The translations under genes and the position numbers were made by a program. A stretch of DNA of 49,123 nucleotides, from positions 1 to 49,123 of the forward strand of contig JAIUMM010000009.1 in assembly GCA_022565615.1 (NCBI GenBank), given 5' to 3'. Every line of letters begins with the position of its first letter. Position 1 is the first letter of the stretch. This document shows, piece after piece, positions 1-49,123 of this stretch. Under the pieces are notes generated by a model that searched no databases, was not told the DNA's origin, and saw only the letters and a program-made list of their open reading frames with translations. This DNA comes from Nanobdellota archaeon. Lineage in GTDB: Archaea; Nanobdellota; Nanobdellia; Woesearchaeales; UBA583.

Positions 1-865
1 CTGATGTTAAGGCACCTTGAAGTTGTTGAGCTGCTAATAAACTATCAAAATCACTTGAAGTTAATTCATACCTATACACTACATATGTTTTATCTTGTAC
101 TCTAAATTCTCTTTGGTAAATATTTTTAAAATACTCATAATTTTCAAGAGCATTTAGAAAATATGGTAAAGTATCTTCTCCATACATTGAAAATCTAGAT
201 TGGATACGTAAATCAGTATTAATTAGTGCAGATTCTCCTCCTTTTATATCTACATAAAATAAATTAGCTAATTCTCTTGCATTTTTTCTTTCTTCATTTC
301 TTTGTTGAGGAATTTCGTTTTCCATAAATGTTGCAATATCTAAATATCTATATGATTGATAATCTTGTGAATCTGCATTTTCAAATTCAATTTCTGCACA
401 AATAAAACAAAATGAACCTTCTCTTTGTGTATAACCTAAAAAATTTAATTCTCCTGCACCATACCTATTATAACATCTCTGAGCAGCATCAGAAAATCTC
501 TGAGAGACATATTCTTCATTTCTTTGTTCTAATATTAAGAATTCAGTTCTACAATATCTGGGAAGTTGACCAAAAAATGTTTGTTCTGCTCTTACTAATT
601 GCTCTATTGAAGAACCAAGTCTTGCAATAGTAGTGGCTGAACTCTCTAAATAAGCTCTACATGCTGCATCTTGAGCTGCTGTTACCAATCTCTCACTATT
701 AGAACTCAAAATTCCAGAAGTAAACAATAAAATAACAACAGCAATTAACGCAACGGCTAATACTTGAAGTGGAAGAGTTTGAGACTTATTTTTTAATTTA
801 TATATATATTTCATATTTTTGCAATTTATACTCTTCTTTTTTTTAACACTTATATTATTATTCAT
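1..865 (-). CDS. Partial large secreted/surface protein with pilin-like N-terminus (runs off the left edge)
   Basis: Manual minus-strand reading from ATG at 865 is open to position 1: MNNNISVKKKSINCKNMKYIYKLKNKSQTLPLQVLAVALIAVVILLFTSGIL...; not in the ORF track because it has no stop in the window. Confidence 0.8.
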   Translation of the reverse strand, partial: MNNNISVKKKKSINCKNMKYIYKLKNKSQTLPLQVLAVALIAVVILLFTSGILSSNSERLVTAAQDAACRAYLESSATTIARLGSSIEQLVRAEQTFFGQLPRYCRTEFLILEQRNEEYVSQRFSDAAQRCYNRYGAGELNFLGYTQREGSFCFICAEIEFENADSQDYQSYRYLDIATFMENEIPQQRNEERKNARELANLFYVDIKGGESALINTDLRIQSRFSMYGEDTLPYFLNALENYEYFKNIYQREFRVQDKTYVVYRYELTSSDFDSLLAAQQLQGALTS

Positions 866-875
866 TTTTTAATAT

Positions 876-3359
876 TTATCTTAAATAATCATCTATATTA
901 GAATTAATTACAATATCATTAAAATCATCAAATGTAATTTCTTTTTCAATTCTTTCAAATTCAATATCTCCATTTTCTTTTAATAATGGAAAAATAAAAG
1001 TTCTAATTGTGCTTTCATTTTCTTGTTCTAAAATTTCTTCTTCAATGAAGCGAGTATTTAATGTTAACATTGCAGGAATATAGATTAAATTTCCTCTACT
1101 ATTTATTACTTCTTCAAATACTGGTCTATTTGTATTTATAGTTCTTAAATAAAATACATAATTTAATTCATCTGCTGTATGGGGAACTAATACCATATTT
1201 AATGAATTAATTTCTTCTCTTACTCTAGTAGATTCTAGCTCTTGAGAATTGTACATTGAATGAAGTAGTTGTTCAAATGGAATTTCTAATTCTAATGATA
1301 TATCTTCTCTTTGTAAATCAAAATTCAACATATTTCTATTTCTTGACTGATCATTTAAAATATATAATAATCTAGTATTAAAATTAATCATATTAAATTC
1401 AACTGAAATTGAATTAATTCTGGAAGTTCCTATATATGCAAAATCTGGATTAATGGATACAATTTCGGGTGCTAAAAAATCGGTATTTATAATATACATT
1501 TGATTATTAATCTCAACTTCTTCATTATTTAATCCTCCTTTATTATAATCATTTACTTCTCTAAAAAATGTAGTTAGAGAATGTTCAAGAGTTCCTGTTG
1601 TTCTTCTATTGGGAGACACTACTATTGGATTTAAATATACTTGAAAATTTGGATGTAAAATATCATCAAATAAATATTCATTAATTTGTAATTCAATAAT
1701 TTCTTGATATTCACAAGATGCAAAAGGATTTAACCATGTAAACCATCCACAATCTAATTGCATCAATGTTTGAGAAGAAAAAGGAAGAATCCTATCTCCA
1801 AGTCTAAATTCTAAATTTTGATTTAAATTTCGATGCAAAATAAATGATTCTTCATCTTTTACAACATAAAATCCTCTATATTGAGGGTCTTGAGTATGAA
1901 TATAAAACGCATATCTTGATTGAGTAATTCCTTGTGAATTTTGAGTTAAATATCTAATTATATAGTTACAAGGAGAATTTCCATTTAAATCAATTTGTGT
2001 ATTTGATATACTACAAACCCAGTTATGAGGTACATTATCTCTTGAAAAAAAATAATTTTCTTCCCTATTTTGATTAATATAGTTAATTATAGTTTCATCT
2101 GGAATTTTTTGAAAAAAGTCTAAAAAATTAAATCTATTATTTGTTACAAATCTATCCTCTTCTTCTAAATCATCAATTATAATTTCTAAACTTGCTTCGT
2201 CTTGTGAAAATAATGAAGAATAAAATTCTCCACAAAACCTAATATAAGAATTTTTAATTTCTTCTCTATTTGAATTTATATCAGCCTGAAATATAAAACT
2301 TGTTTGATTATTTTGCCTTAATTCTTGACAAAAATTTCTCTCACCCAAAAATTCACTTGCACATTGATAACCATCACTCCAATAAATGTTATTTCTAATT
2401 CTTTGATTCTCTAATTCTTCATTATGAAAATCTATTATTGCTGTACACATAATTCCTTTAGTATTAATATTTGAATTAGAACTATTAGGATTAGGATCAA
2501 AAATCGGAGGAGGAGAATTACAATTATTTAAAAAATTAAATTCACCTCTATTTATTCTTTGAACAGCTAAATAATTTCCTTGAAAAGATACGAAACCTAA
2601 AGAATATGTATTTATTTGAAATATATTAGTTCCTGATTCCCAAGTTAATAAATCACTAAAATAATTATCTCCTGGTCTCACTATTAAACTTCCTTCATCT
2701 CTTTGTAAATAAAATACGTGATATCCCGCTTTTGAATCAACAAAATTGAAAATTGAACCTGTTCTAAATAAAAAATTTCTCTCAAATACTGCACTTGGAA
2801 CTAAAAATATTAATTCAATTTGACCTAAATCTTCTACATTCTGACCTATATTAAAAAGTTTTAAATTTATTCTTTGAGAGAATAGTTTATCATCAAATGA
2901 ATCAAAATTTGAATCAATCTCATTTGATTTCAATTTTTGAAAATCTTCATAAGTAATTAATCCTGTTTTATCTGGAGTAATTACTATAACATAATTATCA
3001 TAATTTGAATTTAATATTTGAGAATTTGATAAATAATGTAATTTTAATTCTTCTCTACATTGAAGTTGAGTTGATTGTGTTCTTGCATTTACAAAATCAA
3101 CAAAATCAACAACTCCTTGACTTAGATCATTTGCAACATCTCTGTTGTAATCACTTGTTTGAAACATTTGATAAATTGGAATTAATACTAAAATAAATAT
3201 TAAAATTCCAACCATCATTTGAATTAATAATACAAAAGGAATTTCAGTTTGAGCTTTTTTTGTATAATTATTGTAATTAATAAAATAATTAAAGTGTCTT
3301 AAAAAATTAATATTAATTTTATTTAAATTCTTATTTAATAAATTAAAAAGTGAAAACAT
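876..3359 (-). CDS. Large extracytoplasmic protein, single N-terminal TM preceded by a class III (pilin-like) signal motif KKAQTEIP
   Basis: 827-aa ORF; N-terminal basic stretch, KKA|QTEIPF then about 20 hydrophobic residues; remainder Asn/Ser-rich. Confidence 0.85.
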   Translation of the reverse strand: MFSLFNLLNKNLNKININFLRHFNYFINYNNYTKKAQTEIPFVLLIQMMVGILIFILVLIPIYQMFQTSDYNRDVANDLSQGVVDFVDFVNARTQSTQLQCREELKLHYLSNSQILNSNYDNYVIVITPDKTGLITYEDFQKLKSNEIDSNFDSFDDKLFSQRINLKLFNIGQNVEDLGQIELIFLVPSAVFERNFLFRTGSIFNFVDSKAGYHVFYLQRDEGSLIVRPGDNYFSDLLTWESGTNIFQINTYSLGFVSFQGNYLAVQRINRGEFNFLNNCNSPPPIFDPNPNSSNSNINTKGIMCTAIIDFHNEELENQRIRNNIYWSDGYQCASEFLGERNFCQELRQNNQTSFIFQADINSNREEIKNSYIRFCGEFYSSLFSQDEASLEIIIDDLEEEDRFVTNNRFNFLDFFQKIPDETIINYINQNREENYFFSRDNVPHNWVCSISNTQIDLNGNSPCNYIIRYLTQNSQGITQSRYAFYIHTQDPQYRGFYVVKDEESFILHRNLNQNLEFRLGDRILPFSSQTLMQLDCGWFTWLNPFASCEYQEIIELQINEYLFDDILHPNFQVYLNPIVVSPNRRTTGTLEHSLTTFFREVNDYNKGGLNNEEVEINNQMYIINTDFLAPEIVSINPDFAYIGTSRINSISVEFNMINFNTRLLYILNDQSRNRNMLNFDLQREDISLELEIPFEQLLHSMYNSQELESTRVREEINSLNMVLVPHTADELNYVFYLRTINTNRPVFEEVINSRGNLIYIPAMLTLNTRFIEEEILEQENESTIRTFIFPLLKENGDIEFERIEKEITFDDFNDIVINSNIDDYLR

Positions 3360-3462
3360 ATAGTATATACTTATTTTATTAATTTAAATATGTTATCTGT
3401 CATTTACTTTTGAATACATTTTATTTGAATAAATAATTTGTATTTATATTTAACAACTCAGT

Positions 3463-3482
3463 CCTTAATTTCTACTGGAAAC
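3463..3482. repeat. Left copy of a 20-bp perfect inverted repeat (ccttaatttctactggaaac)
   Basis: Exact reverse complement of 4925-4944. Confidence 0.95.
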
Positions 3483-3496
3483 TAATAAATTCAAAA

Positions 3497-4147
3497 TTAC
3501 TCTTCTAGTTTAAATAAATAATCTTTAATAATGTGAAAATGAAATGTATGTTTCTCTTTATTTTCATTATTAATAACTGTAATGTATTGTTTTTGAATTG
3601 ATTTAATAGTATATTTAATTCCTTTAATTTGAACTTTATCTTTTGTTCTTAAATCATAAATAGCTGCAAGAAGAGAGTGTCTAAATAAATCTTTACTTTT
3701 TAATTTATTTCTTCCCATAATTTTTTTAGAGTGTGTAAACATACAAAAAAAATGTTCATTAATTACTCTTTTTAGTTTGTGAATATCGTTAATATTTGCT
3801 AAATAAATATCAAATCCATCTTCATTATCTTCTATTTTATTTATTAAAAGTTTAACATTTCTTAAAATATATTTTAATTTAAAATAAGCTAAATCATAAT
3901 TAGATATTAAAATTTCATTATATTTAATATTCTTATTTGAAAATATTGTTTGAGCTACTTTATTTTCATATAATAAATACTTTTGTTCTTCTACATTTAA
4001 TTTTCTACTAATATCTTTCTTTGAATACATATAAAGTCTAAATTGAACTCTACATTCATAATAATCATCATGCATCTTTTTACTAATTGGAGACATTTTT
4101 TGCTCCATTTCTAATTCCACTTGAAATGAATCTTTTACTATAACCAT
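3497..4147 (-). CDS. Hypothetical protein, 216 aa, lying inside the inverted-repeat pair
   Basis: Complete ORF, Lys-rich; no family recognised. Confidence 0.75.
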   Translation of the reverse strand: MVIVKDSFQVELEMEQKMSPISKKMHDDYYECRVQFRLYMYSKKDISRKLNVEEQKYLLYENKVAQTIFSNKNIKYNEILISNYDLAYFKLKYILRNVKLLINKIEDNEDGFDIYLANINDIHKLKRVINEHFFCMFTHSKKIMGRNKLKSKDLFRHSLLAAIYDLRTKDKVQIKGIKYTIKSIQKQYITVINNENKEKHTFHFHIIKDYLFKLEE

Positions 4148-4208
4148 ATTTATATTTATACTATTATATTTAAATTATTATGTATTATTTATAAATAATA
4201 CTACTGTA

Positions 4209-4298
4209 AGTAACATCAAATTAAATTATATTAATAGTAATAATAAAAATAATTTATTATAAATATAGTGATTATATAGTAATAAATATGATGTTACT
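4209..4298. repeat. 10-bp inverted repeat agtaacatca / tgatgttact (4209-4218 and 4289-4298)
   Basis: Direct reading of both arms. Confidence 0.7.
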
Positions 4299-4433
4299 AT
4301 ATTATAGATATAATATTAATACATTATTTTTATAGTAATTTGTAGTTAGAATAATAATTAAAATAAAAATTATAATATTAATAAAAATATTAGAAATAAA
4401 ATTTAAGAGATATTTAGGATTATAATATTCAAA

Positions 4434-4595
4434 AAAAATATTCTTTTAATTAAATTATTGATATTAATTAATAAATCAATAAATCAATAAATCAAAATAT
4501 TAATACACATTAATTATTCTAATTTAATTTAATTTAATTTAATTTAATTTAATCTGGCTTAATTAATATATTAATTTAATTAAAAGAATATTTTT
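4434..4595. repeat. 24-bp perfect inverted repeat (4434-4457 aaaaatattcttttaattaaatta; 4572-4595 its reverse complement)
   Basis: Direct reading of both arms; the 114-bp spacer contains (aatcaata)n and (aattt)6. Confidence 0.9.
4521..4553. repeat. Tandem pentanucleotide (aattt)6
   Basis: Direct reading. Confidence 0.95.
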
Positions 4596-4657
4596 ATAGA
4601 TTAAATATTTATAATGCTTAATTTATTGATATTAATTAATTATTTTAAAATATTTTT

Positions 4658-4690
4658 AGACAATATATAGACAATATATAGACAATATAT
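4658..4690. repeat. Tandem 11-bp repeat agacaatatat x3
   Basis: Three perfect consecutive units. Confidence 0.95.
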
Positions 4691-4811
4691 AATTAAATTT
4701 ATATATTTTATAGATTAATTTTAGACAAAAATTAGATTAATTTTTAAATAATTATTTGAAATATAGTATTTCTAATGATTTAAACATCAATTTTTATATT
4801 TTCTTGTTCTT

Positions 4812-4882
4812 ATTTTAGACAAGTTTTAGACAATTATTAGAGGAGTTTATTTTTATTTTAGACAAGTTTTAGACAATTATTA
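4812..4882. repeat. 28-bp direct repeat attttagacaagttttagacaattatta x2 (4812-4839, 4855-4882)
   Basis: Two perfect copies with 43-bp period. Confidence 0.95.
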
Positions 4883-4924
4883 TAATTAATTATTAAAAAT
4901 AAGCGATAAATTTTAATTTTATAT

Positions 4925-4944
4925 GTTTCCAGTAGAAATTAAGG
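4925..4944. repeat. Right copy of the 20-bp perfect inverted repeat (gtttccagtagaaattaagg)
   Basis: Exact reverse complement of 3463-3482. Confidence 0.95.
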
Positions 4945-5172
4945 TCTTAGTCTTTTGATTAATTTATATGTATATTATATTAATAATATCACATTAATAA
5001 AAAATTTAAATAAATTTTTTTAAATAGATTTTTCAATTAGACTTTAGAGTAAGTTCTTTATAATTAAAATAAGTGTATGTATGTGAATATAATACTTAAA
5101 ATAGATTTTATTTAAAGATTATTTAAAACTAGATTTTTAAATATAAAATAATTATCAATTTGTGAAAAATTT

Positions 5173-5199
5173 TTGTAAAAATTGTAAAAATTGTAAAAA
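5173..5199. repeat. Tandem 9-bp repeat ttgtaaaaa x3
   Basis: Direct reading. Confidence 0.85.
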
Positions 5200-5567
5200 T
5201 AATATTACTCATAAATTAATTTTGAATTTCTGAATAAAGCCTTAAAATACGTAAGTTTATAAATATAATAATCATATATAAAGTAATTAGTTATAAGACT
5301 CTTATATTAAGTGTCATATCAATTTGTTTATAGTTACTAAAATTTATTTGATAAATTAAAATAAATTTAGAATAAGACTTTGATGAGATTAAATAAAATT
5401 AAAATAATTGTATTGTATTTTTAGAAATTATTTAATTTTTATGATTTGTCTTACTTATTTATGATGAAATATATTGAATGTTTTTTAGTAAATTACTTTG
5501 AATATATTCGAAGATAGATAATTTGGTAAATGTTTAGTATAAGGTTCTAAACTTTTTTTAAAGAAAA

Positions 5568-6185
5568 ATGAAAGAAGTTGAATTGAAAGTTAGAAATATA
5601 GATAAGCAAGATATTATTAAAAAGATAACAGATATTGGTGCAATTAGAATTTTTAGTGGAAAAGTTATAGATTTTAGATTTGATACTCCTGATAGAGATT
5701 TATCAAGACAAGGTAAGGCTTTAAGAATTAGACAAAAAGGGTCTCATGTTTATTTAAATTTAAAGGGTAAAAAAAAATCAAGAGAGAGTATAATTGGACG
5801 TGATGAAATAGGAGTTAAAATTTCAAATTTTAAAACAATGCAGAGAATTTTACATGAACTTGGGTATATTAAAATATTTGAACTTGTTAAATATAGGACT
5901 CAATTTAGATATAAAGATATTACGTTTGATATTGATGAGTATGCAGGACTTGATCCTATTTTAGAAATAGAGAGTGATTCGTATGATAAAGTGAGAGAAT
6001 ATGTTGATTTGCTTCAAATACAAGAAGAAGATATTGGAAGAGTCTATATTCGTGAAATTTTAGAAGCTAAAAGGACAATTTCAACAAAAGAGTTTTTAGA
6101 TAGTAAATATAAAAAAGATACATATAGATATTCAAGTTCTAAAAATAAAAAAACTGATGTTGAGAGTGCATTTAGTGAAAATTAA
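5568..6185 (+). CDS. CYTH domain / class IV adenylate cyclase-like protein
   Basis: MKEVELKVR N-terminus, DFRFDTPDRDLSRQGKALRIRQKG, and later acidic/basic tunnel-type motifs. Confidence 0.85.
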   Translation: MKEVELKVRNIDKQDIIKKITDIGAIRIFSGKVIDFRFDTPDRDLSRQGKALRIRQKGSHVYLNLKGKKKSRESIIGRDEIGVKISNFKTMQRILHELGYIKIFELVKYRTQFRYKDITFDIDEYAGLDPILEIESDSYDKVREYVDLLQIQEEDIGRVYIREILEAKRTISTKEFLDSKYKKDTYRYSSSKNKKTDVESAFSEN

Positions 6186-6186
6186 T

Positions 6187-7041
6187 TTATAACCAACCTG
6201 TTGGTTGTTGTTGATAACTAATTTTTAATATAACATTTTGTAATTGTTTAGATTTAATTACTTGTTGTATAGAGTTAAATGCTTTATTGTATGAGTTTAC
6301 ATTTTCTGAAATATGACTTAAAATTATTGTCTGATTTTCTCTTATATATTTTGAACATAATTCTTGTGCTTGTGTGTTTGAGAGGTGTCCAAGAGGAGAT
6401 TTGAGTCTTTGAAGATAGGTATAGTGCATATTTGAGTTTTTAACTAGTTCTTCATCATAATTTGTTTCAAGAAATACTATATCACATAATTGAAGCATAT
6501 TTATATGTAGGGAATTATATTCTCCTAAATCTGTAAAAAATGCAATTTTTTTGTGTGTTTGGTTGTCTTGAATTATAAAGCTAAGAGGTTCTTCTCCATC
6601 GTGAGTTTTTTCAACTCCTATAATATTTAGAGCTGAATTAATACTTATTTTCTCATTTCCAGAAATAAATATTGTTTTATCGTAATTTAATTTTAATGAT
6701 GAATATGTACCTTTTGAAATAATTAGAGTTATGTGAGAATGTAATTTTAAAATTTGTTGTAATCCTTTAATATGATCACTATGCTCATGAGAAATTATTA
6801 AATGTGAAATATTTTCAAATGAGATTGGTTTTTTATTTGATTTATTATATAAATCTTTATTTATTTTTTCATTTGATCTTGAACTTAAGTTTTCATTTAA
6901 TTCCCCATTGAGCATTTGTGTTAATTGTTTATATGAAAAACCACAATCTAACATAATATAAGAGTTACTATTATCTGTAGAACATTTAATGAGATAACAA
7001 TTTCCACAAGAACCAGTTGAGAGAGCGTTTACTAATACCAC
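6187..7041 (-). CDS. MBL-fold metallohydrolase (YycJ/WalJ-like)
   Basis: LIISHEHSDHIKG, LDCGFS, FFTDLGEY, LSHISENVN motifs. Confidence 0.85.
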   Translation of the reverse strand: MVLVNALSTGSCGNCYLIKCSTDNSNSYIMLDCGFSYKQLTQMLNGELNENLSSRSNEKINKDLYNKSNKKPISFENISHLIISHEHSDHIKGLQQILKLHSHITLIISKGTYSSLKLNYDKTIFISGNEKISINSALNIIGVEKTHDGEEPLSFIIQDNQTHKKIAFFTDLGEYNSLHINMLQLCDIVFLETNYDEELVKNSNMHYTYLQRLKSPLGHLSNTQAQELCSKYIRENQTIILSHISENVNSYNKAFNSIQQVIKSKQLQNVILKISYQQQPTGWL

Positions 7042-7229
7042 TTAATTATATTTTCTAGTTTTTCCTTTTAAAAATTTGTTCTTTTAAAATTGACTAAAAT
7101 TTTTAAAATTTCTACTTTTTGAACTAAAAGAATAAAGATTCTACGAAATTTTACTTTTTTGTTTATTTTATGATGAAATAAATACTAAGAATTTTAAAAG
7201 AATGAATTTTATACAATATTATATATAAA

Positions 7230-9395
7230 ATGGTTCAAGATAAAAATAATGGTAATAACAAAGAAAATAATTCAAATTTTGAAAATGTACATTGGGCTGA
7301 TAATTCTGCTCAAAGAGTATTAGAACAATTTCCAAATGAAAATGTATATACTGTTGCTAGTGGAATTACTCCAAGTGGATATATCCATATTGGAAATTTT
7401 AGAGAAGTAATTACAACTGAGCTTGTAAGAAGAGCATTAGAACATAAAGGTGTTAAAACTAAATTTATTTATTCTTGGGATAGTTATGATGCATTTCGTA
7501 AAGTTCCAAAAGATGTTCCTTCTAATTGGGAAAAATATTTAAGAATGCCTGTTGGAAATGTTCCTAATCCTTTTAATTCTCAAGCTTTAACTTATGGACA
7601 ACATTTTATTGAATTATTTGAAGAAGAAACTAGTGTATTTAATTTTCCAGTTGAGTTTCAAAAACAACATGAAATTCAAACATCAGGTGTGTATGCTAAT
7701 TCTATTAAAGAGGTTTTAAATAATAAACATATTGTAATTGAGGAATTAAATAAATATAGAGGAGAGGATCAACAATTACCTTTGAGTTGGTGGCCTTTAG
7801 ATGTATATGATGATATAACACAAAAAGATACAAATGAAATTATTGAATTTGATGGTGAGTATACTATTACATATAAAGTAAAAGAAGAAGGAGAATTAGA
7901 AGGAGTTGTTAAGAGTGTTAATTTTAAAGATGAGCCAAGAGTTAAGTTAAGATGGAAAGCAGACTGGCCTATGAGATGGAATCATTTTAAGGTGTGTTTT
8001 GAGCCTGGTGGAAAAGATCATTCAACTCCAGGGAGTTCATATACTGTTGGGAAGGAAATTGTTAAGAGAATTTTTAATAGAGAGGCTCCTGTATATACGA
8101 TGTATGATTTTGTATTATTAAAAGGTCAGGGTGGAAAAATTTCTTCTTCAAAGGGAGGAGCTTTACGACTTAAAGATGTTCTTGAAGTATATACTCCTGA
8201 GATGGTATTATTTTTATTTGCAGGAACACGTCCAAATTCGGAAATTCATATTAGTTTTGATATTGATGTGATTAAATTGTATGAGGATTTTGATAAACTT
8301 GAGAGATTATATTTTGGACTTGAGGAGGAGAAAAATGAAAAGCAACGAGTAAATAAAATTAGACAATATGAACTTTCTTTGCCTAATGGAGTTGAAATTC
8401 CTAAAGAGTTACCTATTCAACCTTCATTTAGACATTTAACGGTTCTTGCTCAGACACATAATTTTGAATTTGAAAAAATTGAGGAGTATTATAGAGATGA
8501 ATTGAAGACTGATTTTGATAAAAGAAGATTACAAGAGAGATTTGAGTGTGCAAAAAATTGGCTTGAAGAATATGCTCCTGATGAATTTAAATTTTCAATT
8601 GTTGAGACGTTATCACTAGTTACTTCTGAAGAGGAGAAGGCAATTTTATATTTAAAAGAATCTTTACAAAAATCTCAAAGTTTAGACATATTGATTTCAT
8701 ATTTTAAATCTATTAAAGATACTATTTCTATGGATATGAAAGATTTTTTTAGAAATTGCTATATGGTATTAATTCAAAAAGAGAAAGGTCCAAAGTTGAG
8801 CTCATTTGTATTTGAAAATAAAGAGAAATTTTTAGAATTGCTCTCAACTCCATATTCTCTTGATGATTCTAAATATGAGCAAATAGATAATACTCATAAT
8901 TATGAGAAGTCAATATTTTCATCTCTTAATTTACGAACAGGGTTGGTAGTTGGAGTTGAAGAGCATAAAGAATCTGAGAATTTATTAGTAGTTCATATTA
9001 GAGTTAATCAAGAAGCACAAAATGAAGATATTAGGCAAATTGTATTTGGAAGTGATAACGAGTACTCAAAAGAAGATTTGATTGATAAAAAAGTTGTAGT
9101 TCTTACAAATTTAAAATATACTAATTTTAAAGGAGTTGAGAGCCAAGGGATGATTGTTGCGTGTCAAGATACAACTCAGAATAAATTTGGAATATTATTT
9201 TCAGATTTAAATGTTGGAGAGTGTTTAAAAATTGTAAGAGAGGGTGGAGAAGAGGTTACAAATTCACAAGAAGAAATTAAAAAAGAGGTATTTTTACAAA
9301 GTGGACTTAGAGCAGAAGAGGGAGTGATATATTTTGAGGATGTTAAGATAGAAGGGGTTAGAGGAGATAGAAATTTAACTGGAAATATAATTTAA
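7230..9395 (+). CDS. lysS: Class I lysyl-tRNA synthetase with C-terminal tRNA-binding (EMAP-II/Trbp111-like) OB domain
   Basis: PSGYIHIGNFRE (HIGH), GGKISSSKGG (KMSKS-like); C-terminus LNLRTGLVVGVEEHKESENLLVVHI...VESQGMIVA. Confidence 0.93.
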   Translation: MVQDKNNGNNKENNSNFENVHWADNSAQRVLEQFPNENVYTVASGITPSGYIHIGNFREVITTELVRRALEHKGVKTKFIYSWDSYDAFRKVPKDVPSNWEKYLRMPVGNVPNPFNSQALTYGQHFIELFEEETSVFNFPVEFQKQHEIQTSGVYANSIKEVLNNKHIVIEELNKYRGEDQQLPLSWWPLDVYDDITQKDTNEIIEFDGEYTITYKVKEEGELEGVVKSVNFKDEPRVKLRWKADWPMRWNHFKVCFEPGGKDHSTPGSSYTVGKEIVKRIFNREAPVYTMYDFVLLKGQGGKISSSKGGALRLKDVLEVYTPEMVLFLFAGTRPNSEIHISFDIDVIKLYEDFDKLERLYFGLEEEKNEKQRVNKIRQYELSLPNGVEIPKELPIQPSFRHLTVLAQTHNFEFEKIEEYYRDELKTDFDKRRLQERFECAKNWLEEYAPDEFKFSIVETLSLVTSEEEKAILYLKESLQKSQSLDILISYFKSIKDTISMDMKDFFRNCYMVLIQKEKGPKLSSFVFENKEKFLELLSTPYSLDDSKYEQIDNTHNYEKSIFSSLNLRTGLVVGVEEHKESENLLVVHIRVNQEAQNEDIRQIVFGSDNEYSKEDLIDKKVVVLTNLKYTNFKGVESQGMIVACQDTTQNKFGILFSDLNVGECLKIVREGGEEVTNSQEEIKKEVFLQSGLRAEEGVIYFEDVKIEGVRGDRNLTGNII

Positions 9396-9790
9396 AAACA
9401 AATAAAAACAAATAAAATAAAATTTTAATTTAATCTAATTTAATTTTTCTTAATTTGTTTTTCAATATGTTTTTAAATAATTGAGTATTGAAATTAGTAT
9501 GTTTAGTTTTGTGTTTTCATTATATAAAGAAGTTTTTTTGTTTATTTTGTACTTATTTATTCCTCTTCTTTTAATTAATTGGTTCTTATGGGAGTTATTG
9601 TTTGTACTTAGTATTTTAATTATTGGTCTTGGAATATTTTGTTATCATATTTTTTGCAAATGTTTTTATAAAACTAATTGGTAGAGTATTTTTTTCAAGA
9701 ATTTTATTTTTACTCAAAATGAAGTGAAGAAATGTTTGTTATTAAATGGCGTATCTAAATATTTAAAAAGAATTCTTCTTTTTAGTTAAT

Positions 9791-11038
9791 ATGTTAGATG
9801 TATTATATAATTTATTACCAAATTTTGTTATAAATAATGTTGAGTTTTTTGTATTTATTTTGCTTTTGAGTATTTTTTTATATGTTAAAAGACAAAATTT
9901 AGTGTTACTTGGAAGTTTTCCTCTTTTGTATATGCTTCAATATAAAACTACGTGGGGAATTAATTTGATGAAGAGTTGGTCTAAAAAGCATCCTTCCTTT
10001 TGGAAATGGGTTGCGTATGTGAGTGTAGTAATTGGTATTGTAGGAACGGTTTTAATGGTTCCATTTTTAATTTGGCAATTATTTTTTATTGTAGATCAAG
10101 GTTTTGATAGTGGAGGTGGGTTAGTGTTACCTATTAATACAGGAGATGCTCGTGCAGGTGACATTTCAGGTGTAATATTTTATGTTCCATTTTGGTATTG
10201 GTTAATTGCTATTTTATTTATTGCAACAGTTCATGAATTTGGTCATGGTGTTATTGCTGAGAGGTTTAAGGTTAAGATTAAATCTTCAGGTTTTGCTTTT
10301 TTAGGACTTATTGCTCCAATTATTCCCGCTGCTTTTGTTGAACCTGATATGGAGGATTTAGCCAAGAAGAAGAGATGGCAACAAATTGCAGTTCTTGGAG
10401 CAGGTCCTTTAGCAAATATTTTTTTTGCAATTATTTTTTTGATTATGATTTTAGGAGTTGGGATGTATTCAAATAATGTGTATGAAGATAGAGGTGTTGC
10501 TTTTAGTGAGATTAGTAATACATCTGCTCTTTATGGATTGGTTCCTTTTGATAATGCTACTATAACTCAACTTAATGTTGAAAATATAAGTATTACTGAT
10601 CCTCAACAAATTTTTTCATATTTTATGCTTAATTTATCTAATCAAACTCCGTTAACATTATCAATTTCTAATTTTGAACTTGATGAAGAGATTAATGTTA
10701 CATTTACTCCAATTTATAATCAAGAAGAAGATAGAGCAATGATTGGAATTTTTGGAGTGAGAAGAGATGTGGTTGCACTTGAAGGGTATGAGAGAACTGC
10801 AAGAGTTGTTGAAGTTTCAAGTGAGTGGTTATTTTGGTTATTTTTACTTAATTTTGGAATTGGAATTATGAATTTATTACCTCTTTGGATTACAGATGGA
10901 GGACAAATTTTACGGGTAATGTTAAATAAATATATGGATGAGAAAAGAGCAATGTTTGGTGTTCATGTAGTTTCTTTAATTTCATTAGTACTAATTGTTG
11001 TAACTATTAATCCTTCTCTTCTTCCATTTGTAGGATAA
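9791..11038 (+). CDS. Site-2 protease family (M50) membrane metalloprotease with PDZ-like segment
   Basis: TVHEFGHGVIAERF, multiple TM segments, MNLLPLWITDGGQIL. Confidence 0.9.
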   Translation: MLDVLYNLLPNFVINNVEFFVFILLLSIFLYVKRQNLVLLGSFPLLYMLQYKTTWGINLMKSWSKKHPSFWKWVAYVSVVIGIVGTVLMVPFLIWQLFFIVDQGFDSGGGLVLPINTGDARAGDISGVIFYVPFWYWLIAILFIATVHEFGHGVIAERFKVKIKSSGFAFLGLIAPIIPAAFVEPDMEDLAKKKRWQQIAVLGAGPLANIFFAIIFLIMILGVGMYSNNVYEDRGVAFSEISNTSALYGLVPFDNATITQLNVENISITDPQQIFSYFMLNLSNQTPLTLSISNFELDEEINVTFTPIYNQEEDRAMIGIFGVRRDVVALEGYERTARVVEVSSEWLFWLFLLNFGIGIMNLLPLWITDGGQILRVMLNKYMDEKRAMFGVHVVSLISLVLIVVTINPSLLPFVG

Positions 11039-11183
11039 TTTTTTCATAAAAAATAATTTGTGTGAATGTTTTTTATAATAAAATTATAAATTATATTTTA
11101 AATTAATTTTAATTGAATGTACTACATTTTAGTCATTGAGAACATAACCTTTATATATGTGGAACTATTAGTATATAGTATTA

Positions 11184-11345
11184 ATGGCAAAGCAAACAGG
11201 AATTAGATTGCCATCTGGTCAAGGAGGTTTGATCGGAGGGGTTTCAGAATCATATAAAACAAACTATGATTTTTCCCCAAAATTTGTGATTGTGTTCTCA
11301 CTACTATGTGTTGTATTTGTTTTTCTTTTATTTAGACTTGGATAA
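11184..11345 (+). CDS. Preprotein translocase Sec61-beta subunit (53 aa)
   Basis: Manual translation MAKQTGIRLPSGQGGLIGGVSESYKTNYDFSPKFVIVFSLLCVVFVFLLFRLG; below the ORF-track size cutoff. TATA-like tttatata about 29 nt upstream. Confidence 0.88.
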   Translation: MAKQTGIRLPSGQGGLIGGVSESYKTNYDFSPKFVIVFSLLCVVFVFLLFRLG

Positions 11346-11449
11346 TTAATGTTAAATTATACTATGTTTATGTTAAGGAAAAATTATGAAGTTATGTTAA
11401 GTTATTACTTTTTAAGTAATATTAAAAATAAGTAATACAAAAAATAAAA

Positions 11450-11788
11450 ATGATTCCAGGAGTAAACCCTAAACAATTAAAAGCTATGATGAGACAAATG
11501 GGAATGTCTCAAGATTCTCTTGACGCTACTCAAGTTATTATTAAAACTTCATCTTCAACATATGTATTTGATAATCCACAAGTTGAAAAGATTACAATGC
11601 AAGGTCAAACTTCATTTCAAATTCAAGGGGAGTTTAGAGAGGTTGAAGAACAAGTTGAAGTTACAATTTCACAAGATGATATTGATATGGTAAAAGAGCA
11701 AGCACAAGTGAGTGAGCAAAAAGCAAAAGAGGCATTAGAAAAAGCTAATGGAGATATTGCACAAGCGATTTTAGATTTAACTGAATAA
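11450..11788 (+). CDS. nac: Nascent polypeptide-associated complex protein (archaeal NAC alpha)
   Basis: MIPGVNPKQLKAMMRQMGM N-terminus, NAC beta-strand core, C-terminal UBA (AKEALEKANGDIAQAILDLTE). Confidence 0.95.
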   Translation: MIPGVNPKQLKAMMRQMGMSQDSLDATQVIIKTSSSTYVFDNPQVEKITMQGQTSFQIQGEFREVEEQVEVTISQDDIDMVKEQAQVSEQKAKEALEKANGDIAQAILDLTE

Positions 11789-11856
11789 TTGTGTAATATA
11801 ATTTAGAGTTAGATTTGTTTAAGTATGAGTAAAAGTTTGTTAGTTAGTTATTAAAA

Positions 11857-12303
11857 ATGGAAGAAGTATATTCAGATGTTAGATTATTGCAAAGAGACTT
11901 GAACACATTAGAACATATGATTTATGTATCTTGTAAATTTACAAGAACTACTGAAATGTTATATAAAGTGATGGAACAAATGGTTTCAACGTATGAGAAT
12001 TTTTTTGGTATTGCATACCAAGTACTTCTTAGGGAGAATTCTTCTTTTTCAGACTCTACAAATAAAATTCAAATGCTCACTAGAGTATTAATTGAAAGAG
12101 GAGTTGTAACAGATTTGTCTGAATATTATTTACTTAAGAAATTATTAATTAGTGAGTTTGAAACAATGGGAGAGTATAGAAGAAATTTATCAATTATTGC
12201 ATTTATTGAAGGAGAGGAGTATGTTATTAATATCCCTAAATTACTTGATTTTTATGAAAATTTGAAAAGAGCAATTACATCACTTACACAAGAACAATAT
12301 TAA
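11857..12303 (+). CDS. Hypothetical protein, mostly helical, 148 aa
   Basis: Complete ORF between NAC and MinD. Confidence 0.75.
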   Translation: MEEVYSDVRLLQRDLNTLEHMIYVSCKFTRTTEMLYKVMEQMVSTYENFFGIAYQVLLRENSSFSDSTNKIQMLTRVLIERGVVTDLSEYYLLKKLLISEFETMGEYRRNLSIIAFIEGEEYVINIPKLLDFYENLKRAITSLTQEQY

Positions 12304-12486
12304 TTAGTATAATCTATTCAATTCAATTTTTTAGTTTAAGTTTTTTCTTATTATTTTTTTAATTTAGTTTATTTAAAATTAGTTATTATTTAATATTTTA
12401 TTTCATTTGAACTTATAATAAAGTTTAGTTTTTTTAACTTTAATGTAGTGCTAAGAGATTATATAACAACTTCTTTTATTTTTAGT

Positions 12487-13278
12487 ATGGGAAAATTAAT
12501 TGTAGTATCATCAGGAAAAGGTGGTGTTGGAAAGACAACAACTTGTGTTAATTTAGCTTCTACTCTTGCTCATAGAGGGTTAAATGTTGTATTAGTTGAT
12601 GGGAATTTAACTACTCCAAATGTAGGATTACATTTAGGGCTTACAAAATTTCCAATTACATTTAATGATGTGTTAAAAGGAAATGCTAGTTTAGAGGATG
12701 CAATTTATGTGCATCCATTAGGATTTAAAATTTTGCCTGGAAGTTTGTCTATGAGATCATTTTCAGAAGTTAATTCTAGACATTTGAAGAGATCATTAAT
12801 TGAGCTTAGAGATATGTTTGATATTGTACTTGTGGATTCAGCAGCTGGACTTGGAAATGAGGCTATGTCTATTATTAAGCAAGCTGATGAGTTATTAATT
12901 GTAACAAATCCAGAACTTCCTGCAATTACAGATGCGTTTAAAATTATAAACCATGCAAAAGAGATTGGAATTCCAGTAAAAGGAGTTGTACTAAATAAAG
13001 TTCAAGGTAAAGGTCATGATTTAGGAAATCAAGCAATTGAGAGTTTACTTGAAACTCCAATTACTATTGAAATTGCACATCATCATGATATGAGACAAGC
13101 TTTGTATAAGAAAACTCCTTTTGTACATATGAGACCTAATCATCATGTAACTAAAAAATATCATTCACTTGCTCACAAAGTTCATACTGGAGAATATGTG
13201 AGAAGAATTGAAGAATTAGAAGCAGAAAATTCATTTTTAAGATCAATTTTAAAAACACTTGGATTCAATTCCAAATAA
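12487..13278 (+). CDS. minD: MinD/ParA-family ATPase (start corrected from 12448)
   Basis: MGKLIVVSSGKGGVGKTTTCVNLA deviant Walker A; in-frame ATG at 12487. Confidence 0.92.
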   Translation: MGKLIVVSSGKGGVGKTTTCVNLASTLAHRGLNVVLVDGNLTTPNVGLHLGLTKFPITFNDVLKGNASLEDAIYVHPLGFKILPGSLSMRSFSEVNSRHLKRSLIELRDMFDIVLVDSAAGLGNEAMSIIKQADELLIVTNPELPAITDAFKIINHAKEIGIPVKGVVLNKVQGKGHDLGNQAIESLLETPITIEIAHHHDMRQALYKKTPFVHMRPNHHVTKKYHSLAHKVHTGEYVRRIEELEAENSFLRSILKTLGFNSK

Positions 13279-13591
13279 TTTATTATATTTTCAAATATTT
13301 ATTTTTTGTTATTTTTTACAAATTTTGAGTTATTTATAATTTCAAATATATTCTTTAAAATTCATTTAAGTTATATCTTTAAATTTATAAACTATACATA
13401 AAAAGTTAAAAATTATACAATAAACCTTTTAAAGAGCGCCTTAAAAAAATACATACATGATGAGGAATTTTTATCAAAATAAAAAAACTGATTGTAATAT
13501 ATTTTTAGTTTTAGTTTTATTAGTTTTAGTTTTAATTTTTTTAATTTTTAATTTTTTTATATCTAGTTGTATATAATATAATTATATAGAA

Positions 13592-13633
13592 ATAATTTTC
13601 AATTTAAGTTAATTTTATAAATTTCAATTTTTT
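13592..13633 (+). promoter_or_regulatory. Promoter copy 1 (ataattttcaatttaagttaattttataaatttcaatttttt)
   Basis: 40/42 identical to 14253-14294; contains TTTATAAATT-like TATA box. Confidence 0.7.
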
Positions 13634-13642
13634 GATTCTTCT

Positions 13643-14236
13643 ATGTTACAAAAATTAGAAGATACATTAACTACAAAAATAAATCCAAAATTATTACAAC
13701 CTAGATTTTTATCTCTTTATAATATTGATAAAGGGTTTGGAGATTTAGATTTAGGATTTTTAGTAGGTTCAGTTCACTTAATAGATTATAATTCCGAAAA
13801 TTTACTTCTAGGTTCTTTAAGATTTGGAACAACTTTAGTTATTCCTGGTCTTAATAGTTTAATTGGAAATAGGAAATTACAAACTAAAGTTAATCGAGAA
13901 AAAAAAGATTTAGCTATTCATTCCGTAATTTATAATTTTAGAGAAAATGATTTTGGTTTACATCCAATAGAAGCAGAAACACTATTATCAAATCTTGAAG
14001 AAAGAAGAAATAGAATTGAAGGTGTAGATAATGATTTTAAATTAAGTAATTGGAGTTGGAGAAATATTCAAACTCCTTATAAATGTTTAGTAAAATCAAA
14101 TTTAAAAGAAAATTTATACGATGTGGTTATGAATCCATTAAGTTTAGAAGTTAGAAAGTTTGTTGATAAAGAATTTAATTGGGATTTTATTTCAAGAGTT
14201 GCTCCAGAAGATAGAACTCTTTTAGTTGATAAATGA
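13643..14236 (+). CDS. Hypothetical protein, 197 aa
   Basis: Complete ORF behind duplicated promoter copy 1. Confidence 0.75.
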   Translation: MLQKLEDTLTTKINPKLLQPRFLSLYNIDKGFGDLDLGFLVGSVHLIDYNSENLLLGSLRFGTTLVIPGLNSLIGNRKLQTKVNREKKDLAIHSVIYNFRENDFGLHPIEAETLLSNLEERRNRIEGVDNDFKLSNWSWRNIQTPYKCLVKSNLKENLYDVVMNPLSLEVRKFVDKEFNWDFISRVAPEDRTLLVDK

Positions 14237-14252
14237 ATTATAAAAAATATGT

Positions 14253-14294
14253 ATAATTTTTAATCTAAGTTAATTTTATAAATTTCAATTTTTT
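14253..14294 (+). promoter_or_regulatory. Promoter copy 2
   Basis: 40/42 identical to 13592-13633, immediately upstream of ATG 14299. Confidence 0.7.
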
Positions 14295-14298
14295 AAAT

Positions 14299-14870
14299 AT
14301 GAATATGAATAATGTAATTTGTATTCCTGGAACATGTTCTAAAGAAGAATATTATAATGAAAAGTATCCTACTGCTAGTCATTCTCATTTTTTTCCATGG
14401 ATTCAAAAGCAGTTATATCTTAGAAATATTTCCTGTGTTTGTATGCAACATTTTATGCAGTATGATTCTAATTTAGAATATGAAAAATGGGTTAAAGAGT
14501 TCGAAACCATTAAACATGATACAGATTCAATTATTGTAGCTCATAGCTCGGGTTGTTGCTTCGTATTAAGATATCTTAGTGAAAATATTGAAAAAAACTT
14601 TGGAAAAATTATTTTTCTAGCACCGTACTTACAAGATTTTGAAGGGGAGGATAGAGATTTTTATTCTTACAAACTAGATTTGAATTTAGACAAAAAGATT
14701 GAAATTACTTGTCTTTATTCATTAAATGATTCTAAATACATTCATAAAAGTATTAAAATTTTAAAAGAATGTTATAAAAATATAGAAATATTAGAATTTG
14801 AGAATAAAGGACATTTTTGTTATAGTGATATTGGAGATACATTTCCTAAATTATTGGAGGAGATTTTAAA

Positions 14871-14874
<4 letters not shown>
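14299..14874 (+). CDS. RBBP9/YdeN-family alpha/beta serine hydrolase
   Basis: CIPGTCS, IIVAHSSGCCFVLRYL nucleophile elbow, C-terminal NKGHFCY His. Confidence 0.75.
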
Positions 14875-15600
<726 letters not shown>

Positions 15601-15679
15601 ATTATTAATCATAAATAAATTTTTCTTACCCACCAGAAATATAAATCTTTAAATACTTTATTATATTAATGATTTTAAG

Positions 15680-16405
15680 ATGCTTTGGGAGAAAAAAACT
15701 GCTAAACAAATTCGGGAAAATTCTTCTCAAAGAGGATATTTATATCTAAGAGTTTCAAAATATAAAAGAGATGGAAGGACTCTTAAGAGAAAACCTAGGC
15801 ATTTAGGAGATGGGTCTGGACATAAAGAGCGGAATAAATATATTGTGAAAAAAGATATTTATTTGGGGAAAATTATTGAACTTAAACCTTCTTCTTTTAT
15901 GTCATTTCAAGATTATATTATTCTTCAACTTCAAAAAGAGAGTGATTATTTACATTATGTACTTCATACTTCTTTTGAGGAGATTGTTTTTGATTTTATT
16001 TCATATTTACAAGAGTTATATGAAATCCCTTTTTCAATTTCTAAACAAGATTTGATTCACTCCTCCTTTGATGAAGTGATTTCTCACCAGTTTTCAAAAA
16101 AAATATTTGAACTTAAAACAGGCGGTTTTTTTAATATTGTATTATTTAAAAGAGTTTTTGATTTTAATCCAATTCATAGTGATGAAATTTCAAATAGAGA
16201 TTTTGAATTATTTTCAAATAGGTGCTTAGATACAGGAATTTTTGATGAATATATTCAAATGGTATTATACTTAAAATTAATTAACACCAATTCTCTTGAC
16301 TCAGTGGAGGAGGAGTTAGTTTCTTATTATTTACAAGGTGATTCTAATGTAATATTAAAAGAGAGTTCTTTTGAAGACTTTATGAGAAAAATGCACAAAG
16401 AATAA
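15680..16405 (+). CDS. Hypothetical protein, 241 aa
   Basis: Complete ORF; basic N-terminus (YLYLRVSKYKRDGRTLKRKPRHLG). Confidence 0.75.
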   Translation: MLWEKKTAKQIRENSSQRGYLYLRVSKYKRDGRTLKRKPRHLGDGSGHKERNKYIVKKDIYLGKIIELKPSSFMSFQDYIILQLQKESDYLHYVLHTSFEEIVFDFISYLQELYEIPFSISKQDLIHSSFDEVISHQFSKKIFELKTGGFFNIVLFKRVFDFNPIHSDEISNRDFELFSNRCLDTGIFDEYIQMVLYLKLINTNSLDSVEEELVSYYLQGDSNVILKESSFEDFMRKMHKE

Positions 16406-16495
16406 GTGAAAATCTAAATATTCTCTAAATATAATTTTAGTAACTAATTTGAAATACTTTATTTTTTAAATACTCTAATATATTTTGTAAGTGAT

Positions 16496-16885
16496 ATGAA
16501 AAAACAAAAAGTAATTTTAGTTGATGCTTATAATACATTTGTAACTCAAAGTGGAGTTGATGAAGAAATGTTTGAATTACTTGAAGATTTTGAAAATACT
16601 AAAATTATAGTAACTAATGCCAATACTCAAAAACAACAAGAACTTGGAATTGTGAATATGCCTTATGAAGTATTTACTTTAAGTTTTAATCCTGAGAAAA
16701 TTAATCCTGAATATTTTAGAATTTTTTTAGGAACATATGGACTTGAACCTAAAAATTGTGTATATTTTGACCATAATTCTCTTGCTGTTGAGAATGCAAA
16801 TAAAATTGGAATTATATCATTTCACTTTAATCACGAAAAAAGAGATTTAAAAGAACTTAGAACATTTTTAGAAACGTATTTGTAA
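16496..16885 (+). CDS. HAD-like hydrolase (small)
   Basis: VILVDAYNTF, KIIVTNAN, NCVYFDHNSLAVENANKIGI motifs, somewhat divergent. Confidence 0.65.
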   Translation: MKKQKVILVDAYNTFVTQSGVDEEMFELLEDFENTKIIVTNANTQKQQELGIVNMPYEVFTLSFNPEKINPEYFRIFLGTYGLEPKNCVYFDHNSLAVENANKIGIISFHFNHEKRDLKELRTFLETYL

Positions 16886-16938
16886 TTTTTTTCACAAATA
16901 CGTAATATTTATATATTTTCAAGTATTATAATAATGAT

Positions 16939-17775
16939 ATGATAGGAAATAGAATTAAAACGGTTATGCTTTTGACAGCTCTTGGAGTGTTGTGTATTGG
17001 TATTGGTTCATTATTTGGAACTACTGGAATGATAATTGGATTATTAATAGCATTTGGATTAAATTTTGGTTCATATTGGTTTTCAGATAAAATTATTTTA
17101 CGTATGCATAATGCAAAAGAAGTGAAGTCTGGAAGATTGTATGATATTACTAAAAAACTTGCTCCAAAAGCAGGGGTTCCTATGCCAAAAGTGTATATGA
17201 TTGAAGCAAATTATCCTAATGCATTTGCTACTGGTAGAAGTCCTAAAAAAGGAGCTGTTGCTGCTACAAGTACACTTTTACACATGATGAGTGATGAGGA
17301 AGTTGAAGGAGTAATGGCTCATGAACTTGCACATATTAAACATAGAGATACTCTTATTCAAACAATTGCTGTAGGTATTGCAACTGGAATTGCATTTATT
17401 GCTGAGATGTTTCAGTGGATGGCTATTTTTGGATTTGGAAGAGATGAAAATGATGGAGTTGGGAGCTTAATTGGTGTAATTGCTCTTGCTATTATTGCTC
17501 CAATTATTGCGATGATTATTCAAATGGCAATTTCAAGACAACGAGAGTTTATGGCTGATAGAAGAGCTGCTCAAATTACTGGAACAAGTAGAGGTTTAAT
17601 TTCTGCTCTTCAAAATTTAGAGAGAGTCCATGTAAAATCATCCCATCCAACAAATCAAACAGTAGCTTCCATGTACATTTATAATCCATTTAAGAAGATG
17701 GCATTATCATCTCTATTTTCAACACATCCTCCAACAAGTAGGAGAATAGAAGCATTAAAAAAATTCAAACCATAA
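16939..17775 (+). CDS. htpX: HtpX-like M48 membrane protease
   Basis: VMAHELAHIKHRD, REFMADRRAAQITG, STHPPTSRRIEAL. Confidence 0.95.
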   Translation: MIGNRIKTVMLLTALGVLCIGIGSLFGTTGMIIGLLIAFGLNFGSYWFSDKIILRMHNAKEVKSGRLYDITKKLAPKAGVPMPKVYMIEANYPNAFATGRSPKKGAVAATSTLLHMMSDEEVEGVMAHELAHIKHRDTLIQTIAVGIATGIAFIAEMFQWMAIFGFGRDENDGVGSLIGVIALAIIAPIIAMIIQMAISRQREFMADRRAAQITGTSRGLISALQNLERVHVKSSHPTNQTVASMYIYNPFKKMALSSLFSTHPPTSRRIEALKKFKP

Positions 17776-17847
17776 TTTTTCAATATTTTTTCAATATTTT
17801 TTATAAAATTACAAATTATTATAAATTAATTTTAATGCTCTTATTAT

Positions 17848-18576
17848 ATGCAAAATACTGTAAGAAGAGCTCAAAATCCTAAAAGAATATTTTTAGATTT
17901 AATTTTTTCAATTATTATTCCATCTTTTATTTTAACAAGAGGAGAAAATTATCTTCCTGTTGATCCGGTAACTTTATTTTTTATTGCACTTGCATTTCCA
18001 ACAGGGTATGGATTGTATGATTTAATTGCTAAGAAATATGTAAATATTATTTCAATTTTAGGATTTGTAAATACGCTACTTAGTGGAGTAGTTGTAATAT
18101 TTGAAGCGTCTAAATTTTTTATTGTATTTAAAGAAGCAGGATTTCCTCTTCTAATTGGACTTGCGTTATTATACTACAATAAAAGTGTTGCTGATTTTAT
18201 TAAAGTTGTAACAGATGATATGCTCAATAAAACTCTTATTTTGACAAAAATTACTTCAAAAACTTTGCAAAATTGGTATAGAAAAGTTGCATTTCAATTT
18301 ACTTTTCCATTTTTTCTCTCAGCTCTACTTAATTTAATAATTACTTATATTATTATTCAATCTCCAACAGGAACTCAAGCATTTAATGAGGAGATGGGAA
18401 GATTAATTGTTTGGGGATTTTTAGGAATTGCAATTCCAACAACTATTGCAACAATTATAATTTTAATACTTGGATTTAGAACATTACAAAAACTCACAGG
18501 ACTTAGTTTTGAACAATTAATGCTCAGTGAAGAGGAGATGAAAAAAAATCAACAAAAAATCAAAGAATTAGATTAA
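17848..18576 (+). CDS. Polytopic membrane protein, VC0807-like
   Basis: Multiple TM segments, VC0807-family-like layout. Confidence 0.6.
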   Translation: MQNTVRRAQNPKRIFLDLIFSIIIPSFILTRGENYLPVDPVTLFFIALAFPTGYGLYDLIAKKYVNIISILGFVNTLLSGVVVIFEASKFFIVFKEAGFPLLIGLALLYYNKSVADFIKVVTDDMLNKTLILTKITSKTLQNWYRKVAFQFTFPFFLSALLNLIITYIIIQSPTGTQAFNEEMGRLIVWGFLGIAIPTTIATIIILILGFRTLQKLTGLSFEQLMLSEEEMKKNQQKIKELD

Positions 18577-18626
18577 TTTTAATTTTAAATACAAATATTT
18601 TTTAAGTCTTAAGTACTATTTTGAAT

Positions 18627-20159
18627 ATGAATTCAAATAGTAGAAATTTAAACGCACAAGAACTTGCATCTTTTTGTAGAAAAAAAGGTTTTTTATACCA
18701 ATCAAGTGAAATTTATGGTGGAGTTTCAGGAGTGTATGATTATGGCCATATTGGAACATTATTAAAGAAGAATTTCCAAAATAGTTGGATTAAATATTTT
18801 AAATCATTACATGAAAATTTTTATGAAATTCAAACAGGTCAAATTATGCATGAGAGGGTCTTTAAAGCAAGTGGTCATTTGGAGAATTTTTATGACCCTA
18901 TTGTAGAAATTGAAGGGCAAGATGAAACATTTAGGGCTGACCATTTAATTGAAGAAAAATTAAGTCAAAGAGCAGAAGATTTAACAATTGATGAAATGAA
19001 AGAGTTAATTGTTTCTAAAAAATTACTAGGCGATATTGATTATTCAAAAGTTAAAATTACTAATTTAAATTTAATGTTTGATGTTCACATGGGTCCTACT
19101 AAAGGGACAAAAGCATATTTGAGACCTGAAACTGCTCAGAGTCCATTTGTAAATTTTAAAGCACAATTTGAATTACAACGAAAAAAATTACCAATGGGAT
19201 TAATGCTTATTGGAAAAGTATTTAGAAATGAAATTTCTCCAAGAAATTTAAATTTAAGGACTAGAGAATTTGAACAAGCTGAATTACAGATTTTTTTTAA
19301 TCCTAATACTCTTAATGAAAAACATAATAAATTTGATGAAATTAAAGATATTAAACTTCCTGTAAAATTAGTGAACTCAACAACAGATAATGAAGTTGAA
19401 TATAAATCAGTTGAAGAATTACTCACATACGGAGTACATGAAATGTATGCATATTATTTAGCAAGAGTTTTTTTGTTTTATAGAGATGTACTAAAATTAA
19501 ATATAAATTTAAGATTTTTAGAATTAAATGAAAAAGAGAGAGCTTTTTACAATAAAATGCATTTTGATATTGAAATGAAAATGCACTCAATTAATAAGTG
19601 GGTTGAAATTGGAGGAGTTCACTATAGAACAAACCATGATTTATCTTCACATGAAAAAGAATCAAATATTTCAATGACTATTCAAGATGAAGCAAGACAA
19701 GAGAAAGTATTACCTCACGTTTTAGAATTGAGTTTTGGTGTTGATAGAAATTTATATGCAATTATTGATCAAAGCACATTTATAAATGAAGAGAATAATC
19801 AAACAACTATGCATATGACATCTAAATTATCTCCAATTAGTGTTGGAATTTTTCCATTAATGAATAAAGAACCTCTTACAAAAGTGGCATACGAATTAAA
19901 AGAATTGTTTGTTGAAGAAGATATTGAAACTGTTGTTGAGACAAGTGGTTCAGTTGGTAAAAGATATGCTAGAAATGATGAAATTGGAACGGCTTATTGT
20001 ATAACTATTGATTATGAAACTATTGAAGAAGGAGATAATAAAGATACAATTACTATTCGAAATAGAGATACACAAGAGCAGAAGAGAGTTCATAAAGATG
20101 AAGTAGTAGGAGTTGTAAAACAATTGCTAAGAGGTAAAATTTCTTTTGAAGAATTATAA
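18627..20159 (+). CDS. glyS: Glycyl-tRNA synthetase, class II (start corrected from TTG 18621)
   Basis: QSSEIYGGVSGVYDYGHIGTLLKKN, RPETAQSPFVNFK, motif 3 SFGVDRNLYA. Confidence 0.95.
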   Translation: MNSNSRNLNAQELASFCRKKGFLYQSSEIYGGVSGVYDYGHIGTLLKKNFQNSWIKYFKSLHENFYEIQTGQIMHERVFKASGHLENFYDPIVEIEGQDETFRADHLIEEKLSQRAEDLTIDEMKELIVSKKLLGDIDYSKVKITNLNLMFDVHMGPTKGTKAYLRPETAQSPFVNFKAQFELQRKKLPMGLMLIGKVFRNEISPRNLNLRTREFEQAELQIFFNPNTLNEKHNKFDEIKDIKLPVKLVNSTTDNEVEYKSVEELLTYGVHEMYAYYLARVFLFYRDVLKLNINLRFLELNEKERAFYNKMHFDIEMKMHSINKWVEIGGVHYRTNHDLSSHEKESNISMTIQDEARQEKVLPHVLELSFGVDRNLYAIIDQSTFINEENNQTTMHMTSKLSPISVGIFPLMNKEPLTKVAYELKELFVEEDIETVVETSGSVGKRYARNDEIGTAYCITIDYETIEEGDNKDTITIRNRDTQEQKRVHKDEVVGVVKQLLRGKISFEEL

Positions 20160-20214
20160 CTTTTCTATTCAAGTAAGTGATAATATTTATAAACATAGTT
20201 TTTTACATATTAGT

Positions 20215-21201
20215 ATGGTTCAACATTTGAAATTTATTGATCTCTTTGCAGGGATTGGAGGAATTAGAATTGGTTTTGAAAAACATTTTGGAAAATGTGT
20301 TTTTAGTTCTGAGTGGGATAAATTTGCTCAAATTACTTATCAAGAAAATTTTGGTCATAAACCTGCTGGTGATATAACAAAAATTCATGAAACTTTAATT
20401 CCTAAATTTGATATTTTACTTGCAGGATTCCCTTGCCAACCTTTTTCAAATGCGGGTTTAAAAAAAGGATTTGAAGATTCAAGAGGAACTTTATTTTTTG
20501 ATATTGCAAGAATTGTTAAATATCATAAACCCAAAGTAGTATTTTTAGAAAATGTTAAAGGATTTAAAAACCATAATAAAGGAGATACTTTTAATACAGT
20601 AAAATCAATTTTAGAGGAAATGGGTTATAAAATTTTTCATCAAGTTTTAAATGCAAAAGATTTTGGAGTTCCACAAAATAGAGAAAGAATTTATATCGTT
20701 GCTTTTTTAGATGATGTTGATTTTTCATTTCCAAAACCTCAAAATTTTAATGTTAAAGTAGGAGACATTTTAGAAGAAGAAGTTCAGGAAAAGTATACAA
20801 TTTCAGATAAACTTTGGGAGGGTCATCAAAGAAGAAAAATTCAACATAAAAGCAAAGGAAATGGATTTGGTTATTCTTTATTTGATAAGAATTCAAATTA
20901 TACTAGTACAATTTCTGCAAGATATTATAAAGATGGTTCAGAAATTTTAATAAGTCAAGTTGGAAAGAATCCTCGAAAAGTAACTCCAAGAGAAGCTGCA
21001 AGACTTCAAGGATTCCCTGAAAATTTTAAAATTTCAGTTAGTGATAATCAAGCATATAAACAATTTGGGAATAGTGTGTGTGTGTTAGTTATTGAAGCTA
21101 TTGCAAATAGTATAAAAGAAAGTTTAGAACAATTTGAATCTCAAAAAATGATTGAATCTATTGAAATATCTTCTAAAAAAGAAACTTCTACTGAAATTTA
21201 A
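20215..21201 (+). CDS. DNA (cytosine-5) methyltransferase (start corrected from 20146)
   Basis: FIDLFAGIGGIRIGFE, GFPCQPFSNAG, FLENVKGF, QNRERIYIVAF, TPREAARLQGFP, QFGNSV. Confidence 0.95.
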   Translation: MVQHLKFIDLFAGIGGIRIGFEKHFGKCVFSSEWDKFAQITYQENFGHKPAGDITKIHETLIPKFDILLAGFPCQPFSNAGLKKGFEDSRGTLFFDIARIVKYHKPKVVFLENVKGFKNHNKGDTFNTVKSILEEMGYKIFHQVLNAKDFGVPQNRERIYIVAFLDDVDFSFPKPQNFNVKVGDILEEEVQEKYTISDKLWEGHQRRKIQHKSKGNGFGYSLFDKNSNYTSTISARYYKDGSEILISQVGKNPRKVTPREAARLQGFPENFKISVSDNQAYKQFGNSVCVLVIEAIANSIKESLEQFESQKMIESIEISSKKETSTEI

Positions 21202-21202
21202 A

Positions 21203-22222
21203 ATGGAAATTAAAAAAATTCATATTGAAAAATCTAAATTTGAATTAAATTTAAAGTTTTATTATTTTTTAAAAAATTTAGTTAAAATTAAACTGAGTTC
21301 AAATCAAGTAGAATTAATATTGAGAATTTATTATATAAATTCAACAAAGAATTATGAGCAAATATTACAAAAGATAATTGAAGATTTTATTTTAAATTTA
21401 AATAATGATACAAAGAAAGATAAATTACTTCAATTCTTTAATGAAATTGAAAATAAATGGGACTTAAAATTAATGATATTTAGTTTAAAATTATATTTAA
21501 TAAAAGATTTATTACTACAAGAAGCAAAAATTAAAAACCTTTTAGATATCACTAAGTTAGAAAATTTAAATCCTTTATCATTAGAATATGACAAAATTAC
21601 AACATATAGTCCTTATTCTACAAGAGTTAATGGAGCATTGTTATCTTTAATATTTTTTGATAAATTAGAGAGAGAAGAATTGAATTTTTTGAGTAATGAT
21701 TCAGTTTCTTTTTTAAAAATATTGTCTAAATTAGGTAATGAACTTACTAAAAAAGGGATTGAACCAAATCAAATTTTTATGTTAATGTTTAGTGAAAGCG
21801 TTAATCAGTCAATTATATCTGATAGTGGAAGCAATTATGAAGAGAGAATTTTATCAGTATTGCTTGATTTAGGAATTTCTGAGAGTTCAATTACTAAACA
21901 ACATGATAAAAATGACTCTTCAACAGAGTTTGACTTCTTTTTTGAATTAGAAAATAGAACTTATGGAATTGGTGCCAAGAGGACATTAAGAGAGAGATAT
22001 AAACAATTTATTAAGACTGCAATTATGACTAAAATTGATATTATGATTGAAATTACATTAGGTTTGGATTTAAATGAAGAGAAAGCAAAAACTATAAGAA
22101 AACATAATGTGTATATTTTTGTCTCAGATGAGATTTATAATTCAAAATATTTTTTAAAAGAATTAGAAGGAATTCATCCAGTTTCTCAATTAACTCTTGA
22201 GACTTTAAAAAGTTTAAAATAA
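21203..22222 (+). CDS. Type II restriction endonuclease, PD-(D/E)XK type (start corrected from 21152)
   Basis: Begins 1 nt after the methyltransferase stop; STEFDFFFELENRTYGIGAKRTLRERYKQ resembles the K-x-[TS]-x-R-[ED]-R-x-x-Q core of EcoRII/NgoMIV-like enzymes. Confidence 0.75.
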   Translation: MEIKKIHIEKSKFELNLKFYYFLKNLVKIKLSSNQVELILRIYYINSTKNYEQILQKIIEDFILNLNNDTKKDKLLQFFNEIENKWDLKLMIFSLKLYLIKDLLLQEAKIKNLLDITKLENLNPLSLEYDKITTYSPYSTRVNGALLSLIFFDKLEREELNFLSNDSVSFLKILSKLGNELTKKGIEPNQIFMLMFSESVNQSIISDSGSNYEERILSVLLDLGISESSITKQHDKNDSSTEFDFFFELENRTYGIGAKRTLRERYKQFIKTAIMTKIDIMIEITLGLDLNEEKAKTIRKHNVYIFVSDEIYNSKYFLKELEGIHPVSQLTLETLKSLK

Positions 22223-22228
22223 ATAAAA

Positions 22229-22465
22229 ATGCCAATTGTTATTAGATGTCCTAGTTGTCAAGAGTTTCAAATGTCTACTGCTCAAAAAATTGTAAAGTGT
22301 ATTAAATGTAATAAGTCAACTCAAAGACAAAATTTAAAAATATTTTTTCAAAGTGATTCTCCACAGGCATGCTCTGAAGTTGTAAAAAGATTAAAAGAAG
22401 AACATTTTAGAGTTCATGGAAACTATGGAGAGGATGATTTTTTCACATATGAATTAAATAAATAA
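22229..22465 (+). CDS. Small zinc-ribbon protein (DUF1922-like)
   Basis: CPSCQEF...CIKCNK CxxC pair. Confidence 0.6.
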   Translation: MPIVIRCPSCQEFQMSTAQKIVKCIKCNKSTQRQNLKIFFQSDSPQACSEVVKRLKEEHFRVHGNYGEDDFFTYELNK

Positions 22466-22513
22466 CTTAATTTAAACAATAAGTTTATATATCTTGATAC
22501 CATTTACTATCAT

Positions 22514-22750
22514 ATGGGATATCAAGTCAATGTGAGACTTTCAGAAGAGATGAAACAAAGAGCTGAAGAGTACGCAAAAGAGTACGGTTTTTCAAATATT
22601 CAAGAAGTGATAAAAAATAGTTTGAGAAAAGAATTATACGAAAATTACTCACTTGATGATATTAAAAAAATTGAAGAATTTGAATCATTTTGTGATGAAT
22701 ATAATTTATATGCATCAGAGGAGGAATTATTTGAAAGTTTAAAAAAATGA
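22514..22750 (+). CDS. RHH-type antitoxin-like protein
   Basis: MGYQVNVRLSEEMKQRAEEYAKEYGFSNIQEVIKNSLRKEL. Confidence 0.8.
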   Translation: MGYQVNVRLSEEMKQRAEEYAKEYGFSNIQEVIKNSLRKELYENYSLDDIKKIEEFESFCDEYNLYASEEELFESLKK

Positions 22751-23049
22751 AGTTTACAATTAAGCCTACTTTATTTATAAAAAAACAATTACAAGAACTT
22801 CATGAAAAAACAAGAAAATCTTTAGTTTCTAAAATTGAATTTTTAAAAGAAAATCCTTTTAATAATAAGTCTTTAATTTGTTATAAAAGTTTATTTAGAA
22901 TAAGATTTATAGATATAAATAGTGAGAAGAGATTAATTTATTCTCTAAGAAGAGATGAAGTTAGATTATTATTCATTTTAGATAGGAAGAAAAATTATAA
23001 AGATTTAGATACTTATCTAAATAAAATCAGAGAAGATTTAAATAAATAA
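22747..23049 (+). CDS. RelE/ParE-family toxin-like protein
   Basis: Overlaps the antitoxin stop (ATGA); RIRFIDINSEKRLIYSLRRDEVRLLFILDRKKNYKDL. Confidence 0.8.
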   Translation: MKFTIKPTLFIKKQLQELHEKTRKSLVSKIEFLKENPFNNKSLICYKSLFRIRFIDINSEKRLIYSLRRDEVRLLFILDRKKNYKDLDTYLNKIREDLNK

Positions 23050-23054
23050 TTGAG

Positions 23055-23513
23055 TTAATTTTTGCTTGTTAATTTTTCAAGAGCATATAGAGCATATTTT
23101 TTAACAGCAGGATTGATTTGAGTATGTTCTTTTACTTCCTCCTTACTCATCCAAAACCAGTTCTTACTCTCCCCTTTATTTGGTTTAACAATAGTATTAA
23201 AGGCTTTTGCAATAAATACAAAATCTATGTGTTGATGATGTGGATTTACAAAGTGCACATTACAAAATTCTCCAACATTTGTTTCATAGGAATTGTCAAC
23301 AAATTTTTCAAAATTTGAGTCACTTATAATTTCAATATTTACTCCACACTCCTCTTTTACTTCTCTTAATGCTGCTTCAATTGGAAGTTCGTCTCTATCA
23401 ATATGTCCACCTGGTGGGAGGAGTATATCTAATTTTTTATGCTGATGAAGTAATATTTTATCTTCAAATACTATATATACTGAGCTTGTAAAGTGTCTTG
23501 TTATTTCAACCAT
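23055..23513 (-). CDS. NUDIX hydrolase
   Basis: GGHIDRDELPIEAALREVKEECGV Nudix box. Confidence 0.93.
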   Translation of the reverse strand: MVEITRHFTSSVYIVFEDKILLHQHKKLDILLPPGGHIDRDELPIEAALREVKEECGVNIEIISDSNFEKFVDNSYETNVGEFCNVHFVNPHHQHIDFVFIAKAFNTIVKPNKGESKNWFWMSKEEVKEHTQINPAVKKYALYALEKLTSKN

Positions 23514-23660
23514 AATATATTAAAATTTAAATTGTATATAAATAATTTCAATCTGTTGAACTAATGAATACTTTGTTTTAGCATTATTTTTCATTATAAG
23601 TGGATACAAAAATAAAATAAATATTAATACTATAATTTCAATTTTTTATGAAAATAATTT

Positions 23661-24080
23661 TTATAGAGATTTTAAATAATTGATAATTTGAGGTTTAACT
23701 TTTTCAACTGAATCTTTAATATTCATTTGATTAATTTGTTTATATGTACACCATTTATATTCTGTATGTTCAGAGGAGAGTTGAATTCCTTTTTTTGAAT
23801 TAATGTAAGAGAAATTATTACTTACATATAAAATAAAGTAAAAATCTTCTTCTCCTGCATAGTTAGAATACGCATCTAGTGGTTTAAATGATTTTAATTT
23901 CACTTGAATTTCTTCTTCAACTTCTCTTATAATTCCTTCTTTTAAATCTTCTTTTTCATTCAATCTTCCACCAGGCAAATCCCATAATCCTTCATCTCCT
24001 TTGTAATTAGAACGCTTTAAAAAAAGAGCAGTTTTATCTTTTGAATTAATCAGTACAATTTTTTGTCCAATAATTGTCAT
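23661..24080 (-). CDS. NUDIX hydrolase
   Basis: GGRLNEKEDLKEGIIREVEEEIQV Nudix box. Confidence 0.92.
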   Translation of the reverse strand: MTIIGQKIVLINSKDKTALFLKRSNYKGDEGLWDLPGGRLNEKEDLKEGIIREVEEEIQVKLKSFKPLDAYSNYAGEEDFYFILYVSNNFSYINSKKGIQLSSEHTEYKWCTYKQINQMNIKDSVEKVKPQIINYLKSL

Positions 24081-24170
24081 ACTAAATAAAATTAATTTTT
24101 TTATTTAATAATTTGTATTTTTTTAAGTGAGAAAGAATTATAAAATTAAATGAATTATAATTTTTAGAAC

Positions 24171-25631
24171 ATGTCTATGAATAAACAACAATTAGCAATT
24201 AGTGTAAAAAAAGATGAGGATATTTCGCAATGGTATACTGAGGTAATTACTAAAGCAGATTTAATGGATTATTCAAAAGTTAGTGGATGTATTGTATATA
24301 AACCAAGAAGTTATGAGATTTGGGAAAATATTCAGAAATTTTTAAATGATAAAATTAAAAAAAGTGGAGTTAAGAATTGTTATTTTCCACTCTTAATTCC
24401 AGAGAGCTTACTTTTAAAAGAGGAAGATCATGTAGAAGGATTTGCACCAGAAGTTGCATGGGTTGATTATGGGGGAGATACTAAACTTGGTGAAAGACTC
24501 GCTGTGAGGCCTACTAGTGAGAGTATTATGTATGATAGTTATTCAAAATGGATTCAATCATATAGAGATTTACCTTTACGGCTTAATCAGTGGAATAGTG
24601 TTGTAAGATGGGAGTTTAAGCATCCAACTCCTTTTATGCGTGGACGTGAATTTTTATGGCAAGAAGGGCATACTGTTTATGCAACTCAACAAGAGGCAAT
24701 TGATGAAGCTCATGAAATTCAAGGATATTATAACGATGTATATGAAGAGTTACTTGCAATTCCTACAACTCTTGGTAGAAAATCAATTGGAGAAAAATTT
24801 GCAGGAGCTGATTTTTCACTTACAGTTGAGCCGTTTAATTCAGCAGATGGAAAAGTAATTCAAGGTTGTACTTCTCATCATTTAGGTCAAAATTTTTCAA
24901 AAGCATTTGATATTACATATTTAGATAAACAACAAAAAAAACAATATGTGTGGCAAAATTCATGGGGTCTTTCAACAAGAACATTAGGTGCTATGGTGTT
25001 TATTCATGGAGACGATAGAGGAATTATTCAACCTCCAAGAGTGGCTGTTGAAAAGGTAGTAATTATTCCTCTTTTATTTAAAGGAAAAGAAGAAGTGGTA
25101 CTAAATAAAGCTTATGAATTGCAACAAAAGCTAGAAAGTCTAGGAGGAGTACTTGTTGATTCAAGAAGTGAGTATTCTCCAGGATTCAAATTTAATGATT
25201 GGGAACTAAAAGGAGTACCTATTAGAGTTGAAATTGGTCCAAGAGATATTGAGAATAATTCATGCATCATTGTAAGACGTGATACCAATGAAAAAATTGA
25301 AATGAAACTTGATAAAATTAACAAAGATTCAATTAGTGATATTTTAGAAGAAATCCATTTTACTCTATATGCTAAACAAAAAGAGTTACAAGATTCTAAG
25401 ACAATTGAAGTGAATTCATATGAAGAGTTTAAAAAATATATTACACAAGGTTATAGATGTTTAGTTCCTTGGAAAGAGACTATTGAGAGTGAGGATAAGA
25501 TTAAAGAAGAAACTGGTGCTAAAACTAGTTGTTTGCCTTTTTCACACAAAGATAAAGACATGAATGGAGTAAAATGTTTTTTTAGTAAAGAAGATGCAAC
25601 ATGTTATGCTTATTTTTCAAAATCTCATTAA
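24171..25631 (+). CDS. proS: Prolyl-tRNA synthetase, archaeal/eukaryotic type
   Basis: RPTSESIMYDSYSKWIQSYRDLPLRLNQWNSVVRWEFKHPTPFMRGREFLWQEGHT. Confidence 0.96.
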   Translation: MSMNKQQLAISVKKDEDISQWYTEVITKADLMDYSKVSGCIVYKPRSYEIWENIQKFLNDKIKKSGVKNCYFPLLIPESLLLKEEDHVEGFAPEVAWVDYGGDTKLGERLAVRPTSESIMYDSYSKWIQSYRDLPLRLNQWNSVVRWEFKHPTPFMRGREFLWQEGHTVYATQQEAIDEAHEIQGYYNDVYEELLAIPTTLGRKSIGEKFAGADFSLTVEPFNSADGKVIQGCTSHHLGQNFSKAFDITYLDKQQKKQYVWQNSWGLSTRTLGAMVFIHGDDRGIIQPPRVAVEKVVIIPLLFKGKEEVVLNKAYELQQKLESLGGVLVDSRSEYSPGFKFNDWELKGVPIRVEIGPRDIENNSCIIVRRDTNEKIEMKLDKINKDSISDILEEIHFTLYAKQKELQDSKTIEVNSYEEFKKYITQGYRCLVPWKETIESEDKIKEETGAKTSCLPFSHKDKDMNGVKCFFSKEDATCYAYFSKSH

Positions 25632-25771
25632 TTTATATTTTATATAATTTATATTGATATTTAAGTTCTTTTTCAACAATTTGAATTTTTTTTCAACTTT
25701 TTAAGAATAATTACATATTAATTCATTACTAAATAGTGACATTTATAAATGTTTTTCTATTATAAGAAATA

Positions 25772-26686
25772 ATGAATGCATCTTTTTTAGAAATTTCTAA
25801 GTATTCTGGGCTTGAAGAAGTATTAGATTCTTTAACTCAGAAGAGAAAAAATTTTCAAGATTTTAATTATTCTACTCAATTTTCAACTCTTCAAATTAAT
25901 ACTATTCGAGATAATGTTTTAAGAGCACATGATAAAGAACTTAGAAAAAGTGGAGGGTATTATATTGAAAAGCATTTAGTTCCTATGGCTAAAAAAGGAT
26001 TAGAATTGGGTCTAGTACCATCATTTGTATCAGGCATATTAGTTCATGATACAGTAGAAGATACTGATAAGGATAATTATTCATTAAAAACGCCAACATT
26101 AGGAGATAGAAATTTAAGAATTTTAAGAGAATCACTTCAAAGAGCTGATTTTAGAAAAATAGATAGAAGGTTAATAGTTGCAATGTGTGGAATATTAACA
26201 AAATTATCAACTGATCAAATTCAAGATAAATATGGACCAGGTTTAAATGAAGATGAATTATCTGAGATGAAATTTCATGCTAAAATAGAGAGGGCATTAG
26301 GAAAAAGTGATTGGCTAAATGATTCTTTTTTTAGTAATAACGTAGGAGTTAGTCATAGATTTGGTGCACAAATTTGTGGACTATTAGATATTGAAGACAA
26401 TCTTGATATTTTTGAAGAAATTGATATTTCTAAATATGATAAATCTATTGTTAGAAGATTTGAAGAAAATAAATCTCGGAATTTAAAAAGGGCTTTAACA
26501 TATGGAATGGAACTAGATTTATCAATTAGAAAATTATCAAATAGAGGAGATTGTATTATTGACGAAGAAGCTTATAATAAATATATAGAACAAACATATT
26601 CTCAAAAACTAAGACAAGGATTAGAACATATAAGTACTGAAAATTTAGGAATTTCTTTTAATGTATACAAATATTGGGGATTGTAG
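25772..26686 (+). CDS. HD-domain protein resembling the RelA/SpoT hydrolase domain
   Basis: GILVHDTVEDTDKDN and downstream CGILTKLST; no obvious synthetase/TGS part. Confidence 0.6.
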   Translation: MNASFLEISKYSGLEEVLDSLTQKRKNFQDFNYSTQFSTLQINTIRDNVLRAHDKELRKSGGYYIEKHLVPMAKKGLELGLVPSFVSGILVHDTVEDTDKDNYSLKTPTLGDRNLRILRESLQRADFRKIDRRLIVAMCGILTKLSTDQIQDKYGPGLNEDELSEMKFHAKIERALGKSDWLNDSFFSNNVGVSHRFGAQICGLLDIEDNLDIFEEIDISKYDKSIVRRFEENKSRNLKRALTYGMELDLSIRKLSNRGDCIIDEEAYNKYIEQTYSQKLRQGLEHISTENLGISFNVYKYWGL

Positions 26687-26769
26687 CTTTATAATTATTG
26701 CTACTTTAAATAAAAATTTAAATTTATAAAAATATTAATTATTTAAACTAAAAAAATTGAATATAAAAC

Positions 26770-27645
26770 TTAATAAAATTCAATATCTGCTTCTTCAATT
26801 AATTCATTAATTAATGCAGTTTGTAATTGTCTTAGTTTATCTTGTTCAAGTTGTGCAATAATTTGAAGTTCAATTTCTTCAAATGCTGGAGTATTTTCAC
26901 CCATTTGTATTGCATATTGAGCATAAAATTCTTCAACTTCTTCTTGTGTTACTTGAACTAAATTCTCATCAATATTTTGGCTTAAAAACCTATCAACTGC
27001 TACTCTTTCTTTGAAATCTTCAAGAGTTGCTTCATAAGAAATTCCTTGTTCTTGTAAATCTGTTTTCAATTCATCAAGTGTAAATCCTTGTGTTTGAAGT
27101 AATTGAACTAATTCTTCTTCAGCTTCTTCATTAGAAATTTCAAAATTTTCTCTTTGAACTGCTTGTAATAACACAATATTTGTAATTACTTGTTCAAGTG
27201 CATCTTCTTGTGTAACTTGAAATCCTTGGTTTTGGAGTTGCATTTGAACCATTACAATATCTTGTGCTAAGACATCATCTCCATTAACATTTAGAATTGG
27301 AGTTAATGGGTCAACTTCTTGAGTATTATTTACTAATTCTTCTTGTGGAAGAGTTGTTGTTTGATTTGAAATTAAAGAAGAATCTAATGTTTCATTTTGT
27401 CCTGAGTTATTTGAGTTTAAAGCCATCATTACGACAATAATTAATACAATAACTAATAATCCAACAACTGCTGCTCCAATTAATATTTGTAATTGACTTG
27501 AATTAGTTGTTTCTTTTGAAGATGATTTTTTTGTATATGTATCATCTTTTTTAGCATGTGAAGAAGAGCTAGTTCTAAGTGGTTCTCTTTTATGAGTACT
27601 ACTATTATGTTTAGCATCTTTTTCATGGTGTTTTTTTGTTACCAT
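26770..27645 (-). CDS. Membrane-anchored SurA N-terminal-like chaperone
   Basis: Basic N-terminus, one TM, then LNVNGDDVLAQDIVMVQMQLQNQGFQVTQEDALEQVITNIVLLQA SurA-N-like helices. Confidence 0.7.
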   Translation of the reverse strand: MVTKKHHEKDAKHNSSTHKREPLRTSSSSHAKKDDTYTKKSSSKETTNSSQLQILIGAAVVGLLVIVLIIVVMMALNSNNSGQNETLDSSLISNQTTTLPQEELVNNTQEVDPLTPILNVNGDDVLAQDIVMVQMQLQNQGFQVTQEDALEQVITNIVLLQAVQRENFEISNEEAEEELVQLLQTQGFTLDELKTDLQEQGISYEATLEDFKERVAVDRFLSQNIDENLVQVTQEEVEEFYAQYAIQMGENTPAFEEIELQIIAQLEQDKLRQLQTALINELIEEADIEFY

Positions 27646-27716
27646 AATTAAGGAGAAAGAAAATCTATTTTTTAAATTTAATTCACTAAGAGATGAAAAA
27701 ATAATAATTAATTATT

Positions 27717-29111
27717 CTATCTAGGCATATGAAATGTTGCTGCTAAATTTGCAATTGGTGACCTGTTAGTTCTTTCTAAATTCATCATAGCAGCTCCAGG
27801 GTGTTGTTCTTTAGCTAGTTTATAGGCCATATGTACAAGAGCATTTTTGTAAGGAGAAGTTTTAGGATTATGAGTTTGAAAAGGATCTCCACAAAATACC
27901 ATTTTACTTCCAAATCCAATTCTTGTAACTAATCCTTGTCCATGTCCTCTTTGTAAATCTTCTGCTTCATCAACAATAATCATCTGTCTTGACCAAGTAC
28001 TACCTTTAGCAAACGCAACTGTATCTTCTTTAAGAAGAGGAACTTTATTTGTTGGGAAATAAAATCCTTGTGTTCTCCATTTATTTAGCTGTTGAATTTC
28101 TAATGCATCTTTATAGCTAAATTCAGGAATAATGTCTTCTTCATGTAGTGTTTTAAAGGAGTCCATTTGGGGCCCAAGTTTATTTCCTAAATCACCTGGT
28201 AAAAACCCTACTTGATGTTCAGTTGGTGGAACAGCTGGCTTTAATAGTCTCATCATCTTATATAAATACTCTTTATTTACTTTAGATTCATCATCTAAAA
28301 TAGTTTGTTCAAGTCCTGACATATAACCTAGAAGTGTTTTACCAGAACCTGCTTGACCACTAAGAGTTACAAATTGAATATTTGGATCTAAAAGGAGATA
28401 TTTCCATGCCAAATATTGGGAGAGATGATTTGCTTTAATCCCAAAAGCTAATTCTCTTCCTTCAAATGCCGATTTATTGTCTGATAAGAAATGCGTAGTG
28501 TTAGGTTCAATTCTTTGAAGATACATATCACTGGTAATTTCCATATCTGGGCCACTAGTTTTAAAATCTTTTCTTACCATATATAATGCTTGTCTTCTAT
28601 CTCCTTCTAATGTTAAAAGTAAAAATTGATTTGGAAAATCAACATGAATTCCTTCTTTAACTGGATCTAATCTATTTTCTAAAGAATCAAATTCTAAATC
28701 GCTTACTCTAGTTTCAAATCCTTTTTTTAAAATACTAGGATCAACTTTTAAAAATTTAGGTTCAATAACTCCATTTCTTTTTATCCCTTTGTCATAAAAA
28801 TGTTCTCTAATTGAAGGATCATCAGTCATACCTTGACAATTCTCCCATGAGTCTGGTGATTTTAATCTAAGAATTATAGTTGAATCTCCATTATCAATTT
28901 CCCATCCACCTTCTTGATTTCTCTCTCCTTCTTTATGACCATAATTCATAAACTCCCTTACTAAAGGATTATCTAATTCACCTTGTTTTTCAGCATTTTT
29001 TCTATCAAAATAAATGGTTACAACTTCACCATCTTGTATATCTAAGTTAGAAAAAATTTCAGTTCCACTATTTTCAACTACATCAAGTCCAACTACAATA
29101 TCTCTTTGCAT
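27717..29111 (-). CDS. PhoH-like ATPase (start corrected from 29201)
   Basis: LSGQAGSGKTLLGY, MIIVDEAEDLQRGHGQGLVTRIGFGSKMVFCGDPFQ; internal ATG at 29111. Confidence 0.9.
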   Translation of the reverse strand: MQRDIVVGLDVVENSGTEIFSNLDIQDGEVVTIYFDRKNAEKQGELDNPLVREFMNYGHKEGERNQEGGWEIDNGDSTIILRLKSPDSWENCQGMTDDPSIREHFYDKGIKRNGVIEPKFLKVDPSILKKGFETRVSDLEFDSLENRLDPVKEGIHVDFPNQFLLLTLEGDRRQALYMVRKDFKTSGPDMEITSDMYLQRIEPNTTHFLSDNKSAFEGRELAFGIKANHLSQYLAWKYLLLDPNIQFVTLSGQAGSGKTLLGYMSGLEQTILDDESKVNKEYLYKMMRLLKPAVPPTEHQVGFLPGDLGNKLGPQMDSFKTLHEEDIIPEFSYKDALEIQQLNKWRTQGFYFPTNKVPLLKEDTVAFAKGSTWSRQMIIVDEAEDLQRGHGQGLVTRIGFGSKMVFCGDPFQTHNPKTSPYKNALVHMAYKLAKEQHPGAAMMNLERTNRSPIANLAATFHMPR

Positions 29112-29112
29112 T

Positions 29113-29463
29113 TTAGTTTTCACCTGTTTGTAATAATCTTTGAAGAGTTTTCTTTTCTTTTCTTCTGAGTGAATTTGCTTTATTATTACTAAGAGTACCA
29201 TCCCTTGATGTAAATCTTATATAAGAATTTAATGTAGAGTTATAGAATTGTTGTCCTCTTTCAATATCTTTTGAATTTCTTCTTGATGAGTCTCCATTAA
29301 TAATTCCATTTCTAATTGTTTCAATTTCTTCTAATGTTATTGAATTAGGGTCTTTAAATTGTTTTATTTGTCCCACTAAACTATAAGCAAAATCTATTTT
29401 TGTAGGTGTATCTTTCTGGACATCAACTAAAAGTTGAGTTAAACTAGAATAAGCTTCTTTCAT
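29113..29463 (-). CDS. Hypothetical protein, 116 aa, 1 nt upstream of the PhoH-like gene
   Basis: Complete ORF; stop TAA then ATG of the next gene after 1 nt. Confidence 0.7.
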   Translation of the reverse strand: MKEAYSSLTQLLVDVQKDTPTKIDFAYSLVGQIKQFKDPNSITLEEIETIRNGIINGDSSRRNSKDIERGQQFYNSTLNSYIRFTSRDGTLSNNKANSLRRKEKKTLQRLLQTGEN

Positions 29464-29552
29464 AATAATATTGTATTTATTACTTATTTATAAAGTTATT
29501 TGATTTTGTCTTTTAAAAGTGATAACTTTTAGAAAATTCTCTGTAAAAATAA

Positions 29553-30857
29553 TTAGAATTCTAATTCTTCTCCTATTCTTGGAATTATTACATTTGAAGG
29601 TACTTCATCTGTATGTCTATCACTCCATTGTTTTACAGCTTCAAGTGCATCAATATCTCCGTGTTGGAGCAGAACATGTTTAGCTTTTAAGTTTTTCATT
29701 ACTTTTCTAATACCATCTTGTCCAATGTGTGCTGAAAAATCGAATTTTCTTACATGTGCGAGTACTTTAAATCTTTGATGATGATTATAAAATACATGGT
29801 CTTCAAAAATACTTCTACCATTAGTTCCATGTGCTTGAAATCCACTTAGAATAATAAAATTATTTTTATCATGGATCATAGTCTCAGCATATCCCACACT
29901 TGGGCCTCCTTGAAGCATTCCTGATGTTGTTAAAATTACAACTCCTTTTTGTTTTGCAATTTTTGCTCTCTCAGCTGGGTGTTTTACCAAATGAACTCGT
30001 TTAAACATATCTTCTAAAATATCTTTATTAAGGATATAATTATCACTTGATTGATACATAAGTTTTGTAAGAACCCTTGCAGCTCCATCTAAATAAATTG
30101 GAATATTTTTTGGAAGTTTTTCAAGTAAAATAAGAATTTCTTGTGAACGTCCAACTCCAAATACAGGAAGCAGAACTGAGCCTCCCCCTTCAATTCCACT
30201 CATTATTGATTTAATAAATCCTTCTTGAACATCTGCTTTATCAGGATGAAGTCTATTTCCATAGGTATTTTCAGTAATTAAAACATCAATTGGTTTATCA
30301 AATTCTAATTTTTCAAGTAAACTTGGTTCCATAAGTAGAGTTTCTTGAGTATTAATATCAGCAGCATATAATACTCGTTTTCCTTCAATTTCAAGTAAAA
30401 TAGAAGCACTTCCAGGAATGTGACCTGCATTAATGTATTGAAATTTAACTTTTCTATCTTTTGTTTCATACCATTTTGAATATCTTACTAAATTAATATC
30501 ATCTTTTACAGCTCTTACATCTCTTGCTGAATATGCAGGATGAATTGAACGTAATTTTTCTAAATGAAATCCATCTTCAAGCAAGATATTTGTAATGTCC
30601 CACGTCATTTTAGTACAATAAATTGGACATTTCAACCTTTTATGTTCAAGCATTGGAAGAGCTCCACAATGATCCATATGAGCATGAGAGAGAAATATAG
30701 CATTTAGTTCACTTACTTTATCTAAATATTTAGGATATTCAACTCCTCCATGAATAAACTTAACTCCAGCGTCTAATAAATATCTTTTTCCTTGTGAGAT
30801 AATTTCAATACAACTTTTACCAACTTCTTGTGCAGCACCGTGAAATATGATTTTCAT
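29553..30857 (-). CDS. MBL/beta-CASP ribonuclease, archaeal CPSF2-like (no KH domains)
   Basis: FLSHAHMDHCGALPML, NTYGNRLHP, TTSGMLQGGPSVGYAE, SAHIGQDGI. Confidence 0.9.
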   Translation of the reverse strand: MKIIFHGAAQEVGKSCIEIISQGKRYLLDAGVKFIHGGVEYPKYLDKVSELNAIFLSHAHMDHCGALPMLEHKRLKCPIYCTKMTWDITNILLEDGFHLEKLRSIHPAYSARDVRAVKDDINLVRYSKWYETKDRKVKFQYINAGHIPGSASILLEIEGKRVLYAADINTQETLLMEPSLLEKLEFDKPIDVLITENTYGNRLHPDKADVQEGFIKSIMSGIEGGGSVLLPVFGVGRSQEILILLEKLPKNIPIYLDGAARVLTKLMYQSSDNYILNKDILEDMFKRVHLVKHPAERAKIAKQKGVVILTTSGMLQGGPSVGYAETMIHDKNNFIILSGFQAHGTNGRSIFEDHVFYNHHQRFKVLAHVRKFDFSAHIGQDGIRKVMKNLKAKHVLLQHGDIDALEAVKQWSDRHTDEVPSNVIIPRIGEELEF

Positions 30858-31050
30858 ATATTATTTGAAGAATTTAATGATTTAATATTTTGTCACTATT
30901 TCAAAGAGGAGTTTGAGTTGAATCCTTTTATTTTTTCTTTAAATTTTAATATATTATAATTTTTTACTTTTTAAATTAAAAAAACAACTGTTAAGAGATT
31001 ACATACTTTTAAAAACTTTTTGGTTATAAAGTAGATAGATTTATACTAAA

Positions 31051-32004
31051 ATGGTAGGAGAAAATGTTAGAAAGTGCCCTGAGTGTGGGAGCACTAATTT
31101 ATATAATAATAAAGACAAAGGAGAGATTGTTTGTAGGTCTTGTGGTCTTGTAATTGATGGTAGAAATATTTCACTAGGAAAAGAGTGGAGAGATTTTGAA
31201 GAGAGTGAAGGTTCTGAGATGAGAAGAACTGGAGCTCCTACAACATATACTAAATTTGATATGGGGCTTGGAACATCAATTGGTTCAGAGAGTGATTCAT
31301 TTTCATTAGATAAAAAACAACGATATAAACTTCAAAGATTGAAAAGATGGCAAAAAAGACTCTCAACAGTTATGGAGAAAAATCTAAAAATTGCCCTTGG
31401 AGAACTTAGAAGATTAGCTTCATATTTAAATTTGCCAACTGCTATTGAAGAAGAGTCTGGAAAAATTTATACAGAAGCGGTTCAAAAAAATTTAGTAAGA
31501 GGACGTTCAATTGAGAGTGTAGTTGCAGGTGTTGTTTATGCTGCTTGTAGAAGACAAAATATTCCAAGAACATTAGATGAAATTAGTGAAGCGAGTGGAA
31601 TTGATAAAAAAGAAATTGGAAGATCGTATAGGTACATTACAAGAGAGTTAAAAATTAAAATTTTACCTTCAAATCCTGTTGATTATATTTCAAGATTTGC
31701 AAGTGTATTAAATTATGGACCTGAGACTCAATCAAGGGGAGTGGATATTTTATCAAAAGCTTTAACATTAGATTTAACTTCAGGAAGAGGTCCTATTGGA
31801 ATTGCAGCAGCAGCATTATATATTGCGGGATTATTAGAGGGAGAGAGAAGAACTCAAAGAGATATTTCAGAAGTGAGTGGTGTTACTGAGGTTACAATTA
31901 GAAATAGATATAAAGAGATAATTACTAAACTAGGATTAGAAGATGAAATTAAAAAAATTAAATCTAAAAAAGAGGATGATTCAGATGATAACTCAGATTT
32001 TTAA
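31051..32004 (+). CDS. tfb: Transcription initiation factor IIB
   Basis: Zn ribbon CPECGSTNLYNNKDKGEIVCRSCGLVI plus two cyclin-like repeats. Confidence 0.96.
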   Translation: MVGENVRKCPECGSTNLYNNKDKGEIVCRSCGLVIDGRNISLGKEWRDFEESEGSEMRRTGAPTTYTKFDMGLGTSIGSESDSFSLDKKQRYKLQRLKRWQKRLSTVMEKNLKIALGELRRLASYLNLPTAIEEESGKIYTEAVQKNLVRGRSIESVVAGVVYAACRRQNIPRTLDEISEASGIDKKEIGRSYRYITRELKIKILPSNPVDYISRFASVLNYGPETQSRGVDILSKALTLDLTSGRGPIGIAAAALYIAGLLEGERRTQRDISEVSGVTEVTIRNRYKEIITKLGLEDEIKKIKSKKEDDSDDNSDF

Positions 32005-33493
32005 AAAAAGTATACTATTTTTTGTAGTATTTTTATTGTTGACATTTCAAATGTTTAGTTTTGCAGTTCCACAAGAATATACACAAAATACATTTTCTTT
32101 TGTAACTCAGGAGAATAGGAATACTATTGTATCAACAAATAGGGATGAAGTGGAGTTTAGTTTTACTCTTAAAAATACTTTAAATGAGATGCAGGAGTTT
32201 AATGTTTCAATAAATCCTTCAACTTCTTGGGAAATTGAACCTTCTAATTTTATAGTTAGATTAAATCCACTTGAACAAAGAGAAATTAAATTTAAAGTAT
32301 TAATTCCTGATAATTTAGGATATACTAGAATTGTAGATAGTCAAGGTTTGAGTAAGTTTGTATTAGATGATGATTATTTTGGAGTCTTTAATTTCCCTAT
32401 TTTTGTTGACCCTGTTGGAGATGAAGATACATTAGAAATAGTGTATAGATTGGAAGTGTATGCTCCTATGAATTTACCTGTTGATTTTACAATTGAACCT
32501 TCAACTACTAGAATGTCTCCTGAATTTGAAAATACACTTAGAATTTTAGCACAAAATTTAGATGAAGGAGGTTCTTCTACTACAGCTAAAGTTTCAAAAT
32601 CAATTGGAGGAGTTGAGTTACCTTCTCAAGATATTACATTTTCATATATTAGAGATGTGGTTGATGTAAGTTTTGAAATTCCTTCAACAATTGAACCAGG
32701 GAATTATCAAAGAATTGTGACAGTAAGTTTAGAGAGTGATGGGGGGAGAAGTCAACAATGGCAACTTAGAGATTCAGTTCAAATTTTAGAATTTGAACAA
32801 TTATTGATTAGGGAAGAGGAAAGCACAAATTTATGGTCTGTGAATCATAGAGTTTTCATAGAAAATGTGGGGAATACTAATTCTGGATATGAGGTTGCTA
32901 AAAATTTTGCTTGGTATGAAAGAATATTTTTGTCTTCAAATGTAGATTATTCAATTATTAATTCAGAACATGTGTTTAGTATTGAAATTTTACCTGGGGA
33001 GGAGAAAAATATTGATATTAGTATTAGGTATGGGATTATTTTATTACTGATTTTAATTGTGTTAATAATTGTGTTAATAAGACTTTATTTAGTATATAAA
33101 AATCCTTTAGAAATTGATGTTAAATTTGAGAGTATTAAAAAGGTAAAACATGAAGGTGTTAAAAGTTTTAAAGTTAAAATTGGATTTGAAAATGTTAGAA
33201 AAGAAGAGATTGATACTCTAAGAGTTGTATTTAGAATGCCCTCTTATTTACATGTTAAAGATGAATCATTTTCAATTACTCCTCCGACTAAAGTTCTTAA
33301 AGGTTCAAATAAATATAAATTGATGTGGGAATTTAAGAGATTTGAAAAAGGTGATGCTAGAATTTTAGGATTTGAGCTTGTAAATTCAAAAGGTATTTTA
33401 GGAGATATTCATTTTGAAGATTTAGAATTTGAAATAATTTCAAAAAATAATACTGCTAAATATTATACTCCAATTGAAACAATTAGAGGATAA
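31985..33493 (+). CDS. Secreted/membrane protein with Ig-like/NEW3-type domains (start corrected from 31943)
   Basis: N-terminal signal sequence, beta-rich repeats, late TM segment (IILLLILIVLIIVLIRLYLVY). Confidence 0.75.
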   Translation: MITQIFKKSILFFVVFLLLTFQMFSFAVPQEYTQNTFSFVTQENRNTIVSTNRDEVEFSFTLKNTLNEMQEFNVSINPSTSWEIEPSNFIVRLNPLEQREIKFKVLIPDNLGYTRIVDSQGLSKFVLDDDYFGVFNFPIFVDPVGDEDTLEIVYRLEVYAPMNLPVDFTIEPSTTRMSPEFENTLRILAQNLDEGGSSTTAKVSKSIGGVELPSQDITFSYIRDVVDVSFEIPSTIEPGNYQRIVTVSLESDGGRSQQWQLRDSVQILEFEQLLIREEESTNLWSVNHRVFIENVGNTNSGYEVAKNFAWYERIFLSSNVDYSIINSEHVFSIEILPGEEKNIDISIRYGIILLLILIVLIIVLIRLYLVYKNPLEIDVKFESIKKVKHEGVKSFKVKIGFENVRKEEIDTLRVVFRMPSYLHVKDESFSITPPTKVLKGSNKYKLMWEFKRFEKGDARILGFELVNSKGILGDIHFEDLEFEIISKNNTAKYYTPIETIRG

Positions 33494-33506
33494 ATAAAAA
33501 ATTAAA

Positions 33507-35237
33507 ATGAAATCATTATTAAAATTATTTTTTAATTATTTTTTAAAACAAAAATTAGCTCAGGGTTTGCCTGTTGCAAGAATTGTAGTATTTTTTTTAG
33601 GACTTATAGTACTTATAGTTTTAATTGCAGGACCTGTTGGTCAATTAATTCCTTTTTTTACTTCTTCACAAATGGAAGGACTTGAAGCAACTTGTACAAA
33701 TTATCGAGATTTTGATCAAACTTTGTATTGCGAAACAAGAGATGATCAAGAACTTCTTCCAGATTCCAGATTTAATTGTCTAAGAGATTCAGAGGATTTT
33801 GAAAGGTATACAAGAGTTGAAGCATATGTTCAGTCAAAGGGTTGTGAAGAGATTGGAGGGGAAGAATGTACATGTATTACTAATGCGTATTTGCATCAAA
33901 GAGAATTAGCAAGAGCTGAAGTTACTGGAGAGAATATTGGAAGTGGTTCAACCATAGGAGGTATCATCGGAGGGGCTGAGATACGGCCTGAAGAGATTCC
34001 ATCTGTTGCTAGTTTACTTGAAGATATTTCAGATTTTATATTTGGAAGGGATCAGACTCCTGAAGATGGAGCGGAACATTCAGAATATGGTATTGAGCAT
34101 TTAGGTTTTAATTCTGAGTCCATGCAATTATTTAGAGAATTTTCTCAAGAGCATGATGTAGAACTTAGAAGATTAGTTGCATTTGCAAGAGCAATTGCAA
34201 GTATTGAGACAAATAATAGGGAATTTGATTCTAATGGAAATCCGGTTGCAAGATTTGAGTGCCATGTTTTTAATAGAAATTCTAATCAAAATGTTCCATG
34301 TACAACTAGAGATGGTGAATCTTTTAGTAGGGTAGCAAGTGAGACAAATTATGAAGCATTTGTAAGGGCGAGTCAAATTAATGAAAATCAAGCATTTAGT
34401 TCAACAAGTTTTGGAATGTTTCAAGTATTAGGTTCAAATTATGCTACTTTTGGTTTAAGTTCGCCTCAAGAATTACAACAAAGAACTTTAACTCAAGAAG
34501 GTCAAGTTGATTTATTTTTGCGATTTATTTTAAGTAGGGAGAATTCAATTTTAAGAGAATTAAGAGATTCTCAAACTTTAAATTATAGAATTATAGCACA
34601 AAGATATAACGGGGCTCAGTATGAGAGAAATCAATATCATACAAAACTTCAAGTTGCATATGAGAGATACTATCAAGAGTATTCGAGTCAAATGGGGAGT
34701 CCTGAATTATTGGTGGGGTTAAATATTAATGCTCCTGAGTTATATACTCAAATTAGATCAGCGGAATTATCAAATTCTCAATTTGCTTCAAGATTAGTGT
34801 ATGAGATAGGAAGTGGAACTATAAGGGATAAGGGATTGGCTCCTATTTTAGAGAGTATTTTATATGTGACGGCTGAAGAACTTAATGTTAGAGTTCATAT
34901 TTATAGTGCTGGACAATGTCCTGCTAATCATCCTACTTGTGGCAATGAGAGAACTGGTTCAAGAAGACATGATTTTGGAAATGGAGCAGATATTTACATT
35001 ACAAGAGATGGTCAAAGAATTTGTAACGGGAATCCTGATTTTGATAGATTTGTAAGAGTTGCTTTTAGAAATGGTATTCAAGCAGGTGGTTCAAGTCCAG
35101 GGTATATGGGTAATTGTAATATGCATTTAGATATAGTAGGAACAAGACTAGGGGGTGGAATTCATTGGCGTTCAACAAATAATTTTGTATCTGCACTAAG
35201 TCAAGGGATTAGGGATAGACAAACAACTACCTCTTAG
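33507..35237 (+). CDS. Putative secreted muralytic enzyme: N-acetylmuramidase domain plus M15-like peptidase domain
   Basis: ARAIASIETNNREFDSNGNPVARFECHVFNR...SSTSFGMFQVLGSNYATFGL...RYNGAQYERNQYHTKLQVAYERYY, then GSRRHDFGNGADIYI...CNMHLDIVG. Confidence 0.8.
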   Translation: MKSLLKLFFNYFLKQKLAQGLPVARIVVFFLGLIVLIVLIAGPVGQLIPFFTSSQMEGLEATCTNYRDFDQTLYCETRDDQELLPDSRFNCLRDSEDFERYTRVEAYVQSKGCEEIGGEECTCITNAYLHQRELARAEVTGENIGSGSTIGGIIGGAEIRPEEIPSVASLLEDISDFIFGRDQTPEDGAEHSEYGIEHLGFNSESMQLFREFSQEHDVELRRLVAFARAIASIETNNREFDSNGNPVARFECHVFNRNSNQNVPCTTRDGESFSRVASETNYEAFVRASQINENQAFSSTSFGMFQVLGSNYATFGLSSPQELQQRTLTQEGQVDLFLRFILSRENSILRELRDSQTLNYRIIAQRYNGAQYERNQYHTKLQVAYERYYQEYSSQMGSPELLVGLNINAPELYTQIRSAELSNSQFASRLVYEIGSGTIRDKGLAPILESILYVTAEELNVRVHIYSAGQCPANHPTCGNERTGSRRHDFGNGADIYITRDGQRICNGNPDFDRFVRVAFRNGIQAGGSSPGYMGNCNMHLDIVGTRLGGGIHWRSTNNFVSALSQGIRDRQTTTS

Positions 35238-35259
35238 ATTATTTATTCATTTAAAATTG

Positions 35260-36516
35260 TTACAGAATTTGAATTTCAATGCAACATCTATACATTCTTG
35301 GAGCAGATTGTCCTACTTTTCTAATATTTAAAATTTTTACATTAATATTTTTTTGTTTAGCAATTTTATATATTTTTTTAATAGTATCATTTGAAAAATT
35401 ATCTAATTCTTCTTCTTTTAAAAAACAATAGAGATAAATGATTCCTCCTTTAATGCATAATTGAAATGCTTTTGCTAAAAATTCAATAGCAGTTTTTGGA
35501 AGAGGCATGTATATTGAATTATATTTATCAATTTCATTAAGTGGTTTTGAAGTAGTAAGTAGTTGGAGGAGATAGTTTTTTTCAAGTAATGTTTTAATGG
35601 TATATATTTTTGTTTTTAATTTTATTGAATAATCAATAAAGTTAGGATTACATATGAGAAGAAGTAAAAGTTTTAATTTTTCTTCTTCATTAATAGTATT
35701 TAGATTAACTTCAATAGTTTTAATATTGAGTGAATTAAATTCTTTAGAATATTCAAAGAGTTCTTTATAGTTTAGTTCTTCTACTATTTTAGAATTATAT
35801 TCAATATTGTATTCTTCAATTTCTTTTAATATTGAATTATATGAGTTCACATCACAATTTTTAAAATGATATATTAGTTGGTTTAAAGATTGAAGAATTT
35901 TTTTTTCATATAATGGAATTGAATACTTTTTACAAATTTCTTGTATTTGTTTAAATATTTGTGATTTTTTTAAATTACTTTTATTATGTTCAATATTTTT
36001 TAGAGCATATTCATGTCCTTGTGGATTTAACTCAATTGACGTTAATCTTGAAATATTGGGTTGGTATTTAGAAATTACAAATGAATAAGGTCCAGCACCT
36101 GAGAAGAGGACTAACTCGTTAGAATATTTTTTAACATTTTTTGCAATATACTCTCGCTCAGTTGAGAGTTTGGTTGAAAAATAAACTGAATTAATATCTA
36201 ATTCAATAAGTATTCCATTTTCTCTATATTGAGTTATTGTATTTTCAATTCCTGCGATATGCTTAAAATTTTGAGTTCTAAATTCTCCTTCATGAAAACT
36301 TGCTTTTGTTACAACAGTTTGAAGTTGAGGATTTAGATTAAGTAAAATTTCTCCAATTTGAGTTTCATATTCTTTTAATTCATCACAAATTTCAATAATA
36401 CCAATTGTTCCAACTATTTCAAATGATCTAGGAATTAGTAAATGTAGGGAGGGGGGAATAATTTTAATAAGTTTCTTCTTAAGAGAATTTGAATATGATT
36501 TTGAATTTAGATTCAT
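35260..36516 (-). CDS. trm5: tRNA (guanine37-N1)-methyltransferase Trm5-like, with a large internal insertion
   Basis: FSTKLSTEREYIAKNV, LVLFSGAGPYSFVI, SIELNPQGHEYALKNIEHN, YMPLPKTAIEFL. Confidence 0.8.
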   Translation of the reverse strand: MNLNSKSYSNSLKKKLIKIIPPSLHLLIPRSFEIVGTIGIIEICDELKEYETQIGEILLNLNPQLQTVVTKASFHEGEFRTQNFKHIAGIENTITQYRENGILIELDINSVYFSTKLSTEREYIAKNVKKYSNELVLFSGAGPYSFVISKYQPNISRLTSIELNPQGHEYALKNIEHNKSNLKKSQIFKQIQEICKKYSIPLYEKKILQSLNQLIYHFKNCDVNSYNSILKEIEEYNIEYNSKIVEELNYKELFEYSKEFNSLNIKTIEVNLNTINEEEKLKLLLLLICNPNFIDYSIKLKTKIYTIKTLLEKNYLLQLLTTSKPLNEIDKYNSIYMPLPKTAIEFLAKAFQLCIKGGIIYLYCFLKEEELDNFSNDTIKKIYKIAKQKNINVKILNIRKVGQSAPRMYRCCIEIQIL

Positions 36517-36576
36517 TATAAAATTAATTAAGAACTATTAATTTAAATATATAACTTAAATTTAAAAATAAATTTT

Positions 36577-36765
36577 TTAATATTTTCCAACTGTGTCAAT
36601 CATTTCAACATGAGACATAATTGCTCCTCTACAACAATATTTTTTAATTTTCAAAGAGTCTAATGCTTCTTTTTTACTTTTTCCTTCTGAAATCATTTGA
36701 TGGTACGGCTCCCAAGAAGAACCAATCACATTACCACATGAAAAACATCTAACAGGTATTATCAT
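36577..36765 (-). CDS. rpoN: DNA-directed RNA polymerase subunit N (RPB10)
   Basis: MIIPVRCFSCGNVIGSSWEPY...YCCRGAIMSHVEMIDTVGKY. Confidence 0.97.
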   Translation of the reverse strand: MIIPVRCFSCGNVIGSSWEPYHQMISEGKSKKEALDSLKIKKYCCRGAIMSHVEMIDTVGKY

Positions 36766-36908
36766 ATTAATATAAATATAATTGTGTTTATAAAGGTTTT
36801 GAACAATAAAAAATTATTTAGATTAAGATTAATTATTATTGTATAAATAATTTTTCTATTAGAATAAATATGATTTGAGACACGAATTTAAAAAAATTAA
36901 AGTAAATT

Positions 36909-37223
36909 TTAAATTACTTTTAGTTCAATATTAAGACCAGTTGGAATTGGAACTTTCATAATCATTCTAATTACTCTGTCATTAATTTGAACATCCATAA
37001 GTCTTTTATGAATTCTCATTTGATATCTTTCAAATGATGCTTTACCATCTCCACAAGGAGACTTTCTTGTGGTAACCTTCAACTTTTTTGTAGGCATAGG
37101 AATTGGACCTTTTAAGGTAACTCCTAATTTATCACAAATAGCTGAAATTTCTTCCACAAATGAATTCAAGTTAGAGATATTATCTCCAACAAGCTTAATT
37201 CGTAAATATTGTTGTTGTGCCAT
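36909..37223 (-). CDS. rps10: Ribosomal protein uS10
   Basis: Archaeal uS10 pattern IRLVG..; GPIPMPTKKLKVTTRKSPCGDGKASFERYQMRIHKRLMDV. Confidence 0.95.
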   Translation of the reverse strand: MAQQQYLRIKLVGDNISNLNSFVEEISAICDKLGVTLKGPIPMPTKKLKVTTRKSPCGDGKASFERYQMRIHKRLMDVQINDRVIRMIMKVPIPTGLNIELKVI

Positions 37224-37237
37224 CTTTATTTAGTTAA

Positions 37238-38512
37238 TTATAATTTTAATGGCTTTGTTACAATGTCCATACATTGTCCTGCAGCAACAGTTTTACCACT
37301 ATCTCTAATTGCAAATCTTGCTAATTGAGGAATAACATCTCTTTTTTCAATAACTACTGCTTTAAGAGGTGTAAATTTAACAACAGCTGCGTCTCCATTT
37401 TTAATAAAGTCAGGATTGTCTTGAACTTCAGGTGATAATTTTTTAACAATCTCAGTAACTCTACATGAAACTTGTGCAGTGTGAATGTGAAATACAGGTG
37501 AATATCCAACTGTAATAACACTTGGATGGTTTAAAACCATAATTTGTCCTGTAAATTCTTGAACTAATGAAGGTGGTGAATCAGGTGTTCCAATAACATC
37601 TCCTTTAGCTAAATCTCCTTTGTTAAATCCTTTAACTGAAAATCCAACATTAAATCCAGGAGGAGCTTCTTTAACTTTTTCGTGGTGCATTTCTACATCT
37701 TTAACTTCTCCAGCCATTCCAGTTCCAGTTTTAGCAGGTACAGCAACAACTTTAGTATTAGGTCTTAACATTCCAGTTTCAACTTTACCAACAGGTACTA
37801 GTCCAATTCCTTTAATTGCATATACATCTTGTAGAGGTACTCTTAAAGGTAATTCTGTAGGTCTATTTGCAGGTTCATATGAATTTAATAATTCAAGTAA
37901 AGTTCCTTCAGTATACCAAGGCATTTTATCAGATTTTTTAACTACATTATCTCCCATTAAGGATGCAATTGGAATAAATCTTACTGATTTGAAACCTAAT
38001 CTTCCAACTAAAGCGTTAACTTCAACTTTAATCTCATTAAATCTACTCTCAGCATATTCTCTCATATCCATTTTATTAACTGCAACAATTAGTTGGTCAA
38101 TTCCAAATACTTTTGATAAATATGCGTGTTCTTTAGTTTGTGCATTAACACCATCAGTACAAGCTACTACTAAAACTGCAGCATCTGCTTGTGATACTCC
38201 TGTAATCATGTTTTTAATGAAGTCAGCGTGACCCGGTGCATCAATAATTGTAAATTCATACTTATCTGATTCGAATTTTTTGTGAGATAGATCAATTGTT
38301 ACTCCTCTTGCTCTCTCTTCTCCTAAGTTATCCATAACATAAGCAAATTCAAATCCTGCTTTTCCATTAGCAGCAGCTTCTTCTTTTAGTTTTCTCATTG
38401 TTTGTTCGTCTACTCCTCCAGCATCAAATAACAATCTTCCAACTGTTGTTGATTTTCCGTGGTCAACGTGTCCAATGAATACTACATTAAAGTGTTCTTT
38501 ATTACTTGCCAT
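37238..38512 (-). CDS. tuf: Translation elongation factor 1-alpha
   Basis: FIGHVDHGKSTTVGRLLFDAGG, DAPGHADFIKNMITG, VNKMD. Confidence 0.98.
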   Translation of the reverse strand: MASNKEHFNVVFIGHVDHGKSTTVGRLLFDAGGVDEQTMRKLKEEAAANGKAGFEFAYVMDNLGEERARGVTIDLSHKKFESDKYEFTIIDAPGHADFIKNMITGVSQADAAVLVVACTDGVNAQTKEHAYLSKVFGIDQLIVAVNKMDMREYAESRFNEIKVEVNALVGRLGFKSVRFIPIASLMGDNVVKKSDKMPWYTEGTLLELLNSYEPANRPTELPLRVPLQDVYAIKGIGLVPVGKVETGMLRPNTKVVAVPAKTGTGMAGEVKDVEMHHEKVKEAPPGFNVGFSVKGFNKGDLAKGDVIGTPDSPPSLVQEFTGQIMVLNHPSVITVGYSPVFHIHTAQVSCRVTEIVKKLSPEVQDNPDFIKNGDAAVVKFTPLKAVVIEKRDVIPQLARFAIRDSGKTVAAGQCMDIVTKPLKL

Positions 38513-38709
38513 TTTTAATTGATTTTCGTAATTTCATTACAACAGAGATTACTCTCTATACTTATTCATAAATGAGAGGAGTTTTATAAATATTTCTACA
38601 CAACTCAAAAACAAAGAAACTTTTTAGAAGTTTTATTACTTAAAAAAAATAAATTTTATTTTAATATTAATATTTAAAGTTAAATAGTTTAAATTAATTT
38701 AAAAAGTGT

Positions 38710-39240
38710 TTAAAATTCAAATTGTGACACTTTATTTCTCTCTAGGTATCCATAAAAACTTTTATGGCTTGCTCCTTTAATAAGCATACTTAGTGCTTCA
38801 TGAACTAATTGGACATTTTCAAACTTACCAATTACTGCTACAAAATTATCTTTAATTGTAACTTTACACATAGTAATTTCTTCAATTAATTTTCTAGTTT
38901 TTCCTTCTTGTCCAATAACTCTTCCCATAACTACTTTGAGTCTGTGTGAGTCTCTTACACTTTTTTTAACATCAATCACATCAAGTACAATAAACTCATC
39001 TTCTAATAATAATGCATTTTCTGGAGAAAAACCATAATTAATTGCTTGAAGTACTAATGACGTAACATATCTTTTTGAGGAGTCTTCCCCATTAATTATA
39101 ATTTCTCCACTTTTAGAGTCAATATTGAGTGAGACTTCAAATTTACTTTCAATTAATTTACGAGTACTTCCTTCTTGACCTATAACAACTGGGAGTCTTG
39201 ATAAACTTACAAAAACTTGTTCTTCATCTAACATATACAT
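38710..39240 (-). CDS. KH-domain RNA-binding protein, Pno1/Dim2-like
   Basis: Two KH-like GQEGSTRKLIE / GQEGKTRKLIEEIT motifs. Confidence 0.88.
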   Translation of the reverse strand: MYMLDEEQVFVSLSRLPVVIGQEGSTRKLIESKFEVSLNIDSKSGEIIINGEDSSKRYVTSLVLQAINYGFSPENALLLEDEFIVLDVIDVKKSVRDSHRLKVVMGRVIGQEGKTRKLIEEITMCKVTIKDNFVAVIGKFENVQLVHEALSMLIKGASHKSFYGYLERNKVSQFEF

Positions 39241-39291
39241 ATAGAAGTATCATTTAATTTAAAAAGATGATGAAGAAATTTCACATTCTTA

Positions 39292-39564
39292 TTAAAGATC
39301 AAATGTGTTCATAAATTCTTTTAATGGCTTGAGTTTAGATATTTGCTCATAACCTTTAGGTGTTAATGAATAAAAATGTTGTTTTTTAATTATACTTAAT
39401 TTTATATATTCTTTTACTTCTAATTCTTCACTATATTTTTTAAACGCTTCATGAGATAAATTCGCTTTTCTGAGTAGATGTGTAATTTTTATTTGATTGT
39501 TATTTTGAGATATTGAGAGGAGAATGTCTAATACAATTTCAGCTTTGTTTCGTTTATAACTCAT
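39292..39564 (-). CDS. Small winged-helix DNA-binding protein
   Basis: LRKANLSHEAFKKYSEELEVKEYI...YSLTPKGYEQISKLKPL. Confidence 0.75.
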   Translation of the reverse strand: MSYKRNKAEIVLDILLSISQNNNQIKITHLLRKANLSHEAFKKYSEELEVKEYIKLSIIKKQHFYSLTPKGYEQISKLKPLKEFMNTFDL

Positions 39565-39570
39565 TTTTAA

Positions 39571-40242
39571 TTATTTTCTAAATATTTTGATAAAAGTAAA
39601 TAAAAGTATTAAATATGAAACTAACAAAGCAATATGTCCTAAAATGTAGCAAACTGGTATAAAAGGAGTTAGAAATAATGTAAAGTATGTAATTGTTAGA
39701 TACATAAAAAATATGGAGAGAATACTCTTAGGTTTTTTATTAAAAAATGTGAGATTTAACACTATTATAAGATTAATTATAAATATTAAAAGTAAAAATA
39801 ATTGATATGAATATAGAATAAATGTGAGTAAAATTACAAAAAAACTCATTATGATAAAAAATATGGGGTTTAATTTCTTACAAGTCAAATATAAGGCAAT
39901 CAAAAGTCCTATAACTAATAATAATTTATGAATTATAATAGTTATTGAACTTATTGCAATTAAAGATTCGTTAAGAAAAATTGAAAGTAATAGTTGAATT
40001 TCTCTTCCAATTGAGATATATGCAATGTCTGTAAAAATTTTAAATAAATAGGATATACTAATTAAAAGAAAAGAGAGTGTTAAATAAAAATAGTTTTTAT
40101 TTTGAGAAAATTTAAATACTTTATATGAATAGATTGCAATTATTAGAGCAATAATCACAATAAATGCTTCTATGAAGCTATCTATTCCTAAAAACCATTT
40201 AGGGCTGTGATTATAAAATGTGATGTATGTATCTAGGTTCAT
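39571..40242 (-). CDS. Polytopic membrane protein
   Basis: About seven hydrophobic segments. Confidence 0.75.
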   Translation of the reverse strand: MNLDTYITFYNHSPKWFLGIDSFIEAFIVIIALIIAIYSYKVFKFSQNKNYFYLTLSFLLISISYLFKIFTDIAYISIGREIQLLLSIFLNESLIAISSITIIIHKLLLVIGLLIALYLTCKKLNPIFFIIMSFFVILLTFILYSYQLFLLLIFIINLIIVLNLTFFNKKPKSILSIFFMYLTITYFTLFLTPFIPVCYILGHIALLVSYLILLFTFIKIFRK

Positions 40243-40244
40243 TG

Positions 40245-40559
40245 TTAGTAATTATGTGAGGGAGTTTCTTCAATTAATAATAATTCTCCATTTGAATCTA
40301 TTAAGTATGTAAGTATAACACTTCCTTCTTGAGTAATTATGTAATATATTCTTTGATTTAAAATATTTTTTGAAGTATAGGATTTTAAAAGTTTACCTCT
40401 TGTTCTCATAAGGACATAGATTTCAGCTTCTTTTAAACTCTTTAAGGTGTTAGAATGTTCTTGAAAAGAATAGGTATTTTGTAAGTGAAGATCTTGAATT
40501 AATTCTTGGGGTGTATTTAAAATTTCTACTTGGTTAAAATTAATATTATATATTTTCAT
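40245..40559 (-). CDS. Hypothetical protein, 104 aa
   Basis: ORF with a strong SD upstream. Confidence 0.7.
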   Translation of the reverse strand: MKIYNINFNQVEILNTPQELIQDLHLQNTYSFQEHSNTLKSLKEAEIYVLMRTRGKLLKSYTSKNILNQRIYYIITQEGSVILTYLIDSNGELLLIEETPSHNY

Positions 40560-40565
40560 TGTATT

Positions 40566-40572
40566 ACCTCCT
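40566..40572 (-). promoter_or_regulatory. Shine-Dalgarno AGGAGGT (minus strand) with adjacent tggatt/aatcca hairpin (40572-40589)
   Basis: Minus strand tggattaaaaaaatccaggaggtaatacaATG. Confidence 0.7.
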
Positions 40573-40827
40573 GGATTTTTTTAATCCATAGATATATTAT
40601 GTTTTTTTTGATATATAAATAACGTGAAGGATTATTCATAAAATTTATAAATGTCATTTCGAGAAAATAGTAAATTTTTAACAGTTTTACTTATATTTTT
40701 ATTTAAGGTGAATTATAGAAATGAAGAACTTTGATAAAGTGAGGAGATTTTAAAATTGGTCTTAAAAACTTTTCAAAATGTGCTTTTCTCTCAATATCAC
40801 TTCTAGCTCTAACAGCTCCTTGAATTT

Positions 40828-42177
40828 TTACTCCTCCACTGCATTTTTGAATTCATTAAAGGAGATTGTGAGTATGTTTTTAATGGGGGTAGAAATTCCT
40901 TTTGCAACTATAATATTCAACTGAGCAGAAGGTGATTTAGTATGAGAGATTATTTTTTTAGAAATTGAATTTTCAAGAAGTCCATCTATTAGCAATATAT
41001 AAGAGTTTTCAAGATTTATATCCTTAAATTGTTTTAACTCTACATCAAACAATAATCCTAAGTGTTCATCAAAACCTACTACTCTTTGTTTATCTTCAAT
41101 TGCTTGCATATAATTTTCAATAACAAAAAACTCTTCTTTAGTAAAATGTTGCTTTTCTTCAAGTTCAGGAATTTCAATCTCTTCAATTTCTTCTTTTATA
41201 AAATTACTACTGCTATTATTTTCCTTATTAATTATTTTATTTTTGTCATCTTTTTTATTTTCTTGTTTTAATTGAGGTATTGTTTTTTTGGTAGTATCTT
41301 CTTTTGAAGTTGAAGAAGTTTTTAATTGTGTAACTTTTAAGAGAAGTTTATTGATTTCGTATTTTTTAAGTTGAGTTATTTCTTTTCCTTTTGGTGCAAA
41401 TAGAATTTGTGAAAAATTGAAATATTCTTTGAGTTGCATTGCAATTTTTTGAGCAGAAGAATCACCATCTAGAAGAAGAACTAATTGTTTTTTTGAATTT
41501 TTTTTTAAATCTGAGGAGAATTTTTTAAACCAATTAAGTTTTTTAATTTCTAAAATATCTAAATGAGAACCATTAACAGATATTACATTTTCAATTCCAT
41601 AAAATACTAAATGTTTTACATCAGATCTTCCTTCTACAAAAAATATGATTTCTGAGTTTTCAATACTAGAGGTACTATAACAGTTAGGAATTAATTCAAC
41701 AATTTGAGTTTTATCTTTTATACTTTTTTCAATATTATTTTTTAGACTAGAGTCTAAATTTAAACCTTTTTTTGAATTAGAAAAAAATTTTTGTTCTAAT
41801 TCTTGAGCTCTTGAATAGATTTCTTCTTCTATTTTTTTTTGACTCTCAATAATATCTTTTACAATAATACTCCCTGAAGTATGACCTATTTTTGTAATTT
41901 GTTCACATTTTGCTGCAAGTAAACATACAGTTTTAATATCTAAATTAGTTGGAATTGTACATGTTGCTTTTGAATTACCCTTTGTATTTTTAATTTCAAT
42001 TTCAATATTTCCAATATTTCCTTTTTTAACTAAATCTTCAAAACTTACACTATCTTTGAGGACATCTTTAAGTTGTTTGTATAATGTTCCAATAATATCT
42101 GTTTTATCAATAATTCCAGTAGTTGTAATTTGTAAAACAATACTATGAGTAGTATGTTGAAATTGTTTTGTTATCAT
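40828..42177 (-). CDS. dnaG: Archaeal DnaG-like TOPRIM protein (start corrected from 42225)
   Basis: IGTLYKQLKDVL..., TOPRIM EIIFFVEGRSDVKHLVFYGIENVISVNG and LVLLLDGDSSA. Confidence 0.9.
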   Translation of the reverse strand: MITKQFQHTTHSIVLQITTTGIIDKTDIIGTLYKQLKDVLKDSVSFEDLVKKGNIGNIEIEIKNTKGNSKATCTIPTNLDIKTVCLLAAKCEQITKIGHTSGSIIVKDIIESQKKIEEEIYSRAQELEQKFFSNSKKGLNLDSSLKNNIEKSIKDKTQIVELIPNCYSTSSIENSEIIFFVEGRSDVKHLVFYGIENVISVNGSHLDILEIKKLNWFKKFSSDLKKNSKKQLVLLLDGDSSAQKIAMQLKEYFNFSQILFAPKGKEITQLKKYEINKLLLKVTQLKTSSTSKEDTTKKTIPQLKQENKKDDKNKIINKENNSSSNFIKEEIEEIEIPELEEKQHFTKEEFFVIENYMQAIEDKQRVVGFDEHLGLLFDVELKQFKDINLENSYILLIDGLLENSISKKIISHTKSPSAQLNIIVAKGISTPIKNILTISFNEFKNAVEE

Positions 42178-42258
42178 TATTAAAATTATAAGTGGATATT
42201 TATTTATAAAATCATTTAAATACAAATATTTAAGAAATATTTATTTTTATAATTTTTA

Positions 42259-43473
42259 ATGTTAAATTTACCAGATTTAAAAAAACAAAGAAATAAGTTT
42301 GAAAAAAACTTTGGAAGATTAGATTATTTAGATGAGATTACACAATCAAAAAAATATACTGAGTTTCAAATTGCAGATACATTAAGACTTATTATATTTA
42401 ATTTTAAACCTCCACTATTCCTTTCTTCAAAAAAGAAAGTAAGAACTCAAAAAAATATTGAAATTTTAAATAAAGACAAAAGGTCTTTTGAATTATTATT
42501 GAAAAATAGAGAACTTATACCAATTATTCGAGAATTAGATGTATTTTTCTTTTATGAAATATTGCTCTTTTTAAGTCAAAATTCTAAAGATGAACTTATT
42601 AAAGTAATTGCTTCAATTCAAAAAGGAAATTTTAGAAATGAAGAGTTGTATTTTCAACTTGAATTTAGTAGAGTATATGAGAGAGATTTATTATATTCTT
42701 TAAGAATTCAGTATGAAACATTTAAAGAGTTTCCTTCAAATCCTCAAGATTTCTACTCTATAATAATATATGATAGAATACAAAAAGAGATTAATAGAAC
42801 GGCTCAAGAAGCATTAGATATTTTTCACTATCTTAAAAAATTTGTTAATTCAAATAGAAATCAGATAGTTATAGGTAATTTATCTTATGGAGAATATTTT
42901 GTAGTACATCCATTAAAAAAACTTTTTGACTCTATTAATTTGAGATACGCTTCTTTTAAAATTCCTTCTTCCAATCCTTCAATAACTCAAAATGATGAAA
43001 GTAATTTAATTAATATTGAATCTTTTGATGATGTATTTATAGTTGATGGGACTATTGAGTCAATTTCAACAAATCATGAAAATACAACGAGATTTCCTTT
43101 CTCTTTTACAAAAATATATTCATTTTTTAAGGAAAAAAAGAACTTTAATATAGTATTATGGTCAAAATCTTTTGAAAATTGTAAAAAAATAGAACTTCCA
43201 AATAATCGTGGAGGGCCTCAATTTATATTTTCAAATAATGAGTTAGCCTATAAAGAGACTAAAAAAAATATATTTTTAATTTCTTCAACAAGTTCAAATC
43301 AATCAGGATTTTTTGATGATTTTTCAGCATTTGCGTTCCCTTCAAAAATACGTTATTTTAATAAATTTGGTTTTCAAGAAAAGAATTTAGATGAGGTTAT
43401 AGAAATAAATAATTTAAAAGCAGAAGTAATGTTGAGAATTGAAAAGAAAGTATTAGAATTATCTTTAAACTAA
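42259..43473 (+). CDS. Hypothetical protein, 404 aa
   Basis: Complete ORF; C-terminal half has a Rossmann/PRTase-like VFIVDGTIES segment (weak). Confidence 0.75.
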   Translation: MLNLPDLKKQRNKFEKNFGRLDYLDEITQSKKYTEFQIADTLRLIIFNFKPPLFLSSKKKVRTQKNIEILNKDKRSFELLLKNRELIPIIRELDVFFFYEILLFLSQNSKDELIKVIASIQKGNFRNEELYFQLEFSRVYERDLLYSLRIQYETFKEFPSNPQDFYSIIIYDRIQKEINRTAQEALDIFHYLKKFVNSNRNQIVIGNLSYGEYFVVHPLKKLFDSINLRYASFKIPSSNPSITQNDESNLINIESFDDVFIVDGTIESISTNHENTTRFPFSFTKIYSFFKEKKNFNIVLWSKSFENCKKIELPNNRGGPQFIFSNNELAYKETKKNIFLISSTSSNQSGFFDDFSAFAFPSKIRYFNKFGFQEKNLDEVIEINNLKAEVMLRIEKKVLELSLN

Positions 43474-43480
43474 AATTAAT

Positions 43481-44869
43481 TTAATTCTCCTTAAATATAG
43501 TAGATAAATGTTCATTTAAAATAGTATTAACTTCTTTTACAACTCTCTCTTCATAATGATAATTAGTTTCTTCTTCTTGTTTTTTAGTATCAAGTTGAAG
43601 AAGAGCAGTTGAACATTGAGTAAGTTTTGCAATGTTTATATTTGGATGTTCAATATTTGAAATATATTCTTGATATTTAGAATTAGTTGAAATAATTTGT
43701 TTAGAAATTACTAATTCTAATTCTTGTGCAGTTGAGAAGGAAGAAGGTTTGTGTTTGTGAGTTATTTTTTTTGAAGTTAATTGAAGTGTATTTTTTAATA
43801 CAACATATGCTCCAAGTTCATAGAGTTTTGAGATATATGTGTCAATAGGAACTGATTTTGAAATTTCATTTAATTCCCCATATAATTCAAATAATATCAT
43901 TGAATTTTTAATTGAATTTTGTTGTTCTAGTTGTAGTATTTTTTCTTCAACTAATTGTTCAATTTCACTATGAAGCTTATTAGAACAATCAATTGAGAGT
44001 TGAGTAATAGTAATCATTGGAAGAGTAATATATTCACTATGTTGCTCAAAAGTAATAGTTTGAGAAGTATTATCTTTTTGATTATGTTGAGAATGTAAGC
44101 AATTTACTTTAACTTTATAAAATCCTGAAAAGGAATCTTTAAATTCACTAAAACTATTTGGAAAAATTGGGCCTGAGTATGCAACTATTGATGTATCGTA
44201 TTTTGTATTATCACACTTATAGGAAATAGAATTTGGGTAGTGAATATGACCACCTGCATAATAATTAAAATTTTGGGGAAGAATTGAAGAAGGGTATGCA
44301 TTTGGAATTTGTTTATGATGAGTTGATTGTAAAAGTTCTTTTATTGTTGAGTGGAACATAAATATGGAGTATATATTTTTAGAGTTTTCTTTTTGAGAGT
44401 TGGAATTAGTTATTTTTTGATATATTTTTGAATCAAGTCCATTTTTTTTACCTAAAACTCCACAAAATTCAATGTTTATTCCTTTAATGTTATAAGTAGT
44501 TGGTATGAGTTTAACAGTTTGAGAATCAATACTCTCCCACTTACCTACATCTCTCCAAATTCCTACTGAATCTAGAATTTGAATAAAACTTTTATGAGTT
44601 AAAGAGTAATCGTGTGAACCTCCAATTACAAATACAGGGATGTTGAGTTCTTGGAGTTTTTTCATTTGCTCAATTACAAGTTCTACATATTCAAGAGGAG
44701 GAAGAGGAACATTAAATATATCTCCACTTATTACGACAAAATCATAAGAATCAGAGCAGATTTCATCAATTGCTTTAATGAATTGATTAATTTGTAAGTT
44801 TTTGAGTTTTTGTTCTCTAAATGAGCCAAGATGAATATCAGCTAAGTGAGCAAATGTAAATGAAGTCAT
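43481..44869 (-). CDS. Mre11/SbcD-like DNA repair metallophosphoesterase
   Basis: FAHLADIHLGSF, VVISGDIFNVPLPP, VFVIGGSHDY, YAGGHIHYP. Confidence 0.9.
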   Translation of the reverse strand: MTSFTFAHLADIHLGSFREQKLKNLQINQFIKAIDEICSDSYDFVVISGDIFNVPLPPLEYVELVIEQMKKLQELNIPVFVIGGSHDYSLTHKSFIQILDSVGIWRDVGKWESIDSQTVKLIPTTYNIKGINIEFCGVLGKKNGLDSKIYQKITNSNSQKENSKNIYSIFMFHSTIKELLQSTHHKQIPNAYPSSILPQNFNYYAGGHIHYPNSISYKCDNTKYDTSIVAYSGPIFPNSFSEFKDSFSGFYKVKVNCLHSQHNQKDNTSQTITFEQHSEYITLPMITITQLSIDCSNKLHSEIEQLVEEKILQLEQQNSIKNSMILFELYGELNEISKSVPIDTYISKLYELGAYVVLKNTLQLTSKKITHKHKPSSFSTAQELELVISKQIISTNSKYQEYISNIEHPNINIAKLTQCSTALLQLDTKKQEEETNYHYEERVVKEVNTILNEHLSTIFKEN

Positions 44870-44959
44870 TATATATAGTTTAGATTATTTTTAGTTTTTA
44901 AGTATTGTGTATTTCAAGAATAGAATTTTAATTGATAGTTACGTTTTAATTGATTATGG

Positions 44960-47929
44960 ATGAAGAATATTTATAAAAATTTAATTATTAAAATTACTAG
45001 ATATATGAATACAAATTTATTGTTTAATTTACTTAATTTTAGAAATTCTAAGAGAGGATTTTCAGAAGCTGTTGTAGTATTAGTTTTATTTTCATCTTTA
45101 AGCGTTATAGGAATTGTGATGTTTACAAATTATCAATCTTCAGTAGCTCTTACACAAGAACAATTATCTCAAAGTTATACTACATTACTTGAAAATAGAA
45201 ATTTAAACTTTGAGATTTTAGAAACTCAATATGAAGACATTTATCTCAACATTAGGATTAGAAATTCAGGTTCAACCCAGTTGCTAACTTCTGAGTTTAG
45301 TTTTTTTATAAATAGTAATTTTATTACTTTTTCAAATATAGAATTTTTAGATATTCACAATTCTCCTCTTCAAGTTCAGTTAATTCAACCATTTCAAGAA
45401 TTTAGAGTTCAAATTATGATTGAAGATTTATTAGATTTAAATGTATTATCAATTATTCATGATTCAGGTGTCGAAAAACAAAGAGAATTTGAAATTTCAA
45501 GAGAAACTATATTTATCTCAATATGGGATACAACTCTTACAAGTTCAGGTTCAACAAATGATACTACAATTCAATTGCCATTAACGCAAACAGGTGTTTA
45601 TGATTTTAGAATTGATTGGGGAGATGGAACAATTGAAGAGATAACTCAGTGGGATGAAGCAATTCATACGTATGAAATTTCAGGAGTATATACTATTGAA
45701 ATTGATGGAGTAATTGAAGGATTTAGATTTAATGATCAAGGAGATAGATTAAAGTTACTTATAATTGAACAGTGGGGGAATTTACGAGTTGGAGATGAGG
45801 GTAATTATTTTCACGGAGCAGAGAATTTTAATTCAAATGCAATAGATTCTTTAAATGTTTCAGGAATGACTAATTTTAGAGATTTTTTTAGAAATGCAAG
45901 AGAATATGATGAGGATATTTCATCTTGGGATGTAAGTTTAGTAGAAGTGATGTGGGATATGTTTAGAGATGCAAGAAATTTTAATAATGGGGGTTTAAGT
46001 GGAATTAATAATTGGGATGTTAGTAATGTTGAGAATATGAGGGGTTTGTTTTATGATGCTCAAAGTTTTAATCAACCTCTTAATAATTGGGATGTTAGCA
46101 ATGTTGAGAATATGAGAGATATGTTTAGAAGAACATTTAGTTTTAATCAACCTCTTGATAATTGGAATGTGAGTAATGTTCGAGATATGGATAATATGTT
46201 TTTTCTAGCTAATGTCTTTAATCAAAATTTAAATATGTGGAATACAAGTTCAGTTGAGAGGATGAATAGTATGTTTAGAAGTGCTAGTAGTTTTTTTCAA
46301 CCAATTGGAGATTGGGATACAAGTTTAGTTATTACAATGGATAGAATGTTTAGAGATGCAAGTTCATTTAATCAAGATTTAAGTTGTTGGAATGTGACTC
46401 TTTTAAATGAACCTCTTGAATTTAGTGTAAACTCTCCTCTAAGTTTTCAAAATACCCCAATTTGGGAAACTGATGGTGGAGGGGGAACTTGTAATGTAAT
46501 TATTCCAACTGCTCATTTTATATCACAGTGGAATACAAGTTTAGGAGATGGAGGTTTGAGTATTACTCTTCCTTTAGAAGAGAGTGGATTTTATGATTTT
46601 ACTGTATTTTGGGGAGATGGAAATCAAGATATAATTACAAGTTGGAATCAAGTAGAAGTTACTCATACATATTCTAGTCATGATATCTATACTATTGAAC
46701 TTGTAGGTGTAATTAATGGATTTAATTTTGCAAACGGGATTAGTTTAGACGTAGAAAAAATTATTAATATTGAACAATGGGGAAATATTTCACTAGGAAA
46801 TAATGGAGGATATTTTAGTGGAGCAGTTAATTTAGAGAGTACTGCTACAGATAGTCCTGATTTAGGCTCAACTACTATTTTTAGTGAGATGTTTTTAAAT
46901 GCTCAAAATTTTAATGGAGATGTTAGTGGATGGGATATGAGCACTGCTGTTAATATGCAAGATATGTTTAGAGGTGCTCATTCTTTTAATCAGCCTCTTA
47001 ATTTATGGGATGTGAGTGGTGTGTTAAATATGAGAGGTTTATTTTTTGAAGCTCTAAGTTTTAATCAAGATTTAGAGTTTTGGAATACAAGTTCTGTTAC
47101 AAATATGATTTTTATGTTTAGAGATGCTCAGAGTTTCAATGGTAATATTTCTACTTGGGATGTAAGTGAGATTAATAATTTTAATTCAATGTTTAGAGGA
47201 GCGAGTAGTTTTAATCAACCTCTTAATAGTTGGAATGTTAGCAATGTAATTAGAATGAGTAATATGTTTTATGATGCTCAAGAATTTAATCAAAATTTAG
47301 ATTTATGGGATACAAGTTCAGTTCAATTCATGGACAGTATGTTTAGAGGTGCTCAAAGTTTTAATAATAATATATCTACTTGGGATGTAAATAATGTTCA
47401 AACTATGGCAAATATGTTTATTTTTGCTCAAGATTTTAATTCAGATATTTCTTCTTGGAATACAAGTAGTCTTAGTAATATGAATGGAATATTTAGAGGA
47501 ACAAGTTTTAATCAAGATATTAGTAATTGGGACATTAGTGGTGTGAGTACATTTACAGATGTTTTTAGAGATTCTCCTTTTAATTTAGATATATCATCTT
47601 GGAATACTTCAGGTGTTGTTTCTATGATTAGAACTTTTCAAGATGCTCAAGATTTTAATCAATCTCTTAATACTTGGGATGTGAGTAATGTTGAGAATAT
47701 GCAAGACATGTTTAGAAATGCACAGAGTTTTAATCAAGATATTGGAAATTGGGATACTTCTCAAGTAACTAATATGATTAGAATGTTTAGAGATACTTTA
47801 TCATTTAATCAAGACTTGACTTGTTGGAATGTGACATTAATTCCATCTCTTCCTTCTGGATTTACTCAAAATTCTGCTCTTGATATTTCAAATAGACCTA
47901 CTTGGGGAACTGATGGAAGTAGTTGTTAA
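44960..47929 (+). CDS. BspA-like (DUF285) repeat surface protein with two PKD-like WGDG segments and pilin-like N-terminus
   Basis: SKRGFSEAVVVLVLFSSLSVIG; about 18 units of the type WDVSNVENMRDMFRRTFSFNQPLDN. Confidence 0.9.
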   Translation: MKNIYKNLIIKITRYMNTNLLFNLLNFRNSKRGFSEAVVVLVLFSSLSVIGIVMFTNYQSSVALTQEQLSQSYTTLLENRNLNFEILETQYEDIYLNIRIRNSGSTQLLTSEFSFFINSNFITFSNIEFLDIHNSPLQVQLIQPFQEFRVQIMIEDLLDLNVLSIIHDSGVEKQREFEISRETIFISIWDTTLTSSGSTNDTTIQLPLTQTGVYDFRIDWGDGTIEEITQWDEAIHTYEISGVYTIEIDGVIEGFRFNDQGDRLKLLIIEQWGNLRVGDEGNYFHGAENFNSNAIDSLNVSGMTNFRDFFRNAREYDEDISSWDVSLVEVMWDMFRDARNFNNGGLSGINNWDVSNVENMRGLFYDAQSFNQPLNNWDVSNVENMRDMFRRTFSFNQPLDNWNVSNVRDMDNMFFLANVFNQNLNMWNTSSVERMNSMFRSASSFFQPIGDWDTSLVITMDRMFRDASSFNQDLSCWNVTLLNEPLEFSVNSPLSFQNTPIWETDGGGGTCNVIIPTAHFISQWNTSLGDGGLSITLPLEESGFYDFTVFWGDGNQDIITSWNQVEVTHTYSSHDIYTIELVGVINGFNFANGISLDVEKIINIEQWGNISLGNNGGYFSGAVNLESTATDSPDLGSTTIFSEMFLNAQNFNGDVSGWDMSTAVNMQDMFRGAHSFNQPLNLWDVSGVLNMRGLFFEALSFNQDLEFWNTSSVTNMIFMFRDAQSFNGNISTWDVSEINNFNSMFRGASSFNQPLNSWNVSNVIRMSNMFYDAQEFNQNLDLWDTSSVQFMDSMFRGAQSFNNNISTWDVNNVQTMANMFIFAQDFNSDISSWNTSSLSNMNGIFRGTSFNQDISNWDISGVSTFTDVFRDSPFNLDISSWNTSGVVSMIRTFQDAQDFNQSLNTWDVSNVENMQDMFRNAQSFNQDIGNWDTSQVTNMIRMFRDTLSFNQDLTCWNVTLIPSLPSGFTQNSALDISNRPTWGTDGSSC

Positions 47930-48052
47930 AAGATTATTTTTTTTCTAAAAATATAATTTAATTTTTTTTTGTAGTATTTCATTTTATTTTACAATTTTCA
48001 ACTTGGAAGTGTTATTAAAAATATTTAAATTCTAATTTTTTATTTATAAATA

Positions 48053-49123
48053 ATGAATGTTTTTTTAAGTAAATTATTTTTTTTGACTTTTTATTTAGTA
48101 GTATTTAGTTTACTTATTTCCACTTATTCTTTTTCAAATCCTGTGTGTAATGATGGTTTGTGTGTACAAGCGTTTAATTCATCAACTATGTGGAATGTAC
48201 CTTTTGGAGTTACTCAAGTGGACGTATTATTAGTTGGTGGTGGAGGTGGAGGAGGAGCTCATACAGGATTTAGTAATGCAGCTGGTGGTGCTGGTGGTGC
48301 TGGTGGACTAATATTTGAAGAGAATGTTATAATTGATTTTACAATTTCTCAAAATATAGTAATTGGAGAAGGAGGGGCAGGAGTGGATGCTCAAAATGTT
48401 CCAGGTGGGAATGGAGGAGACACAATTGCATTTAACTTAACTGCTTTAGGAGGAGGAGGGGGAATTTTAACTTCTGCAACTGATAATACTCCTGCAAATA
48501 ATGGAGGTTCAGGTGGTGGAGGAAGACAAAATCCTGCAGGAATAGCAACGCAACCAAGTTCAATTTGGGGTGGATTTGGAAATGATGGTGCAAGAAATTC
48601 ACAAGATTTGGGAGGTGGAGGTGGAGGTGGTGCAGGAACTAGACCTTCTGATATTTCAAGTGATGATGGAGGAGATGGAGGAGAGGGTTTATATTTTGGT
48701 GATATTTTTGGAGACAATTTTGGTGATAATGGATGGTTTGCAGGAGGAGGAGGAGGAGGAGGAAGAGATGGAGCAATAGGAATTGGAGGTATTGGAGGTG
48801 GTGGAAATGGTTCAAGTCAAAGAGATTTAATTGTCCCAACTAATGGTATGCCTAATACAGGAGGTGGTGGAGGTGGAGGAAGTTCAGCTCACGCTGGTGC
48901 AGATGGTGGTAGTGGAGTTGTAATTATTCGTTTTCAAGATCCTCCTAATAATCTTAATATTAATCAACAACCTCAAAATTCTATTTCAGGTAGTGCATTA
49001 AGCCCTTCTCCTCAAGTTCGTTTACAAAGTTTACTCAGTCAATTTAATTTATCAGGCTTTGAGATTGAAGTTGAACTAATTGGAGGCAGTTTTGAAATCG
49101 GTTCAACCACCATTGCAACCACC
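48053..49123 (+). CDS. Partial secreted glycine-rich surface protein (runs off the right edge)
   Basis: Manual reading: MNVFLSKLFFLTFYLVVFSLLISTYSFSNPVCNDG...MWNVPFGVTQVDVLLVGGGGGGGA...GGSGVVIIRF; open through the last codon of the window. Confidence 0.88.
   Translation, partial: MNVFLSKLFFLTFYLVVFSLLISTYSFSNPVCNDGLCVQAFNSSTMWNVPFGVTQVDVLLVGGGGGGGAHTGFSNAAGGAGGAGGLIFEENVIIDFTISQNIVIGEGGAGVDAQNVPGGNGGDTIAFNLTALGGGGGILTSATDNTPANNGGSGGGGRQNPAGIATQPSSIWGGFGNDGARNSQDLGGGGGGGAGTRPSDISSDDGGDGGEGLYFGDIFGDNFGDNGWFAGGGGGGGRDGAIGIGGIGGGGNGSSQRDLIVPTNGMPNTGGGGGGGSSAHAGADGGSGVVIIRFQDPPNNLNINQQPQNSISGSALSPSPQVRLQSLLSQFNLSGFEIEVELIGGSFEIGSTTIATT

Follow-up and report, generated by a model that had tools for sequence, protein, structure and literature searches.

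Genes and conserved gene order at the locus

The analysed window, a stretch of 49,123 bp, corresponds to contig 9 in an assembly of 1.2 Mb. Computation identified in it a gene encoding a 576-aa protein, both domains of this protein, its catalytic and zinc residues, a topology signal and a conserved locus (Table 1). The ORF begins with ATG, 13 nt after the end of the gene for a beta-rich membrane protein, whose own ORF overlaps the end of tfb. All motifs quoted in the original prediction were found: E234 within ASIETNN, FECH at 250–253, STSFGMFQ at 299, YNGAQY at 367, RRHDFGNGAD at 486–495 and NMHLDI at 538–543. The single N-terminal transmembrane segment claimed there was also recovered by hydropathy, as one hydrophobic helix. 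The residues before this helix include K2, K6, K14, K16 and R25, and none of them is acidic. Thus, according to the positive-inside rule, the ectodomain with the catalytic part should be extracellular. All 12 cysteines lie C-terminal to the helix, on the predicted outer side. No known cell-wall-binding domain was recognised in the 576-aa protein by Pfam or other family profile searches.

Table 1 Features of the locus, with positions in the window
Feature	Position	Strand	Evidence
tfb (transcription factor B), first gene of the conserved cluster	31051..32004	+	Pfam TFIIB E=6e-42, synteny
Beta-rich membrane protein, 516 aa, conserved upstream partner	31943..33493	+	Same place in 6/6 genus genomes
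Membrane-anchored 576-aa protein, predicted PF11860 muramidase + C-terminal LAS/M15-like domain	33507..35237	+	ORF, Pfam, models, fold searches
N-terminal transmembrane helix, about aa 26–47, predicted N-inside/C-outside	33582..33647	+	Hydropathy, charge (positive-inside rule)
PF11860 N-acetylmuramidase domain, aa 225–388	34179..34670	+	Pfam, PHROG, PDB, fold searches
Codon of Glu234, aligned with AP3gp15 catalytic Glu101	34206..34208	+	phmmer alignment, conservation
C-terminal LAS/M15-like domain, about aa 430–568, unnamed phage-type family	34794..35210	+	Profile, conservation, fold searches
Codon of His488, predicted zinc ligand	34968..34970	+	Invariant in 27 sequences
Codon of Asp495, predicted zinc ligand	34989..34991	+	Invariant in 27 sequences
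Codon of His540, predicted zinc ligand	35124..35126	+	Invariant in 27 sequences
TYW2/Trm5-type methyltransferase, convergent downstream flank, outside the function	35260..36516	-	Pfam, synteny

The same gene order, namely tfb, the membrane protein, an anchored protein of the lysozyme superfamily and the convergent Trm5/TYW2-type gene, was present in 6/6 genomes of the genus, with one extra gene inserted in the otherwise common order at the locus of genome G002. A survey of the sister genomes had been proposed as a check, and it returned a lysozyme-superfamily protein at the locus in all six and PF11860 in five. In the remaining genome (G005, L026 5119-5904), an N-terminal helix like the others' precedes an SLT-type domain (PF01464, scoring 23 bits with the cut-off at 21.3). 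This single sequence may reflect either a replacement or an extreme divergence within the lysozyme superfamily. SLT-type proteins were encoded by five of the six genomes, one of them apparently with a LysM-like repeat. The C-terminal M15-like fusion was limited to the window's species, so that the description of the protein as bimodular holds there but not in the sister genomes, where the proteins carry the glycosidase part alone. Near the locus in G002 (L021 3850-6504), a HerA/VirB4-like ATPase gene encodes 884 aa rather than about 440, and the extra part is intein-like (it ends ...FFANNCLVHNC).

The coupling to tfb and to a beta-domain membrane protein, also part of the original prediction, was found in every genome of the genus, but was not recovered in the neighbourhoods listed for the rest of the order. 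Members of the membrane protein family were detected in 187 of the 241 genomes of the order, mostly as a single match, and the matches outside the genus were weak. Among the neighbourhoods listed there, the gene is flanked by others, none of which was recognised as lysozyme-type. Thus, as far as seen, the lysozyme pairing is a feature of this genus, and an order-wide operon with the membrane protein is unsupported.

In archaeal type IV pilin-like proteins, a class III signal has a [KR][GA] cleavage site ahead of the hydrophobic helix. The sister proteins of G001, G003, G004 and G005 have NKKG in a pilin-like N-terminus; NKKG is absent in G002, and the window protein has AQG. A prepilin peptidase (peptidase A24) is encoded in the window's genome. 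Together, these N-termini and the peptidase would allow display on a pilus, but with AQG in the window protein at this site such display is hypothetical.

The predicted muramidase and LAS/M15-like domains

The two catalytic-type domains were modelled separately rather than as one full-length protein. The first passed the curated PF11860 cut-off with E=8.3e-34 (117.8 bits against 22.3), over profile positions 3–174 of 175, and was also matched by two PHROG endolysin families (E 8e-34 and 7e-29) and by the PDB endolysins Pae87, AP3gp15 and LysT84 (phmmer, E=4.5e-12). At the sequence level, the match is far beyond chance. Glu234 falls on residue 101 of 5nm7 in the phmmer alignment, and its conservation was at least 90% among 34 relatives. 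In AP3gp15, Glu101 is the sole catalytic residue identified, and the E101A substitution cuts activity by 99.4% (PMC5674055). Both the predicted N-acetylmuramidase with its PF11860-like layout and the lysozyme-like fold that a structure prediction was expected to reveal were thereby supported: the AlphaFold2 model (pLDDT 89.8) retrieved the Pae87 and AP3 endolysins in Foldseek with E 2e-9 to 4e-8 and TMq 0.70–0.73, and no other significant match was returned beyond the solved endolysins. Such a domain would hydrolyse the MurNAc-GlcNAc bond. The window protein and the PF11860/DUF3380 endolysins (AP3gp15, Pae87, LysT84) have the domain family, the fold and the catalytic Glu in common (PMC5674055). 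However, the latter are phage lysis enzymes, while the window protein, at about 30% identity, is archaeal, chromosomal and membrane-anchored, with an extra LAS/M15-like domain.

Assignment of the C-terminal domain was more remote. Pfam, NCBIfam and PHROG searches gave no family for it, and none of nine members of its family matched any Pfam model, M15 included, at E up to 1. Among 27 aligned sequences, the motif was R-H-x-x-G-x-x-x-D ... Y-M ... H, with H488, D495 and H540 invariant; one Arg and one Ser were likewise invariant among the phage relatives. The HxxGxxxD...HLD arrangement is non-random as judged from shuffled sequences, 6 of 20,000 of which held a comparable pattern, a rough control only as the pattern was written post hoc. 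With a nine-sequence profile of the domain, the best four PDB matches were M15C-type peptidases (E 0.004–0.05). The model had a pLDDT of 79, with core blocks at 86–96, and its top seven PDB matches in Foldseek were all of the hedgehog/LAS-M15 type (Sonic hedgehog, LysB4, MepA, VanX, ChiX). The best single match was Sonic hedgehog, a signalling protein of LAS fold, and the T5 endolysin came ninth. For the hedgehog/LAS matches the probability was up to 1.00, E about 0.005–0.05 and TM 0.35–0.45; as these TM-scores are modest, we refer to a LAS/M15-like domain and not to a member of a named M15 family.

Of the motifs typical of D-Ala-D-Ala metallopeptidases, neither H-x-H nor E-x-x-H is present around the last zinc histidine (the window has NMHLD, and relatives have S/R/G in the corresponding positions). 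MepK, the E. coli homologue of YcbK, is an active endopeptidase. YcbK, a member of the superfamily, likewise has neither H-x-H nor E-x-x-H (PMC3927764). The domain shares the H-x6-D...H zinc pattern, and by its remote matches probably the fold, with the M15C L-Ala-D-Glu endopeptidases (Ply500, LysB4, T5 endolysin, ChiX), but is too distant from them for any Pfam M15 model. Of the M15-like zinc peptidase originally proposed, the H-x6-D...H pattern, the M15C profile matches and the LAS-type fold matches were found, but the usual H-x-H/E-x-x-H motif and a named M15 family were not. Profile and fold searches place the predicted domain, as a remote match outside the named families, in the M15/LAS zinc-peptidase superfamily.

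Relatives of the C-terminal domain were found on alphaproteobacterial plasmids, in Rhizobium and Agrobacterium phages that carry them beside portal, capsid or structural genes, and in 142 confirmed viral contigs; some of these proteins also bear a tape-measure, tail-lysozyme or peptidoglycan-binding domain. A viral scan with the C-terminal domain alone as query gave no match. On these phage contigs and plasmids (L043-L122, L030-L036), an R-H-x-x-G-x-x-x-D ... GxGAGxxYM ... H domain with a LAS/M15-like zinc pattern is widespread, but neither Pfam nor PHROG has a dedicated model for it; the C-terminal domain reveals a large unannotated phage domain family with a zinc-peptidase signature. A second copy in the same genome, on another contig (G000:C17), showed 37% identity over 139 aa. 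It lies in an 836-aa protein (L027 122-2632) that starts in the manner of a signal peptide and, besides this second M15-like domain, matches DUF3597. No other genome of the order carried the domain (288 sampled).

Distribution and origin

In the order sample, PF11860 was detected in 7 of 288 genomes, outside the window's genus only in genus g140. It occurred in 2 of the 371 genomes of the phylum sample, which added no further archaeal PF11860 genome. Three relatives were recovered from a named genome collection: Woesearchaeota archaeon CSBr16_154, archaeon UBA583 and Nanoarchaeales archaeon DT_72. The window's genus formed one clade (98/92) and g140 another (100/99) in a tree of 47 domains. 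GC3 was 0.135–0.140 in every operon segment, equal to that of the neighbours, and a viral scan with the archaeal muramidase alignment gave no match. Judged from the six-genome synteny, the single genus clade and the even GC3, the gene is native and old in the genus. Contamination or a prophage is rejected on the strength of the synteny, the GC3 and the tree. A recent transfer of the muramidase is unsupported, since the genus forms one clade at 34–43% identity to the window, and so is a common origin with the PF11860 carriers of g140, given the separate, well-supported clades. The enzyme would have been acquired from phages or bacteria and afterwards inherited vertically.

In g140, which belongs to another family of the same order, a long cluster of genes on one strand (L025 1-19160, L242, L243; G175:C7:445000-495000; L024, G236) encodes pilin-like or secreted proteins. 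Among its several multi-domain wall-cutting candidates are proteins with PF11860 + Amidase_2 (1479 aa), GDSL + Amidase_2 + Peptidase_M15_4 (989 aa) and GDSL + NlpC/P60 + GH75-like domains (783 aa), in addition to a 1068-aa protein that may contain an SLT-like region. From its predicted domains, it looks like a whole archaeal murein-attack cluster.

Predicted function and rival explanations

To our knowledge, archaea have no murein. The one Mur-ligase-type gene of the window's genome looks like FolC (the assembly is 92% complete and a missed gene is possible), which speaks against murein synthesis by the archaeon itself; with this as the sole such gene, the known routes to murein and to pseudomurein should both be closed to it. 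Since the archaeon would make no murein, the substrate should be a bacterial wall, and bacterial murein is the simplest predicted substrate. We consider it probable, on the evidence of sequence and models, that the 576-aa protein is a surface-anchored two-activity hydrolase of a Woesearchaeales-type DPANN archaeon against bacterial murein. The N-terminal helix would fix the enzyme to the archaeal membrane so that both catalytic domains face outwards, the PF11860 domain would cut the MurNAc-GlcNAc glycan backbone via Glu234 and the LAS/M15-like zinc domain (His488, Asp495, His540) would probably cut stem peptides of the same sacculus. In this way, the wall of a contacting bacterium would be opened for predation, competition or nutrient release. 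We infer the hydrolysis, the peptide bond cut, the bacterial target and the purpose; attack on living cells, scavenging of dead ones and attachment as an epibiont would look alike by sequence.

The relatives of the enzyme come mostly from phages of Gram-negative bacteria. The antibacterial reading is weakened by the outer membrane of such bacteria, which would block an enzyme acting from outside. It is further weakened by the missing wall-binding domain, by the M15-like domain, which has modest TM-scores and not its usual motif, and by the sister species without a peptidase domain. On the other hand, it is supported by the precedent of archaeal murein hydrolases that kill bacteria (PMC12352652).

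Several other explanations were weighed against an antibacterial hydrolase. It is possible, if doubtful, that the C-terminal domain has no peptidase activity and instead, as a zinc-stabilised module that binds murein, tethers the muramidase to its substrate. The missing H-x-H or E-x-x-H motif, the top fold match to a signalling protein and the want of any other wall-binding domain in the protein would suit such a module, but the invariant H, D, H, Arg and Ser of the phage relatives and the M15C endopeptidases at the top of the profile search argue for a peptidase, as do YcbK, in the superfamily despite having neither motif, and its active homologue MepK. We regard it as rather unlikely that the anchored enzyme merely digests sacculi of dead bacteria for sugars and amino acids. 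Together, a glycosidase and a peptidase would yield small fragments, the blocking outer membrane belongs to live Gram-negative cells, and the biosynthesis of DPANN archaea is limited; against this, an enzyme fixed in the membrane is better placed for contact than for diffusion.

Remodelling of the archaeon's own surface or of an archaeal partner, by cutting a GlcNAc-containing glycan or glycoprotein, e.g. for the passage of a pilus or secretion machine, seems unlikely. A locus kept in six of six genomes fits a housekeeping role, the genome has a prepilin peptidase, and bacterial lysozyme-fold proteins serve secretion and conjugation machines. However, the added domain resembles murein stem-peptide endopeptidases, murein and pseudomurein ligases are absent from the genome except the FolC-like one, and known PF11860 enzymes cut murein (PMC5674055). 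Highly improbable, in our view, is a domesticated or resident virus gene, i.e. an endolysin or virion-associated lysin of an integrated virus with no cellular role. Relatives of both domains are indeed found mainly in phages, but tfb and the tRNA-modification gene flank the gene in six genomes, its GC3 equals that of its neighbours, no phage structural gene is among the annotated ORFs of the window, and a murein lysin would be useless for exit from an archaeal cell.

The general idea of archaeal murein attack is already known from two studies. For 'vampiristic' Woesearchaeota that encode GH23 lytic transglycosylases, Vigneron et al. 2022 proposed predation on bacteria (PMC9723730). The lineage and the proposed attack are the same as for the window enzyme, but the latter belongs to another family and has a peptidase-like fusion and a conserved locus, neither of which is described there. 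The main text of Strock et al. 2025 reports that about 5% of archaeal genomes, Nanoarchaeota prominently among them, encode peptidoglycan hydrolases, and that two from a haloarchaeon kill bacteria (PMC12352652). These are archaeal murein cutters exposed to the outside, as is predicted for the window protein, but are defined in that text by a catalytic plus a known wall-binding domain, while the window protein has two catalytic-type domains and no binding domain was found in it. PF11860 and M15 are absent from the same main text (PMC12352652). As far as the literature searched extends, the occurrence of the PF11860 family among archaea looks new, and so do the fusion, the fixed operon and the phage domain without a family name.

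DPANN archaea are often assumed to depend on archaeal hosts. The genus keeps a predicted murein-specific enzyme at one locus, where one genome has a different domain of the lysozyme superfamily; this suggests that its lasting prey or partners are bacteria. The 576-aa enzyme offers a testable protein for the DPANN–bacteria relation. More tentatively, murein cutting may be a fixed, vertically inherited trait of the genus, in which the tfb operon would supply a membrane-anchored (in relatives perhaps pilin-anchored) cutter, with a catalytic domain that is exchanged (PF11860, SLT) or extended (M15-like) in the course of time. If true, such a trait would be expected of a genus living on bacterial rather than archaeal partners.

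Elsewhere in the window, a 989-aa surface-type protein (44960-47929) has many 'WDVSNVENMRDMF..SFNQPL' repeats, BspA-like in appearance, and a pilin-like N-terminus. By the appearance of their sequences, 20146-23049 holds a DNA cytosine methyltransferase-like gene with a possible restriction-enzyme-like ORF after it, and 22514-23049 a RelBE-like pair.
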